Of a stretch of 64,000 nt of DNA, positions 1 to 64,000 are shown one piece after another. The notes under the pieces are model-generated. The model worked only from the letters and a program-made list of their open reading frames with translations, searched no databases and was not told the DNA's origin. Numbering within the stretch: the first letter of the stretch is position 1; the number at the start of each line of letters is the position of its first letter. A program made the position numbers and the translations under genes. Source of the stretch: Venenivibrio stagnispumantis (GTDB lineage: Bacteria; Aquificota; Aquificia; Aquificales; Hydrogenothermaceae); assembly GCF_900182795.1 (NCBI RefSeq), contig NZ_FXTX01000008.1:1-64000 (forward strand). Reading direction: 5' to 3'.

Positions 1-1
1 A

Positions 2-118
2 ATATCAGTATTGTCATTAAGCAGACTTGTAGCATACAGCAGTTTAGTAGAAATTTCAGCAATAAAACTCAAAAGACTAATCAAATGGATAGATACACGA
101 AATTATGGATATGGATAG
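2..118 (+). CDS. 3' end of an unrecognised gene (partial)
   Basis: A frame is open from the window edge to a TAG at 116-118, giving 38 residues. Its codons (ATA, TTA, AGA, GTA) match the rest of the window better than the other open frame here. The peptide is hydrophobic at first and ends in a basic/aromatic tail (KRLIKWIDTRNYGYG), as might follow a last membrane helix. I do not recognise the family. A second frame is open from 1 to 132, so the frame choice is not certain. Confidence 0.3.
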   Translation: MSVLSLSRLVAYSSLVEISAIKLKRLIKWIDTRNYGYG

Positions 119-129
119 ATGGGACGGAA
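103..129 (+). repeat. 27-nt element resembling one upstream of tuf
   Basis: This stretch matches 18453-18479 at 23 of 27 positions, and the shared core is GATGrGACGGAA. It overlaps the end of the partial gene above. Within it and just before it, ATGGATAGAT occurs twice (85-94 and 111-120). The rest of 130-288 is AT-rich and I see no gene or convincing terminator there. The function is unknown, and it could be a dispersed repeat or a chance similarity. Confidence 0.3.
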
Positions 130-288
130 TAGGAAAAGAAGAGATAGGAAAACAAAAATTTCCTTTTAAAAAAGAATTAACTCTCATTATTCTTCGGTAT
201 TAGTATAAGCAATCTTGAGAATAAATTAATAATCTTTATACCAAAAACGAGATAAAAAACAACAATTTAATTTAAGAATTAAGCTAAT

Positions 289-2433
289 TTAAAACATCAA
301 CTTTCCTATATTATACACTATAAAACTTGTAATCCAAGCGGTGGTGAGGCTAATAAAGATTGAAAAGAAAGCCCATTTAAAGCTATCTGTTTCCTGTTTT
401 ATTGCAAAAATTGTTGCTAAACAGGGAGTATATAGTAATAAAAATACTAAAAATGCATAAGCAGACAAAGGAGTAAAGCTATTTTTAACAATTGAGGATA
501 ATGTAATATTTTCCTCTTTTTCTTCCTCCGGTTTAATTAATTTAAATGTAGAGAGTATATTTTTAAACAGCTGAATATTTGCATCTAAGAATGATACTGC
601 TATCTCCTTTACACCTTCTGTGAAAGATAATTTTTTATTTTCTTCCTGCTCTGCAAGCTCCGGAGCATATATATTACCCATAGTAGATAAAACTACTTCT
701 TTTGCTACAAAACCTGATAATAAAGCACCGGCACTTTGCCAATTACCAAATCCCATAGGTTCAAAAACAGGAGCAATCGTTTTGCTTATGGTTCCAAAAA
801 TTGTATTTTCTTTATTTTTTTCTCCAAAAGGGGTATTAAGTAAAAACCATACAACAATAGAAGTAGCAAAAATAAATGTTCCGGCTTCTAAAATAAAAGA
901 TTTGGTTTTAATCCAGGTATTTAAAAATATATATTTCAAAGTAGGAAATCTATAAGGCGGAAGTTCCAAAATAAATGTTTCTGTATATGTTTTAAACATA
1001 AATTTATTGAGAATAAAAGCTACAATTACAGCCATAAAAACACCAAGAAGATATAAAGAAAGTAGCACCAAAGAGCCATACTCTCTAAAAAATAAACTCA
1101 CAAAAAATGTATAAACGGTTAGCCTTGCACCACAAGACATAAAAGGTATCATAAGAATAGTTAAAATCTTTTCTTTTGGAGATTCTATTGTTCTGGTAGA
1201 ATAAACTGCCGGCACATTACAACCAAAACCTATAATAAGAGGTATAAAAGATTTTCCGCTTAAACCTACTATACTCATAAATCTATCCATAAGAAATGCA
1301 GCCCTTGCCATATATCCGGTTCCTTCCAAAATAGCAATAAGTATATATAAAACAAATAAAACCGGCACAAAAGCAATAACAAAACCAACCCCACCTATTA
1401 CAGCTTGTGTAACAAAAGATTTTATAAATTCAGAAGCCCCTACGTAATCAAGTAAAGATATAGCCCATACCGAGATAACATTGGATAAAACATTATCAAA
1501 CCAATCAACAAAAGGAGAAGAAAATGTAAAAGTAATTTCAAAAACAAGCCATAACAAAAATAAAAATATAGGTATTCCCAAATATTTATGTAAAAATATC
1601 TTATCAAGTGTAAATGTAATATCTACTTTATCTTCTCTTTTCTTTTTTACAACCTGCTCATATACACTAATAACAATTGAATATCTTTCTTCAACAATAA
1701 TAATATCTATCTCTTTACCGTAAATTTTTTCTAAATCTTTTCTTATTTTTGCTACAAACTCTTTTATATTTGGATTTATCTCAATATCAAGATTATTTTC
1801 AAGCAGAGCAATTGCTAAATATCTCTTTGGATATAATGAGAGTAAAACCGGTTGATATTTCTCTACTACTTCAATAATTTTTTTTAGATATTCTTCTATA
1901 TCTGTCTCAAAATGCTCACACTGGATGAAATTTTTATTTTGATAAATTTGTATAATACTATCTAAAATTTCCGTTATACCTAAGTTTTCTTTTGCAGATG
2001 TTGGGATAGCTTTGACGCATAAAAGTTTTTCAAGTTTTTTGTAATCTATTTCATATCCTTTTTCTACTGCTTCATCCCAGATATTAAGAGCTATAATCAG
2101 AGGTATTTCAAGCTCTAAGAGTTGAATTGTAAGATATAGATTTCTTTCTAAATTGGTAGAATCTACAACATTTAAAATAATATCTGGCTTTTCTTTTATT
2201 AAAAAATCTATTGCTATTTTTTCTTCTGCCACTTTATTAGATAAACTATAAACTCCGGGTAAATCAACAAACTCTATTTTATAACTTTTATAATCAATAA
2301 CTGCTTCTTTTTTTTCTACCGTTACACCTGCCCAGTTTCCAACTTTCAGATTTGTTCCGGCTATTGCATTTAGCAGAGCAGTTTTACCAACATTAGGATT
2401 TCCGGCTATTGCTACTCTGATAATATTATCCAT
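289..2433 (-). CDS. feoB: Ferrous iron transport protein B (first copy)
   Basis: FeoB is an inner-membrane Fe2+ transporter with a fused cytoplasmic G domain. The 714-residue protein has a P-loop GNPNVGKT at about residues 11-18, a G3 motif DLPGVYSL at about 58-65, the FeoB-style G4 motif NIWDE near 117, and SAKE as a likely G5. The membrane domain begins near residue 285 and includes the conserved GFGCNVPAVYSTR and PFMSCGARLTVY segments that form the core. The length is normal for the family. It overlaps feoA by 8 bp, so the two are co-transcribed and probably translationally coupled. A second FeoB (60940-63054) is similar in layout but clearly diverged, so this is a paralogue or separately acquired copy. 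The iron role rests on family knowledge. Confidence 0.95.
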   Translation of the reverse strand: MDNIIRVAIAGNPNVGKTALLNAIAGTNLKVGNWAGVTVEKKEAVIDYKSYKIEFVDLPGVYSLSNKVAEEKIAIDFLIKEKPDIILNVVDSTNLERNLYLTIQLLELEIPLIIALNIWDEAVEKGYEIDYKKLEKLLCVKAIPTSAKENLGITEILDSIIQIYQNKNFIQCEHFETDIEEYLKKIIEVVEKYQPVLLSLYPKRYLAIALLENNLDIEINPNIKEFVAKIRKDLEKIYGKEIDIIIVEERYSIVISVYEQVVKKKREDKVDITFTLDKIFLHKYLGIPIFLFLLWLVFEITFTFSSPFVDWFDNVLSNVISVWAISLLDYVGASEFIKSFVTQAVIGGVGFVIAFVPVLFVLYILIAILEGTGYMARAAFLMDRFMSIVGLSGKSFIPLIIGFGCNVPAVYSTRTIESPKEKILTILMIPFMSCGARLTVYTFFVSLFFREYGSLVLLSLYLLGVFMAVIVAFILNKFMFKTYTETFILELPPYRFPTLKYIFLNTWIKTKSFILEAGTFIFATSIVVWFLLNTPFGEKNKENTIFGTISKTIAPVFEPMGFGNWQSAGALLSGFVAKEVVLSTMGNIYAPELAEQEENKKLSFTEGVKEIAVSFLDANIQLFKNILSTFKLIKPEEEKEENITLSSIVKNSFTPLSAYAFLVFLLLYTPCLATIFAIKQETDSFKWAFFSIFISLTTAWITSFIVYNIGKLMF

Positions 2434-2665
2434 TATCTTCCTCTATAACTATATTTTTTGCCTCTTTTCTTCTAAGAGCTAAGCAATAATCTTTAACTTT
2501 TATCTTAATAGGGCCACCGAATAATCCATTTTGTAGCACTTCTACCTTTTGCCCCGGTATCAATCCAAGTTCATATAATCTTTTTTTCATACATCCATCA
2601 CAAACAATATCTTTAATAACTACTTTTTTGCCTTCTTCTACATCTGCCAACCTTTTTTCGCTCAT
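2426..2665 (-). CDS. feoA: FeoA-domain protein with a CxxC motif
   Basis: FeoA is a small cytoplasmic SH3-like protein needed for FeoB activity. This 79-residue protein has the typical RLYELGLIPGQKVEVL core and the C-terminal basic strand ALRRKEA. The ATG at 2665 follows a good AGGAG-like site (TGGAGAG), and the gene overlaps feoB by 8 bp. An odd feature is the pair of cysteines in VCDGCMKKRL (about residues 22-25) at the start of the core. Ordinary FeoA proteins, including both copies at 63068-63519, lack it. A metal-sensing or Fe-S binding role is possible but is inference. Confidence 0.92.
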   Translation of the reverse strand: MSEKRLADVEEGKKVVIKDIVCDGCMKKRLYELGLIPGQKVEVLQNGLFGGPIKIKVKDYCLALRRKEAKNIVIEEDNG

Positions 2666-2684
2666 CTTCTCTCCAATTTAAAAC

Positions 2685-2726
2685 TAAATCTCAATTTTAT
2701 TATATAACAAAATAAGCCCGATTCAA
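2685..2726 (-). promoter_or_regulatory. feoA promoter with candidate iron operator
   Basis: Read on the minus strand: TTGAAT (2726-2721), a 16-nt spacer, then TATAAT (2704-2699). Four bases later comes TTGAGATTTA (2694-2685), close to the expected start site. The same ten bases sit on the -10 region of the second feo operon (63536-63555). The -35 hexamer abuts the -35 of the divergent two-component promoter. Confidence 0.6.
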
Positions 2727-2757
2727 TGACAAAAAGCAATAAAAAATCATATATAAT
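2726..2757 (+). promoter_or_regulatory. Promoter of the two-component operon, possibly leaderless
   Basis: ATGACA (2726-2731) and TATAAT (2752-2757, spacer 20) or the overlapping TATATA (2750-2755, spacer 18) precede the ATG at 2765. The distance from the -10 box to the ATG is only 7 nt and no Shine-Dalgarno sequence is present, so a leaderless transcript starting at or next to the ATG is likely. Confidence 0.5.
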
Positions 2758-2764
2758 TTATTTT

Positions 2765-3409
2765 ATGAAGATTTTATTGATAGAAGATGATTTAATACTT
2801 GGTGAAAGTGTTAAGGAATATTTAGAGCTAAATGATATTGAAGTAGTATGGATTTATGATGATAGACAGTTTAAAGATGTTCTAAAATTTAATCAGTTTG
2901 ATGTAATGGTGATAGATTTAATGCTACGATACAATAAAGGTGAAGATATTATTGAATGGATACGGGATAATAATATCAATACTCCTATACTTGTCCTTAC
3001 TGCGAAAAATAGTATAGAAAGCAAAGAAGAATGCTTTAACAAAGGAGCAGATGATTATTTAGTAAAACCTTTTGAACCAAAGGAGTTATTACTCAGATTA
3101 AAAGCATTATCAAAAAGAAAAAAAATAGAGCAACTCATAAAAATAGGAGATATTTTAGTAGATTTAGACAATAAAATCATTAAAAAACAAAATGAAGAGA
3201 TAAAAATATCAAAAACAGCCTGGAAGATACTTTATCTACTTATAAGCAGAAGAGGAGAAATAGTTGATACAGAAACTATACTCAATTATGTATGGGGAGA
3301 TAAAGCAGTAGGAGATGAGATAGTAAGAGCTTATATAAAAGAACTTAGAAAAATCTTGCCTCCTGATAGCATACAAACTTACAAAGGAAGAGGTTATAGA
3401 TTAGTTTGA
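2765..3409 (+). CDS. OmpR/PhoB-family response regulator
   Basis: This is a cytoplasmic DNA-binding regulator of 214 residues. The receiver domain (about 1-118) shows the acidic pocket EDD at 7-9, the phospho-acceptor Asp51 in VIDLM, the Thr in VLTAKNS and the Lys in LVKPFEP. A winged-helix domain follows (about 125-214) with the family ending YIKELRKILP...GRGYRLV. An upstream in-frame ATG at 2726 would add 13 residues, but it lies on the predicted -35 box, and the protein from 2765 (MKILLIEDD) begins as the family does. The stop overlaps the TTG start of the kinase by 4 nt. Targets are unknown. The neighbours are feoAB (divergent) and the pilY1 operon (downstream). Confidence 0.92.
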   Translation: MKILLIEDDLILGESVKEYLELNDIEVVWIYDDRQFKDVLKFNQFDVMVIDLMLRYNKGEDIIEWIRDNNINTPILVLTAKNSIESKEECFNKGADDYLVKPFEPKELLLRLKALSKRKKIEQLIKIGDILVDLDNKIIKKQNEEIKISKTAWKILYLLISRRGEIVDTETILNYVWGDKAVGDEIVRAYIKELRKILPPDSIQTYKGRGYRLV

Positions 3410-4230
3410 AACTACAAACAAAAATTTTATTGGTTTTTTTTATATTGATTACAATTGTTTTTGCAGTTATAAATTTTGTGGTAATTATTTTTTATAAAAA
3501 TATTCAGGATTTTTATATATCACAGATTTCACAACTTGGTGTTAAATACTCTTTACCGGATTATATATTTAAAGATTTTTTTAGTGTGCTTTTTTTATGG
3601 GAAGCTTTTCTTATTTTGAGTTTGAGTTATCTTTTTTATAAGATTTTAGATTATAGTATAAAGAAAGAAGAAGAACAAAAAAATTTTTTAGAGCTGATAA
3701 TTTTGATGATTTCTCATAAATTCGGAAATTTTTTATCGGTTTTAAAAACAAATTTAGAGATATTAAAGATAAAAAAAGAGGATAAAGTTATACAAAGATT
3801 AGAAAGAACTATCGGATATATGGAAGAAGATTTTAAATCTATTATAAATATTTTGAAAAATCTAAAACAGAACATAGATAAAAAAGAGCCGGTAAATATT
3901 AAAGAAATTATAGAATATCAGATTAATCTATTTAAACCGGTAGATAAAAAAATATATTTAAGATTAAAAGATAAAAAAATAGTAGCCACTAGATTAAATA
4001 TTGAAAATATTTTGTTTTTACTGATTGAAAATAGTATTAGATACTCAAAAGAGAAGATATATATAAAATCATGTAAAAATGCAATATTTATAAGAAATGA
4101 TATAGCTACTACTACAAAAGGAACCGGTATAGGATTAAATATAGCCTCTTATCTTGCCGAAAGAGAAAAAATAAAAATAAAATATAGAGAAAAAAATAAC
4201 AGATTTATAATAGCAATAGTTTTCACATAA
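3406..4230 (+). CDS. Membrane sensor histidine kinase (short, atypical H box)
   Basis: This is the partner kinase of the preceding regulator: 274 residues with a TTG start overlapping its stop codon. Two membrane segments (about 7-29 and 60-80) enclose only some 30 residues, so little extracytoplasmic sensing is possible. The probable phospho-acceptor is His104 in ISHKFGNFLSVL, in place of the usual SHELRTPL. The ATPase domain is small: an N box (LLIENSIRYS) and a G2-like box (GTGIGLNIASYLAE) are visible, but the usual DxGxG G1 box is not. Such reduced kinases occur naturally, and the intact overlap with the regulator argues for function. No signal can be assigned. Confidence 0.82.
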   Translation: MKLQTKILLVFFILITIVFAVINFVVIIFYKNIQDFYISQISQLGVKYSLPDYIFKDFFSVLFLWEAFLILSLSYLFYKILDYSIKKEEEQKNFLELIILMISHKFGNFLSVLKTNLEILKIKKEDKVIQRLERTIGYMEEDFKSIINILKNLKQNIDKKEPVNIKEIIEYQINLFKPVDKKIYLRLKDKKIVATRLNIENILFLLIENSIRYSKEKIYIKSCKNAIFIRNDIATTTKGTGIGLNIASYLAEREKIKIKYREKNNRFIIAIVFT

Positions 4231-4242
4231 TTTTCACGATTT

Positions 4243-4270
4243 TTGATAAAAAATAGAGTATAGTTATAAT
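4243..4270 (+). promoter_or_regulatory. Promoter of the pilY1/minor pilin operon
   Basis: TTGATA (4243-4248), a 16-nt spacer and a perfect TATAAT (4265-4270) lie in the 70-nt gap between the kinase gene and pilY1. A purine-rich ribosome site GGAGATAAGG (4284-4293) follows ahead of the ATG at 4301. This suggests the pilus operon is transcribed separately from the kinase, with some read-through possible. Confidence 0.65.
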
Positions 4271-4300
4271 AAAAAGAAAATCCGGAGATAAGGTTGTATT

Positions 4301-7300
4301 ATGTTAAGATTTAGAATTTTAATATTGTTATTATTTATAACATTTGGCATAAGTATAGCCGGTAGTATGCAAAATTATTGTCAACTTCCTACTTACATGT
4401 CTACACAAGTATCTCCTAATGTACTTATCATAGTAGACAAAAGTGGAAGTATGAGTTGGGCTGCATATTATAAAACATGGTCTAACTCTAACAAAGTTAG
4501 TGAGATAGGGTCATACAATTCTAATACTACTTATGAAGGATACTTCGTTCCAAATAAAGTTTATGAAAAGGTAAATGGTGTATGGCAAGAAACAACTAAA
4601 TCAGAAAATTGTAATTTAACTTTAAACAGTAATTATTATTGGTATTATCGTCAATACTATAATTATTATTCAATATCTGGCACTTGTTCAGGGAATAAAT
4701 TAAATTTTGCTTTAATGGCAAGAATTGACCTTCTTAGATGGGCTATGACAGGTGGAAGACCACAGGGATGTAGTAATTTTACTGACCAAAACTGTGACCC
4801 GGATTTAGCTTGCACAGGAACAACTTGCACATTAGAATTAGATAATAAAAAATTAGTTCAAGTCCCTAAAGATAGAGTAAAAGGAGTAATTCAATCTCTT
4901 GAAGAAAAGAAAACTAAACCAAGATTAGGAGTTATGTTTTTTGATACAACACCCTACAGTGATAAAGTTTATATAGGCGATTATCCAAATGGGGAGAATG
5001 CAGACAAAGACCATCCATATACATATACCAAAAGAGCTATAAATTATGTTAGTCCAAGCGGAGATACCGGAACAGGCCCTGCTATGTGGGAAGCTTATGA
5101 TTATTTTAAACAATTAAATGAGCATAATATTACAAATGGATTTGATATACAATCCGGAACTTATAAAGATCCTATTTATGTTTGTGATTATCAAGGTCAA
5201 AATTGTAAACCGGCTCCTTGTGCAAAAAACTTTGTAATTCTTTTGTCAGATGGACAATGGAATACAGGAATTAATGGGAATACTTCATGTTCTATAGAAG
5301 ATGGTTATGAAAATAATTCAACTGACCCTGTTGTTCCTGCTTATTGGATGCATAAAAAATTAGGTAGAACTTATGGAAATTATAATATTTATGTTGATTC
5401 TGTTTATACTGTCGGATTATTTTTAGGGGGTACAGGTGAAAAATCTTTAAAAAATGTAGCTATGTATGGTTCATTTGACCCATCAAAAGACTGGCCAGAT
5501 AATCTAAGTGGGTACTCTCAAAATACCTGTGGTCCAGTTGATGATTGTTGTACAGGGTCAAATTGTGGAAAAGGGTCTGCATGTACAGACCTTCCGGCTT
5601 CATCTCCCGATTGGGATAAAGATGGAAATGGAATTCCTGATACTTTCTATTCTGCAAATAATGCACAAGAGATGAAAGATTCACTTTCCAGTGCCTTTGA
5701 AAGTATATTAAATAAAGTTTCATCTTCTTCTACCGTAGGAGTTCTTACCGGTGGGAAAGGTGATAATGGTGCTTTGGTAGAACAAGTTGTATTTTATCCT
5801 GAAAAATATTTCGGTAATAATTACAAAGTAAAATGGATTAGTAAATTAATTACACTTTGGGATTATAAATCTTCACTTGCATCAAACATAAGAGAAGATA
5901 CTAATAGTAATTTTAAACTTGATTTAACAGGAGATAAAGCTATTAGTTATGATCTTGATAATAACGGTAATTTAGTAATAAAAAAATGTTCCGTATATGC
6001 AGATGGTTCTACTAATACATCTGATTGTCAAACTTATACCGGAGATATTGGTAAAAATAATATAAATTATCTAATAGATGTAGGTGAAAAATTAAAAGAT
6101 AGAAGTTATAGTGATAGAAAAATATACTCTATTGATGAAAATGGAAATTTTAAACTATTTACATCTTCCAATGCATCTTCATTTGATACACTTCTTGGAA
6201 CTAATACATCAGAATTCCCAAGTTGTTTAAAAGATACCAATGGTAATATAAAATATGGAGATTTGATAGATTATATACTTGGAAAACAAATATACGGATG
6301 TAGAAACAGAAAGGTTGATGATAATGGAAACACTTGGAAACTTGCCGATATAATGAATTCATCTCCACAAATAGTTCATTATGATAACTATGATGTTGTA
6401 TACGTTGCATCTAATGATGGAATACTTCATGCATTTAAACTCGGTAAATATGAAAGTTTAAATCAAACTGACCAAGTTGCCCAGTTGACAGGTGATAATA
6501 TAGGCAAAGAACTTTGGGGATTTATACCTAAGAATGCATTACCTTATTTAAGATACCTTGCAGACCCTAATTATTGCCATATATATCTTAATGATTTAAC
6601 ACCATATATTTTTAATAGTATTTCCGGTAAAAAGATATTAATAGGTGGATTTAGACTTGGTGGTGGATGTGGTTATAACTGTAGTGGTGACCAAAGTAGT
6701 TGTAGCAATCCGGTAAATCCACCGTCCGATACTTGCACATCATCTTCTTGTGTAGGACTATCTTCTTACTATGCACTTGATATTACAGACCCTGAAAACC
6801 CTAAGTTCTTATGGGAATTTACTTATAAAGATTTAGGATTTGCATATTCAGGTCCTGGATTAATCAGAACAAAAGAAAATGGTGTTGATAAGGAATACAT
6901 TATATTTGCATCCGGAATGCATAACTACTCGGCACAATTCGCAAATGGTGCAAATAATGAAACTGACAGAGAATTGAAAATCTATGTTTTAGACTCTAAT
7001 ACAGGACAACTTGAAAGAACAATATATACCGGAATACAAAAAGCTTTTAGTGGAAGAATATTTTCTGAAGGACTTGATTTTGATGGTGATGGATATACAG
7101 ATTATATTGCATTTGGATATACACAACAATCCGGTAGCAATACAAGTTTCAAAGGTGGAATAATACTTCTCGGTGGGAAGAAGATAAATAATAATTTATA
7201 TCCATTTAAAAATGCTTCTTCTGTAAGTGATTGGAGTTTTAATAATTATACTTCATTTAAGATAGATGATAAAAATACGGTAGATATAAATCCGGTAACG

Positions 7301-7933
7301 ACAAAAGTTGAGTTTATGAAATGTTTTGACAGATGGTATATCTATTTTGGAACCGGTAGATGGTTTAAAAAAGATGATGATTGGGAGGTTAATAGAAATA
7401 CGTTATTCGGTGTTCCTTTTGATATAAAGAGCGATAATAATGGACAATATATAGATTTCATAACAACAACACAAAATGTTACAGACGAAAGCAATGTTTC
7501 AAATATATGCACAAGTAGTAGCTCAATAGGATGGTATATCAATTTAGACCCTGCTGATAGTAATACTTATAGTTTAAAAGAAAAGAATTTATCTGACCCG
7601 GTAGTAACAACTCAAAACCTTATAATATTTACAACAACTAAACCAAACGGTGATTTGTGTGGATTTGGTGGTAATACAAGAGTATGGACTCTAAATTGTG
7701 CTACCGGCGGACTACCTTCCGGATGTAGGGGTGATTTATATCAAGTATCAAATGTTGCTGGAACGCTTCTTTTACAACTTTCCGGTAGTAATATACAAGA
7801 AATTAATATTGCAAATATTGCCGACACCGGCAGAGTGTCCAATTGGTATAAAGGAACTCCACCGGAAGGTGCTTCGCCGTTTATTCAGTACGGAAATAGA
7901 AGAGGAGAAATTATATTATGGATAGAAAAATAA
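4301..7933 (+). CDS. pilY1: PilY1-like type IV pilus assembly/adhesion protein
   Basis: A large secreted protein of 1210 residues with an N-terminal signal peptide (to about residue 20). The N-terminal half is a von Willebrand A-like domain: DKSGS at 46-50 is a MIDAS DxSxS motif, and LLSDGQW further on supplies the expected Asp. The C-terminal half is the PilY1 beta-propeller, recognised by NSSPQIVHYDNYDVVYVASNDG followed by LHAF, and by a calcium-loop motif DFDGDGYTDYIAFG near residue 930. The protein is unusually rich in Cys and in Asn-X-Ser/Thr. Known PilY1 proteins sit at the pilus tip, aid minor pilin assembly and bind surfaces. It is the first gene of the operon and overlaps the next by 16 nt. 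Pseudomonas places pilY1 after pilX instead. Confidence 0.92.
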   Translation: MLRFRILILLLFITFGISIAGSMQNYCQLPTYMSTQVSPNVLIIVDKSGSMSWAAYYKTWSNSNKVSEIGSYNSNTTYEGYFVPNKVYEKVNGVWQETTKSENCNLTLNSNYYWYYRQYYNYYSISGTCSGNKLNFALMARIDLLRWAMTGGRPQGCSNFTDQNCDPDLACTGTTCTLELDNKKLVQVPKDRVKGVIQSLEEKKTKPRLGVMFFDTTPYSDKVYIGDYPNGENADKDHPYTYTKRAINYVSPSGDTGTGPAMWEAYDYFKQLNEHNITNGFDIQSGTYKDPIYVCDYQGQNCKPAPCAKNFVILLSDGQWNTGINGNTSCSIEDGYENNSTDPVVPAYWMHKKLGRTYGNYNIYVDSVYTVGLFLGGTGEKSLKNVAMYGSFDPSKDWPDNLSGYSQNTCGPVDDCCTGSNCGKGSACTDLPASSPDWDKDGNGIPDTFYSANNAQEMKDSLSSAFESILNKVSSSSTVGVLTGGKGDNGALVEQVVFYPEKYFGNNYKVKWISKLITLWDYKSSLASNIREDTNSNFKLDLTGDKAISYDLDNNGNLVIKKCSVYADGSTNTSDCQTYTGDIGKNNINYLIDVGEKLKDRSYSDRKIYSIDENGNFKLFTSSNASSFDTLLGTNTSEFPSCLKDTNGNIKYGDLIDYILGKQIYGCRNRKVDDNGNTWKLADIMNSSPQIVHYDNYDVVYVASNDGILHAFKLGKYESLNQTDQVAQLTGDNIGKELWGFIPKNALPYLRYLADPNYCHIYLNDLTPYIFNSISGKKILIGGFRLGGGCGYNCSGDQSSCSNPVNPPSDTCTSSSCVGLSSYYALDITDPENPKFLWEFTYKDLGFAYSGPGLIRTKENGVDKEYIIFASGMHNYSAQFANGANNETDRELKIYVLDSNTGQLERTIYTGIQKAFSGRIFSEGLDFDGDGYTDYIAFGYTQQSGSNTSFKGGIILLGGKKINNNLYPFKNASSVSDWSFNNYTSFKIDDKNTVDINPVTTKVEFMKCFDRWYIYFGTGRWFKKDDDWEVNRNTLFGVPFDIKSDNNGQYIDFITTTQNVTDESNVSNICTSSSSIGWYINLDPADSNTYSLKEKNLSDPVVTTQNLIIFTTTKPNGDLCGFGGNTRVWTLNCATGGLPSGCRGDLYQVSNVAGTLLLQLSGSNIQEINIANIADTGRVSNWYKGTPPEGASPFIQYGNRRGEIILWIEK

Positions 7934-8382
7934 ATGGATTTAGTTTAATAGAACTTTTGGTGGTTATTGCTATAATGACTATTATTTTATCTATTGGTAT
8001 TCCTAATTTTTTTAGATGGATAGAAACATACCGGATAGAAAGCGATACAAAAAATATTTATGCCTTTATCCAACAAGCCCGTATGAAAGCTTTTACTGAA
8101 AAAATAAAGTTAGATATTGTTTTGGAAAATTCTAACACACCCAATAGATTATGCTTAAAATGTGATAGTAGTGATGATGATTGTAAAAATGAATATGGAA
8201 CAAATTATATACAATGCATAGATTTAAAAAGACCTTTTAATGGAAATCAAGTAAATATATCAAAAAGAGGAACACTTAATGGAGGCCCTGTATATTTTTC
8301 GTCGCAAAATGATTCAGAGTATGATTGTGTAAGAGTTAGTGATATAAGAGTAAAAATGGAGAAATGCAATGGAAATCCTTAA
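7918..8382 (+). CDS. fimT: FimT/FimU (GspH-like) minor pilin
   Basis: A 154-residue prepilin with a type III signal: a short basic leader, then cleavage after Gly in NG/FSLIELLVVIAIM, with Glu at +5 of the mature protein and a hydrophobic helix to about residue 27. The helix continues into a GspH-like globular domain (QQARMKAFTEK). Four Cys in the C-terminal half could form disulfides. It starts inside pilY1 with an upstream GAGGAG. In type IV pili this class helps form the initiating tip complex. Assignment to FimT/FimU rests on fold pattern and operon order. Confidence 0.82.
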   Translation: MDRKINGFSLIELLVVIAIMTIILSIGIPNFFRWIETYRIESDTKNIYAFIQQARMKAFTEKIKLDIVLENSNTPNRLCLKCDSSDDDCKNEYGTNYIQCIDLKRPFNGNQVNISKRGTLNGGPVYFSSQNDSEYDCVRVSDIRVKMEKCNGNP

Positions 8383-8743
8383 AAACAATAAAGGTTTTAC
8401 GCTTATTGAAAGTTTAGTTGCATTAGTTATTCTTGCTATCGTTTTGCTTGGACTATTAACCGGTTTGATGGTTGCTATTGATATGAATACGAGAAATATT
8501 TTAAGAGATGAGGCTGTAAAAATAGCAGATAAATATGCAGAAATATGTAAAAACGATATAACTAAATGCACATCATCAACAGAAGAAAGACAATTTAGAA
8601 ATTTTAAGGAACAATATAATATTGATATTACAATAGATATTCCAACTGTTACAAATGTGAAGATAGTGACTATAAATGTAACTTGGCAATATAGAGGCAA
8701 AAATTATTCTCATACCACAAAAACAGCGGTAGGTGGAACATGA
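8369..8743 (+). CDS. pilV: PilV-like minor pilin
   Basis: A 124-residue prepilin with the processing site KG/FTLIESLVALVIL and Glu at +5, followed by a hydrophobic helix and a short beta-rich domain. The ESLVALVIL form with a following LLGLL stretch is typical of PilV/GspI-class minor pilins. It overlaps the preceding gene by 14 nt and the next by 4 nt (ATGA), so the cluster is tightly coupled. Two Cys lie near the middle (EICKNDITKC). Confidence 0.82.
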   Translation: MEILKNNKGFTLIESLVALVILAIVLLGLLTGLMVAIDMNTRNILRDEAVKIADKYAEICKNDITKCTSSTEERQFRNFKEQYNIDITIDIPTVTNVKIVTINVTWQYRGKNYSHTTKTAVGGT

Positions 8744-9687
8744 ATAATAAAGGGCTAACTCTAACCGAACTATTAGTAACAATAATTATAATCATTGTAG
8801 TATTAGGTGCAGCATATCTAACATATATAAAAATACTTAAAGGATTCAAACAAGAAAGTGAAAAAACTGCTACACAGATAGAAAATATAGTAGGTCTTGA
8901 AATGCTAAGACTTGATTTGGAACATATAGGATATGGCATACCAAAAGATGAAAATAATTTAATAATAGAATGGAAAGATGACCCAGATAAAACAAAAAGA
9001 TCATTAACATTAAGAATGACCTTAAACAATACAAACCAAAAAACAAGAGGCTATTTAATATCACAATGCAATAGTAGTAATAAACTTAATATTACCTATG
9101 ATGGAAGGGAAGATAAAAGTAATAATTATGTAGTCTTAATAAAAGCTGAAGATAGAAGTTTCGTTGATAAAGCTGCTGATATTTCTAATATAAGTTGTGA
9201 GTCTGACAAAGTTTATATTGCTTTTCCTATAAGAGACGAAGTATATAATGGAACATCTAATGCTTGCTCTGTTTCTTATTGCGAAAAAATAACATATAAA
9301 CTCTCTGAAGAAACCAATAAAAATAATGAAGATAGTGTAAAAAGATGTAATCCTAATACTTATAATCTGATAAGACGGGTTGGTACCTCTAATACAGGTG
9401 GAAAACCGGTTTTAAATTGTGTAGCCGATTGGACAGTTACATTTGATACTACAGATAATGATTTAAGCACAAATGACAAGATTAGAACAAATTTAAAAGC
9501 CATAAATGTTTATATACTTGTTCAGGAAGGAAAATATGATAGAGAGTATACATTTAAACCAGATACATCTGATAACTCCGGTAGTTATATGTTAACAGAT
9601 GACGGTCAAGCTTTAAAACTTCCACAAGATTATCAGCATTACAGATGGAAGGTTTTAAAAATAAAAGTTAAACCAATGGATTTGTGA
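8740..9687 (+). CDS. pilW: PilW-like minor pilin
   Basis: A 315-residue prepilin with processing site KG/LTLTELLVT. A beta-branched hydrophobic helix follows and then a long globular domain, the size expected of PilW/GspJ-type minor pilins. RLDLEHIGYG after the helix fits the PilW consensus. It has several Cys and several N-X-S/T sequons. Its ATG overlaps the preceding stop as ATGA. Assembly role inferred from family and order. Confidence 0.82.
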   Translation: MNNKGLTLTELLVTIIIIIVVLGAAYLTYIKILKGFKQESEKTATQIENIVGLEMLRLDLEHIGYGIPKDENNLIIEWKDDPDKTKRSLTLRMTLNNTNQKTRGYLISQCNSSNKLNITYDGREDKSNNYVVLIKAEDRSFVDKAADISNISCESDKVYIAFPIRDEVYNGTSNACSVSYCEKITYKLSEETNKNNEDSVKRCNPNTYNLIRRVGTSNTGGKPVLNCVADWTVTFDTTDNDLSTNDKIRTNLKAINVYILVQEGKYDREYTFKPDTSDNSGSYMLTDDGQALKLPQDYQHYRWKVLKIKVKPMDL

Positions 9688-9696
9688 GGTAAAGAT

Positions 9697-10125
9697 ATGA
9701 AAAATAATGAAAAAGGTATAGCTTTAGTTACGGTTTTGGCTTTAAGTGTAGTGGCTTTATTGATAGTTGGTGCTTTAATTTATATGTTAATCAAGGGAAC
9801 TTGGCTATCCGGAGCGGATAAAAGATATCATTCTGCCCTTGAAGCCGGTAAAGGTGCTGCAACTATTGTTATGAATAAATTATTAAATGGTGAAAATCTA
9901 AAATGTAATAAAAATAACTGTACTCCTTGTCCTACAACGGAAAATGACAATTGTAAAATTGATTTAGGCGTATCTGATTTTGGTGATTATAATGTAAATG
10001 TTTATCTTATTGATATGAAACCAACTCAAAACAGTGGAACAATTTACACTTTCAGAGTAAGAGCCAAGAACAAAAATAACCAATCTGAAAAAGCAGAAAT
10101 AGAGTTTGTGTATAGGGTTTATTGA
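9697..10125 (+). CDS. pilX: PilX-like minor pilin
   Basis: A 142-residue protein beginning NEKGIALVTVLALSVVALL. This is the PilX/GspK style of prepilin start (KG/IALVTVL), which lacks the +5 Glu, as PilX/GspK proteins do. A GAGG ribosome site precedes the ATG by 6 nt. Closely spaced Cys (CNKNNCTPCP) follow in the globular part. It ends the plus-strand operon and its 3' end overlaps that of the convergent pilin gene by 7 bp, leaving no room for a separate terminator. Confidence 0.78.
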   Translation: MKNNEKGIALVTVLALSVVALLIVGALIYMLIKGTWLSGADKRYHSALEAGKGAATIVMNKLLNGENLKCNKNNCTPCPTTENDNCKIDLGVSDFGDYNVNVYLIDMKPTQNSGTIYTFRVRAKNKNNQSEKAEIEFVYRVY

Positions 10126-10535
10126 TTTTCAGTTCCAATCATTGGGTCAGTGCAAGAGTTGAAAGAAAAATTATAATTTAATGTTTTATTCTGTCCTGTT
10201 ATTTTAAATCCTTTAGTATTATTTTGACAGGTTATTTCTTCCATTTTAAGTTCTACACCTTTTGTTTTCCTTATAGTATCTTGATTTGTGCCATCTGTCA
10301 GTGCACATGTAGTTAAGTCTTCACTGCAGGGATTAGGATATAAATTTGGAGTGGTTTTATATGTGGTTTCAAATAAAATAATACTTTCTATTAAATTCCT
10401 TACATCACTTTTTACCTGAATTTTATAAGCGGATTCTTTATATTTTAGATAATAAGGTATTGAGATACCAACAAGAACACCTATTATTGCAATAACAACA
10501 AGTAATTCTATGAGAGTAAATCCTTTTTTATTCAT
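10119..10535 (-). CDS. Type IV pilin (PilE-like, second pilin)
   Basis: A 138-residue prepilin with processing site KKG/FTLIELLVVIAII, Glu at +5 and a long N-terminal helix. It has four Cys, including CQNNT and FNSC near the end, like the disulfide loop of classical pilins. Three N-X-S/T sequons cluster near the C-terminus (Asn105, Asn116, Asn122). The start overlaps the stop of the oligosaccharyltransferase by 4 nt, so the two are translationally coupled. It could be a minor subunit or an alternative major pilin. Confidence 0.85.
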   Translation of the reverse strand: MNKKGFTLIELLVVIAIIGVLVGISIPYYLKYKESAYKIQVKSDVRNLIESIILFETTYKTTPNLYPNPCSEDLTTCALTDGTNQDTIRKTKGVELKMEEITCQNNTKGFKITGQNKTLNYNFSFNSCTDPMIGTENQ

Positions 10536-12484
10536 TTTAAAACCTCATAAATCACCAAATCCGGAAAATCATCAAAAACAATTTTAAAGTTTGTAAAACT
10601 ATCTTTAAATATTAACATTCTATTTAAAATAGAATTTTTAATTTTTCTATTTCCAATTAAGATATAAAGTTCATTTCTATCTTTTATTATTTCTAACATT
10701 CTATCGTAAGGATAATTTTCATTTTGATATATAACTTTTCTTGTAGAGTTATCTCTATTTATAAAAATTACTTCCTTATATGGTGGATTATTTTTTAATG
10801 ATTGTCTTGCCCATGTTAATTCTTCATTTTCTTTTTGTAATTTAAATAAACCACAATCATAAAAACCTATTTTATTATCACATTTTTCAAATACAGAAAC
10901 AGAGGCAACATCTTTATCATATAAATTTAGACCAAAAGTCCCTAAATTATGAATGATAGATTTTTGCATAATATCTCCAAACAAAACAACATATACCGGT
11001 TGTTTTAAAGGTTTATCATACAAGTATGCCTTATCTTTTAATAACCAAGTATCTTTTAAACTTTTCAAATTTAGACCATAATCTTTATAAAGATTATTTG
11101 TAATAAATGCAATTAGATTTCGTGATTTGTTTTCATCATCTATTATAATAGAATGGGCAAAAAAATAGTTTTTTATAGGATTGAAATTCCCATTATCTAC
11201 ATATACACCTTTATTTAAAGCATAACTTAAAATATAACCATAATCCCACCAACTCCAAAGATAAGCATTCTCTTTCAAAGAAGATTTTACAATCTTAAAA
11301 TCTTCCCATATTTTATTTTTTAAAAGAGGTTTTGGGTCTGCATAAATTCTTTGTGCCGGAAAAGAAAAAAACAATACTAAGAATAAAGAGAATACATAAA
11401 ATATATTTTTAAAATTAGAATATCTCTTAACTCCAATCTCATATAATAAATAGAATATATATCCAAGCCCCATACCTATAAAAGGAGCTAAATACATAAC
11501 AAATCTATTTCCTGCCCAAAAAGAAGTTATACCTATTATAAGTATAGGCAAAGAAATTATCATATATCTAAAATTTTTATAAAAAAACAAAAACAATCCA
11601 ATAAAAGATAATATAACCGTATAAATGTTATCTGTTGTATATGCAATTAATTGATTAAAATCAATAGGCATCAATTCAGTGATATTTGCCATCAATGAAA
11701 TAGGTATTATTTGGCTACTTTGTTTTAAAACATATACATCTATATATCCTTTTATATATCTTCTGATGCTATCAATTAAAAATAAAGGATTTGTTAAAAG
11801 GATAAATAATGATACTTTATAGAGTATACTTTTTAAGTTTTCTTTATTTATCAGAAATCCTAATAGTAATGATAATAAAAAGAAAAAAGAAAATATAGGT
11901 TTATTATACCACCACATAAAAAGATTAAAAATAATTGAAGATACAACTATCCAAAAGTAGGATTTTTCTCTATCGTATACTGCTTTTGTAATGAAGATAA
12001 ATATAAGAAAAACAAAAAATAAAATTAAACTATCTGTATCAAATCTTCCAAGCATTGTTCTATTAAAATAGATAAGATTAAAAATTCCAAGTATCGCTCC
12101 ACCAATAAAAACATGAACCGGAGCAAATCTTTTGAGCCAAAAATAAAGCGGAAAGATAAATAAAATAGATGTAATAGGAGGAATTAAAACAAAAAATGTT
12201 TCTAATTTAATACCGGTAATGTTTGAGAGCCAAACAGGTAATAAACTGATTAATGGAGGTGGATAACTATTAATACTAAAGTCAGGGACATCTCTTAAAT
12301 AATCAATACCCAAATAATTTCCATTTAATATTTCCTTAGATAATCTTGCATACCAAAAAGCATCAAATCCTGATAGGACATTTTCTCCTGAAAAGTTTTC
12401 TAAACCTTTTAGTTTTATAATTAAGGAAAAAAGAAAAATCCCTCCCACTAAAAGGAGAGATTTAATAGAATTGATATTTTTCAT
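10532..12484 (-). CDS. STT3/PglB-class oligosaccharyltransferase
   Basis: A 650-residue polytopic membrane protein with the signatures of the oligosaccharyltransferase catalytic subunit. These are an Asp in the first external loop (GFDAFWYARL, Asp41), a second acidic motif GRFDTDS (Asp149/Asp151), a TIXE/SVSE-like ANITELMP (Glu270), an Arg in GNRFVMYLAP, and the hallmark WWDYG at 412-416 opening a C-terminal domain of about 240 residues. In Campylobacter PglB and archaeal AglB this enzyme moves a lipid-linked glycan to Asn in N-X-S/T. It lies between two pilin genes (21 nt after the major pilin, 4-nt overlap with the next), so pilins are the likely acceptors. No glycan-synthesis genes are in the window. 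Confidence 0.85.
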   Translation of the reverse strand: MKNINSIKSLLLVGGIFLFSLIIKLKGLENFSGENVLSGFDAFWYARLSKEILNGNYLGIDYLRDVPDFSINSYPPPLISLLPVWLSNITGIKLETFFVLIPPITSILFIFPLYFWLKRFAPVHVFIGGAILGIFNLIYFNRTMLGRFDTDSLILFFVFLIFIFITKAVYDREKSYFWIVVSSIIFNLFMWWYNKPIFSFFFLLSLLLGFLINKENLKSILYKVSLFILLTNPLFLIDSIRRYIKGYIDVYVLKQSSQIIPISLMANITELMPIDFNQLIAYTTDNIYTVILSFIGLFLFFYKNFRYMIISLPILIIGITSFWAGNRFVMYLAPFIGMGLGYIFYLLYEIGVKRYSNFKNIFYVFSLFLVLFFSFPAQRIYADPKPLLKNKIWEDFKIVKSSLKENAYLWSWWDYGYILSYALNKGVYVDNGNFNPIKNYFFAHSIIIDDENKSRNLIAFITNNLYKDYGLNLKSLKDTWLLKDKAYLYDKPLKQPVYVVLFGDIMQKSIIHNLGTFGLNLYDKDVASVSVFEKCDNKIGFYDCGLFKLQKENEELTWARQSLKNNPPYKEVIFINRDNSTRKVIYQNENYPYDRMLEIIKDRNELYILIGNRKIKNSILNRMLIFKDSFTNFKIVFDDFPDLVIYEVLK

Positions 12485-12505
12485 GATTTTTTTATTATTT
12501 TTTTA

Positions 12506-12910
12506 TTATTCACAAGTTATACTTCCGCCAGGAGAACCAATACATTTAACTTTAAATTGACTACCTGTTGCTGTTACGTTATAGCTTTTATCAGTACTAT
12601 TACTACTTATATCTATACTAATAGTACTAACTGCTCCACCTTGATATTTTTGACAGATACCTGTATTTTGGGATAAATCAAAACTTACGTTATCAGCATA
12701 TTGTGCTTCAATTTCGGTGATACAGTTTCTAACTGCACTTTCAACTGCTGCTTTTTCCGCATTCTTTCTATACTTGTTGAACTGCGGAATTGCAATGGCT
12801 GCAAGGATTGCAATAATTGCAATAACTACGAGTAGCTCAATGAGTGTAAAACCACCTTGAGCTTTGTTTTGCCCTACTCTTCTTTGGGCATTTGACAATG
12901 TTTGTAACAT
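12506..12910 (-). CDS. pilA: Major type IV pilin
   Basis: A 134-residue prepilin with a 20-residue basic leader ending AQGG and processing site G/FTLIELLVVIAII, Glu at +5, then the canonical helix AIPQFNKYRKNAEKAAVESAV. Four Cys (63, 86, 123, 133) suggest disulfides. Three sequons lie in the mature globular part (Asn74-V-S, Asn104-S-T, Asn111-V-T). The ATG at 12910 is chosen because a perfect AGGAGG (12919-12924) sits 8 nt upstream. An in-frame GTG at 12919 falls inside that site. It is first in an operon with the oligosaccharyltransferase and a second pilin. Confidence 0.93.
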   Translation of the reverse strand: MLQTLSNAQRRVGQNKAQGGFTLIELLVVIAIIAILAAIAIPQFNKYRKNAEKAAVESAVRNCITEIEAQYADNVSFDLSQNTGICQKYQGGAVSTISIDISSNSTDKSYNVTATGSQFKVKCIGSPGGSITCE

Positions 12911-12947
12911 GATACACACCTCCTAAAAAGATTTTATTTGCAATTCT

Positions 12948-13026
12948 ATTATATACAATTTTCGTGCCAATTTCTGAATATTGATTTTTCGTAAAATAAT
13001 ATTAAAAACCTGACAATTTTTGTCAA
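12948..13026 (-). promoter_or_regulatory. pilA promoter region: sigma-54-like element, sigma-70 boxes and a palindrome
   Basis: On the minus strand, TTGGCACG-AAAA-TTGTA (12970-12954) matches the sigma-54 -24/-12 pattern except for GT instead of GC at -12. TGACAATTTTTGTCA (13011-13025), a perfect 6-bp inverted repeat, lies about 40 bp upstream of it and could bind an activator. Competing sigma-70 readings are TATAAT at 12953-12948, and TTGACA (13026-13021) with TATTAT 19 nt on. pilA is sigma-54/PilR-dependent in several other bacteria, which favours the first reading but does not prove it. The palindrome followed by a T-run could also weakly terminate murA. Confidence 0.5.
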
Positions 13027-13044
13027 GATTAATAGCGATTTTTG

Positions 13045-14337
13045 TCATTCGTTTATCTCTCTCCAGAGGTTTGCACCTATATTTTTTAGTTTTGTGTCTA
13101 TATGCTCATAGCCTCTGTCAAGGTGATAGATATTATGGATTTTTGTTATTCCATCGGCTACAAGGCCAGCTATTACCATTGCAGCACTTGCTCTTAAATC
13201 TGTTGCTTTTACATCTGCTCCGGTTAACTCTTTTATACCTTTTATTATTGCAGTTCTATCTACTATCTTTATATCTGCTCCCATTCTGTTTAGCTCTGAG
13301 ACATGCATAAATCTATTTTCAAATATATTTTCTGTTATCTGGGATACACCATCTGCAAAACATAAGAGCGTCATAAATTGGGCTTGTAAATCTGTAGGAA
13401 AAAGAGGATATTCTTTTGTTTGTATATCTACCGGTTTTAATCTCTCTTCTCTTTTTATTATCACTTTATCTTTATCTACCGGTAAAATATAAATACCTAT
13501 ATCTTTAAATACTTCATTTACATATTCTAAATATTCCATAGGATAGTTTTGTATTATTATCTTTCCATCTGATAATGCTGATAAAACTGCAAATGTTCCG
13601 GCTTCTATTCTGTCAGGGATTATTGTATGTTTTGTGCCGTTTAGCTCTTTTACGCCGTTTATTACTATTCTCGGTGTTCCTTCTCCCTGTATATCTGCTC
13701 CCATCTTTTTTAACATTTTTGCTAAATCTACTACTTCCGGTTCCAATGCAGCATTTTCTATAATTGTTTGTCCTTCTGCAAGGACTGCTGCCATCATTAT
13801 ATTTTCTGTTCCGGTTACTGTTATTTTTTCAAAGAATATATGGGCTCCTTTTAGACCTTTCGGTGCATAGGCTTTTATATATCCGTGTTGTAGCTCTATT
13901 TTTGCTCCCATCATTTCAAGGGCTTTTAGATGCAAATCTACCGGTCTTGCTCCTATGGAACATCCACCGGGAAGGGCTACCTCTGCATAACCAAATCTTG
14001 CAACCATAGGGCCAAGCACAAGTATAGAAGCCCTCATTTTACTAACTATATCATAATTAGCCACAAAAGATTTTGGCGAAGATAATCTAAAACTACAAAC
14101 ATTGTTATCTATACAATCTATATGAGAGCCTATATCTTCAAGAAGCTGTTTCATTAATTTTACATCTAACAAATCCGGAAGATTTTCAAGAATCACTTCT
14201 TTATCTGTTAGTATTGTTGCTGCCATATTAGGAAGGGCTGAATTTTTTGCACCGGATACTCTCAAAATACCTTGTAGTTTTCTTTTTCCTTCTATTACAA
14301 GAACTTCTTTTTGCATTTTTTCCACCTGTGTTATCAT
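13045..14337 (-). CDS. murA: UDP-N-acetylglucosamine 1-carboxyvinyltransferase
   Basis: MurA makes the first committed cytoplasmic intermediate of peptidoglycan by adding enolpyruvate to UDP-GlcNAc. The protein has the N-terminal SGAKNSALP substrate motif and the catalytic loop LPGGCSIGARP with the Cys that fosfomycin attacks, so this copy is predicted to be of the fosfomycin-sensitive type. I place the start at the ATG at 14337, with AGGAG 8 nt upstream, giving 430 residues. An ATG at 14316 (MQKEVLVIEG) is closer to most family starts and cannot be excluded, and a more upstream start at 14355 would overlap prmC. It is last in the guaA-rlmI-prmC-murA unit. Confidence 0.95.
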   Translation of the reverse strand: MITQVEKMQKEVLVIEGKRKLQGILRVSGAKNSALPNMAATILTDKEVILENLPDLLDVKLMKQLLEDIGSHIDCIDNNVCSFRLSSPKSFVANYDIVSKMRASILVLGPMVARFGYAEVALPGGCSIGARPVDLHLKALEMMGAKIELQHGYIKAYAPKGLKGAHIFFEKITVTGTENIMMAAVLAEGQTIIENAALEPEVVDLAKMLKKMGADIQGEGTPRIVINGVKELNGTKHTIIPDRIEAGTFAVLSALSDGKIIIQNYPMEYLEYVNEVFKDIGIYILPVDKDKVIIKREERLKPVDIQTKEYPLFPTDLQAQFMTLLCFADGVSQITENIFENRFMHVSELNRMGADIKIVDRTAIIKGIKELTGADVKATDLRASAAMVIAGLVADGITKIHNIYHLDRGYEHIDTKLKNIGANLWREINE

Positions 14338-14341
14338 TTTA

Positions 14342-15169
14342 TCATCTCCTTGCAATTATTACCCTTTCTATATCTTGCAAATCTTTTATTATCTTTATAT
14401 CTTCATATCCATAAGATTTTAAAATCTGTTTTACTTTTTCTGCTTGATTGTATCCTATCTCAAAAGCTAAAAATCCATCTTCTTTTAAATAATTTTTTGC
14501 TTGCTTTATTATTTCTTCGTAAAAATAAATTCCTTCTTTAGAAATTAATGCTTCTTTTGGTTCTTTTTTTACTTCTTCTTGAAGATATTCATATTCTTCT
14601 TCCGGTATATATGGCGGATTAGATACTATAAAATCAAATTTTTCATCTATATTTTCAAAAAGATTGGATTTTATTATTTTTATTCTATCATAAAGCTTTA
14701 ATATTTTAGCATTTTTTTCCGTTATTTTTAATGCTTTTTCAGATATATCCGTTGCATACATTCGTAGATTTTCTCTATTTTTTAAGAGTGATAATGATAC
14801 TACCCCGCTACCGGTTCCTATATCCAAACCTATTATCTCTTTATCCGTAGGCAGTATTTTTAAAATCTCTTCTACCAAAATCTCTGTTTCCGGTCTTGGT
14901 ATTAATACTCCTTCCTCTATATAAAATGTTATCCCGAAAAACTCTTTTTTATTAATAAGATAAGCAAGAGGATATCTCTTTGCCCTTTTTTCTGCTACTT
15001 TTAACACTTCTTGATAATTTATTATATCTAAATCCGGCTCGGTTATTACTTTATATTTTGGTATATTTAAACTTTCTGATATTATTATTAATGCTTCAAG
15101 CTGTGGATTTGGAATTTCTGCTTCTTTTAATTTATTTATAACTTTTTCATAAAGCTCTTTTAATTTCAT
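14342..15169 (-). CDS. prmC: Peptide chain release factor N5-glutamine methyltransferase
   Basis: PrmC (HemK) methylates the Gln of the GGQ motif in release factors using S-adenosylmethionine. The 275-residue protein has an N-terminal helical domain, the SAM motif LDIGTGSGVVSLSL and the catalytic NPPY in FIVSNPPYIPEEEY, which fits the Gln-methylating subfamily. Its ATG overlaps the rlmI stop (ATGA). Length is typical. In many bacteria it follows prfA, but here it lies between an rRNA methyltransferase and murA. Confidence 0.95.
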   Translation of the reverse strand: MKLKELYEKVINKLKEAEIPNPQLEALIIISESLNIPKYKVITEPDLDIINYQEVLKVAEKRAKRYPLAYLINKKEFFGITFYIEEGVLIPRPETEILVEEILKILPTDKEIIGLDIGTGSGVVSLSLLKNRENLRMYATDISEKALKITEKNAKILKLYDRIKIIKSNLFENIDEKFDFIVSNPPYIPEEEYEYLQEEVKKEPKEALISKEGIYFYEEIIKQAKNYLKEDGFLAFEIGYNQAEKVKQILKSYGYEDIKIIKDLQDIERVIIARR

Positions 15170-16335
15170 AATTTTTGTATAAGTAAGCCTTTTAAATATA
15201 AAGAGTTTGGTATATTTAATATAAAAGGATGGTCTATATCTTGAAATAGATGTTCTAAAATCTCTATCCTTGTTTTTGTATCTACCGATGCAGATAAGGC
15301 TGTATTTTTTAAATCTTCTAAATCTATATGATGGGAGCAGGAAAAAACTGCTATATAACCATTTTGCTGTAGTATTTTTAAAGAATTTAGTATTAAATCT
15401 TTAAATCCTCTTAATGCTCCTTCTTTTTGATTTTTTGATTTTGCAAATGCCGGTGGGTCAATGATTATCATATTATAGATATTTTTGTTTTTTCTTTCTT
15501 CTCTTAAAAAATCAAAAGCATCTGCTTTTATTGCTTGAATTTGGGTATTATTTAATTTTGCATTTATATCTATCTGTTTTATTGCTTCTTCTGATATATC
15601 TACTGCTTTTATCAGGGATGCTCCTTTTGATTTTGCATATAAACTAAATCCACCTACATTAGAAAATAAATCAAGAACTTTAAAATCTTTTTCTATATAT
15701 TCAGATACTATTTTTCTGTTCTTTCTTTGGTCTAAAAAAAATCCGGTTTTTTGTCCTGATTTTAGATTTATCCTAAATTTTATATTATTTTCTTCTATAT
15801 ATATATCCTTCGGAACTTCTCCATATATAACTTTTTCCTCTGTTTGTAAGCCTTCTTTTTCCCTTGCTTTTTCATCTGATTTTTCATAGATACCTTTTGG
15901 TGAGATTATATCTATCAATGCTTTTATTATAATATCCCTAAACTGCTCTATTCCAAGGGTATTGAATGCTACCGATAAATAGCCATTATAATAATCAACA
16001 ATTAATCCGGGTATATTATCTGCTTCCGAATGGATAATTCTAAACGCATTGCTATTTTTTATTCTTTTTAATCTTTTTTGATATGCTTCTTCTATATTTT
16101 TATAAAAAAAATCTTTATCTATATTTATATCTTCAAAAGATAAAACTCTAAAAGTTATTTTGCTTTTTGTGTTGATATATCCAATTGCAAGAAATTTTCC
16201 GTTTGGCGAATATGCTTTTACAATATCTCCATCTTTTACGGATTTTGATATCTCTTTTATCTCTTGGTTATATATCCAGGGGTTTAATGCTTTTATCTTT
16301 TCTATACCGGCTTTTTTTAAGATTATTTTTTTCAA
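15166..16335 (-). CDS. rlmI: Class I rRNA large subunit methyltransferase, RlmI-like
   Basis: A 389-residue protein with an N-terminal PUA domain (about 1-75: ALNPWIYNQEI, GDIVKAYSPNGKFLAIGY), a central EEHP-like domain and a C-terminal Rossmann methyltransferase. That last domain has VLDLFSNVGGFSLYA as motif I and the catalytic-site strand IIDPPAFAKSK. This layout is that of RlmI, the 23S rRNA m5C1962 methyltransferase. The RNA position is inferred from family. It is separated from guaA by 3 nt and overlaps prmC by 4 nt. Confidence 0.87.
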   Translation of the reverse strand: MKKIILKKAGIEKIKALNPWIYNQEIKEISKSVKDGDIVKAYSPNGKFLAIGYINTKSKITFRVLSFEDINIDKDFFYKNIEEAYQKRLKRIKNSNAFRIIHSEADNIPGLIVDYYNGYLSVAFNTLGIEQFRDIIIKALIDIISPKGIYEKSDEKAREKEGLQTEEKVIYGEVPKDIYIEENNIKFRINLKSGQKTGFFLDQRKNRKIVSEYIEKDFKVLDLFSNVGGFSLYAKSKGASLIKAVDISEEAIKQIDINAKLNNTQIQAIKADAFDFLREERKNKNIYNMIIIDPPAFAKSKNQKEGALRGFKDLILNSLKILQQNGYIAVFSCSHHIDLEDLKNTALSASVDTKTRIEILEHLFQDIDHPFILNIPNSLYLKGLLIQKL

Positions 16336-16338
16336 ATT

Positions 16339-17877
16339 TTACTCCCACTCAATAGTAGCCGGTGGTTTTGAAGATATATCATAAACTACCCTATTTACGC
16401 CTTTCACCTCATTTATAATTCTTCTGCTTATTATATCTAAAACATCATAAGGAAGCCTTGCCCAATCTGCTGTCATTCCATCTGTGCTTTCTACTGCTCT
16501 AACTGCAATAACTTTTTCATAAGTTCTGTAATCTCCCATTACTCCTACTGTAAATACAGGAAGTAATACTGCAAAAGATTGCCATAAATCTCTATATAAA
16601 CCGGCTTTTTTAATCTCTTCAACAACGATTGCATCGGCTTCTCTTAATATATTTAAATCATTTTCATTAACTTCTCCTATTATTCTGATTGCAAGACCGG
16701 GTCCCGGGAATGGCTGTCTGTAAATTATTTCTTCCGGTAATCCAAGCTCTTTACCAAGCTCCCTCACTTCATCTTTAAATAACTCTCTAAGTGGTTCTAT
16801 TAGCTTTAAATTCATTCTTTCAGGTAATCCGCCTACATTATGATGGGTTTTTATTACAGCAGAAGGTCCTTTTACAGATACACTTTCTATAACATCCGGA
16901 TAAAGTGTTCCCTGAACTAAGAACTCAACATCTTTTATTTTTTTAGCTTCTTCTTCAAATACCTCTATAAATAGATTTCCTATTATTTTTCTTTTTTGCT
17001 CTGGGTCTGTTACTCCTTTTAAAGCATTTAAAAATCTATCCTTTGCATCTACTACAATAAGAGGAATATGAAAATTATCTCTGAATGTTTTTTCTACCTG
17101 CTCCCTTTCTCCTTTTCTAAGTAATCCGTTATCTACAAATATACAGGTAAGATTATCTCCTATAGCATTATGCACTAAAACTGCTGCTACTGAAGAATCA
17201 ACCCCACCGGATAAAGCACATATAGCTTTTTTATTGCCAACTAAATTTTTTATCTCAACCTGCTTTTCCATTAAGAAATTGCCCATTGTCCAATCTTGAG
17301 AACATCTACATATCCTTACGGCAAAATTTTTAAGAATTTCTTTTCCAAGATAAGTATGGGATACTTCCGGATGAAACTGGACACCCCATATTTTCTTTTC
17401 TTTATTTCTTATTGCAGCATAAGGTGCATTAAATGTTCTTGCAATTACCTCAAAACCTTCCGGTAGTTTTATAACCTTATCTGCGTGGCTCATCCATACA
17501 TGCATATGATTTGGTAAATCATAGAATAAATCTTCGTGGTCTAAAATATCTATCTCTGCTTTTCCATACTCATGTTTATCCGATTTTACAACTTCTCCAC
17601 CAAAAATATGGGTTATAAGCTGTAATCCATAACATATTCCAAGTATCGGAAGCCCAAGGTCAAAAATTCTTTTATCCGGAAAAGGTGCATCTTTTTCATA
17701 AACAGAAGCAGGACCACCGGATAATATTATTCCTTTTGGATTGTGGGATTTTATCTCTTCAACTGAAGCATTAAACGGCAGTATTTCACTATATATATGT
17801 AATTCTCTAATTCTTCTTGCTATAAGCTGTGTATATTGAGAACCAAAATCTAAAATAACTATCCCTTGATGACTCAA
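16339..17877 (-). CDS. guaA: GMP synthase (glutamine-hydrolysing)
   Basis: GuaA converts XMP to GMP in the cytoplasm. The 512-residue protein has an N-terminal class I amidotransferase (GICYGLQ nucleophile Cys, FHPEVSHT His/Glu), a PP-loop ATP pyrophosphatase ([14 protein letters not shown]) and the C-terminal dimerisation domain ending in [10 protein letters not shown]. It starts at TTG 17877 with GGAG 7 nt upstream. A possible -10 TATAAT lies at 17915-17910 on the minus strand but no good -35 accompanies it. First gene of the minus-strand unit, divergent from the tRNA operon. Confidence 0.97.
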
Positions 17878-17973
17878 AACTATACTCCTTTATTTTTAAG
17901 ATTTTTTAGATTATAATATTTTAACACACTCAATGATGACCATTTTATAAATGTTAAAAAAAGTTAAAAACTA

Positions 17974-18003
17974 TTGACAAAAATAAGCAAGAGGATATAT
18001 AAT
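17974..18003 (+). promoter_or_regulatory. Strong promoter of the tRNA-tuf-rpl operon
   Basis: A perfect TTGACA (17974-17979) and a perfect TATAAT (17998-18003) are spaced by 18 nt, 33 nt before the first tRNA. It is the only good promoter I see before rpsL and probably drives the tRNA genes, tuf and at least part of the downstream ribosomal protein/RNA polymerase genes. Confidence 0.8.
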
Positions 18004-18036
18004 ATTATTTGCAATTTTGCAATGGTTCTTGAATAG

Positions 18037-18109
18037 GCCGGTGTAGCTCAGTCGGCAGAGCAGGTGATTTGTAATCACCAGGTCGTGGGTTCAAGTCCCA
18101 CCGCCGGCT
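18037..18109 (+). tRNA. tRNA-Thr (anticodon TGT)
   Basis: 73 nt with a seven-pair acceptor stem (GCCGGTG with CGCCGGC, one T-G pair), TA at positions 8-9, a GCTC D stem, an anticodon stem GGTGA/TCACC around TTTGTAA, and a GTGGG/CCCAC T stem with TTCAAGT. CCA is not encoded. It is the first of the Thr-Tyr-Gly-Thr set that precedes tuf, an order also found in Escherichia coli. Confidence 0.96.
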
Positions 18110-18115
18110 TTTGAT

Positions 18116-18198
18116 GGAGAGGTAGCCAAGCGGCCAACGGCAGGAGACTGTAAATCTCCCGGCGCAAGCCTGCGTAGGTTCGAATCCTACCCTCTCCA
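18116..18198 (+). tRNA. tRNA-Tyr (anticodon GTA)
   Basis: 83 nt with a long variable arm (class II, expected for bacterial Tyr). The acceptor stem is GGAGAGG/CCTCTCC and the anticodon loop CTGTAAA carries GTA. A GTAGG/CCTAC T stem encloses TTCGAAT. The discriminator is A, and CCA is not encoded. Confidence 0.96.
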
Positions 18199-18203
18199 TA
18201 TAT

Positions 18204-18276
18204 GCGGGAGTAGCTCAGTTGGTAGAGCATCTGCCTTCCAAGCAGATGGCCGCGGGTTCGAGTCCCGTCTCCCGCT
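18204..18276 (+). tRNA. tRNA-Gly (anticodon TCC)
   Basis: 73 nt with acceptor stem GCGGGAG/CTCCCGC, D-loop TTGGTAGAGC, anticodon loop CTTCCAA (TCC), T loop TTCGAGT and discriminator T. It is followed after 2 nt by the structured spacer at 18279-18331. Confidence 0.96.
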
Positions 18277-18278
18277 CT

Positions 18279-18331
18279 CTTATCCGTTAAAAAGGACGCA
18301 AAAGGATAAGTTCGTCTTTTTGCGTCTTTTT
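18279..18331 (+). terminator. Terminator-like hairpin with alternative pairing, inside the tRNA-tuf operon
   Basis: A 12-bp stem, 18295-18306 with 18315-18326 (one G-T pair), has an 8-nt loop and is followed by TTTTTATATTTTT: a textbook intrinsic terminator. It lies between tRNA-Gly and tRNA-Thr, upstream of tuf. A competing 7-bp stem pairs CTTATCC (18279-18285) with GGATAAG (18304-18310). It uses three bases of the terminator stem and leaves GACGCAAAA in its loop free to pair with 18318-18326, so a pseudoknot is also possible. It may be an attenuator that sets how much transcription reaches tuf. Confidence 0.7.
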
Positions 18332-18341
18332 ATATTTTTAT

Positions 18342-18414
18342 GCCCAGGTAGCTCAGTCGGCAGAGCACACCCTTGGTAAGGGTGAGGTCGCGGGTTCAAG
18401 TCCCGTCTTGGGCT
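18342..18414 (+). tRNA. tRNA-Thr (anticodon GGT)
   Basis: 73 nt with acceptor stem GCCCAGG/CTTGGGC (one G-T pair), anticodon stem CACCC/GGGTG around TTGGTAA (GGT), T loop TTCAAGT and discriminator T. Lies directly after the terminator-like structure and 105 nt before tuf. Confidence 0.96.
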
Positions 18415-18452
18415 TATGAATAGCAAGAATATGAGTGTTAAAGTTTAAAAGA

Positions 18453-18479
18453 TTATAAATATGGAAAGATGAGACGGAA
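18453..18479 (+). repeat. 27-nt element resembling 103-129
   Basis: In the leader of the first tuf gene this stretch matches 103-129 at 23 of 27 positions, with GATGAGACGGAA as core. It is 40 nt upstream of the tuf start codon. No hairpin is evident in it. Function unknown. Confidence 0.3.
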
Positions 18480-18519
18480 GATTAAAGATATTATAGATTT
18501 ATATCCATAGGAGGAAATT

Positions 18520-19710
18520 ATGGCAAAGGAAAAATTTGTAAGAGGAAAAGAACATTTAAACGTAGGAACAATAGGACACGTTGACCATGGTAAAACAACA
18601 TTAACCGCTGCTATCACTTATGTTTTATCTAAAAAAGGTCTCGCTAAATTCGTTGGATACGGAGATATTGATAAAGCTCCTGAAGAAAGAGAAAGAGGTA
18701 TTACTATTAACATAACCCACGTTGAGTATGAAACTGAAAAAAGACATTATGCCCACGTTGATTGCCCTGGACACGCTGACTATATTAAAAATATGATTAC
18801 CGGTGCTGCTCAAATGGATGGTGCTATCCTCGTTGTTTCTGCTGCTGATGGCCCTATGCCTCAAACTAGAGAACACGTTCTTCTTGCCAGACAGGTTAAT
18901 GTTCCTTATATCGTTGTTTTCTTAAATAAATGTGATATGGTTGATGACCCTGAATTGTTAGACCTCGTTGAACTTGAAGTTAGAGAGTTATTAAATAAAT
19001 ATGAATTCCCTGGAGATGAAGTTCCTGTTATTAGAGGTTCAGCACTTGGTGCTTTAAATGATGACCCTAAATGGGTTGCTTCTATTGAAGAGTTATTAAA
19101 AGCTATGGATGAATATATCCCAACTCCTCCAAGAGAAACTGATAAACCTTTCCTTATGGCTGTTGAAGACGTATTTACTATTACAGGAAGAGGTACAGTT
19201 GTAACAGGAAGAGTTGAAAGAGGTGTTTTAAAAGTTGGTGATGAGGTAGAGATAGTAGGACTTTCTGATGAGAAAAAGAAAACTGTAGTAACCGGAATAG
19301 AGATGTTTAGAAAAATATTGGATGAAGCAGTAGCTGGAGATAACATAGGGGTATTATTAAGAGGTATAACAAAGGATGAAGTAGAAAGAGGACAGGTATT
19401 GGCAAAACCTGGAACAATAACTCCACATAAGAAATTCAAAGCACAGGTATATGTGCTTAGCAAAGAGGAAGGTGGAAGACATACACCATTCTTCTTAGGA
19501 TACAGACCACAATTTTATATGAGAACAGCAGATATAACAGGGACAGTAGTAGGATTACCGGAAGGACAAGAGATGGTAATGCCTGGAGATAATGTAGAAT
19601 TAACAATAGAGTTAATGGTGCCTGTAGCTATGGAAGAGCAGATGAGATTTGCTATTAGAGAAGGTGGTAGAACTGTTGGTGCAGGTGTTGTTACACAAAT
19701 TATTGAGTAA
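18520..19710 (+). CDS. tuf: Elongation factor Tu (copy 1)
   Basis: EF-Tu delivers aminoacyl-tRNA to the ribosome as a GTP complex. The 396-residue protein has G1 GHVDHGKT, G2 RGITI, G3 DCPGH and G4 NKCD, then two beta-barrel domains ending in [11 protein letters not shown]. An AGGAGG precedes the ATG. The protein is identical to the copy at 35560-36750, and the DNA differs at seven synonymous positions, five of them within 18846-18888. Codon choice changes within the gene: Val is nearly all GTT from about 18580 to 19165, mostly GTA from about 19168 to 19632, then GTT again to the end. Context tRNA-tuf-rpmG-tRNA-Trp-secE-nusG corresponds to tufB of Escherichia coli. Confidence 0.98.
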
Positions 19711-19722
19711 GAGGGCTGAAAA

Positions 19723-19872
19723 ATGAGAGAAATAATAACCTTAGCATGTACAGAATGTAAAAGGAAAAATTACACAACAACAAAAAATAAAAGAAAACAT
19801 CCGGAAAGATTAGAGTTAAAAAAATATTGTAAATTTTGTAAAAAACATACTCTACACAGAGAGATTAAGTAA
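19723..19872 (+). CDS. rpmG: 50S ribosomal protein L33
   Basis: A 49-residue protein ([12 protein letters not shown]...) of the zinc-binding form of L33, with two CxxC pairs (CTEC at 9-12 and CKFC at 36-39). The ribosome site GAGGG overlaps the last bases after the tuf stop. The order tuf-rpmG-tRNA-Trp-secE-nusG is conserved in many bacteria. Confidence 0.95.
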
Positions 19873-19881
19873 TATTTGGTC

Positions 19882-19954
19882 GGGGTAGTAGCTCAATTGG
19901 CAGAGCAGCGGACTCCAAATCCGCAGGTTGAGGGTTCGAGTCCTTCCTGCCCCG
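19882..19954 (+). tRNA. tRNA-Trp (anticodon CCA)
   Basis: 73 nt with acceptor stem GGGGTAG/CTGCCCC, discriminator G as usual for bacterial Trp, an anticodon stem CGGA/TCCG around CTCCAAA (CCA), and T loop TTCGAGT. It lies 9 nt after rpmG, and its 3' end is 13 nt before the secE start codon. Confidence 0.96.
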
Positions 19955-19967
19955 CTTGGAGAAAATG

Positions 19968-20159
19968 ATGTCTATAAAAGAAGGTATTAACTTTTTAATA
20001 GAAGTTAAAGAAGAGCTAAAAAAAGTTACATGGCCATCTAAGGAGCTTGTAAAAAATGCTACGATAGCAGTGATTGTTTTTACCTTACTTGTTTCTCTTT
20101 ATCTTTGGGGATTAGATATAATTTTTTCAAAAATAATAACATTTTTATTAGAGAGGTAA
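19968..20159 (+). CDS. secE: Preprotein translocase subunit SecE
   Basis: SecE is the small clamp subunit of the SecYEG channel. The 63-residue protein has the conserved cytoplasmic amphipathic part EVKEELKKVTWPSKEL and a single membrane helix (about 35-55), the short one-helix form common outside Enterobacteria. I choose the ATG at 19968 because GGAG ends 6 nt before it. ATG 19965 is nearly equal, while a TTG at 19956 would sit 2 nt after the tRNA and overlap the ribosome site. Confidence 0.93.
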   Translation: MSIKEGINFLIEVKEELKKVTWPSKELVKNATIAVIVFTLLVSLYLWGLDIIFSKIITFLLER

Positions 20160-20162
20160 TTG

Positions 20163-20906
20163 ATGCCTGAAGAAAAAGATGAGAAAAAGTGGTATGCTCT
20201 CTATACCCAATCTAACTTAGAAATAAGAGCAAAAGAAAATTTATTAAAGATGCTTGAATTAAATAACCTTTCTGATTTAGTTGATGAGGTTTTGGTTCCG
20301 GCAGAAGAAAAAGTTGTTATAAAAGCTCTTGGAAAAGAAAGATATAGATTATCTTTAAAAGGTGCAAATAGAGAAATACCTGTTCAAGGTAAAAAAGGAG
20401 AAACAATATTTGTTTTAGAAGATGGAACTGTAAGGGTAAAAGAAAGCGTACCTGGAGATGAGGCATGTGTAGCCCATAGCCCAATCTCAAAGCCTGGACA
20501 AAAAATCAGTTGTAAAGAAAACAGAACGGAAGCTAAAATTATTTTAGAAAATAAAGTTTTCCCGGGATATCTTTTAATAAAAGCTAAATTAACAGATGAG
20601 TTGATAGATTTAGTAAGAAAAACTCCTTATGTTATTGGTTTTGTCAGTGCTGGTGGAATACCTGTTCCTCTTGAAGAAAAAGATGTTATGAAAGTTCTCG
20701 GACAGATACAAAAAGGTGCTCCAAAAACAAAAAAATTATTATTTGTAAAAGGTGATAATGTAAGAGTTATAGAAGGTCCATTTATGAACTTTACAGGTGT
20801 AGTTGATGAAGTAATCCCTGATAAAGAAAAATTAGTTGTTTTAATAAATATTTTCGGAAGAGCAACACCGGTTGAACTTGATTTCTCCCAAGTAGAGAAA
20901 ATTTAG
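20163..20906 (+). CDS. nusG: Transcription elongation/antitermination factor NusG with large insert
   Basis: NusG binds the RNA polymerase clamp and couples transcription to Rho or to ribosomes. This 247-residue protein keeps the NGN start ([18 protein letters not shown]), the [11 protein letters not shown] strand, [12 protein letters not shown] and a C-terminal KOW domain ([20 protein letters not shown]). Some 70-80 residues (about 57-130) are inserted in the NGN domain, as known in Aquifex and, at the same place, Thermotoga NusG, against about 180 residues in Escherichia coli. The ATG at 20163, 6 nt after GAGG, is preferred to the overlapping TTG at 20160. It follows secE with no gap. Confidence 0.96.
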
Positions 20907-20941
20907 TCAGCCGGGAGAAAAATTTCAAGGAGGTGTAATTT

Positions 20942-21379
20942 ATGGCAAAGAAAGTAACAGGAACAGTTGAGCTACTTATTCCGGCTCAACAAGCATCACC
21001 ATCTCCACCAGTTGGTCCTGCACTTGGACAACGTGGTGTAAATATTATGGAGTTTGTTAAAAGTTTCAATGCCGCTACGGCAAATATGAAACCGGGAACA
21101 TTAGTTCCGGTTATCATCACTGTTTATTCAGATAGGTCTTTTACTTTTGTCCTCAAAACTCCACCGGCATCTTATCTTCTAAAAGAAGCGGCAGGTATCA
21201 AAACAGCTGCATCTGACCCTAAAAGACAAAAAGTCGGCAAAATAACTGTAAATCAGCTTAGAGAAATCGCAGAAATGAAACTAAAAGACCTGAACACAGA
21301 AGATATTGAAGCTGCAATGAGAATTATTGCCGGTACTGCAAGAAGTATGGGAATAGAAATTGAAGGATATAAGGGGTAA
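20942..21379 (+). CDS. rplK: 50S ribosomal protein L11
   Basis: 145 residues, usual length. The N-terminal domain has the Pro-rich segment [19 protein letters not shown] that lies at the thiostrepton/GTPase-centre site, and the C-terminal rRNA-binding domain carries TARSMGI. A strong AAGGAGG precedes the ATG. First of the rplK-rplA-rplJ-rplL block. Confidence 0.97.
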
Positions 21380-21385
21380 GAAGCC

Positions 21386-22114
21386 ATGGCAAAAAGAGGA
21401 AAAAAATATTTAAAAGCTTTGGAATTGATTGATAAAAATAAAGCATATTCTTTGCCAGAAGCAATAGAAACATTAAAACAGGTAGAAAATGTTTTACAAA
21501 GAAAATTTGATGAAACAGTAGAGCTTATATTTAGACTTAATGTTGACCCTAAGTATGCAGACCAGATGGTAAGAGGCTCTGTTGTTTTACCTCATGGGCT
21601 TGGAAAAGAGTTAAAAGTGCTTGTTTTAACACAAGGTGAAAAAATTAAAGAAGCGGAAGAAGCCAGTGCAGATTATGTAGGTGGAGAAGAACTAATAGAC
21701 AAAATAGCCAATGAAAACTGGATTGATTTTGATGTTGTTATTGCTACACCTGATATGATGCCAAAAGTAGCAAAGCTTGGTAAAATACTTGGGCCAAGAG
21801 GATTAATGCCAAATCCAAAAGTAGGAACTGTAACAACAGATATAAAAAGAGCTGTAACGGAAGCTAAAAAAGGTAGAGTAGAATTTAAAGTTGATAAAAC
21901 AGGAAATCTACATGTTCCAATTGGAAAAATATCATTTGATACAAATAAACTTGTAGAAAACGCTCTTGCTGTAGTTGATGCTGTAATTAAAGCAAAACCT
22001 ACCGGTATAAAAGGAAATTATATTAAAAATGCTGTAATCAAAACAACAATGAGTCCGGCTGTAAAACTTGATGTTGCTCAGCTTCAAAAATCTTTAGAAG
22101 CTAAGGTAGCTTAA
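21386..22114 (+). CDS. rplA: 50S ribosomal protein L1
   Basis: 242 residues. The hallmark segment [21 protein letters not shown] is present, together with the C-terminal GTGNLH-like strand [12 protein letters not shown]1 builds the stalk at the E site and in Escherichia coli represses its own rplKA mRNA. I did not see an evident L1 decoy site here, though the leader was not folded. It starts 6 nt after rplK. Confidence 0.97.
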
Positions 22115-22127
22115 TTAGGAGGCGAAA

Positions 22128-22670
22128 ATGGCTGTTTTAGAAAGAAAATCAATACAAAAGAAGAAAGAGATAGTTCAAGAGCTAAAAGAAAAAATAGAAA
22201 AAGCTCCTATCGTGATACTCCTTGATTTTAAAAAGATAGATGCAAACTCGGTTGCAGATTTCAGAAAAGCCTTAAAAAAAGAAAATGCAGAGATGAAAGT
22301 TGTAAAAAATACACTTTTATATAGGGCTTGCAATGGGACACCACTTTATGATAAAATAGATATCTTCAAAGAGCAAACTGCTGTTATATTTGGTTATGGA
22401 GATATAGTAGCACCTGCTAAATTATTAAAAGAGTTTTTAAAAGGAAAAGAAGAAGCTAAAATTAAAGCAGGTCTTGTAGAAGGTGCATTTGCTACTGCTA
22501 AGGATATAGAAGCTGTTGCATCTTTACCAAGCAAAGAACAGCTTATTGCTCAGCTTCTTGCAGTTATGCAGGCACCTATTACAAACTTTGTGCGTGTGCT
22601 TAATGCACTGCCGCAAAAAACTGTTATGGTTTTAAATGCTATAAAAGAGCAAAAAGAGAAACAAGGTTAA
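22128..22670 (+). CDS. rplJ: 50S ribosomal protein L10
   Basis: 180 residues. The N-terminal rRNA-binding domain has the typical VLLDFKKIDANSVADFRKAL-like start and KVVKNTLLYRA, and a C-terminal helix holds the L7/L12 dimers. Only 13 nt separate it from rplA, so the long structured L10 leader of Escherichia coli is absent here. Confidence 0.97.
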   Translation: MAVLERKSIQKKKEIVQELKEKIEKAPIVILLDFKKIDANSVADFRKALKKENAEMKVVKNTLLYRACNGTPLYDKIDIFKEQTAVIFGYGDIVAPAKLLKEFLKGKEEAKIKAGLVEGAFATAKDIEAVASLPSKEQLIAQLLAVMQAPITNFVRVLNALPQKTVMVLNAIKEQKEKQG

Positions 22671-22705
22671 TTTTTAAATAAAATTTTATAGGAGGTTTAA
22701 ATAGT

Positions 22706-23089
22706 ATGGCAACAATTTCAAGAGAAGAAATCAAGGAAGCTATCAAGTCTATGACTGTATTAGAACTCTCTCAACTTGTAAAAGAGTTAGAAGAAGAGTT
22801 TGGAGTTTCTGCTGCTGCTATGGTAGCTGCTGCTCCTGCTGCTGTTGGTGGTGCTGCTGCTCCTGCTGCAGAAGAAAAAACAGAGTTTGATGTAATACTC
22901 ACAAATCCTGGAGCTAACAAAATTAATGTAATTAAAGTTGTTAGAGAAATTACAGGACTTGGATTAAAAGAAGCTAAAGATTTAGTAGATGGAGCACCAA
23001 AACCAATTAAAGAAGGCGTTTCTAAGGATGAAGCTAACCAAATCAAAGCTAAATTAGAAGAAGCTGGTGCTACTGTCGAAATTAAGTAA
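22706..23089 (+). CDS. rplL: 50S ribosomal protein L7/L12
   Basis: 127 residues: an N-terminal dimerisation helix pair, an Ala/Pro-rich hinge (about 36-56) and the C-terminal factor-binding domain ([20 protein letters not shown]). AGGAGG lies 11 nt before the ATG. In Escherichia coli it is made in excess of its neighbours, and the hairpin after this gene would help by attenuating rpoBC. Confidence 0.97.
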
Positions 23090-23130
23090 TTTTAGCAATT
23101 TGTTTAGTAAAACAGAATTTTGTTAACAAA

Positions 23131-23160
23131 AAAGGCAGGCCAAGGGATAGGTCTGCCTTT
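23131..23160 (+). terminator. rplL-rpoB attenuator hairpin
   Basis: An 11-bp stem (23131-23141 with 23150-23160, one G-T pair) has an 8-nt loop and is followed by AATCATTTTAA, which is a poor U tract. Its place between rplL and rpoB matches the partial terminator known in Escherichia coli that lowers rpoBC relative to rplJL. Partial read-through is therefore expected. No promoter was seen between it and rpoB. Confidence 0.65.
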
Positions 23161-23208
23161 AATCATTTTAATACTAAATTTTGAATAAGAAATAAAAGGT
23201 GGTGTAGA

Positions 23209-26200
23209 ATGAAGATAAAAGCTTTAACAAATAATCCTTTAAGAAAGAGATTATCAAAAAGAAAAGAAATTATATCACCTCCTGACCTTCTATCTGTCCA
23301 AAAAAATTCATTTGAAGATTTTATCCAATTTCATAAAAATCCTTATCAGAGAGAAAACAAAGGCCTTGAAAATATATTCAGAACTTCCTTCCCTCTAAAA
23401 GATACTAATGAACAAATAGAAATTAGATATATCGGTTATGAAATCGGTGATTGGGAATGTGGAAAATGTAGAAAAGAATTACCGGATGATGTGCTTGGCG
23501 GCGTAGATGTTAAATGTCCTCATTGCGGAAGTGTATTAATCTATAAAGAAAAACATTCTGTAGAAGAATGTAAATATAAAGGTTTAACTTATGCTGCTCC
23601 ACTTAGAATTTTAGTTGAGCTTGTGGTCAATCAGGTAGACAAAACTACCGGAGAAATTGTACCTAAAACAGTAAGAAAACAAAAAGTTTATGTTGGAGAG
23701 ATACCTCTTTTAACAGAATTTGCTTATTTTATAATAAATGGTAGCGAGAGGGTTATAGTTAGCCAGCTAATCAGGTCTTCCGGTATATTCTTTGAAGGTA
23801 AAGAAGATAAAACAAAAGACGTTATAACAAGGGTAATATATAAAGGTAGTGTAATTCCTGAAAAAGGTTCAAGGGTTGAAGTTGAGTTTGCAACAAATGC
23901 AGAATTATTTTATGCAAAGATAGATAGAAGAAAAATTATCGGAACAACATTAATCAGGGCTTTTGGACTTGATACTGCTTATAAGATATTAAAAGCATTT
24001 TATGATGTGGTAGAAAGATATACAGTTTCAGAAGGAAATCTAATAGATGAGAAAGGAACACCGGTTTCTATTGAAGCTTTAGAAAATAAAGAAATATTTG
24101 TAACTTATGTTGTAGAAGAAGAACAAGATAAAGGAGTAAAAGTTCCTGTAAGACATGAAAAATCAGTAGGAGTTTCAGAACTTTTAAAACTTTTAAAAGA
24201 TGAAAGATTTAAAGTAGAAGAAGTTGTTGCAATTGAACCAATTGTTATAAGAAAATCTCCTTATTCAAATATTGTTGTAGAAACCCTTAAAAAAGATGAA
24301 GTTAAGATTAATGCTATATTTAGTTTTCAAGATGCCGCCCAAATTGAGATATACAAAAAAATGAGACCTACCGATACTGCTGTATTAGATCCTAAGGCAT
24401 TTATGAGAAGAGCAAGAGAATTATTTAACACAATGTTCTTTGATATACAAAAGTATGATTTATCAAAAGTCGGTAGAGTTAAATTAAATGCAAAAGTTCA
24501 TAATATACCACGAGAAATCTATCCAAAAGATATAGAAACTCTTTTTGAAAAATATCCTCCTCTTGCCCTTGATGAAGATATAGAAATTGGTTCTGAAAAA
24601 ATACCTGCCGGAACCAAGATAGATAAAAATTTAGCAGAAAAATTAATAAATCTTCCAAAAGTAAAAGTCAGAGAATATCTTGATGAAGAAGCAAGATTTT
24701 TATCATTAGCAGATATTGTTGCTATCGTTAAATATTTACTTGAATTAAGACTTGGAAAGAAAACAGTTGATGATATTGCTCATCTTGGAAATAGAAGGGT
24801 CAGACCTGTTGGGGAACTTCTTGAATTTCAAGCAAGAACCGGTATAGTAAGAATGCAAAAAGCCTTTAAAGATAGGTCTGCTACTGTAGATATAGAATCT
24901 CCGGATTTAAAACCATCAGAATTAATTAATCCAAGATATATATCTAATGCTGTATTGGAATTTTTAAAAGGTGGACAGTTATCACAATTTATGGATCAGA
25001 CAAATCCACTTTCAGAACTTACCCATAAAAGAAGATTATCTGCCCTTGGCCCTGGTGGATTAACAAGAGATAGTGCAAAATTTGAAATCAGGGACGTTCA
25101 CCCATCCCATTATGGAAGGGTTTGTCCGATAGAAACACCGGAAGGTCAAAATATCGGTCTTATTTCATCAATGACTGTTTATTCAAAAATTAATGAATTT
25201 GGATTTCTTGTTTCACCATATAGAAAAGTGGTAGATGGAAAAGTTACAAACGAAATAGAATATCTAACTGCTTATGATGAGGAAAAATATGTAATAGCAC
25301 AGGCAAATGCTCCTATTGATGAAAATGGTAATTTCTTAAAAGATAGAATTCTTGCAAGGGCTTACGGTGATATAAGATTAGTAGAAGCAAAAGAGATACA
25401 TTATATGGATATATCTCCAAAACAGGTTGTTTCGGTTTCTGCTTCTTTAATACCTTTCCTTGAGCATGATGATGCAAACAGGGCTCTTATGGGTTCTAAC
25501 ATGCAGCGTCAGGCAGTCCCTCTTATAAAAACTGAATATCCAATTGTTGGAACCGGTATGGAAAGAATTGTGGCTACACATAGTGGCTCTGCAGTTGTGG
25601 CAAAAAGAGGTGGTGTAGTTGATTATGTTGATGGAAATAAAATAGTTATAAAAGTAAATGATGATGAAATTAATGAAAATGACCCACTTGATATAGGAAT
25701 GGATATATACACCCTCAAAAAATTCAAAGGTTCAAACCAAGCAACATGTATGAACCAAAGACCTCTTGTTAAGAAAGGCGATGTTGTTGAAAAAGGAGCT
25801 GTAATAGCAGATGGAACATCTACGTATAAAGGAGAATTGGCTCTAGGTAAAAATGTTCTTGTTGCATTTATGCCTTGGAGAGGTTATAACTTTGAGGATG
25901 CTATAGTTATTTCGGAAAGATTGGTTAAAGATGATGTATTTACATCTATCCATATTGAAGAATTTGAAGTAGAAGCCAGAGAAACTAAAATTGGTGCAGA
26001 AGAAATTACAAGAAGTATTCCTGGAGTTTCAGAAAAAGCATTAGCTAATCTTGATGAACACGGTATAATAAGAGTAGGTGCTTATGTTAAACCGGGAGAT
26101 ATACTTGTAGGTAAGGTAACACCAAAAGGAGAAACAACACCTACACCGGAAGAAAAACTATTACTTGCAATATTTGGTGAAAAAGCAGCTGATGTAAAAG

Positions 26201-27663
26201 ACTCTTCCTTAAGGGTTCCTGTTGGAGTAGAAGGTGTTGTGATTGATGTTCAGGTTTTTGCAAGAAAACCAAAAGAAGGAAAAAGCGGTAAAAAGAATAA
26301 ATATATAGAAAATCTGATAGAAGAAGAAAAGGAAAAGCTTAAAAAAGAGCTTGAAGATAAGAAAAAATTCCTTCTTGAGAAAAGAGACAGCTATGTAAAA
26401 GAGCTTATTATAGGTCAAAAAACAACAAATGATATAAAAGTTAGAGGACAGGTTATTCTCAAAGCTAAGGAAAAAATTACAGAGGAAAATGTTGAAGAAG
26501 TTTTAAGATTTATCATACTTAATCCTTCTTTATATATAAAAGACGAGAAGATTTTAGAAAAGATACAGGATATTGTTGATAAAACTAAATTGCAGATAGA
26601 GTTGTGGGAAAATCTATATGAGAAAAAGATAGGTGAAGTAGAAAAAGGTGCAGATTTAAAACCGGGTGTAAATGAGCTTGTTAAGGTTTATATTGCCCAA
26701 AAAAGAAAGATACAGGTTGGTGATAAGATGGCAGGAAGACACGGTAATAAAGGTGTTATATCCGTTGTGCTTCCTGTTGAGGATATGCCATTTATGGAAG
26801 ATGGAACACCTGTAGATATAGTTCTAAACCCTCTCGGTGTGCCTTCCCGTATGAACGTAGGACAGATATTAGAAACTCATCTTGGACTTGCTGCTAAATT
26901 ACTCGGTAAAAAGCTCGGGGAAGAAATTGCAAAAATAACAGACAGGGAAAATATTATCAACACTATTTTAAAGTTTTATAAAATAGCAAATGATGTAGAA
27001 GACCCAATATTGAAAAAATTAAGAGATGAAAATGTTGAAGAGCTTGAAAAATTCTTAAGAGAACTTGATGATGATTCTTTAAAAGCTGTTGTAAAAGATT
27101 TATCTGAAATAGGAATTCCTATTGAAACAGCAATATTTGAAAGTGCATCGGAAGAAGATATTAAGAAAATGTTAAAAGAAGTAGGTATAAAAGAAACCGG
27201 TAAAATGAAGTTAATAGATGGAAGAACCGGTGAACCATTTGATTTTGAAGTTACAGCCGGATATATGTATATGTTAAAACTTATACATATGGTTGATGAC
27301 AAGATACATGCCCGTTCTACAGGACCATACTCTCTTATCACACAACAACCTCTTGGTGGAAGAGCACAGTTTGGTGGACAAAGACTTGGAGAGATGGAAG
27401 TTTGGGCTCTTGAAGCTCACGGTGCAGCTTACACACTTCAAGAAATGCTTACAGTTAAATCTGACGATATAGAAGGAAGAAAGAGAGCTTACGAAGCTAT
27501 TGTAAAAGGAAAATATTATTATGATATTGGTATTCCTGAATCATTTAAAGTTCTTGTAAGAGAGCTTAAAGCACTCGCACTTGATGTAAAATGCCATAAC
27601 AATGGCGATGAAGGTGTAAGCTGTGACCAAGTTGATTCAGTAGCTAAGAAAAAGGAGGTTTAA
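23209..27663 (+). CDS. rpoB: RNA polymerase beta subunit with N-terminal zinc-ribbon insert
   Basis: The 1484-residue beta subunit carries the rifampicin pocket [22 protein letters not shown] with the sensitive-type Gln, Asp, His, Arg and Ser. It also has [26 protein letters not shown], and the active-site lysine segments [11 protein letters not shown]. It is longer than the Escherichia coli protein (1342). One addition is a four-Cys ribbon at residues 84, 87, 103 and 106 (CGKC ... CPHC) inserted before [17 protein letters not shown]. Another is a charged helical insert around residues 1025-1140 ([15 protein letters not shown]...). The ATG follows GGTGG. Nearest upstream control is the attenuator at 23131. 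Confidence 0.97.
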
Positions 27664-27666
27664 GCC

Positions 27667-30600
27667 TTGATTAATGAAGAAAAAGCAAAAGGATTAATGC
27701 CATTTGAAAGTATTAGACTTGGTTTAGCTTCTCCTGAGGTTATCCGTTCTTGGTCTCATGGAGAAGTAAAAAAACCTGAAACATTAAATTACAGAACATT
27801 AAAACCTGAAAAAGATGGATTATTTGATGCAAGAATATTTGGACCAATAAAAGATTATGAATGTCTCTGTGGAAAATATAAAAAGAAAAAGTATGAAGGA
27901 ACCATTTGTGATAGATGTGGAGTTGAAGTTACCCGTTCTGATGTAAGAAGAGAAAGATTTGGACATATAGAGCTTGCTTCTCCGGTCGTTCATATATGGT
28001 ATTTAAAATCAACACCATCTAAAATAGGGAATCTTTTAAATTTATCTTCAAGAGATATAGAAAGAGTGGTATATTTTGAATCTTATATGCTTATAGAACA
28101 TCCAGCAGAAGAGGAAGAGGAAGCTTTTGAAAAAGACAGTTCAACATTACCTTTATTTGAAGGTGGATTAACAAAATACGTAAAAATCTCTGTTATTTCT
28201 GAAGATGAATTTAGAGAAAATGAAGCTATTTATTCAAACTCAGAAAAGTACGAATATGGTATGGGTGCTGAAAAAGTTAAAGATTTACTTTCCCGTATAG
28301 ACCTTGAGATGCTTGCTAAAAAATTAAAAGATGAAATTCATGGTTATGCAATAGGGTTTGATGATTTAAATCTTGAAACAAAAATTAAATATCCAAAATC
28401 TTATCAAAAATTAGTTTCCGATATTGCAAAAAGATTTACAGAATACGGAATAAATTTAAACGGACATTTACTCTCTGACAAAGAGATAGATGCGATAATA
28501 ACCGGTGAGCTTTATGTAGTAATAGACCCAAAAGATTCAGGATTAGAGAAATATAAAGTAATAAGTGCAACAGATTATCAATCAATTGCTGAGAAGGTAG
28601 AAGCCTTAACCGGAATAGAAGCATTAAAAGTAGTTTATAAAGAGTTTAGAAAGATAAATCCTGAGATACCACTTCTTGAAGTATTTAAAGAGAATTTAAG
28701 AAACAGCTTACTGAGAGAAACTGCTGAACAAAAACTTAAAAAATTAGTTAGAAGGTTAAGACTTGTAGAAGGATTTTTAAAATCCGGAAATAAACCTGAA
28801 TGGATGATTTTAGATGTTATACCTGTTATACCACCTGATTTAAGACCTTTACTTCCACTTGATGGTGGTAGATTTGCAACATCTGATTTAAATGATTTAT
28901 ATAGAAGGGTTATAAATAGAAATAACAGATTAAAAAGATTAATAGACCTTGATGCTCCTGAAATCATTATTAGAAACGAAAAAAGAATGCTACAGGAAGC
29001 AGTTGATGCTCTTATAGATAACGGAAGAAGAGGAAGAACAGTAACCCAAAACAACAGACCTTTAAAATCCCTTTCTGATTCATTAAGAGGTAAGCAAGGA
29101 AGATTTAGACAAAATCTTCTTGGTAAAAGGGTTGATTATTCCGGCCGTTCGGTAATAGTTGTTGGGCCTGAAATGCAAATGCATGAATGTGGTCTTCCAA
29201 AACAGATGGCTCTTGAACTATTTAAACCTTTCGTTTACAGAAGACTTGAAGAAAAAGGATATGCTACTTCTATAAAAATGGCTAAAAGAATGGTAGAAAA
29301 TAAAGAACCGGAAGTTTGGGAATGTCTTGAAGAGGTTGTAAAACAGCATCCGGTTCTACTAAACCGTGCACCTACACTTCATAGAATGTCAATACAAGCT
29401 TTTGAGCCTAAGCTTGTAGAAGGAAAAGCTATAAGATTACATCCTCTCGTCTGTCCTCCTTTTAACGCAGACTTTGACGGCGACCAAATGGCAGTTCATG
29501 TTCCTTTATCAGTAGAAGCACAGCTTGAATCATATATATTAATGCTTTCTACCCAAAATATTCTCTCTCCTGCCCACGGAAAACCTGTTACAATGCCTTC
29601 TCAAGATATAATTCTCGGAGCTCACTATATTACACAGGAATTAAAAGGAGCAAAAGGAGAAGGAAAAATATTTGCAAACCCTGATGAAGCAAAACTTGCC
29701 TATGACCTTGGTAAGATAGATTTACTTGCAAAAATAAAAGTTAAGCTAAATAGAAAGATAATAGAAACAACAGTCGGAAGATTAATATTTAATGAAATTC
29801 TGCCTGAAGGATTTCCTTTTGTTAATGAAGTTTTAAATAAGAAAAAGATATCTAAGTTAATCTCGGATATATATGAAAAATATGGTAATGAGGTAGCCGC
29901 AATAACCCTTGATAGAATAAAAGAACTTGGGTTTAAATTTGCTACAAAAGCCGGAATATCCATATCTGTATCAGATTTAGTAGTTCCACAAAAGAAAGCA
30001 GAGATTATCCAAAAAGCAATAAAAGAAGCAGAAGAAGTATGGCAACAGTATGTAGATGGTATCATAACAAGAGGAGAAAGACATAACAAAGTTATTGATA
30101 TATGGTCAACAGTCACAAATGAAGTTGCTAAATTAATGTTTGATGAGATAGAAAAAACAGAAAGAGTTGAAAATGGCAAAAAATATCCAGGAGAATTTAA
30201 CCCTGTATATATGATGGCATCTTCCGGTGCAAGAGGTAGTAAAGACCAGATAAGACAGCTTGCAGGTATGCGTGGTCTTATGGCTAAACACTCAGGAGAA
30301 TTTATAGAAACTCCTATTATATCTAACTTTAGAGAAGGTCTATCTGTTGTTGAGTACTTTATATCAACATACGGAGCAAGAAAAGGTCTTGCAGATACAG
30401 CTTTAAAGACAGCAGTAGCAGGATATCTTACAAGAAGACTTGCAGATGTAGCTCAAGATGTTATAATTACAGCAGAAGATTGCGGAACATTGAAAGGAAT
30501 TACAGTCTCTGCCATTATTGAAGGTGGAGAAATTGTAGTGCCTCTAAGAGATAGAATTATTGGAAGATATGCAGCAGAAGATATAATAGACCCTTACACC

Positions 30601-32409
30601 AATGAAGTTATCGTTGTTATGAATGAAGAAATTACAGAAGAGAAAGCCACACAAATAGAAAAAGCAGGCATAGAAAAAGTTAAAATCCGTTCTGTGCTTA
30701 CCTGCGAACAAACAGTTGGCGTATGTGCTAAATGTTATGGAAGAGATTTAGCCCAAAGAAAACTTGTAGATATTGGAGAAGCGGTAGGAATTATAGCAGC
30801 CCAATCTATCGGTGAACCGGGAACACAGCTTACAATGAGAACATTCCACATTGGTGGTGCAGCTACAGCACAGGCAGCCCAAACTGCTCATATAGCATCA
30901 GTTAATGGAATAGTAAAATTAGTAAATGTTAAAACAGTTAAAGATAGAGAAGGAAAAGAATTAATTATAAACAGGGAAGGTTCAATAATAATCTTAGATA
31001 AAGAAGGAAAACCATTAGAAAGATTTCCGGCTCCTTATGGTGCTATCTTAAAAGTTAAAGATGGTGAAGAAGTAAAAGAAGGAACAATCTTAGCAGAATG
31101 GGATCCATTTAGTATTCCGATTATTGCTGAAAAAAGCGGTACAGTTGAGTTTAGGGATGTTATCGCAGATGTTACTTTAAGAGAAGAAAGAGATAATATC
31201 ACCGGTAAAACAATTCTTGATATTAGCTTTATGAGACCTAAGGATGCAGCTTTACATACACCAAGAATGGTTATCCATGGAGATGATGGAGAAGATTATG
31301 TATATGATTTACCTGTGAACTCTTTAATATTATTAACAAAAGACCAGCTTGAAGAAAAATGGGATAAATGCTTAACATGTTCTGAAGCAGAAAAAACGGA
31401 AGTTTATCATAAATATATACAACCAAAAGAAGGTTTTAGAGTATATGAAGGAGATGTAATAGTAAAAATACCAAGAGAAAGAGCAAAAGTTAGAGATATT
31501 GTTGGTGGTCTTCCAAGGGTTGAAGAATTACTTGAGGCAAGGGAACCTAAAAATAAAGCTATTGTTTCTGAAATTGATGGTATAGTTAGAATATATGAAG
31601 ATGCTGATGAAATAATATTATTTAATCCTAAGACAGGAGAATCTAAAACATACAAAATAAATCCGGATACATTCGTTATCGTTAAAAACGGTCAACAAGT
31701 AAAAGAAGGTCAGGAACTCACAGATGATGGTTCTGTAAAAGCTGAGTTTAGTGGAACTGTAAGAGTTAGAAGTAAAGGAACATTAATTGTAGTATTTAAT
31801 AAAGAGACAGGACAACAGAAAAAATACAGAGTAGCAAAAGGTAGATTTATTATAGTAAAAGATGGAGCAGTTGTTAAAGCCGGAGACCCACTTACAGATG
31901 GCTCTCCAAATCCTCATGATATATTAAAAATAATGGGACCTGAAGAGCTTGCAGCATTCTTAGTAAAAGAAGCCCAAATGGTTTATAGATTACAAGGAGT
32001 TGAAATCAACGACAAACATTTTGAAGTAATTATCAGACAAATGCTCAAAAAAGTAAAGATAGTAGACCCAGGAGATAGCAGATTTTTACTAAATGAGATA
32101 GTTGACAAAATTGACCTTGAAGAAGAGATACAAAAAATTCTTGAAGAAGGTGGTAAGCCACCAAAAGCAGAACCAGTGCTTGTTGGTATTACAAAGGCTT
32201 CTCTTACAACAAGAAGCTGGATTTCTGCGGCTTCATTCCAAGAAACAACCAGAGTACTTGCAGATGCATCAGTAGAAGGAAAAGAAGATAAATTACAAGG
32301 ATTAAAAGAAAACGTTATAATAGGTAATATAATTCCTGCAGGAACAGGTGTTAAAGATTATATGAATGTGAAAGCTGTATTAGAGGAAGTTGAAGCATTT
32401 AAAGAATAA
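27667..32409 (+). CDS. rpoC: RNA polymerase beta' subunit
   Basis: The 1580-residue beta' subunit starts at TTG 27667 after AAGGAGG, 3 nt past the rpoB stop. Visible features are the N-terminal zinc site (Cys66, 68, 81, 84), the catalytic NADFDGDQM that binds the active-site magnesium, the bridge helix/trigger loop region [21 protein letters not shown], the second zinc site [11 protein letters not shown], and [25 protein letters not shown] lineage-specific insert after this (about residues 1080-1330) contains a CLTC pair. The last 100 residues include the omega-contact end [17 protein letters not shown] strong terminator follows. Confidence 0.97.
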
Positions 32410-32420
32410 AATAATTTGTT

Positions 32421-32451
32421 AAATCTCCCTCCTTTTTGGGGGAGATTTTTT
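32421..32451 (+). terminator. Intrinsic terminator after rpoC
   Basis: AAATCTCCC (32421-32429) pairs with GGGAGATTT (32440-32448) with a short loop, and the stem runs into a TTTTTT tract. It ends the tRNA-tuf-rpl-rpoBC unit just before the next promoter. Confidence 0.85.
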
Positions 32452-32452
32452 A

Positions 32453-32481
32453 TTGACAGCATAAAAAAGATATATTATAAT
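32453..32481 (+). promoter_or_regulatory. Perfect consensus promoter of the str-S10-spc-alpha run
   Basis: TTGACA (32453-32458), a 17-nt spacer and TATAAT (32476-32481) match the sigma-70 consensus exactly. It begins 2 nt after the terminator T tract. I see no other strong promoter up to rplQ, so it may serve some 33 genes over 19 kb. Confidence 0.88.
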
Positions 32482-32521
32482 ATTAGCTTTGCTTTACTAT
32501 GTTTATTTAGGAGGTATAATA

Positions 32522-32920
32522 GTGCCAACAATTAATCAGCTTATTAGAAAGGGAAGAGAGAGTGTAAAAAAGAAATCAAAAGCTCCAGCCCTTGAGGGAA
32601 ATCCTCAAAAAAGAGGAGTTTGTGTTCGTGTTTATACAACAACACCAAAGAAGCCTAACTCTGCTTTGAGAAAAGTGGCAAGGGTAAGATTGTCAAATGG
32701 TTATGAAGTAACATGTTACATACCGGGAATAGGACACAACTTACAGGAGCACTCTATAGTTCTTGTAAGAGGTGGAAGGGTTAAGGACTTACCTGGTGTA
32801 AGATATAAAATTATTCGTGGTGCTCTTGATGCTGCAGGTGTAAAAGATAGAAAACAATCAAGATCAAAATACGGTGCTAAAAGACCAAAACCAGGTGCAG
32901 CACCAGCAGGTAAAAAATAA
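32522..32920 (+). CDS. rpsL: 30S ribosomal protein S12
   Basis: 132 residues. The decoding-site segments [19 protein letters not shown] and [13 protein letters not shown] have the wild-type Lys residues linked to streptomycin sensitivity. The start is the GTG at 32522, 6 nt after AGGAGGT, and it gives the family start [11 protein letters not shown]. An ATG at 32489 would lie only 8 nt from the -10 box and is rejected. Confidence 0.97.
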
Positions 32921-32945
32921 TTCTGTTAAGGAGAGGTAATAAAAA

Positions 32946-33425
32946 ATGCCAAGAAAAGGACCGGTAAAACCAAGAGAAATTATGCCAGACCCAATTTATA
33001 AAGATGTTCTTGTTCATAAATTAATAAATAAAGTTATGGTAGATGGTAAAAAATCAAAAGCAGAAAAAATAGTTTATGAAGCAATGAAAATTTTATCAGA
33101 AAAAACAGGAGATGATCCTTTAACAGCTTTACACAAAGCAATAGAAAATATAAAACCACAATTAGAAGTAAGGCCAAGAAGAGTTGGTGGTTCAACATAT
33201 CAGGTTCCAATGGAAGTTCCACCAAGAAGACAAATATCTTTGGCTTTAAGATGGCTTGTTGAAGCCGCAAGATCAAGAACTGGAAAAGGAAATTATACAA
33301 TGTTAGAAAAATTATCAAATGAATTATTAGATGCCTACAATAATAAAGGAAATGCAGTAAAGAAAAAAGAAGATACCCATAGAATGGCTGAAGCTAATAA
33401 AGCTTTTGCTCATTATAAATGGTAA
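32946..33425 (+). CDS. rpsG: 30S ribosomal protein S7
   Basis: 159 residues ([16 protein letters not shown]...), usual length. Contains [12 protein letters not shown] and the C-terminal [22 protein letters not shown]7 nucleates 30S head assembly and in Escherichia coli represses the str operon. Preceded by GGAGAGG. Confidence 0.97.
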
Positions 33426-33454
33426 TAAATCAAAAGTTTGGAGGAAAATAAAAA

Positions 33455-35536
33455 ATGCCAAGGCAAGTGCCTATTGAAAAATTAAGAAATATAGGAATTG
33501 TAGCTCACATTGATGCAGGAAAAACTACAACAACTGAAAGAATTTTATTTTACACCGGTAAAACTTACAAAATTGGTGAAGTTCATGAAGGCGCTGCAAC
33601 TATGGACTGGATGGAACAGGAAAAAGAAAGAGGAATTACAATTACTGCAGCAACAACAGCAGCTTATTGGAAAGGATATCAGCTCAATATAATTGATACT
33701 CCTGGGCACGTTGATTTCGGAGTGGAAGTTGTAAGATCAATGAAAGCTCTTGATGGTATTGTTTTTGTATTTGCTTCAGTTGAAGGGGTTCAACCTCAAT
33801 CAGAAGCAAACTGGAGATGGGCAGATAGATTCCAAAAACCAAGAATAGCATTTGTAAATAAAATGGATAGAGTTGGAGCAAATTTCTTTGGTGTATATGA
33901 AGATATAATTAAAAAACTCGGAGCAAAACCTGTTCCTATCCAAATTCCTATAGGGGCAGAAGATAGTTTTATTGGAGTTGTTGATTTATTTAATATGAAA
34001 GCTATTGTTTGGGATGGTGATGAACTTGGAGCTAAATTTAGTGAAAAGGAAATTCCTGCTGAACTTGTAGATTTAGCTCAAGAATGGCGTGAAAAAATGG
34101 TTGAAGCAATTGTAGAAACTGATGAAGCTTTAATAGATAAATATTTTGGTGGAGAGGAAATTACGGTAGAAGAGCTTAAAAAAGCTTTAAGAAAAGCTAC
34201 AATAAATAGAGAACTTGTTCCTATGCTTTGCGGAACAGCTTTCAAAAATAAAGGAATTCAGCCATTATTAGATGCAGTTTTAGATTTCTTACCATCTCCG
34301 TTAGACTTACCTCCTGTAAAAGGAACAAATCCAAACACAGGACAGGAAGAAGAGAGAAAACCACTTGATACAGAGCCTTTCTGTGCACTTGCATTTAAAG
34401 TTATGGCAGACCCTTATGCAGGTCAGGTTACATATTTTAGAGTTTATTCAGGAGTGGTAAAAGCCGGAGATACCATATTAATAGCAAATAAAGGTCAAAA
34501 ACAAAGAGTTGGTAGAATACTTAGAATGCATGCTAACCAAAGAGAAGAAATTACAGAAGTTTATGCAGGGGATATAGCTGCAGCTGTTGGATTGGATGCG
34601 GTTACAGGAGATACCCTCTCTGATGAAAAAAGACCTATTGTGCTTGAGAAAATGGATTTCCCTGAGCCTGTTATTGCTATGGCTATTGAGCCTAAAACGA
34701 AATCAGACCAAGAAAAACTTTCTCAAGTATTAAATAAATTTATGAAAGAAGACCCTACATTTAAAGTTTCTGTTGACCCAGAAACAAACCAAACATTGAT
34801 ACACGGAATGGGTGAATTACATCTTGAAATTATAATAGATAGAATGAAAAGAGAATATAAACTTGAAGTTAATGTAGGTAAACCTCAAGTTGCCTATAAA
34901 GAAACTATCAAGAAAAAAGCTACTGCAGAAGGTAAATTTATCAGACAGTCCGGTGGTAGAGGTCAATACGGACATGCTGTTATAGAAATAGAACCACTTC
35001 CTGATAAAGAGTATGAATTTGTAGATAAAATAGTTGGTGGTGTAATTCCAAAAGAATTTATACCGGCAGTAGATGAAGGTATAAGGGAAGCTATGAATTC
35101 CGGTGTAGTGGCAGGTTATCCGGTTATAAATGTAAGGGCTACATTATTTGATGGTTCTTTCCACGAAGTTGACTCTTCAGAAATAGCATTTAAAATAGCA
35201 GGTTCTATGGCATTTAGAGAAGCTATGAAAAAAGCAGACCCTGTTCTTTTAGAACCAATAATGACCGTAGAAGTTGACACTCCGGAAGATTATATGGGAG
35301 ATGTAATGGGTGATTTAAATAGAAGAAGAGGAAGAATTCTCGGTATGGAGAAAAAAGGAAATACTCAAACAATAAAAGCAGAAGTTCCACTTGCAGAGAT
35401 GTTTGGATACGCAACAGATTTAAGATCTTTAACACAAGGAAGAGCAACATTTGTAATGACATTTGCAAGATATGAAGAAGTTCCAAGAAATATTGCAGAA
35501 CAAATTGCAGGACAAAGAAATAAAGCTACAGCTTAA
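33455..35536 (+). CDS. fusA: Elongation factor G
   Basis: The translocation GTPase, 693 residues. Its G motifs are [33 protein letters not shown] and NKMDR; domain IV has the [17 protein letters not shown] segment; and domain V ends [14 protein letters not shown]. Length and order (rpsL-rpsG-fusA-tuf) are standard for the str operon. Confidence 0.98.
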
Positions 35537-35559
35537 AATTTAGAAAGGAGGTTATATAT

Positions 35560-36750
35560 ATGGCAAAGGAAAAATTTGTAAGAGGAAAAGAACATTTAAA
35601 CGTAGGAACAATAGGACACGTTGACCATGGTAAAACAACATTAACCGCTGCTATCACTTATGTTCTATCTAAAAAAGGTCTCGCTAAATTCGTTGGATAC
35701 GGAGATATTGATAAAGCTCCTGAAGAAAGAGAAAGAGGTATTACTATTAACATAACCCACGTTGAGTATGAAACTGAAAAAAGACATTATGCCCACGTTG
35801 ATTGCCCTGGACACGCTGACTATATTAAAAATATGATTACCGGTGCTGCTCAAATGGATGGTGCTATCCTCGTTGTTTCTGCTGCCGATGGCCCTATGCC
35901 TCAAACAAGAGAACACGTTCTCCTCGCAAGACAGGTTAATGTTCCTTATATCGTTGTTTTCTTAAATAAATGTGATATGGTTGATGACCCTGAATTGTTA
36001 GACCTCGTTGAACTTGAAGTTAGAGAGTTATTAAATAAATATGAATTCCCTGGAGATGAAGTTCCTGTTATTAGAGGTTCAGCACTTGGTGCTTTAAATG
36101 ATGACCCTAAATGGGTTGCTTCTATTGAAGAGTTATTAAAAGCTATGGATGAATATATCCCAACTCCTCCAAGAGAAACTGATAAACCTTTCCTTATGGC
36201 TGTTGAAGACGTATTTACTATTACAGGAAGAGGTACAGTTGTAACAGGAAGAGTTGAAAGAGGTGTTTTAAAAGTTGGTGATGAGGTAGAGATAGTAGGA
36301 CTTTCTGATGAGAAAAAGAAAACTGTAGTAACCGGAATAGAGATGTTTAGAAAAATATTGGATGAAGCAGTAGCTGGAGATAACATAGGGGTATTATTAA
36401 GAGGTATAACAAAGGATGAAGTAGAAAGAGGACAGGTATTGGCAAAACCTGGAACAATAACTCCACATAAGAAATTCAAAGCACAGGTATATGTGCTTAG
36501 CAAAGAGGAAGGTGGAAGACATACACCATTCTTCTTAGGATACAGACCACAATTCTATATGAGAACAGCAGATATAACAGGGACAGTAGTAGGATTACCG
36601 GAAGGACAAGAGATGGTAATGCCTGGAGATAATGTAGAATTAACAATAGAGTTAATGGTGCCTGTAGCTATGGAAGAGCAGATGAGATTTGCTATTAGAG
36701 AAGGTGGTAGAACTGTTGGTGCAGGTGTTGTTACACAAATTATTGAGTAA
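35560..36750 (+). CDS. tuf: Elongation factor Tu (copy 2)
   Basis: Same 396-residue protein as copy 1. The near-identity starts at the ATG and continues 14 nt past the stop (through GAGGGCTGAAA), then ends abruptly, while the leaders differ apart from AGGAGG. The seven synonymous differences are at 35665, 35886, 35907, 35922, 35925, 35928 and 36555. This pattern indicates recent gene conversion. It has the same internal switch from GTT to GTA and back. It corresponds to tufA of the str operon and continues without a gap into the S10 block. Confidence 0.98.
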
Positions 36751-36762
36751 GAGGGCTGAAAG

Positions 36763-37068
36763 ATGGAAAAAATAAGAATTAAATTAAAAGCTTTTGACCA
36801 TAAAGTGTTAGACCAATCTGTTAAACAGATTGTTGACACCGTAAAAAGAGGCGGTGGGGTCATTAAAGGGCCCGTCCCGCTTCCTACTGATAGAAAAGTA
36901 TGGTGTGTTTTAAGGTCTCCTCACAAATTTGAACAATCAAGAGAACATTTTGAGATGAGAATTCATAAAAGATTAATAGATATAGAAAATGCAACACCTC
37001 AAACAATAGAAGCATTAATGGATATAAGCCTTCCTGCAGGTGTTGATGTAGAAATTAAATTAAGCTAA
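36763..37068 (+). CDS. rpsJ: 30S ribosomal protein S10
   Basis: 101 residues. Contains [18 protein letters not shown] and the loop [20 protein letters not shown]10 is also NusE, a partner of NusB and NusG in antitermination. It starts 12 nt after the tuf stop, using the GAGGG that is shared with the other tuf copy. Confidence 0.97.
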
Positions 37069-37082
37069 AAGGAGAGATAACC

Positions 37083-37763
37083 ATGCCAAAGGGCATAATA
37101 GGTAAAAAAATAGGAATGACAAGGGTTTTTATACAAGGAAAAGCTATCCCTGTAACAGTAATAGAAGTAAAACCTAATTATGTTGTTAGATTGAAAACAG
37201 AAGATAAAGATGGATATAATGCAGTAGTTCTTGGAACAGAAGAAAGAAAAGAAAAAAATACCCCAAAACCTTTATTGGCAATATTTAAAAAAGCTAATCT
37301 AAAACCTCTCAGATATTTAAGAGAGTTTCCTTTAAAAGAAGGAGAAAATTTAGAATTAGGTCAGGAAATAAAAGTAGAAAATGTTTTTGAAAAAGGTGAT
37401 TTAATTGATATCACCGGAAAATCAAAAGGTAGAGGTTTTACCTCTGTTATGAAAAGATGGGATTTTGCAGGATTTCCAAGATCTCACGGACACAGATACC
37501 ACAGAGCTGTTGGTTCTATCGGTTGTAGAACAGAACCAGGTAGAGTATGGAAAACAAAAAGAATGGCAGGACATTATGGAAATGAAACAGTTACAGTTCT
37601 TGGGCTTGAAGTGGTAGATATTATTCCGGAAAAAAATGTAATCTTAGTAAAAGGTTCTGTTCCGGGACATACAAATTCCATATTAACATTAAAATCAAGT
37701 GTTATTGCAGATAGAAGAAAAGGTAAAATAAAATTACAAAAATCAAAAGCTATGTATGCTTAA
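37083..37763 (+). CDS. rplC: 50S ribosomal protein L3
   Basis: 226 residues. Starts KGIIGKKIGMTRVF, and has the SKGRGFTSVMKRWDFAG and GSIGCRTEPGRVWKTKRMAGHYGN central extension that reaches the peptidyl-transferase centre. It is slightly longer than the Escherichia coli protein because of a C-terminal basic tail (RRKGKIKLQKSKAMYA). Confidence 0.97.
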   Translation: MPKGIIGKKIGMTRVFIQGKAIPVTVIEVKPNYVVRLKTEDKDGYNAVVLGTEERKEKNTPKPLLAIFKKANLKPLRYLREFPLKEGENLELGQEIKVENVFEKGDLIDITGKSKGRGFTSVMKRWDFAGFPRSHGHRYHRAVGSIGCRTEPGRVWKTKRMAGHYGNETVTVLGLEVVDIIPEKNVILVKGSVPGHTNSILTLKSSVIADRRKGKIKLQKSKAMYA

Positions 37764-37785
37764 AAAAGCTTTAGAGGTGAATTAG

Positions 37786-38412
37786 ATGGAAATCAATGTA
37801 GTTAATAAAAATAATGAGAAAGTCGGCACTATAAATTTAAATGAGAATATTTTTAATGTAGAAGCTAATCAAGGTACAGTTTGGGAAGTTATAAAATGGC
37901 AACTTGCAGCAAGAAGAGCCGGAACTGCAAGCACTAAAACAAGAGCAGAAGTTGCCGGTTCCAATAGAAAAATACTTCCACAAAAAGGAACAGGTAATGC
38001 AAGACATGGAGATAGAAAAGCAAATATCTTTGTAGGTGGTGGTGTAGCCCACGGCCCACATCCAAGAGATTATTATTACTCTTTACCTAAAAAAGTTAGA
38101 AAAAAAGTTTTAAAAGCTTCCTTAACTACAAAATTAAAGGAAGGAAGCTTAACAATAATTGAAGATTTTACATTTGAAGCTCCAAAAACAAAAAATGCTG
38201 TTGAAGTGCTTAAAAATTTCGGCTTAGAAAATGAAAAAGTATTGTTAGTATTACCAAAAAAAGATATAAATGTAATAAAATCTTTTAGAAATATTCCAAA
38301 AGTAAAAATTTTATTGGTAGAAGGATTAAATAGCTATGACATTTTAAATGCAAACCATGTATTAATTTTCAAATCAGCAATAGATAAGATTAATGAGAGG
38401 TTAGGACAATGA
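37786..38412 (+). CDS. rplD: 50S ribosomal protein L4
   Basis: 208 residues with the conserved loop around GSNRKILPQKGTGNARHGDRK that lines the exit tunnel. In gamma-proteobacteria L4 represses the S10 operon. No S10-leader structure was sought or seen here, because rpsJ follows tuf directly. It overlaps rplW by 4 nt (ATGA). Confidence 0.97.
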   Translation: MEINVVNKNNEKVGTINLNENIFNVEANQGTVWEVIKWQLAARRAGTASTKTRAEVAGSNRKILPQKGTGNARHGDRKANIFVGGGVAHGPHPRDYYYSLPKKVRKKVLKASLTTKLKEGSLTIIEDFTFEAPKTKNAVEVLKNFGLENEKVLLVLPKKDINVIKSFRNIPKVKILLVEGLNSYDILNANHVLIFKSAIDKINERLGQ

Positions 38413-38702
38413 AAACTGCTTACGACATACTTATTAGACCAATATTGACAGAAAAAGCTGTAAAAGATAATGAAAAAAATAATGTTCTTGTTTTTGAAGT
38501 TGCTATGGATGCCAATAAAATTGAAATAAGAAAAGCAGTTGAAGAAATTTTTGGTGTGAAAGTTAAAGAAGTTAGAACTCAGATTGTTAAACCAAAACCA
38601 AAAAGAGTTGGATTTAGAGCCCCCGGATATACAAAAAAATGGAAAAAAGCTATCATTAAAGTAATATCTGAAAAACCTATAAATATAACTGAATTAGTAT
38701 GA
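38409..38702 (+). CDS. rplW: 50S ribosomal protein L23
   Basis: 97 residues. Starts [14 protein letters not shown] and has [21 protein letters not shown]23 sits at the tunnel exit and docks trigger factor and SRP. Coupled to rplD by an ATGA overlap. Confidence 0.97.
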
Positions 38703-38712
38703 GGTGAAAAAA

Positions 38713-39540
38713 ATGGGCGTTAGAAAATTAAAACCTGTTACAAATGGAACAAGGCATGCAATTTTATATGATTTTGCTGAAATAACAAAAACAGAGCCGG
38801 AAAAATCTTTGACCGAACCTCTTAAAAAACATGCAGGTAGAAATAACCAAGGAAGAATAACAGTAAGACACAGAGGTGGCGGACATAAAAGATTATACAG
38901 AATAATAGATTTTAAAAGAGATAAATTTGGAATACCTGCAAAAGTTGCTGCAATAGAATATGACCCAAATAGAAGTGCAAGAATAGCATTATTACATTAT
39001 GTAGATGGAGAAAAAAGATATATTATCTGGCCTGAAGGATTAAAAGTAGGTGATATTGTAATGTCTGGGCCAGATGCTGAAATAAAAGTAGGAAATGCCC
39101 TTCCACTTGAAAATATACCGGTAGGTACATTTGTTCATAATATAGAATTAACACCAGGAAAAGGTGGACAGCTTGCAAGAGCAGCAGGAATGTCTGCCCA
39201 AATACTTGGAAGACAAGGTGATTATATCCAACTTAGACTTCCTTCCGGTGAAATTAGATTAGTTCATAAAAAATGTATGGCAACAGTTGGAGTGGTAGGA
39301 CTTGCTGAACACGAACTTGTAGAGCTTGGTAAAGCCGGAAGAAGTAGATGGCTCGGTATTAGACCTACTGTTAGAGGTACTGCGATGAACCCTGTTGATC
39401 ACCCACATGGTGGTGGTGAAGGTAAAACATTTGGTAAACATCCTGTATCACCTTGGGGATTACCTACAAAAGGTTATAAAACAAGAAGAGGAGCTAAATA
39501 CTCTGATAAATTTATTATTAAACGTAGAGGTAAGAAATAA
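38713..39540 (+). CDS. rplB: 50S ribosomal protein L2
   Basis: 275 residues from the ATG at 38713, which follows GAGGTG by 6 nt. A GTG at 38704 is part of that ribosome site and is rejected. Contains [18 protein letters not shown] and the peptidyl-transferase-centre loop [18 protein letters not shown] with its conserved His. Confidence 0.97.
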
Positions 39541-39839
39541 TGGGTTACAAAGGTAAATGGAATGAAAGAAATAAAAATCCTTATGTAAATGAGAAAATTC
39601 TTAAAAAAATAAGAAAGATGAATGAAACCGGAGAAAGAAAAGTAATAAAAGTATGGGATAGAGCCTGCGCAATTACACAAGAAATGGTAGGACATACAAT
39701 TGCCGTATATAATGGAAATAAATTTATACCGGTATATATTCAACCAGAAATGGTAGGACATAAGCTCGGGGAGTTCTCATTAACAAGAACATTTAGAGGA
39801 CACCCTGATAAATCAGCTAAAGTAGCTAAAAAGAAATAG
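39540..39839 (+). CDS. rpsS: 30S ribosomal protein S19
   Basis: 99 residues with the conserved [19 protein letters not shown] and [19 protein letters not shown] segments. The N-terminus reads [15 protein letters not shown] instead of the common PRSLKKGPF, so it is divergent and slightly longer than usual. Its ATG shares one base with the rplB stop. Confidence 0.95.
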
Positions 39840-39851
39840 TGAGGAGAAAAG

Positions 39852-40199
39852 ATGATGGGAAATGAAGTAAGAGCTATTTTAAGATATGCTCATATATCAC
39901 CTTACAAAGTAAGGCAGGTTATTAACCTAATCAGAGGAAAAGATGTAGCAACTGCAATGGCTATTTTACAAAATATAAACAAAAAACCTGCAAGAATAGT
40001 GGAAAAATTGTTAAAAAGTGCTATTGCAAATGCAGAATATCAAGATATGGATATAGATAATCTCTATATCTCAAAAATACATGCAGAAGAAGGCCCTATG
40101 TTAAAAAGATACACACCTAAAGCTCACGGTAGGGCAACAATGATAAGAAGAAGATTTTCCCATATATATGTATATTTAACAGAGAAATCGGAGGAATAA
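39852..40199 (+). CDS. rplV: 50S ribosomal protein L22
   Basis: 115 residues. Contains [21 protein letters not shown]-like start and the tunnel loop [21 protein letters not shown]. Two adjacent ATGs (39852, 39855) follow GAGGAG, and the first is taken with a 5-nt spacing. Confidence 0.97.
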
Positions 40200-40201
40200 T
40201 T

Positions 40202-40885
40202 ATGGGTCAAAAAGTAAATCCAATAGGTTTTAGGCTCGGAATTACACAAGATTGGAAATCAAAATGGTTTGCAGACAAAAAAAGATATGGAAAATTATTA
40301 CATGAAGATATAGCAATAAGAAAATTTATTGAAGAGAAATATAAAGCAGCCGGAATATCAAATGTGATAATAGAAAGACTTGGAGACAAGTTAAGAATTA
40401 AAATACTTGCTGCAAGACCTGGTATTGTAATTGGTAGAAAAGGTGCAGAAGTAGAAGAATTAAATGAAGCAATAAGAAAAATAACATCAGCAAAAGATAT
40501 AACTGTTAATGTTGATGAAGTAAAAAGACCTGAACTTGATGCAAAACTCGTAGCAGAAGATATAGCTCTACAACTTGAAAGAAGAGTATCCCATAGAAGA
40601 GCTATGAAAAAAGCTATTGATAATGCTTTAAAAGCCGGTGCCAAAGGTATAAAAACTCAAGTTGGTGGCAGAATTGGTGGTGTTGATTTAGCAAGAAAAG
40701 AATGGTTTATGGCAGGAAGAATGCCACTTCAAACATTAAGAGCGGATATTGATTATGGTACAGCAAGAGCTTCTACGAAATACGGAATCCTTGGAATAAA
40801 AGTATGGATATACAAAGGAGATAAATTAGAAGAGAAAAAAGAAGAAGTTTTAAGCAAAATAGAAGAAGAACTTCACACTACTTAA
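40202..40885 (+). CDS. rpsC: 30S ribosomal protein S3
   Basis: 227 residues. Starts [20 protein letters not shown], then a KH domain with [15 protein letters not shown] and the C-terminal [22 protein letters not shown]. Two nt separate it from rplV. Confidence 0.97.
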
Positions 40886-40908
40886 AAATGATACAGGAGG
40901 AAAGATAG

Positions 40909-41328
40909 ATGTCATTATTACAACCTAAAAAAGTAAAGTGGAGAAAACAGCAACGTGGAAGAATGAAAGGAAAAGCTTCCCGTAGAAACCAAGTAGATTT
41001 CGGGGAGTATGGACTTCAAGCCCTTGAACCTTGCTGGATGACATCAAGACAGATAGAAGCAGCAAGGATAGCAATAGTTAGGGAAGCTAAAAAAGGAGCA
41101 AAACTCTGGATTAGAGTATTTCCTCAAAAACCTATAACTAAAAAACCGGCAGAAACCCGTATGGGTAAAGGAAAAGGTGATTTAGACCAATTTGTTGCTG
41201 TGGTAAAACCAGGACATATTTTATTTGAGCTTGCAGGTGTACCCGAAGAAGTTGCAGCAGAAGCTTTTAGAAAAGCAGGACATAAACTTCCTATAAAAAC
41301 AAGAATGGTAAAAGCTGTAGAGGGGTAA
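40909..41328 (+). CDS. rplP: 50S ribosomal protein L16
   Basis: 139 residues. Starts [19 protein letters not shown] and contains [19 protein letters not shown]. Organises the tRNA A-site side of the 50S subunit. An AGGAGG ribosome site is present. Confidence 0.97.
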
Positions 41329-41329
41329 G

Positions 41330-41527
41330 ATGATGAAAGCGATAGAACTTAGAAAATTAACTACAGAAGAACTTAAAGAAAAATTAAAAGAGCTAAAGAA
41401 AAAATTAATGAATCTTAGATTCCAAAATAGTATAGGTGCTCTTGGTAAAAATAGCGAAATAAAAGAAACCAAAAGAGATATAGCAAGAATATTAACTATT
41501 TTGAGAGAAAGAGGAATAAAATTATAG
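41330..41527 (+). CDS. rpmC: 50S ribosomal protein L29
   Basis: 65 residues of two helices ([42 protein letters not shown]). Tandem ATGs at 41330 and 41333 follow GAGGGG; the second would give the more usual start. Confidence 0.95.
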
Positions 41528-41543
41528 TAAGGAGAGAAAACAG

Positions 41544-41801
41544 ATGACAGAACAAAAGAAACATATAAAAGAATTTATTGGTAAAGTTGTAAGTGATAAA
41601 ATGGATAAAACCGTTGTAGTTGTCGTAGAAAGAAAATTTCCTCATCCTCTTTATAAGAAAATGGTAAAGAAAACAAAAAAATTCTATGCCCATGATGAAA
41701 ACAATCAAGCAAAAGTTGGAGATATTGTAAGAATAAGAGAATCCAGACCTTTATCTAAATTAAAAAGATGGGTTGTTGTAGAAATCATAAATAAAACTTG
41801 A
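41544..41801 (+). CDS. rpsQ: 30S ribosomal protein S17
   Basis: 85 residues with [38 protein letters not shown] and [13 protein letters not shown]. Followed by the largest gap within the ribosomal run (62 nt to rplN), which is AT-rich without a clear promoter. Confidence 0.97.
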
Positions 41802-41863
41802 TTTTATCTAAAATAAATAGTAAAATATTATTTTGCCATTATTAAAAAAGGAGTGTGGCAGTC

Positions 41864-42232
41864 ATGATACAAAGAGGAACTTATTTAAATACAGCTGATA
41901 ATTCAGGAGCTAAAAGAGTACAATGTATAGGAATACCTGGTGGGGCTAAAAAAACCCATGCAACTGTTGGAGATGTAATAACAGTTACTGTTAAATCTGC
42001 TATACCAAATGGTACTGCGAAAAAAGGAAAAGTTTATAAAGCAGTAGTAGTAAGAACAAAAAAAGAAATTGCAAGACCTGATGGAAGTTATGTAAAAGCT
42101 GATGATAATGCGGTTGTTTTATTAAACAACCAACTTGAACCTATCGGAACCCGTATTTTAGGTCCGGTTGCCAGAGAATTAAGGGCAAAAGGCTTCTACA
42201 GGATAATCTCACTTGCACCGGAGGTTATATAA
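41864..42232 (+). CDS. rplN: 50S ribosomal protein L14
   Basis: 122 residues, the family's exact usual length, when started at ATG 41864 ([17 protein letters not shown]). A GTG at 41855 would add three residues but lies only one base from the GGAG and is rejected. Contains [12 protein letters not shown] and [22 protein letters not shown]. Confidence 0.97.
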
Positions 42233-42233
42233 T

Positions 42234-42584
42234 ATGTTAAAACTCAGAAAAGGAGATCCTGTTATAGTAATAGCAGGAAAAGATAAAGGTAAAAAAGGAA
42301 AAATAAAAGCTATTGTAAAAAAAGATGGCAAAGTTAGAGTTGTTGTTGAAGGTGTAAATATAGTAAAAAAACATGTTAGAAAAATAGAAGGTGTTAGAGA
42401 AGGCGGTATTTATGAAGTAGAAAAACCAATAGATATCTCTAATGTTGCTTATTTTGACGAAAAATCAGGAAAACCTGTTAAAATAGGTTTTGCCTATCAG
42501 CAAGAAGGAGACAAAATAATTAAAGTAAGAATAAATAAAAAAACAAAAGAAGTTATTGATAAAATTTGGGAAAAATCTAAATAA
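42234..42584 (+). CDS. rplX: 50S ribosomal protein L24
   Basis: 116 residues with an N-terminal KOW motif (KLRKGDPVIVIAGKDKGKKG). The ATG at 42234 follows GGAGG by 9 nt and lies 1 nt after the rplN stop. An upstream ATG at 42213 inside rplN is not needed. Confidence 0.96.
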   Translation: MLKLRKGDPVIVIAGKDKGKKGKIKAIVKKDGKVRVVVEGVNIVKKHVRKIEGVREGGIYEVEKPIDISNVAYFDEKSGKPVKIGFAYQQEGDKIIKVRINKKTKEVIDKIWEKSK

Positions 42585-42597
42585 GAGGTAATAGATT

Positions 42598-43161
42598 ATG
42601 GCTGTAGCTACTGGATATAAACCAAGACTACAAATAAAATATGAACAAGAAGTCGCAAAAAGATTAATGGAAAGATTTGGATATAAAAGTCCTATGCAAA
42701 TTCCAAAAATTAAGAAAGTTGTAATTAATATGGGTGTTGGAGAAGCTGTTGGTGACATAAAACAGCTTGATAGAGCAGTAGAAGATTTGACTGCTATAGC
42801 AGGACAAAAACCTGTTATTACAAGAGCAAAAAAATCAGAAGCTGCATTTAAATTAAGAAAAGGAATGCCAATTGGAGCAAAAGTTACATTAAGAAAAGAT
42901 AGAATGTGGGATTTCTTAGATAAATTAATCTCTGTAGCTCTTCCAAGGGTTAGGGATTTTAGAGGATTAAACCCTAAATCTTTTGATGGAAGAGGAAATT
43001 ATTCATTTGGATTAGCAGAACAGATAGTTTTTCCTGAAATAGATTATGACAAAGTAGATAGAATAAGAGGAATGGATATTATAATTGAAACAACTGCAAA
43101 AACAGATGAAGAAGCATTATGGCTCCTATCACTGATAGGATTGCCAATCAGAGCTCAATAA
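42598..43161 (+). CDS. rplE: 50S ribosomal protein L5
   Basis: 187 residues with [35 protein letters not shown]-like loop and [21 protein letters not shown]. Binds 5S rRNA and P-site tRNA. Confidence 0.97.
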
Positions 43162-43173
43162 GGAGGCTATTTT

Positions 43174-43362
43174 ATGGCAAGAAAATGTTTAATTGTAAAA
43201 TCATTTCAAAAGAAACCTAAATTTGCAACAAGAAAACATTCAAGATGCCCTTTATGTGGAAGACCGAGAGGATATATTAGACAGTTTGATATGTGCAGAA
43301 TATGCTTTAGAGAAAAAGCATCAAGAGGCGAAATTCCCGGAATAAAGAAAGCAAGCTGGTAA
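43174..43362 (+). CDS. rpsZ: 30S ribosomal protein S14 type Z (zinc-binding)
   Basis: 62 residues; the short form with a four-Cys zinc site (CPLC at about 25-28 and CRIC at about 41-44) and the conserved [12 protein letters not shown] end. This is the C+ paralogue that replaces the longer zinc-free S14. Confidence 0.96.
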
Positions 43363-43372
43363 GGAGGAAAAA

Positions 43373-43783
43373 ATGATTACAGATCCAATTGCTGATATGT
43401 TAGCAAGAATAAATAATGCAATTAAAGCAAGAAAAGATGAAGTTTCAGTTCCATCTTCAAAAATTAAAGTAGCAATAGCAGATATCTTAAAAAGAGAAGG
43501 ATATATAGAAGATTATGTAGTTTCAGAAGAAAATAAAAAAGGAACTCAGGGAACATTAATAATTAAATTAAAATATCTTGGAAAAAGAAATACAAAACCT
43601 GCAATTGCCGGTGTTAAAAGAGTTTCAAAACCAGGACGTAGGATTTACTCTCCTGTAGAAGAAATACCTTATGTTCAAAAAGGATTAGGTCTTGCTATCT
43701 TATCTACAAATAAAGGAATAATTACAGACCACGAAGCAAGAAAGTTAAAAGTAGGCGGAGAAATTCTCTGCTATGTCTGGTAA
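43373..43783 (+). CDS. rpsH: 30S ribosomal protein S8
   Basis: 136 residues. Starts DPIADMLARINNA and ends GGEILCYVW. In Escherichia coli S8 represses the spc operon by binding rplE mRNA; not examined here. Preceded by AAGGAGG. Confidence 0.97.
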   Translation: MITDPIADMLARINNAIKARKDEVSVPSSKIKVAIADILKREGYIEDYVVSEENKKGTQGTLIIKLKYLGKRNTKPAIAGVKRVSKPGRRIYSPVEEIPYVQKGLGLAILSTNKGIITDHEARKLKVGGEILCYVW

Positions 43784-43804
43784 AAATTAATCAGGAGGCT
43801 TTAA

Positions 43805-44350
43805 ATGTCAAGAATTGGTAAAAAACCTATACCTATTCCATCAAATGTTGATGTAAATATTGCACCGGATAATACAGTAACAGTAAAAGGGCCAAAAGGT
43901 CAGTTATCTTATAAATTCAATTCAAATATTATAATCAAAAAAGAAGGAAATGAGATTATAGTTGAAAGAAAATCAGACGATGGTCTTTCAAGAGCATTAC
44001 ATGGAACAACAAGAGCATTACTCGCAAATATGGTAAAAGGTGTAACAGAAGGATTTACAGAAGAACTTGAAATAGTAGGTATAGGATACAGAGGTGCAGT
44101 TAAAGGAAATACCTTAGAATTACAACTTGGTTATTCTCACCCAGTTATATATCCTATACCAAAAGATATAAAAATAGAAATGGAAGGAACAAATATAATT
44201 AAAATCTCAGGAATAGATAAACAAAAAGTAGGACAGGTTGCTGCAGAGATAAGAGCATTTAGAGAACCTGATGCTTACAAAGGAAAAGGAATTAGATATA
44301 AAGGCGAAGTTATTAAATTAAAAGCCGGAAAAACTGTTGGTAAAAAATAA
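43805..44350 (+). CDS. rplF: 50S ribosomal protein L6
   Basis: 181 residues with [23 protein letters not shown] and the C-terminal [21 protein letters not shown] before the ATG. Lies near the sarcin-ricin loop in the ribosome. Confidence 0.97.
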
Positions 44351-44366
44351 TAGGTGAGGAGTAAAA

Positions 44367-44738
44367 ATGGCTGTCAAAACAAGAAGAGAAGGAAGAATAA
44401 TAAGACATAAAAGAATTAGAAAGAAAATTTTCGGAACTGCAGAAAGACCAAGACTTTCTTTTTACAGAAGTTTAAATGCTATTTATGCTCAAATAATCAA
44501 TGATGAAGAAGGTAAAACATTAATATCTGCTTCAACAATTGATAAAGATTATGTTGCTAAATATGGAAAAAGGGGCGGAAAATCAATAGAAGATGCTAAA
44601 AGACTCGGAGAATTTTTAGCAGAAAAAGCATTGGCAGCAGGAATCAAAACAGTTGTTTTTGATAGAGGTGGTTTTATATATCATGGTAAAGTTAAAGCAT
44701 TTGCTGATGCAGCAAGAGAAAAAGGATTAATCTTTTAA
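44367..44738 (+). CDS. rplR: 50S ribosomal protein L18
   Basis: 123 residues with [19 protein letters not shown] and [22 protein letters not shown] 5S rRNA-binding protein of standard length. Confidence 0.97.
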
Positions 44739-44750
44739 GAGGAGAAAAAG

Positions 44751-45335
44751 ATGGGCGTAAAAAATATTGAAAGATTAATAGAAGAAAGATTAAAAGACCA
44801 ACCTGTAGATATATCTTCTTTACAATTAGAAGAAAAAGTTGTTGAAATAAGAAGAACAACCCGTGTAATGGAAGGTGGAAGAAGATTTTCATTTAGCTCT
44901 CTTGTTATTGTAGGAGACAAAAATGGTCATGTTGGATATGGACATGGAAAAGCCAGAGAAGTACCTCAGGCAATCGCAAAAGGAATAGCAGATGCTAAAA
45001 AAAGAGTTATAAAAATACCTCTTATAGAAGGTACAATACCTCATGATGTTATAGGAGAGTATGAATCAGCTATTATTTTATTAAAACCAGCAAGGAGAGG
45101 TACAGGTGTTGTTGCCGGTGGAGCAGTTAGACCTGTTTTAGAACTTCTTGGTGTAACTGATATACTTGCTAAAATAATAGGAAGAACAACAAATCCTCAT
45201 AATACGGTAAGAGCAGTTTTTGATGCACTTTTAAAGATAAAAGCTCCGGAAGATGTTGCAAAAATAAGAGGAATAGAAGAAGAAAAAATCCTTAAAAATT
45301 ACAGAATATATGCCGGAGGTACACCAGTAAGATGA
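44751..45335 (+). CDS. rpsE: 30S ribosomal protein S5
   Basis: 194 residues. The double-stranded RNA-binding fold has VVEIRRTTRVMEGGRRFSFS and VGYGHGKAREVPQAI, and the second domain GTGVVAGGAVRPVLEL. Slight N-terminal extension (about 30 residues). Its stop overlaps rpmD by 4 nt. Confidence 0.97.
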   Translation: MGVKNIERLIEERLKDQPVDISSLQLEEKVVEIRRTTRVMEGGRRFSFSSLVIVGDKNGHVGYGHGKAREVPQAIAKGIADAKKRVIKIPLIEGTIPHDVIGEYESAIILLKPARRGTGVVAGGAVRPVLELLGVTDILAKIIGRTTNPHNTVRAVFDALLKIKAPEDVAKIRGIEEEKILKNYRIYAGGTPVR

Positions 45336-45514
45336 AAATAAAAGTTAAATTAATAAGAGGATTAGCAGGTAAAAGCGAAAAGCAAAAGCAAGCTGTGAAA
45401 TCTCTTGGATTGAAAAAATTAAATGATGAAAGAATATTAGAAAAAAATCCAATGGTTTGTGGAAATATTGAAATTGCAAAACATCTGTTAAAAGTGGAGG
45501 AGATACAACAATGA
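45332..45514 (+). CDS. rpmD: 50S ribosomal protein L30
   Basis: 60 residues ([24 protein letters not shown]), the short bacterial form. ATGA overlaps with both rpsE and rplO show tight coupling. Confidence 0.95.
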
Positions 45515-45957
45515 AATTACATGAGCTTAAACCAAATAAAGGTGCTACCCATAGAAAAAAAAGAGTTGGTAGAGGTATAGGTTCCGGACACGGAAAAACT
45601 GCTACCAGAGGATACAAAGGACAGACATCAAGATCCGGCGATTCTAAAATGCCTGCAAGATTTGAAGGTGGACAAACGCCATTTTTAATGAGAATACCAA
45701 AAAGAGGATTTAAAAATCCAAATAAAAAAGAGTATGAAATAGTAAATTTAAAAGTATTGGAAGAAAAATTTTCCGCTAATGATGAAGTTAATCCTGAAAT
45801 TCTTGTTCAAAAAGGAATTATAAAATCAGGAGAATGTGTAAAAATATTAGGTGATGGAGAACTTACAAAACCATTGAATGTAAAAGCCCATGCATTTTCT
45901 AAATCAGCAGAAGAAAAAATAAAAGCAGCAGGTGGTTCTGCTGAAAAACTCTCTTAA
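45511..45957 (+). CDS. rplO: 50S ribosomal protein L15
   Basis: 148 residues with the Gly/Arg-rich start [21 protein letters not shown] and [17 protein letters not shown]. Standard size and place before secY. Confidence 0.97.
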
Positions 45958-45972
45958 AAATAGGAGAGTCTT

Positions 45973-47259
45973 TTGATAGAAAAATTAATAAATGTATTAA
46001 GTATAAAAGAATTAAGACAAAAATTTATATTTACCCTTATTATTTTTGCAGTATATAGACTCGGAACCCATATACCGGTTCCTGGAGTTGATTCTGCCGC
46101 TTTGATGCATTATTTTAATGCATCAGGTGGTGCATTATTCAATATATATAATTTATTCTCAGGTGGAGCCCTCGGAAGATTATCAATATTCGCTCTTGGA
46201 GTTATGCCTTATATATCTGCATCTATCATAATGCAGTTAATGACAGCCGTCATTCCTTCTTTAGAGAGATTACAAAAAGAAGAAGGAGATTACGGTAGGT
46301 GGAAAATTTCCCAATATACCAGATATTTAACAATAGCAATTGCTGCTGCCCAATCTTTTGGATTATCTATCTGGATTTCTAATCTAAAAACAGAAACAGG
46401 ACAATCGTTAATAACAGATTCTACATTCTTATTTATAATAACCACAACAATAACAATAACAACAGGTACAGTTTTACTTATGTGGCTTGGTGAAAAAATC
46501 ACAGAATTTGGAATAGGTAATGGTATTTCTATGATTATTTTAGCCGGTATTGTTGCTACTATCCCTACTGCATTAATAAGAAGTTATGAATTACTTAAAG
46601 TTGGGGAAATCTCTATCTTAACTGCTATTGCTGCTGCTATTATTGTTGTTGTTGTTGTTGCCGGTATAGTGTATATTCAAGAAGCAGAAAGAAGAATACC
46701 TATCCAATATGCAAGAAGAAATGCTCCATCATCTATGGCATCTTATTTGCCTTTTAAACTCAATCCATCAGGTGTTATTCCTATAATATTTGCAGTTGCT
46801 TTATTAATTTTTCCTGTCACTATTGCTCAGCTTTTTGCAGACAAAGTTGCATTTGCAAGATTAATTTTAGATTATCTATCACCTCAAAGTTATGTATATT
46901 TTGTATTATATGTTGGACTTATTATATTCTTTGCTTATTTTTATACTGCTATATTAATCAATCCTCAAGATATAGCAGATAATTTAAGAAGAAACGGTGC
47001 TTTTATTCCAGGAGTAAGAGCTGGTTCACAAACTGCAGAATATATAAATTATGTATTAACAAGATTAGTATTTGCCGGTTCTATATTTTTATCAATTTTA
47101 GCAGTTTTACCTATGATTTTGATAAAATGGCTTAATGTTCCATTTTATTTTGGGGGAACATCTGCATTAATTGTTGTTGTGGTTGCATTAGATACACTTC
47201 ATCAGATAGAAGCTTATCTTTCAATGAAAAAATATGAAACGTTTTTAAAAAGAGGTTAG
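45973..47259 (+). CDS. secY: Preprotein translocase channel subunit SecY
   Basis: 428 residues with ten predicted membrane helices. The first is followed by the plug region PVPGVD and GGALGRLSIFALGVMPYISASI, and a cytoplasmic loop has RRIPIQYARR. Start is TTG 45973, after AGGAG. It forms the SecYEG pore with SecE (19968). The last helix is followed by KKYETFLKRG. Gene order rplO-secY-adk-map-infA is classic. Confidence 0.97.
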   Translation: MIEKLINVLSIKELRQKFIFTLIIFAVYRLGTHIPVPGVDSAALMHYFNASGGALFNIYNLFSGGALGRLSIFALGVMPYISASIIMQLMTAVIPSLERLQKEEGDYGRWKISQYTRYLTIAIAAAQSFGLSIWISNLKTETGQSLITDSTFLFIITTTITITTGTVLLMWLGEKITEFGIGNGISMIILAGIVATIPTALIRSYELLKVGEISILTAIAAAIIVVVVVAGIVYIQEAERRIPIQYARRNAPSSMASYLPFKLNPSGVIPIIFAVALLIFPVTIAQLFADKVAFARLILDYLSPQSYVYFVLYVGLIIFFAYFYTAILINPQDIADNLRRNGAFIPGVRAGSQTAEYINYVLTRLVFAGSIFLSILAVLPMILIKWLNVPFYFGGTSALIVVVVALDTLHQIEAYLSMKKYETFLKRG

Positions 47260-47883
<624 letters not shown>

Positions 47884-47898
47884 TATTAATTTATTGAA

Positions 47899-48645
47899 AT
47901 GATAGAACTTAAAACCAAAGAAGAAATTGAGAAATTAAGATATAGTAATAAAATAGTTGCTGAGATTTTAGAGTATCTAAAAGGGCAAATAAAACCCGGA
48001 ATTACCGGTATAGATATTGATAAATTGGCAATTGAAGAATGTAAAAAAAGAGCTGTAAAGCCTGCTTTTTTAGGTTTATATGGTTTTCCTGCAGCTGTTT
48101 GTGTTTCTATAAATGAAGAAGTTGTGCATGGTGTTCCTAAGAATAGGATAATAAAAGAAGGTGATTTGGTAAGTATAGATTTTGGCGTTGTTGTAGATGG
48201 TTGGTATGGAGATGCGGCAATTACCGTGGCTGTTGGCGAAATTAGCGATAGAAAAAAACGCCTATTAGAAGGCGTAGAAAAGGCTCTGATGGCAGGGATA
48301 GAGCAATGCTATCCCGGAAAGAATGTAAAAGATATATCTAAAGCCATAGAAGAGACTTTAAGAAGTTATAAATTGGCTCCTATTTGTGAATACGGTGGAC
48401 ATGGAATAGGAAGAAAACCTCACGAAGAGCCACATGTTTCTAACTGTTTATTTAATAGTGAAGATGTGGTATTAAAAGAAGGAATGGTTCTTGCAATAGA
48501 GCCAATGGCAACCCTTGGTAGTAATAAAATAAGAAAATTGAAAGATAACTGGACTGTAGTAACAGTTGATAAAAGTTTTGCTGCTCATTTTGAGCATTCT
48601 GTGGCAATTACAGAAAATGGTCCGGATATTTTATCAAAACTTTAA
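47899..48645 (+). CDS. map: Methionine aminopeptidase type I
   Basis: 248 residues. The metal ligands are visible in the usual order: DFGVVVDGWYGDAA (two Asp), GHGIGRKPHEEP (His), AIEPM (Glu) and HFEHSVAIT (Glu). It removes initiator Met from new proteins. No good ribosome site precedes ATG 47899. TATAAT at 47879-47884 across the adk stop could be a -10 box, though no clear -35 pairs with it. Confidence 0.96.
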   Translation: MIELKTKEEIEKLRYSNKIVAEILEYLKGQIKPGITGIDIDKLAIEECKKRAVKPAFLGLYGFPAAVCVSINEEVVHGVPKNRIIKEGDLVSIDFGVVVDGWYGDAAITVAVGEISDRKKRLLEGVEKALMAGIEQCYPGKNVKDISKAIEETLRSYKLAPICEYGGHGIGRKPHEEPHVSNCLFNSEDVVLKEGMVLAIEPMATLGSNKIRKLKDNWTVVTVDKSFAAHFEHSVAITENGPDILSKL

Positions 48646-48657
48646 AAGAAGGTAAAG

Positions 48658-48891
48658 ATGGCGAAGAAAAAGGAAGAAAACAAAGAAAAAGGAATAGTGT
48701 TAGAAGGAACTGTTTTAGAAGCTTTACCTAATGCTATGTTTAAAGTTCAATTAGAAACAGGGCATGAAGTTTTAGCCCATGTTTCCGGAAAAATGAGAAT
48801 GCATTTTATTAAGATATTACCTGGAGATAAAGTTAAGGTGGAGTTATCTCCCTATGATTTAACAAGAGGAAGAATTATATTTAGAATGTAA
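48658..48891 (+). CDS. infA: Translation initiation factor IF-1
   Basis: 77 residues: an OB fold with [23 protein letters not shown] and [18 protein letters not shown]. It has a basic N-terminal extension (AKKKEENKE) compared with the usual 72 residues. Confidence 0.96.
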
Positions 48892-48906
48892 AAGGAGGCA
48901 TAAAAA

Positions 48907-49020
48907 ATGAAAGTAAAAGCTTCAGTTAAACCAAGATGTGAAAAATGCAGAATAATAAAAAGAAATGGAAGAGTGAGAGTTATCTGTGAAAATCCAAAGC
49001 ACAAACAAAAGCAAGGCTAA
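48907..49020 (+). CDS. rpmJ: 50S ribosomal protein L36
   Basis: 37 residues ([14 protein letters not shown]...) with the zinc pattern C-x2-C-x12-C-x4-H in [12 protein letters not shown]: the C+ form. AAGGAGG lies upstream. Usual place between infA and rpsM. Confidence 0.96.
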
Positions 49021-49032
49021 GGAGGAAATTAT

Positions 49033-49383
49033 ATGGCACGTATAGCAGGTGTAGATTTACCGGATAGAAAAAGATTGGAAATTGCTCTTACATATATATA
49101 TGGTATTGGTAAAACAAGAGCAAAAGAGATATTAGAGAAAACCGGCATTGATGGTAAAAAAAGAGTTGGAGAATTAACTCCGGATGAACTTAACACAATA
49201 AGAAAATTTATAGAGCAAAATTACAAAGTGGAAGGTGATTTAAGAAGGGAAGTTGCTGTTGCTATTAAAAGATTAGTAGATATGGGATGTTATAGAGGAA
49301 TAAGACATAGGCTCGGATTACCTGTAAGAGGTCAAAGAACAAAAACAAATGCAAAAACAAGAAGAGGAAAAAGAAGAAAGTAA
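49033..49383 (+). CDS. rpsM: 30S ribosomal protein S13
   Basis: 116 residues with [23 protein letters not shown]-like start and [27 protein letters not shown] lies 8 nt before the ATG. Confidence 0.97.
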
Positions 49384-49395
49384 GGAGTATAGACG

Positions 49396-49785
49396 ATGGC
49401 AAAAAGAAGAAAAACAGTTAAAAAAGTAAAAAGAACCGTTCCTTATGGAATAGTTCATATTCAATCAACATTTAACAATACTATCGTTACAATTACCGAT
49501 AAAGAAGGTAATGTTTTAACCTGGGCTTCCGGAGGAACTGAAGGTTTTAAAGGAACCAGAAAAAGCACTCCATATGCAGCTCAGATGGCAGCACAGAAAG
49601 CAGCTAAAAAAGCTATGGATGAATATGGTTTAAAAGATGTGGAAGTATGGGTAAAAGGACCAGGTGCAGGAAGAGAACCTGCAATAAGAACTCTTCAAGC
49701 TGCTGGTTTAAATATTAAAGTAATTAGAGATGTTACTCCTATACCTCACAATGGTTGTCGTCCACCAAGCAAAAGGAGGGTTTAA
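49396..49785 (+). CDS. rpsK: 30S ribosomal protein S11
   Basis: 129 residues with [18 protein letters not shown] and [20 protein letters not shown], ending [18 protein letters not shown], the region that often carries an isoaspartate (N-G) in other bacteria. Confidence 0.97.
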
Positions 49786-49788
49786 TTT

Positions 49789-50403
49789 ATGGGTAGATAT
49801 TTAGGACCTTTAACAAAAGTAAGTAGAAGACTTGGAGTTTTTGTAGGTGGTGATTTAGAATCTTTCCAAAAGAGAAATTTTCCACCTGGACAACATGGAA
49901 GAACCCAAGGAAGAAAAAAATTATCTGATTATGGAGTCAGACTTCAAGAAAAACAAAAGTTAAAATATCTTTATGGTGGTTTAAGAGAAGGCCAATTTAA
50001 AAGATATTTTGAAGAAGCTTCCAAAAAAGCCGGAAACACAGGATTAGTATTATTACAACTTCTTGAAAGAAGATTAGATAATGTAGTTTATAGACTTGGT
50101 TTTGCAAAAACAAGAAGACAAGCAAGACAGCTTGTAAAACACGGACATTTCCTTGTTAATGGCAAAAAAGTAGATATTCCTTCTTACAGAGTTGATAAAG
50201 GAGATATTATAGAATTAAGAGAAAAAAGTAAAAATATTTCTTTATTTAAAGAAAATCTTGAAAGTAGAGATCCAAGATCTGTTCCTAATTGGCTTGAAAT
50301 TGATAGGGAAAATATGAGAGGTAAAGTGGTAGACCTCCCTGAACAAATAGAGCTTGAGATACCTGTAAATGTTCAGTACATCATTGAGTTCTACTCAATG
50401 TAA
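49789..50403 (+). CDS. rpsD: 30S ribosomal protein S4
   Basis: 204 residues with FPPGQHG, the S4 RNA-binding domain RLDNVVYRLGFAKTRRQARQ and VNGKKVDIPSYRV. The N-terminus lacks the Cys cluster, so this is the zinc-free form. In Escherichia coli S4 represses the alpha operon. Confidence 0.97.
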   Translation: MGRYLGPLTKVSRRLGVFVGGDLESFQKRNFPPGQHGRTQGRKKLSDYGVRLQEKQKLKYLYGGLREGQFKRYFEEASKKAGNTGLVLLQLLERRLDNVVYRLGFAKTRRQARQLVKHGHFLVNGKKVDIPSYRVDKGDIIELREKSKNISLFKENLESRDPRSVPNWLEIDRENMRGKVVDLPEQIELEIPVNVQYIIEFYSM

Positions 50404-50423
50404 TAAAAGGAGGATTGATAAGA

Positions 50424-51395
50424 ATGCCTTTTCTTGATTTTGTAACACCTACAAAAATATTTTGGGATGAAGCAACAAAAACAGAAACATTCGGTAGATT
50501 GTATGTTGAACCATTGGAAAGAGGTTATGGTATTACCGTAGGAAATTCTTTGAGAAGAGTTTTATTATCTTCATTACCTGGAACAGCTATAACTTCTGCA
50601 AAAATAGTTGGAGCTCATCACGAATTTACAACAATAGAAGGTATTTTGGAAGATGTTGCAGAGATAATTCTTAATTTAAAACAGATAAAATTTAAAATGG
50701 ATGAAACTAAAAATGAAGAGTTTGCTGTTTTAGATATAGAAGGTCCTGCAAAAGTGTATGCAAAAGATATTAAACTTCCTCAGGGAGTTGAGATAATAAC
50801 TCCTGATGTTCATATTGCTACAATTACTTCTAACATCAGATTTCAGATGGAGTTAAAGATAGAAAGAGGCCGTGGATATGTAATGGTAGAAGAGATGGAA
50901 GAGCCATCTGAAATAGGATGGATACAGATAGATGCTTCATTCTCTCCTGTAAAAAGATGCACTTTTAATGTGGAACCAACAAGGGTAGGTGGTAAAACAG
51001 ATTATGATAAATTGGTTCTTGAGATAGAAACTGATGGTTCTATTACACCGGATGAAGCACTTACAAAAGCCTCAAATATATTAATAGAACATTATCAGCT
51101 TTTATTAAAACCAACTGTAAAAAGAGTTGAAACTGTTAAAAAAGCTATCCAAAGGGTTGAAGAACCAAAAATAGAAGAAGATAAACTTTCTTTATCCATA
51201 GATGAACTTGAAATATCATCAAGGGCTATAAATACTCTTAAAAAGATAGGAATTAATACAATAGGAGAGCTTGTTAGACTGACAGAGGAAGATTTAAAAG
51301 AAGCTAAAAGCATAGGTAGAAAAGCATTAAAGGAGATAAAAGATGCATTGGCAGAAATGGGTCTTGAACTTGCTCCTTCTAAATCTTCAGAATAA
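50424..51395 (+). CDS. rpoA: RNA polymerase alpha subunit
   Basis: 323 residues. The N-terminal assembly domain has ERGYGITVGNSLRRVLLSSLPG and the C-terminal domain LEISSRAINTLKKIGINTIGELVRL binds UP elements and activators. The ATG at 50424 is 10 nt after AGGAGG, and a TTG at 50415 almost touches that site and is rejected. Confidence 0.97.
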   Translation: MPFLDFVTPTKIFWDEATKTETFGRLYVEPLERGYGITVGNSLRRVLLSSLPGTAITSAKIVGAHHEFTTIEGILEDVAEIILNLKQIKFKMDETKNEEFAVLDIEGPAKVYAKDIKLPQGVEIITPDVHIATITSNIRFQMELKIERGRGYVMVEEMEEPSEIGWIQIDASFSPVKRCTFNVEPTRVGGKTDYDKLVLEIETDGSITPDEALTKASNILIEHYQLLLKPTVKRVETVKKAIQRVEEPKIEEDKLSLSIDELEISSRAINTLKKIGINTIGELVRLTEEDLKEAKSIGRKALKEIKDALAEMGLELAPSKSSE

Positions 51396-51416
51396 AATAA
51401 AGAGAGGTAAGTAAAG

Positions 51417-51785
51417 ATGCGTCATAGAGTAAAAACTAAAAGTTTTCACAGAAGAAAAGAACAAAGAGAAGCTTTATTTGTAAATCTTGCAAAAGCAATG
51501 ATAGAACACGGAAGAATTACTACAACCGTTGAAAAAGCAAAAGCATTAAGACCTTTTGTAGAAAAATTAGTTACCCTTGCAAAAAAACAAACAATTGCTT
51601 CCAGAAGATTACTTAATGCAAGATTAAAAGATGAAAAAGCAGCTACTAAATTATTTAAAGATATAGCTCCACTTTTTGCAAATAGAAACGGTGGATATAC
51701 AAGAATTTACAAACTTGCTACAAAAAGAGTTGGCGATGGTGGAGAAAAAGCTATCATAGAATTTGTTGAATTTCCTGAAAAATAA
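51417..51785 (+). CDS. rplQ: 50S ribosomal protein L17
   Basis: 122 residues ([51 protein letters not shown]). Last gene of the alpha block, standard size. Confidence 0.97.
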
Positions 51786-51787
51786 AA

Positions 51788-52084
51788 ATGTTTCTTTTAC
51801 AAAATTTTTTAATGGCGGTGTCTCAAATCTTAGACATCGCCTTAACTGTCTATATGTGGATAGTTATAATCTCTTCTTTACTTAGTTTTGTAAATCCCGA
51901 CCCTTACAATCCACTTGTTAGAACTATATATAACCTTACCGAGCCGGTTTACAGGATAATCAGAAAATATATTCCAACCATAGTTTATAATATAGATTTT
52001 GCTCCTTTTATCGTTATATTGATTATTATATTTTTAAAAAGATTTTTAATTCAATCATTAATAGATTTAGCATATTCATTATAA
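51788..52084 (+). CDS. YggT-family membrane protein
   Basis: 98 residues with two hydrophobic segments (about 5-35 and 70-97) around a conserved-looking loop FVNPDPYNPLVRTIYNLTEPVYRIIRKYIP, the pattern of YggT/YlmG proteins, which are linked to membrane organisation and division in other bacteria. It starts 2 nt after rplQ with no ribosome site, so it is probably translated by coupling. An ATG at 51812 would also keep both helices. Confidence 0.82.
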   Translation: MFLLQNFLMAVSQILDIALTVYMWIVIISSLLSFVNPDPYNPLVRTIYNLTEPVYRIIRKYIPTIVYNIDFAPFIVILIIIFLKRFLIQSLIDLAYSL

Positions 52085-52111
52085 AACAATAAAAAAATAA
52101 AGTTTACAATT

Positions 52112-53161
52112 TTAGCCATCTGCAATTACAATATTTTTTCCACTTCTCTTTGCTTTATATAATAGTTCATCTGCTCTTTTTAGCAATGTATCAATAGTAT
52201 CATCTTTTTTTGCTTGTGTAACTCCAAAACTGGCTGTATATTTAATGATTTTATCCTGATATCTTATTTCTCTATTTTCCATAACTTTTCTTATTCTTTC
52301 TGCAACTTTAACAGCATCTTCCAATTTTGCAGGTATTAAGATACCAAATTCCTCTCCACCTAATCTTCCTGCTATTGTGTTTGCTCTTAAATAAAATTTT
52401 AAAACTGAAGCAACATCCTTTAAAACTAAATCTCCAACATCATGTCCATAAGTATCATTTATTTTTTTAAAATTATCTATATCAAAAAGAATAATTGAAA
52501 AATCAATACCTTTTTCTTTGAGTAATTTAAAATATTCTTCTAATGCTCTGATGAAACTTCTTCTATTAGGTAAACCTGTTAAGAAATCCAGATTTGCTTC
52601 TTCTTTTGCTTCTATTAATTCCTCTTTTAATTTTTTAACTTCTTGATTATAATGTTCTAATTTTTCCTTTAATTCTTTATTTTGCTCTCTTAAAAATCTT
52701 AACTCTTCTAAAATCTTTTCTACATTTTCTCCTATTTTTTCTATATTAGCATTATTCCATTCCTGTTCTATTACTTTTTGGGAATTTTCTATATTTATAT
52801 CCCCTTGTTCTATAAGTTTGACAACCATTTCTAAATCTTCACTGATTTTATCTGCTATTTTCTCAAGTTTTTTCATTTGAAGCTGAGATTTAAAATTTTC
52901 TACTTTATCATCACAACAATTTTCTTCAAAGAAATTTTTATATATAGATACTGCATCTATATCTGTAAAACTTTGCTTATTTTCAAAAAGATAACAAAAA
53001 ACAATAAACCAATTTTTATAATTTGTTGGTAATAAAGGAATATTATTTCTTATCATAAATTTTATTTGTTCTTTTGCTATCTGTGCGATAAAAGAGATAT
53101 CCTCTTTTGTTAATTTATAATCATTATTAAGTTGCTCTAAAAATTTACATTTTATCTCCAT
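52112..53161 (-). CDS. GGDEF-domain diguanylate cyclase
   Basis: The C-terminal 165 residues form a GGDEF domain: DFLTGLPNRRSF, DIDNFKKINDTYGHDVGD and the active-site RLGGEEFGI, so cyclic di-GMP synthesis is predicted. No RxxD inhibitory site is obvious just before the GGEEF. The N-terminal 180 residues are helical and cytoplasmic, with a coiled coil (LRFLREQNKELKEKLEHYNQEVKKLKEEL, about 145-175). They match no sensor domain I recognise. The start is uncertain: ATG 53161 (349 residues) is chosen, while a TTG at 53221 would extend the protein and overlap the FTR-like gene by 29 bp. Neither has a strong ribosome site. Confidence 0.87.
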   Translation of the reverse strand: MEIKCKFLEQLNNDYKLTKEDISFIAQIAKEQIKFMIRNNIPLLPTNYKNWFIVFCYLFENKQSFTDIDAVSIYKNFFEENCCDDKVENFKSQLQMKKLEKIADKISEDLEMVVKLIEQGDINIENSQKVIEQEWNNANIEKIGENVEKILEELRFLREQNKELKEKLEHYNQEVKKLKEELIEAKEEANLDFLTGLPNRRSFIRALEEYFKLLKEKGIDFSIILFDIDNFKKINDTYGHDVGDLVLKDVASVLKFYLRANTIAGRLGGEEFGILIPAKLEDAVKVAERIRKVMENREIRYQDKIIKYTASFGVTQAKKDDTIDTLLKRADELLYKAKRSGKNIVIADG

Positions 53162-53192
53162 GTATTTATTTTCGGATAAAAATTTTTTATCT

Positions 53193-53675
53193 TTATTTCT
53201 TTTTAGCTGTTTCTTGTGCAAATTTTATTATTTCTTCTTCCGGAATATCTAATCCGTGTTCTTGCACAAATATTTTTAAATTTTCTATTATATTTTCTAC
53301 CTTTGATAAAGCTCTTCCTTTATCAGGTGTTGGGTCTTTTACTAATCCATAAATCTGTCTGCCTTCATGCCATTCAGGCAAATACTCTGTTATTGGTAAT
53401 CCTTCCGGTGTAGTAAATAAAAGGCAGTGGCAGTACTTAAATATCTGCATCTCATCACAGGCACAAATCCATCTTCTTTTTTGAACCTCTTCTTTTTTAT
53501 CCGGATAAAAATTACAAGGACAAAGAGGTTTGCCAAGTTCTTGTACATGTGCTGCAAGCCCCTGTATTACAGCCTCTCTAACTTCTATATCTGGATTTGG
53601 AACTGTTCCGGATTTTTCTGCAAAACTTTCTGCAAATTTTCTCATTTTTTCTAATATCTCTGGTTTTATTTCCAT
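53193..53675 (-). CDS. Ferredoxin:thioredoxin reductase catalytic (beta) subunit-like protein
   Basis: 160 residues. Six Cys have the exact spacing of the FTR catalytic subunit: CPC at 52-54, 16 residues, CAC at 71-73, 8 residues, CHC at 82-84. In FTR these hold a [4Fe-4S] cluster and the redox-active disulfide that reduces thioredoxin. The middle motif is CAC instead of CPC. The protein is longer than plant FTR-B because of a C-terminal helical tail (about 120-160). No variable alpha subunit gene is nearby, as is common for bacterial homologues. A GAGG site precedes the ATG. It lies just upstream of the diguanylate cyclase on the same strand. Confidence 0.85.
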   Translation of the reverse strand: MEIKPEILEKMRKFAESFAEKSGTVPNPDIEVREAVIQGLAAHVQELGKPLCPCNFYPDKKEEVQKRRWICACDEMQIFKYCHCLLFTTPEGLPITEYLPEWHEGRQIYGLVKDPTPDKGRALSKVENIIENLKIFVQEHGLDIPEEEIIKFAQETAKKK

Positions 53676-53759
53676 CTTTTATACCTCGCTTTTAGATATT
53701 TATAGTTATAATCAGAATAAATTATCTCATAAATATTTTATATGATTTTTCTCTTATTG

Positions 53760-53788
53760 TTGAAATTATTTTAGCTTTAAGATATATT
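53760..53788 (+). promoter_or_regulatory. Promoter of the cytochrome c gene
   Basis: TTGAAA (53760-53765), a 17-nt spacer and TATATT (53783-53788), followed by AGGAGG at about 53807 and the ATG at 53819. The cytochrome gene thus looks separately transcribed. Confidence 0.6.
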
Positions 53789-53818
53789 AATAATAACATT
53801 AATTTAGGAGGTGTTTAG

Positions 53819-54142
53819 ATGAAAAAATTAGCATTATCAGTTTTATCAGTAGTAGCAGTAGTTTCTGCTTCTTTTGCAGCAGATGGAAAAGCTATATTCC
53901 AATCCAAAGGATGTACTGCCTGTCACCAACCAGCAGCTGACACAGTTGGACCTTCTTTAAAGAAAATAGCTACAACTTATGCCGGAAAAGAAGCTGATTT
54001 AATCAAATACTTAAAAGGTGAAGGTAAAGCCATAGTTGACCCTGCTAAAGAAGCTATAATGAAACCTCAAATTTACACAACAAAAGCATTAAAAGATGAT
54101 GAAAGAAAAGCATTATCTGAGTTTATTTTATCTCACAAGTAA
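53819..54142 (+). CDS. Periplasmic monohaem cytochrome c
   Basis: 107 residues with a signal peptide (to Ala20/21: ...VVSASFA) and one haem site CTACH (32-36). The distal ligand is probably the Met in AIMKPQ (about residue 80). Size and layout resemble the c551/c552 class that carries electrons to terminal oxidases or reductases. The donor and acceptor are unknown and no oxidase gene is adjacent. Single-gene unit with its own promoter and a good AGGAGG. Confidence 0.92.
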   Translation: MKKLALSVLSVVAVVSASFAADGKAIFQSKGCTACHQPAADTVGPSLKKIATTYAGKEADLIKYLKGEGKAIVDPAKEAIMKPQIYTTKALKDDERKALSEFILSHK

Positions 54143-54159
54143 ATTTTAATCACTTTATT

Positions 54160-54267
54160 ATGAAGATGTTAAAATATGTATTTATAATAACTATATTAAT
54201 ATTTATAAATTTTTTTGCCTATGAAATACGATTTAGATTTAGATTCAGACCATTTTTAAATGGTTGA
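54160..54267 (+). CDS. Possible small membrane peptide with an RFRFRFRP tail
   Basis: A 35-codon frame with a basic start (MKMLK), a hydrophobic segment of about 16 residues and an arginine/phenylalanine tail RFRFRFRPFLNG. It starts 18 nt after the cytochrome gene and its end overlaps the convergent cutA gene by 12 bp. There is no clear ribosome site, so it may be chance. No family recognised. Confidence 0.3.
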   Translation: MKMLKYVFIITILIFINFFAYEIRFRFRFRPFLNG

Positions 54268-54573
54268 TTCATCTATCCAATTTAAATAATCAAAGCTACC
54301 TGCTACAATAGGTAATGCAATAATCTCTGGAATAGTATATGGATGAATAGATTTGACAATTTCTTCAATCTTATCAAATAAATCTTTTTTAGTTTTTATA
54401 ATCAAAAGAACTTCATTATCTTCTTCTATATTTCCTTTCCACCAATAGATAGAATATATATTTTTTACAATATTTATGCAGGCAGCAACTTTTTCTTCTA
54501 TTAATTTCTTTGCAATATTTTTACCCACTTCTTCTGTTGGAGCAGTTATATATATAACTATAAATTCTTTCAT
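54256..54573 (-). CDS. cutA: CutA1-type divalent cation tolerance protein
   Basis: 105 residues with the CutA trimer signature: IYITAPTEEVGKNIAKKLIEEKVAACINI near the start, SIYWWKGNIEEDNEVLLIIKT and HPYTIPEIIALPI. These small trimeric proteins are very stable in thermophiles, and their cellular role remains unclear despite the copper-tolerance name. Divergent from the KamA-family gene. Confidence 0.93.
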   Translation of the reverse strand: MKEFIVIYITAPTEEVGKNIAKKLIEEKVAACINIVKNIYSIYWWKGNIEEDNEVLLIIKTKKDLFDKIEEIVKSIHPYTIPEIIALPIVAGSFDYLNWIDESTI

Positions 54574-54639
54574 TTTTTCGCCTCTTTATGATATCTTTAT
54601 TATTATATTATAATCAAAAAATTTGATAAGGAGAAAAAT

Positions 54640-55764
54640 TTGAGAATTTTAGAAGAAAATTATTGGCAGAATATAAATATCTGGAAAGATGTAAAAAAAG
54701 AAGATTGGGAAAATTGGAAATGGCAAATCAAAAATAGATTAAAAGAAGTTAAAGAGCTTGAAAATTTTATAAATCTGAAAAATAAAGAAGATATATTAAG
54801 AACCGAAGAGATATTTCATTTTGGGACAACTCCTTATTATTTATCACTTGCTAATTTTGAGGATAAAGATGACCCTATTTTAAAACAGATAGTTCCGGAT
54901 ATAAAAGAGATAGATGAAAATTATCAAAAATATGCCTTATTAGACCCTTTTTTAGAAGATATAAAAAGTCCTGTAAATGGTTTAACCCATAGATATCCGG
55001 ATAGGGTTTTATTTAGGGCTACTAATTTTTGTAGTGTTTATTGTAGGCATTGTATGAGAAAAAGAATATTCTTAGAAGATGAAAGGGCAAGAACAAAAGA
55101 AGAGTATGAAGCCATGTTTAAATATATCAGAGAAAATAAAAATATAAAAGAAGTTCTTATATCCGGTGGAGACCCATTAACACTGCCTAATCAAAAGATA
55201 GAGTATATTATAAAAAATCTGTCAGAGATAGAACATATAGATATAATAAGAATAGGTAGCAGGGAGTTAGTAGTAAATCCATTTAGATTTTTTGATGAAG
55301 AGCTTTTGGAGATATTTGATAGATACGATAAATTATGGCTTATAACCCATTTTAATCATCCAAATGAGATTACAAATTACACAAAAATTGCAGTTAAAAA
55401 TATATTAAAAACCGGAACTCCTGTTTTAAATCAAACCGTATTATTAAAAGGAATAAATGATGATAAATATATAATAGAAAAATTGATGAGAGACCTTTTA
55501 AAAATAAAAATAAAACCCTACTATTTATTTTATTGCGACCCAACTAAGGGGGTATATCATTTTAGGACAGATATTTTTAAAGGAGTTGAAATCTTAGAGT
55601 ATCTAAGAGGAAGGTTATCAGGACTTGGTATTCCTACCTATGCGATTGATTTAAAAGGTGGTCTTGGAAAAGTGCCTATTATTCCAAATTATATTGTTTC
55701 CATAGAAAGTGATAAAATAATATTTAGAAATTATGAAAACAAGCTTGTAGAGCTTGAAATATAA
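54640..55764 (+). CDS. KamA/EpmB-family radical SAM aminomutase
   Basis: 374 residues. The radical SAM cluster motif is CSVYCRHC (C-x3-C-x2-C) in RATNFCSVYCRHCMRKR; SGGDPL binds SAM; a C-terminal GGLGKVP holds the probable PLP lysine. This is the lysine 2,3-aminomutase family. The enzyme could make free beta-lysine (also used as a compatible solute) or modify elongation factor P like EpmB, and the sequence read by eye does not decide. It starts at TTG 54640 after AAGGAG. Not in an operon with a beta-lysine acetyltransferase or efp here. Confidence 0.87.
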   Translation: MRILEENYWQNINIWKDVKKEDWENWKWQIKNRLKEVKELENFINLKNKEDILRTEEIFHFGTTPYYLSLANFEDKDDPILKQIVPDIKEIDENYQKYALLDPFLEDIKSPVNGLTHRYPDRVLFRATNFCSVYCRHCMRKRIFLEDERARTKEEYEAMFKYIRENKNIKEVLISGGDPLTLPNQKIEYIIKNLSEIEHIDIIRIGSRELVVNPFRFFDEELLEIFDRYDKLWLITHFNHPNEITNYTKIAVKNILKTGTPVLNQTVLLKGINDDKYIIEKLMRDLLKIKIKPYYLFYCDPTKGVYHFRTDIFKGVEILEYLRGRLSGLGIPTYAIDLKGGLGKVPIIPNYIVSIESDKIIFRNYENKLVELEI

Positions 55765-55779
55765 TTTGGAGGTTTTATT

Positions 55780-56313
55780 ATGAAAAAGATTTTTCTATCG
55801 GTTTTATCTATCACTTTTTTGGCAAATGCACAGGATTTAGAAAGCAGAGTTTCTGACCTTGAAAAAAAGGTAAAGATGCTTGAAGAAAAATTAAACAGAT
55901 TAGAACAGGCACCGGCTCAAAATATAAGCATTGTAAAAAAAGAAGTAATTCCGGAAAATGCTATATCTTTTTCTGTATTGGAAAAGAAATTTAAAAAATC
56001 AGATAATCAATTTGATAGAAATGATTATATAGTGTTAAAAGCAGTAGTAATAAACAATACAAATAAAACATTAAAAGCAATAGATGGGGTGTTAAAAATT
56101 TATGATAACTCAGGAAAAGAATTAATATCCAAAAATATAAGAATAGAAAAAGGAATGCTTAATTTAACCGGAACAAAAATAAAACCGGCAGAAAAATTAG
56201 AAAGAATTATAGAAATTGTTTATGATGAAGATAAAGAAGGATATAAAATAGTAAAAGATACACCTTTAAATCAATTAAAGATAGAGTTTATACCAATTAG
56301 TTTAGAAGAGTGA
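55780..56313 (+). CDS. Secreted coiled-coil protein of unknown function
   Basis: 177 residues. A signal peptide (cleavage probably after ANA, about residue 17) is followed by a 25-residue coiled coil (SRVSDLEKKVKMLEEKLNRLEQ, shown in part) and a beta-rich domain of about 115 residues with AVVINNTNKTLKAIDGVLKIYDNSG. That domain resembles the immunoglobulin-like FxLyD-type domains that begin with a changed-interactions strand, but I cannot name a family. Probably periplasmic. It is 15 nt after the KamA-family gene with its own GGAGG. Confidence 0.7.
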   Translation: MKKIFLSVLSITFLANAQDLESRVSDLEKKVKMLEEKLNRLEQAPAQNISIVKKEVIPENAISFSVLEKKFKKSDNQFDRNDYIVLKAVVINNTNKTLKAIDGVLKIYDNSGKELISKNIRIEKGMLNLTGTKIKPAEKLERIIEIVYDEDKEGYKIVKDTPLNQLKIEFIPISLEE

Positions 56314-56350
56314 TAAAATATTGTTAAATAATTTTTGTAAGGAGTAGCTA

Positions 56351-57493
56351 ATGATTTTAAAAGAAAGGTTATTTACACCCGGACCTGTGCCTTTACCACC
56401 GGAAGTTATTAAAGCATTAGGGCAACAGATAATACATCATAGAACCCCTGAATTTACAAGAATATTCTTAGAAGTTAGAGAAAAATTACAAAAATTATTA
56501 AATACAGAAAGAGATGTTTTGATGTTTGCATCTTCCGGAACCGGTGCAATGGAAGCATCTATTGTAAATTTTTTTAATGAAAATGATAAAGTGCTTGTAA
56601 TAAATGCAGGTAAATTTGGAGAAAGATGGAGAGATTTAGCAAAAACATTCGGGCTAAATGTTATAGATTATCAGATAGAATGGGGAAAAACATACAATAT
56701 AGATAAATTAAAAGAGATAGTAGAAAATAACAAAGATATAAAAGGAATATTAGTTCAACAATCAGAAACATCTACTGCAACATATCACGATTTAAAGCCA
56801 CTTGCAGAGATATCAAACAGTTTGGAAGATTGTCTTCTTGTAGTTGATGGAATAACATCTGTTGGAGTTTATGAAGTTTATCCGGAAGAAATAGGAATAG
56901 ATATTCTCGTTACCGGCTCACAAAAAGCCCTAATGCTTCCACCGGGATTATCTATTTTATATTATAGCGAAAAAGCAGAGAAAAGATTAGAAAAAAGCAA
57001 TTTACCTAAATATTATTTTTCAGTAAAAGCAGAGAGTAAAAAACAACAAAAAGGACAAACAGCTTATACACCGGCAATAAACCTAATCATAGCATTAAAT
57101 GAAAGTTTAAATCTTATACTACGAGAAGGATTACCTAAGCTTGCAAAAAGACATGCCCTTCTTGCAAAAGCAACACAAGAAGCAGTAAAAGAGCTTGGAC
57201 TAAAATTACTTTCTGAAAGCCCTGCAAATTCAGCAACAGCTGTATTTTCACCGGAAGGAATTAATGCAGATGAGCTAAGAAAAATTATGCAAAAACTCGG
57301 AATAAGAGTAGCCGGAGGACAAGACCATCTAAAAGGAAAAATTATAAGAATAGCCCACATGGGTTATTTTGATTTTGTAGATATGATAGAAGCAATATCT
57401 GTATTAGAAGTTGCTTTATATAAAATGGGATATAAAGTAGAGCTTGGAAAAGGCGTAAAAAAAGTTCAAGAAATAATGATAGAAGGAGTGTAA
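56351..57493 (+). CDS. Class V aminotransferase (serine/alanine-glyoxylate type, possible phosphoserine aminotransferase)
   Basis: 380 residues, a PLP-dependent small-subunit aminotransferase of fold type I. FTPGPVPLPPEV is the usual start, SSGTGAMEAS contacts PLP phosphate, VVDGITSVGVY gives the PLP-ring Asp, and the Schiff-base Lys is in TGSQKALMLPPG. The family includes serine-glyoxylate and alanine-glyoxylate aminotransferases, and related archaeal or Aquificales enzymes can act on phosphoserine. It is 1 nt from a phosphoserine phosphatase-like gene, so a role in serine synthesis is likely but inferred. Confidence 0.87.
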   Translation: MILKERLFTPGPVPLPPEVIKALGQQIIHHRTPEFTRIFLEVREKLQKLLNTERDVLMFASSGTGAMEASIVNFFNENDKVLVINAGKFGERWRDLAKTFGLNVIDYQIEWGKTYNIDKLKEIVENNKDIKGILVQQSETSTATYHDLKPLAEISNSLEDCLLVVDGITSVGVYEVYPEEIGIDILVTGSQKALMLPPGLSILYYSEKAEKRLEKSNLPKYYFSVKAESKKQQKGQTAYTPAINLIIALNESLNLILREGLPKLAKRHALLAKATQEAVKELGLKLLSESPANSATAVFSPEGINADELRKIMQKLGIRVAGGQDHLKGKIIRIAHMGYFDFVDMIEAISVLEVALYKMGYKVELGKGVKKVQEIMIEGV

Positions 57494-57494
57494 A

Positions 57495-58133
57495 GTGGCA
57501 GTAAGAATTATATATGTAAGACATGCAGAAAGCCTTTGGAACCCAATTGGAAAATATCAAGGAAGACTTGACCCTGAATTAAGTGAAAGGGGACATAAAC
57601 AAGCACCTTTAATTGCTCAGGCTTTAAAAAAATATAATCCTACGGCTTTATACTCAAGCCCACTAAAAAGAACATATCAAACAGCTGAGTATATAAGCTT
57701 AGAAACAAATCTACCTATTATCACAGATACAGATATAATAGAAATAGACCATGGCGATTGGTCAGGATTATTTATTGAAGAAGTAAAAGAAAAATATCCG
57801 GAGATGTTTAGAGAATGGATATATGAACCACATAAAGTAAAATTTCCAAATGGAGAATCTCTTATAGATGTTTATAACAGAGTAAAAAATTTTCAACAAA
57901 AAGTATTACAAAAGCATGATGGAGAAACAATAATAGCTGTATCGCATACTGTTCCAATAAGAGCTTCCTTAGTTGCAGGACTTGATGTTCCTCTTGAAAA
58001 ATTTTGGAGTTTCGGATGCGATAATGCATCTTACTCAATTCTTGATTATGACCCTGTCAGACCTATTTTGTATAAATTAAATAACACATATTTTCTTGGA
58101 GATTATTTTATACCATCTCTTGATGCATTATAA
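57495..58133 (+). CDS. pspA: Metal-independent phosphoserine phosphatase (histidine phosphatase superfamily)
   Basis: 212 residues. The catalytic core has YVRHAESLWN with the phospho-acceptor His in RHAE, SSPLKRTYQTAEYI, IIEIDHGDWSG and the second His in VSHTVPIRA. The run FWSFGCDNASYS closely matches what I recall of the enzyme PspA of Hydrogenobacter thermophilus, which was shown to be a phosphoserine phosphatase instead of a phosphoglycerate mutase. It would complete serine synthesis without the HAD-type SerB. GTG start at 57495 immediately after the aminotransferase. Confidence 0.85.
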   Translation: MAVRIIYVRHAESLWNPIGKYQGRLDPELSERGHKQAPLIAQALKKYNPTALYSSPLKRTYQTAEYISLETNLPIITDTDIIEIDHGDWSGLFIEEVKEKYPEMFREWIYEPHKVKFPNGESLIDVYNRVKNFQQKVLQKHDGETIIAVSHTVPIRASLVAGLDVPLEKFWSFGCDNASYSILDYDPVRPILYKLNNTYFLGDYFIPSLDAL

Positions 58134-58142
58134 GGAGAGAAA

Positions 58143-59408
58143 TTGAATATAGATTTACCTGATGGAATTCGGGCATTTTCAATAAGAGAAAGTTACAATA
58201 TAGATAATCTTGAAAAGAAGATATCCGATATATTTAAGTTATGGGGATATGAAAAGATTATCTTACCTACTATTGAGTTTTATGATGTCCATAAAAAAGG
58301 TATAGGACAGGAAATAGCAAATCAAACATTTAGAATCGTTGATAGATACAAAGGAGATATTCTTACATTAAGAATAGATTTTACAGCTCAGATTGCAAGA
58401 TATATAGCTTCCCTTCAAAAAAAAGAGTTTCCTATTAGATTATTTTATACAGGCAATATATTTAGATATACTATTCCAAAAGCAGATAATCTTTGGGAAA
58501 AAAGACAGATAGGAATTGAGTTTATAGGAGTTTCAGAAATTGAAGCAGATGCAGAAATCCTTGCAGTAGCATCCCAATCATTAAAATCCGTAGAAATAAA
58601 AGATTATCAAATAGATATAAATAATGTTGAAATTTTCAGTTCTTTAAAAGAGATACTTAATTTAGATGATACAGAATTTAAGATATTCATGGAATATATA
58701 AAACATAGAGAGATTTATAATTTAAAGAAATTTTGCCTGAATAAAAATTTAGATAACAAACTTAAAGATTTCATTATAAATATACCAAAATATCAAGGAG
58801 ATATTGATTTAATAATCTTTCTTAAAAACAGATTAAAAGATTTTAATAATCTTTATAAGAATTTTGAAGATTTGGAAAAGATATACAACATATTAAAAGA
58901 GTATGATTTAACGGAAAAAGTTGTTTTTGATATAGGAGAACCGACAGAATTTTCTTATTATACCGGCGTTGTATTTGAGATATTTATAAAGGATTTTAAT
59001 AAAAAGATAGGACAAGGTGGAAGATATGATAGTTTAATCCAAAAATACAATGGAAAAATTCCTGCTACCGGTTTTGCTTTTGATTTATTTAATATTTATA
59101 ACTACCTTGAAAAAAATAATAAACTGAAAGAAAACCAAAAGGATTATTTTATAATAGACACAACTGAGGACAAAAAGACAGCATACAAAATAGCAAAAAT
59201 ATTAAGGGAGAAAAATTTTTCAGTTGCGAGGGATATAATAAAAAGAGATATAAATGACTCTATAAATTTTGCTTTTAATAATCATTTTAAAAATGTTATT
59301 GTAATAACTATTGAAGAAAATCAAAAAATGGTATATATTTATAGAGGTAAAAATAAAATAGAAAAATATAAAGAAGAAGAAATTTTGGGCATTCTTGAAA
59401 GGGGATAA
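58143..59408 (+). CDS. hisZ: ATP phosphoribosyltransferase regulatory subunit (HisS-like)
   Basis: 421 residues related to histidyl-tRNA synthetase. Class II motif parts are present (DGIRAFSIRES, YEKIILPTIEFYD, LRIDFTAQIARYIAS, GGRYDSLIQKY, ATGFAFDLF) but the two HisS signature histidine-binding runs are altered. HisZ pairs with the short form of HisG in the first step of histidine synthesis. hisG is not in the window. A C-terminal segment (DYFIIDTTEDKKTAYKIAKILREKNF) resembles an anticodon-binding-like domain, which is unusual for HisZ, so a divergent HisS cannot be fully excluded. TTG start after AAGGAGAG. Confidence 0.8.
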   Translation: MNIDLPDGIRAFSIRESYNIDNLEKKISDIFKLWGYEKIILPTIEFYDVHKKGIGQEIANQTFRIVDRYKGDILTLRIDFTAQIARYIASLQKKEFPIRLFYTGNIFRYTIPKADNLWEKRQIGIEFIGVSEIEADAEILAVASQSLKSVEIKDYQIDINNVEIFSSLKEILNLDDTEFKIFMEYIKHREIYNLKKFCLNKNLDNKLKDFIINIPKYQGDIDLIIFLKNRLKDFNNLYKNFEDLEKIYNILKEYDLTEKVVFDIGEPTEFSYYTGVVFEIFIKDFNKKIGQGGRYDSLIQKYNGKIPATGFAFDLFNIYNYLEKNNKLKENQKDYFIIDTTEDKKTAYKIAKILREKNFSVARDIIKRDINDSINFAFNNHFKNVIVITIEENQKMVYIYRGKNKIEKYKEEEILGILERG

Positions 59409-59426
59409 ATCAATAAATATCTCTTT

Positions 59427-59443
59427 CCAATAGTGCCTATTGG
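59427..59443. promoter_or_regulatory. Perfect 7-bp inverted repeat upstream of slyD
   Basis: CCAATAG-TGC-CTATTGG lies between hisZ and slyD, 29 nt before the slyD start codon. It lacks a T tract, so it reads better as an operator or mRNA hairpin than as a terminator. No regulator is assigned. Confidence 0.45.
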
Positions 59444-59471
59444 TGCTAAATAAATTTTAGGAGTTTTTGGT

Positions 59472-59954
59472 ATGGAAGTTTCAAAAAACAAAGTTGTTTC
59501 TTTTGAGTATGTATTAAAAGACAAAGAAACAGGCGAAGTTCTTGATGCAAGTCAGGGACAACCTCTTACATTTTTAGTAGGAGCAGGTTATATCATTCCG
59601 GGATTAGAAGAAAGAATGCTTGGGATGAAGGAAGGAGAAAAGAAAACAATTGAAGTTCCTGCTGAAGAAGCTTATGGAATAGCAGACCCAAATTTGATTC
59701 AGCAAGCTCCAAGAGAGTATTTTGAAGGGGTTGATTTAGAAGTAGGATTACCTCTCCAAGCTCAAACACCTGAAGGTCAAATTATACATATGGTAGTAGT
59801 AGATTTTGATGAAAATACAGTAACAGTAGATTTAAACCATCCTCTTGCAGGGAAAGATTTAGTTTTTGATGTTGAGATTAAATCTATCAGAGAAGCAACA
59901 CCTGATGAGATATTACATGGACACGCCCACGGTCCTGGTGGACACCATCATTAA
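59472..59954 (+). CDS. slyD: SlyD-type FKBP peptidyl-prolyl isomerase
   Basis: 160 residues. The FKBP fold (SFEYVLKDKETGEVLDASQG, FLVGAGYIIPGLEERMLGMKEGEKK) is interrupted by the IF chaperone domain (about 70-125), then NHPLAGKDLVFDVEI. The C-terminus is short and His-rich (HGHAHGPGGHHH), a metal-binding tail like that of Escherichia coli SlyD, which feeds nickel to hydrogenase maturation. A hydrogenase link is plausible for an Aquificales organism but no hydrogenase gene is nearby. Confidence 0.94.
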   Translation: MEVSKNKVVSFEYVLKDKETGEVLDASQGQPLTFLVGAGYIIPGLEERMLGMKEGEKKTIEVPAEEAYGIADPNLIQQAPREYFEGVDLEVGLPLQAQTPEGQIIHMVVVDFDENTVTVDLNHPLAGKDLVFDVEIKSIREATPDEILHGHAHGPGGHHH

Positions 59955-59966
59955 AAGATAATTTAA

Positions 59967-59986
59967 CTCCCCGATTTCTCGGGGAG
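59967..59986. terminator. Bidirectional hairpin between convergent genes
   Basis: CTCCCCGA (59967-59974) pairs with TCGGGGAG (59979-59986) around a TTTC loop: 8 bp and GC-rich in an AT-rich spacer. Flanks are T-rich in the minus direction and less so in the plus direction. It separates slyD from the convergent outer-membrane protein gene. Confidence 0.75.
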
Positions 59987-59990
59987 ATTA

Positions 59991-60710
59991 TTAAAAGAAT
60001 TTTATTGTAAATCCAGCATAAATTGAGTAGTTATTTTCAGGATTAAAAACTTTACCTATACCAAGACCCATCTCAAATTTAGAAAATGAATAACCAAATC
60101 CTATTATTCCTCCTTTTTCAGTTTCATCATAACTTGATAAATATAATGTTCCTATCAATGAAAAATTATCACTAATATTATATTCTGCTGAGAAAGATTG
60201 GAAAAACTCATTTTCATTTAATTTTTCTTTATGAATCACAAAAGAGGTATTTGCATAAAAACTCCATTTTTCTATCTCATACTGGGAAACAAGGGTGATT
60301 CCATATTGGAAATGACCCTCACTAAAATCGCTATCTTTCTTTACCGGTATTCCAAGAAATGGCTTCATAGCAAATTTAAGATTATCTTTTTCAAAAAATC
60401 TATATTTTATCTCTATGCTTGGGTCAGATATATCTGAATGAACATCTTCATAATTTTTAAGATATTCAAAAGGAATATTTATAGCCAAATCCGTTTTATC
60501 ATTCCATCCATAAGTAAAATTAAAAGTATAGTTACCCTCACTTTCTTCTATATCTTTTTTATAAATAAGATAATTTTCATTTTGATAATTTCCTGTCCCA
60601 AGGGTTTCTGTATCGTCATATATTAATACTTTCTTACCGGCAAAAGCCTGAGTAGAAAGAATAGAGACAGTTCCAAATGCTAATATTATCGCTTTAGACA
60701 ATTTCTTCAT
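59991..60710 (-). CDS. Predicted outer-membrane beta-barrel protein of the feo operon
   Basis: 239 residues with a signal peptide ending TQAFA (about residue 24). Alternating strands rich in Tyr/Phe follow (NYTFNFTYGWNDKTDLAINIPFEY, FKFAMKPFLGIP-like, WSFYANTSFVI, IGFGYSFSKFEMGLGIG), and the C-terminal residue is Phe (FTIKFF), the outer-membrane insertion signal. The overall look is that of the small transporter-like barrels (phenol-degradation MetA type). It is 13 nt after a Cys-rich gene that follows feoB, with a perfect AGGAGG. A role in metal passage across the outer membrane is inference only. Confidence 0.75.
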   Translation of the reverse strand: MKKLSKAIILAFGTVSILSTQAFAGKKVLIYDDTETLGTGNYQNENYLIYKKDIEESEGNYTFNFTYGWNDKTDLAINIPFEYLKNYEDVHSDISDPSIEIKYRFFEKDNLKFAMKPFLGIPVKKDSDFSEGHFQYGITLVSQYEIEKWSFYANTSFVIHKEKLNENEFFQSFSAEYNISDNFSLIGTLYLSSYDETEKGGIIGFGYSFSKFEMGLGIGKVFNPENNYSIYAGFTIKFF

Positions 60711-60723
60711 TATTTATTACCTC

Positions 60724-60924
60724 CTATCCATTTTTTTTATAAAAGTTGGTTAATTTTTCAGAAGAAGTCCCGCCAAGGCAGGAATTAGAACTGCAATTGA
60801 TACATCCTTTACAAACTAAAGAGACATCTTTATTTTTATTATTGCTGATAGAATTAAACAAGTAGTTGTAGATATACCAACCTGAAATTAGAGCTATTCC
60901 TATAAGTATAATATTCTCAATCAT
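60724..60924 (-). CDS. FeoB-associated Cys-rich membrane protein
   Basis: 66 residues: one N-terminal membrane helix (about 4-25), then a short tail with a cluster of four Cys (CKGCINCSSNSC). Small proteins of this build often follow feoB and are annotated as FeoB-associated Cys-rich proteins. They may substitute for FeoC or bind iron or an Fe-S cluster. Strong AGGAGG, and the start codon is 15 nt after feoB. Confidence 0.82.
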   Translation of the reverse strand: MIENIILIGIALISGWYIYNYLFNSISNNKNKDVSLVCKGCINCSSNSCLGGTSSEKLTNFYKKNG

Positions 60925-60939
60925 AATAACTCACCTCCT

Positions 60940-63054
60940 TTAAAATCCAAGTAATTTTCCAATGTTATAGACAAGAGATGAAATAATGTAAGGTGTAATA
61001 GTATTAAGTAAAACTGAAGCTCCCACCATTCGCCAACCAAACTCTTGATAAATAGCACCTATGGTTGCGATACAAGGAACCCACAGAAGACAGAAAACCA
61101 TATAAGAAAAAGCAGAAAGAGGAGTAAAATCTGCTTTCAATGCTTTTTGTAATGGTGTTTCTTCGTCTTCCATTTCAAAAACACTTGGTTTTAAACTACC
61201 AAACATGCCTTTTAATGAATCAATACACGCTTCATAAAATCCTTTGATTTGATTTTTAAAGTCCTCAGTGAAAGATATTTTTTCTTCTGTTTCTTCGCTC
61301 TTATTTACTCCGTATAGAACTCCAAGAGAACTGATAACCACTTCTTTTGCAATTGTTCCAGGAATAAGTGCAGCAACAGCTTCCCAGCTAGTAAATCCAC
61401 AAGGTTTGAAAACAGGGCTAATGGTAGTAGCCACTCTTCCAAGTAAAGTATTTTCTGGTTTTTCCCCATAGGGAACTTTTGTAAAAATCCAAAGAAGAAT
61501 CATTGTTGCTAAAATTACGGTACCTGCTTTTTTGGTAAATGCTTTTGTTCTCGTCCAGATTGAACTCCATATCAATTTAAGTGTAGGAAATCTATAAGGC
61601 GGAAGTTCCAGTATGAAAGGAGAAGGTTCTCTTTTAAATACAAGTTTTTTCAGTATAATTCCAATAAGGATAGCAACTATAATACCAATAAGATACATTA
61701 AAAAAGTAACCTCTGCTCTATGTTCTTTGAAAAACAAAGCAGTGAATAATGCATATATTGGAAGCCTTGCACCACAGGACATGAAAGGAACAAGAAGGGC
61801 TGTTAGTTTTCTGTCTGTTTCATTCTCAAGTGCTCGTGTTGCATAAATTGCAGGGACATTACAACCAAAACCTATAATCATCGGAATAAAGGATTTTCCA
61901 TGAAGCCCAAAGCTCTGCATTATTCTATCCATAACAAAGGCTGCTCTTGCCATATATCCACTCTCTTCTAAAATGGCAAGAAAGAAGTAAAGAAAAATAA
62001 GTAAGGGAACAAAAGTCAGAACAAGCCCTACTCCCCCCACTATTCCATCAATTATAAGTGATTGTATCCATTCAGGAGTCGGAAATAGGGATAGGGCTTG
62101 CCCCACCCACCTCCCAATGAAATCTTTCAAACCATCCGCCCAATCAATAAAAGGACCACTTCCATCAAATGTAAGCTTAAAAACTATATACATAATAAAA
62201 AGAAAGACAGGAATACCCAAAATTCTATTTAAAAAAATAGCATCAAGAATTTCAGTAATATTTCTTTTTTTCTCTACTGGATGTTTTAATGTTTCTCTAA
62301 GAATGCTTTCAATGTAACTATATCTTTCCTCTGCAATTAAAGATTCTCCATCTTCACCTAATAATTCCTCAAACTCTTTTATCAGACCTTTAATTTTCTC
62401 TGCGTTATCTCCGAGAGATTCAATAATTTCTAAATCTCCCTCAAGAACTTTTATAGCAATAAACCTTTTAAATTCAGTATTAAATGGTAAATCGTTTATT
62501 ACTTTAGAAATATATGCTTCAACTCTCTCAGAATATTTAGGTTGTTTAGGGATAATTTTTTTCTCTATTGTCTCCAATATAGCTTTTAATAAGTCTTCTA
62601 TCCCAACCTCTTTTACTGCTACTGTAGGAACAACTTTTAATCCGAGAAACTCTTCAAATTTATTTATATCCAGCTTATATCCCAAATCAAGAAATTCATC
62701 CCACATATTAAGAGCTATAACCATTGGAATTCCAAGTTCCATAAGCTGAGTAGTGAGATAGAGATTTCTTTCAAGATTTGTCGCATCTACAACATTAACA
62801 ATAATGTCAGGCTTTTCTTTTAGGAGAAATTCTCTCGTTATCTTTTCTTCAAGCGTATAAGCCCTAAGACTATAAACACCTGGCAAATCTATCAGTTTAA
62901 GCTTTATGTTTTCAATAGTCACTTCCGCTTCCTTCTTTTCTACAGTAACACCTGGCCAATTCCCCACTTTTAGTTTTGTACCAGCAATACTATTTATTAA
63001 AGCTGTTTTCCCAACATTCGGATTTCCAACAAAAGCAACAGTAATTTCCTTCAT
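60940..63054 (-). CDS. feoB: Ferrous iron transport protein B (second copy)
   Basis: 704 residues from ATG 63054 (MKEITVAFVGNPNVGKT), which follows a GGGGGTG ribosome site. A more upstream ATG at 63081 would overlap feoA. Motifs: P-loop GNPNVGKT, DLPGVYSL, NMWDE, then the membrane domain with GFGCNVPAIYATR and PFMSCGARLPIYAL. The sequence is related to the first FeoB but with many differences throughout, so this is not a recent duplication. It is the central gene of feoA-feoA-feoB-Cys-rich-barrel. Confidence 0.95.
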   Translation of the reverse strand: MKEITVAFVGNPNVGKTALINSIAGTKLKVGNWPGVTVEKKEAEVTIENIKLKLIDLPGVYSLRAYTLEEKITREFLLKEKPDIIVNVVDATNLERNLYLTTQLMELGIPMVIALNMWDEFLDLGYKLDINKFEEFLGLKVVPTVAVKEVGIEDLLKAILETIEKKIIPKQPKYSERVEAYISKVINDLPFNTEFKRFIAIKVLEGDLEIIESLGDNAEKIKGLIKEFEELLGEDGESLIAEERYSYIESILRETLKHPVEKKRNITEILDAIFLNRILGIPVFLFIMYIVFKLTFDGSGPFIDWADGLKDFIGRWVGQALSLFPTPEWIQSLIIDGIVGGVGLVLTFVPLLIFLYFFLAILEESGYMARAAFVMDRIMQSFGLHGKSFIPMIIGFGCNVPAIYATRALENETDRKLTALLVPFMSCGARLPIYALFTALFFKEHRAEVTFLMYLIGIIVAILIGIILKKLVFKREPSPFILELPPYRFPTLKLIWSSIWTRTKAFTKKAGTVILATMILLWIFTKVPYGEKPENTLLGRVATTISPVFKPCGFTSWEAVAALIPGTIAKEVVISSLGVLYGVNKSEETEEKISFTEDFKNQIKGFYEACIDSLKGMFGSLKPSVFEMEDEETPLQKALKADFTPLSAFSYMVFCLLWVPCIATIGAIYQEFGWRMVGASVLLNTITPYIISSLVYNIGKLLGF

Positions 63055-63067
63055 AAATACACCCCCA

Positions 63068-63295
63068 TTAATTTTTTTCAACTTCTATATAGTTGGCTTC
63101 TTCTTTTCTTAAAGAAAGTTTGTAACCTTTAACATTTACCTCTATTGGATCACCCAAAGGGGCTATTTTTTCAACTTTTAAAATTTCTCCCTTAATTAAC
63201 CCCATCTCCCTTAATCTTCTTTTAATATCAGGATTTTTCCCTTTAACATTTGTAATCTTTCCGAACTCTCCTACTTTAAGTTCTGATAGTTTCAT
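63068..63295 (-). CDS. feoA: FeoA-domain protein (second locus, distal)
   Basis: 75 residues (LSELKVGEFGKITNVKG; RLREMGLIKGEILKVEKIAPLGDP; KLSLRKEEA), the classical FeoA form without the CxxC of the first locus. Its start overlaps the stop of the preceding FeoA by 4 nt, and it ends 13 nt before the chosen feoB start. Confidence 0.93.
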   Translation of the reverse strand: MKLSELKVGEFGKITNVKGKNPDIKRRLREMGLIKGEILKVEKIAPLGDPIEVNVKGYKLSLRKEEANYIEVEKN

Positions 63296-63519
63296 TGTTC
63301 TTCCTCCACTTCTATTTTTTTTGCCATACCAAATCCAATGCCAACGAGAGATTCACCCACTTTTACAAGAACTGGCCCATGACCATTTTTTTTAAGAAGA
63401 GTAATTTCAGTTCCAGGAACAATTCCCATTGCTATTAATCTTTCACTAACTTCTCTTCCTCCTCTTATAGTTTTAACTTTTAATTTGCCTCCTTTTCTTG
63501 CAAAAGCTAAAGGAACCAT
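63292..63519 (-). CDS. feoA: FeoA-domain protein (second locus, proximal)
   Basis: 75 residues. The core is KTIRGGREVSERLIAMGIVPGTEI with GHGPVLVKVGESLVGIGFGMAKKIEVEE, a more divergent FeoA-like SH3 fold than its neighbour (about a quarter of positions alike by eye). Tandem feoA genes are known in other Feo operons, and the two proteins may form a heteromer. AGGAGG sits 5 nt from the ATG. Confidence 0.9.
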   Translation of the reverse strand: MVPLAFARKGGKLKVKTIRGGREVSERLIAMGIVPGTEITLLKKNGHGPVLVKVGESLVGIGFGMAKKIEVEEEQ

Positions 63520-63535
63520 TCTTTCCTCCTTTCTA

Positions 63536-63578
63536 TGAGATTAAATCTCAATATAAAATATTTTAAACAAAATTTCTA
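63536..63578 (-). promoter_or_regulatory. Second feo promoter with perfect palindromic operator
   Basis: On the minus strand, TAGAAA (63578-63573), a 17-nt spacer and TATATT (63555-63550) make a weak promoter. Overlapping the last base of the -10 box is a perfect palindrome, TGAGATT-A-AATCTCA as written on the plus strand (63536-63550). Its TTGAGATTTA half is also present downstream of the -10 box of the first feo locus. A repressor bound here would block transcription. Confidence 0.6.
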
Positions 63579-63642
63579 TGATTTAGAACCTTTTTATATC
63601 ATATTTTCTAAAATTGATTAAACTCATTTTTTTTATCTTAAA

Positions 63643-63670
63643 TTGTTTTATAATATTAAAAAATTATTAT
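63643..63670 (+). promoter_or_regulatory. Promoter of the MFS gene
   Basis: TTGTTT (63643-63648), a 16-nt spacer and TATTAT (63665-63670) precede GGAGG (63678-63682) and the TTG start at 63689. The 5' leader would be short. Confidence 0.45.
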
Positions 63671-63688
63671 ACTATACGGAGGCTTAGA

Positions 63689-64000
63689 TTGATAGATAAA
63701 GATTTTACACCGGAAGAAAAGAAAGCAACCATTGGATTGGCAGGAATATTTTCCCTTAGAATGCTTGGTTTATTCTTGGCTTTACCTGTATTGTCAGTTT
63801 ATGCTCATAATTTTCCGGGGGCTACATCATTTTTAGTAGGTTTGGCTATTGGAGCTTATGGATTGACGCAGGCTATATTCCAAATACCCTATGGTTTATG
63901 GAGCGATAAAATAGGAAGAATACCTATATTATTGTCAAGCACCATTATATTTATTATAGGTAGTATTCTTGCTGCCTATGCTTCTTATGAGCAAAATATA
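63689..64000 (+). CDS. Major facilitator superfamily transporter (partial, 5' part)
   Basis: 104 codons, cut by the window edge. It starts at TTG 63689, 6 nt after GGAGG. After a charged start (MIDKDFTPEEKKA) come two membrane helices, the MFS loop motif WSDKIGRIP (G-x3-D-K-x-G-R type, with W at the first position) and a third helix. This is the drug/proton-antiporter-like 12-helix pattern. Substrate unknown. Divergent from the feo operon. Confidence 0.87.
   Translation, partial: MIDKDFTPEEKKATIGLAGIFSLRMLGLFLALPVLSVYAHNFPGATSFLVGLAIGAYGLTQAIFQIPYGLWSDKIGRIPILLSSTIIFIIGSILAAYASYEQNI

Follow-up and report, generated by a model that had tools for sequence, protein, structure and literature searches.

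A conserved hairpin between tRNA-Gly and tRNA-Thr in a tRNA-tuf operon of Hydrogenothermaceae is a putative partial terminator

An operon in which tRNA genes precede a gene for EF-Tu is known from E. coli and Salmonella, where the order is thrU-tyrU-glyT-thrT-tufB and the regulatory changes described lie at tufB itself (C-60T, G-29A/T/C and C36T); the excerpts of that source at hand make no mention of a hairpin between glyT and thrT (PMC6134099). Elsewhere in E. coli, rplL and rpoB are decoupled by an attenuator in the gap that separates them, while part of the transcripts go on (PMC4670729, in excerpt). The ABC-transporter operons of Clostridia contain internal stem-loop terminators, with measured termination of 20.7-96.1%, which set transcript ratios, and there stem-loops and promoters belong to different cluster types (PMC9045158, in excerpt). 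Tuning within an operon by a hairpin that stops only part of transcription is, then, an already known kind of control. As judged from titles and abstracts, we found no description of such a hairpin between tRNA-Gly and tRNA-Thr, and tuf is not among the terms used in the available part of PMC4227106.

The window that we analysed is a stretch of 64,000 nucleotides from Venenivibrio stagnispumantis (contig NZ_FXTX01000008.1, positions 1 to 64,000), whose nearest named relatives by NusG are Hydrogenothermaceae, including Sulfurihydrogenibium and Persephonella. On its plus strand the genes run tRNA-Thr(TGT), tRNA-Tyr, tRNA-Gly, a 64-nt spacer with the hairpin, tRNA-Thr(GGT), tuf, rpmG, tRNA-Trp, secE, nusG, rplK, rplA, rplJ, rplL and rpoB (Table 1). 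The order of tRNA genes and tuf is identical to that excerpted for the E. coli/Salmonella tufB operon; unlike that operon, ours has a hairpin at the tRNA-Gly/tRNA-Thr junction and extends into rpmG, secE, nusG, the rpl genes and rpoB. A comparably strong promoter precedes the first tRNA-Thr in relatives. As a separate observation, the CCA end of tRNA-Gly is encoded in relatives from several genera, not in g1 (that of the window), g4 or g5. A second tuf copy is also present, and at 35559-35760 all 202 bases compared, including about 30 before the start codon, are identical to the first, which suggests gene conversion between the two copies.

Table 1. Features of the tRNA-tuf operon and of the spacer between tRNA-Gly and tRNA-Thr(GGT), in window coordinates
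Feature	Position	Strand	Basis
Operon promoter TTGACA-18-TATAAT, 12/12 of consensus, sigma-70-type	17974..18003	+	promoter scan
tRNA-Thr (TGT)	18036..18110	+	ARAGORN, Rfam
tRNA-Tyr (GTA)	18115..18199	+	ARAGORN, Rfam
tRNA-Gly (TCC), CCA not encoded	18204..18277	+	ARAGORN, Rfam
Spacer tRNA-Gly/tRNA-Thr(GGT), contains hairpin and both pairings	18278-18341	+	sequence
Rival stem, 5' arm CTTATCC, found in the window's genome only	18279..18285	+	sequence; missing in 7/7 relatives
Hairpin, 5' arm (12-bp core 18295-18306)	18290..18307	+	folding, alignment
Rival stem, 3' arm GGATAAG	18304..18310	+	sequence
Hairpin, 3' arm (core 18315-18326), last U's shared with U tract	18314..18331	+	folding, alignment
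U tract TTTTTATATTTTT	18327..18339	+	sequence
tRNA-Thr (GGT), first gene 3' of hairpin	18342..18414	+	ARAGORN, Rfam
tuf (EF-Tu)	18520..19710	+	NCBIfam
rpmG (L33)	19723..19872	+	NCBIfam
tRNA-Trp (CCA)	19882..19955	+	ARAGORN, Rfam
secE	19968..20159	+	NCBIfam
nusG	20163..20906	+	NCBIfam
rplK, rplA, rplJ, rplL	20942..23089	+	NCBIfam
rplL-rpoB intergenic hairpin (comparison element)	23131..23160	+	family-wide conserved

In the spacer, GACGCAAAAGGA pairs with TCTTTTTGCGTC to form the core stem (11 Watson-Crick pairs and one G-U), and flanking A-U pairs lengthen it to 18 pairs; G-C pairs account for 5/12 of the core and 5/18 overall, so the stem is A-U rich. The hairpin (18290-18331) folds at -22.5 kcal/mol, a value equalled by none of 200 dinucleotide shuffles (mean -7.3, z -6.4), and its 3' side is followed by 6 T in the first 8 positions and 12 in 15: a stable stem-loop with a U-rich tract directly 3' of the stem, as in an intrinsic terminator. 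The shuffles, together with the covariation described below, establish that this 12-18 bp hairpin is more than chance. Rfam placed only the tRNAs above threshold in the window, and no leader or riboswitch; three sub-threshold matches fall at 18260-18360, none of them near threshold.

An orthologous hairpin lies just 5' of tRNA-Thr in 8 of the 41 genomes of our family set, from four genera: the window's own genome (g1), two in g4, three in g5 and two in g7. When these eight are aligned, all 120 pair cells hold standard pairs; sliding the 3' arm as a control lowers pairing to 44-72%, and a separate prediction by RNAalifold arrives at these 15 pairs as well. Both sides have changed at 4 of the 15 pairs (GACGT/ACGTC, for example, becomes GACGC/GCGTC in some and GATGT/ACATC in others), six vary on one side only and five are invariant; with close relatives among the eight, the covariation amounts to few independent events. 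All eight keep the T-rich tail (10-12 T of 15). A covariance model built from the same eight genomes matched, at E <= 0.001, the tRNA-Gly/tRNA-Thr locus only, in 8/41 family genomes and in 8 of the 136 of the phylum set, where the search, as with any of more than 40 genomes, used a filter that may lose weak matches; given how the model was built, these matches show uniqueness per genome and not independent discovery. At that threshold, with weaker matches present elsewhere, a scattered terminator repeat is rejected by the confinement of the matches to one locus, and the hairpin is instead an element specific to that locus. Its conservation as an element is well supported; as a terminator it is putative. 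The terminator-like hairpin that a preliminary description of this DNA had placed between tRNA-Gly and tRNA-Thr thus proves to be conserved with compensatory changes, which is consistent with termination, and the coordinates and pairings given there, including a 7-bp stem that overlaps the inner three bases of the terminator stem, can be read directly.

A perfect stem of 15-18 bp that stands between a tRNA and the coding RNA 3' of it, with every pair conserved, might also be thought a processing site, for instance for RNase III, which would part the tRNA precursor from tRNA-Thr-tuf or protect an RNA end with no termination at all. Such a site has a precedent in E. coli metY-nusA-infB, where RNase III cleavage releases the tRNA (cited in PMC5371410, in excerpt). 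The T-rich tail, however, is kept in all eight hairpin genomes and would be unneeded for processing, and most relatives manage without the hairpin. Furthermore, RNase P together with 3' processing is enough to release tRNA precursors. We consider a purely processing role unlikely.

What lies behind the hairpin bears on whether termination would be partial or complete. From 18003 to rpoB, the sole promoter-like match of at least 10/12 on the plus strand is one of 10/12 inside tuf, in a window scan that overall finds no more than shuffles do. The region upstream of thrT is readable in 28 of the 41 family genomes; the other 13 are cut by contig ends or missing pieces, and they were inspected again together with G053 and G025 (15 genomes in all). 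In none of the eight hairpin genomes is a promoter recognisable between tRNA-Gly and tRNA-Thr, the best matches being 6-9/12, scores that 124 or more of 300 shuffles attain in every one of the eight. Among the 20 hairpin-free genomes, 15 have a near-consensus promoter 5' of tRNA-Thr (10-11/12, reached by at most 4/300 shuffles), while five (G039, G051, G045, G073 and G006) offer 8-9/12 at best, which suggests that the scan misses some promoters or that their spacers work differently. Judged by these spacers, the family has two wirings, one with the hairpin and no promoter and one with a promoter and no hairpin; those five cases are unclear.

Two side observations concern the region 5' of tRNA-Thr. 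The tRNA-Thr-tuf promoters of loci L015-L017, L019, L020, L024 and L074-L077 share a T-rich start region, TATAATATNTTTTTGCTTG, 3' of the -10 box. At L027 (G051) a short hairpin, AAAAAGG...CCTTTTT, lies flush with tRNA-Thr behind a possible promoter, TTGCAC-17-TATCAT, and may be what is left of the conserved hairpin.

The near-consensus tRNA-Thr promoters of those 15 relatives could also be taken to mean that termination at the hairpin is complete and that tRNA-Thr-tuf has a promoter which our scan missed, because it uses another sigma factor or overlaps the hairpin. The two g4 genomes do have TATGTT behind the hairpin, 17 nt from TTATCA or TTATTA (8 and 7 of 12). Against this, no hexamer pair rises above shuffles in any of the eight hairpin genomes, and the -10-like hexamers 3' of the stem are located within the U tract, at a distance of 8-9 nt from the tRNA; we think a full stop improbable. 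The hairpin stands between genes of one unit, with no promoter recognised behind it, as an attenuator would. The nine matches listed for tRNA-Thr(GGT) in its own genome (an assembly of 41 contigs, 99.93% complete) include no second close copy, and core genes lie behind this tRNA, so transcription must pass the hairpin and read-through, we infer, is partial.

From the operon order, the hairpin, its U tract, the covariation and the lack of a recognisable promoter behind it, all of which are read in the sequence, we infer termination, its partial extent and a ratio-setting purpose: the hairpin at 18290-18331 with its U tract is likely to be a partial intrinsic terminator, that is, an intra-operon attenuator. 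Polymerase would start at 17974-18003 and transcribe tRNA-Thr, tRNA-Tyr and tRNA-Gly; a fraction would be released at the U tract; and the remainder would continue into tRNA-Thr(GGT), tuf, rpmG, tRNA-Trp, secE, nusG, rplKAJL and rpoB, such that the hairpin would set how much of the three leading tRNAs is made relative to all genes behind. Speaking against a partial terminator are the 20/28 readable family genomes that do without the hairpin and the A-U-rich stem, whose fold at 70 C is a modest -8.0 (nested-fold model).

The best reading of this putative partial terminator is by likeness to the E. coli rplL-rpoB attenuator, with which it shares a place within an operon whose genes serve translation and transcription, and it resembles the internal terminators excerpted from Clostridia in having a stem-loop and U-rich tail between operon genes. 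It differs from the former in parting tRNAs from tRNA-tuf, in being more A-U rich and in its presence, by the model, in 8/41 family genomes; from the latter, measured in protein operons, in having tRNA genes upstream and belonging to a thermophile; and from both in that its termination is predicted from sequence. The family has its own rplL-rpoB hairpin: its 3' arm, TCT[AG]CCTTT, with a T-rich tail was found in 22/22 loci that yielded both genes (26 were tried; L102 and L167 come from one genome). Since that hairpin is equally conserved, conservation appears usual for internal hairpins in this family and nothing special to the tRNA-Gly/tRNA-Thr junction.

Considering the history of the junction, an RpoB tree of 35 rows, made by a quick method and midpoint-rooted for drawing only, places hairpin genomes on either side of that root: one set belongs to a clade made up of g1, g4 and g5, the other to g7. 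G025 and G053, which are g5 genomes inside the first clade, have a promoter instead. The simplest reading would be an ancestral hairpin whose place a promoter took on two or more occasions. At the G053 locus (L018) tRNA-Thr departs from its usual sequence before the 3' end and the contig is probably chimeric; with its tRNA-Thr truncated, this odd locus carries little weight in the history.

The preliminary description had gone further and proposed a switch, in which a 7-bp stem, CTTATCC with GGATAAG, would compete with the terminator or form an H-type pseudoknot with it, possibly tipped by tRNA processing, so that either form could decide how much RNA enters tRNA-Thr, tuf and beyond. The two arms are fully complementary, 18304-18306 are common to this rival and to the 12-bp stem, and on paper the H-type geometry holds: a second stem of 9 bp (18295-18303 with 18318-18326) and loops of 9 nt (18286-18294) and 7 nt (18311-18317). 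Seven pairs are reached in 1.6% of 2000 shuffles of the window's flank, a figure for one genome and uncorrected for picking from 64 kb, so the rival is only marginally beyond chance. When the flank was compared with the left arm or loop in the seven relatives with the hairpin, the longest helices were 3, 3, 4, 3, 3, 5 and 4 bp, none beating shuffles (the flanks of two g7 genomes were shortened); the conserved competing pairing expected of an antiterminator is therefore found in 0/7. Organisms of this group grow near 70 C, and in the nested-fold model the rival stem weakens from -7.0 at 37 C to +0.2 at 70 C, against -8.0 for the hairpin, and has an equilibrium probability of 3e-11 at 37 C and 3e-6 at 70 C. 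Nor need the pseudoknot prevent termination, as it leaves nine pairs adjoining the U tract; as far as termination goes, the mutual exclusion that had been claimed does not really hold. Rfam, too, brings no leader or riboswitch close to threshold. An attenuator regulated by this pairing is very improbable, and both antiterminator and pseudoknot were rejected on missing conservation and energy. Of the pseudoknot the geometry alone fits, its first stem being unconserved and unstable at 70 C; the rival fold and the pseudoknot look accidental. Lack of conservation in relatives had been named as a ground for refutation; the terminator stem withstands it and the rival stem does not, and control over the flow of RNA into tRNA-Thr, tuf and beyond could, by position, belong to the hairpin and not to the rival form.

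Because nusG, rpl and rpo genes lie behind the putative partial terminator, we also consider, as a doubtful extension, that it is a factor-dependent feedback attenuator tuned by the abundance of NusG (or NusA), and that lineages losing the hairpin substituted a separate tRNA-Thr-tuf promoter. By eye, the NusG of the window reads VRKTPYV where that of B. subtilis has VRNTPGV. NusG residues N81 and T82 are named in the part of PMC12288461 available. Read by eye, the leaders 5' of the first tRNA-Thr have no boxA-like motif in common. If true, such tuning would place feedback on the whole translation-transcription operon through a weak, A-U-rich site.

The conserved hairpin, then, probably stops part of the transcripts, and the tempting but unsupported pseudoknot switch can be struck off. 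An old junction, tRNA-Gly to tRNA-Thr-tuf, would be wired in two ways within one family, by a read-through hairpin or by a separate promoter, and this may offer a small natural comparison for the balance of tRNA and EF-Tu output in thermophiles.
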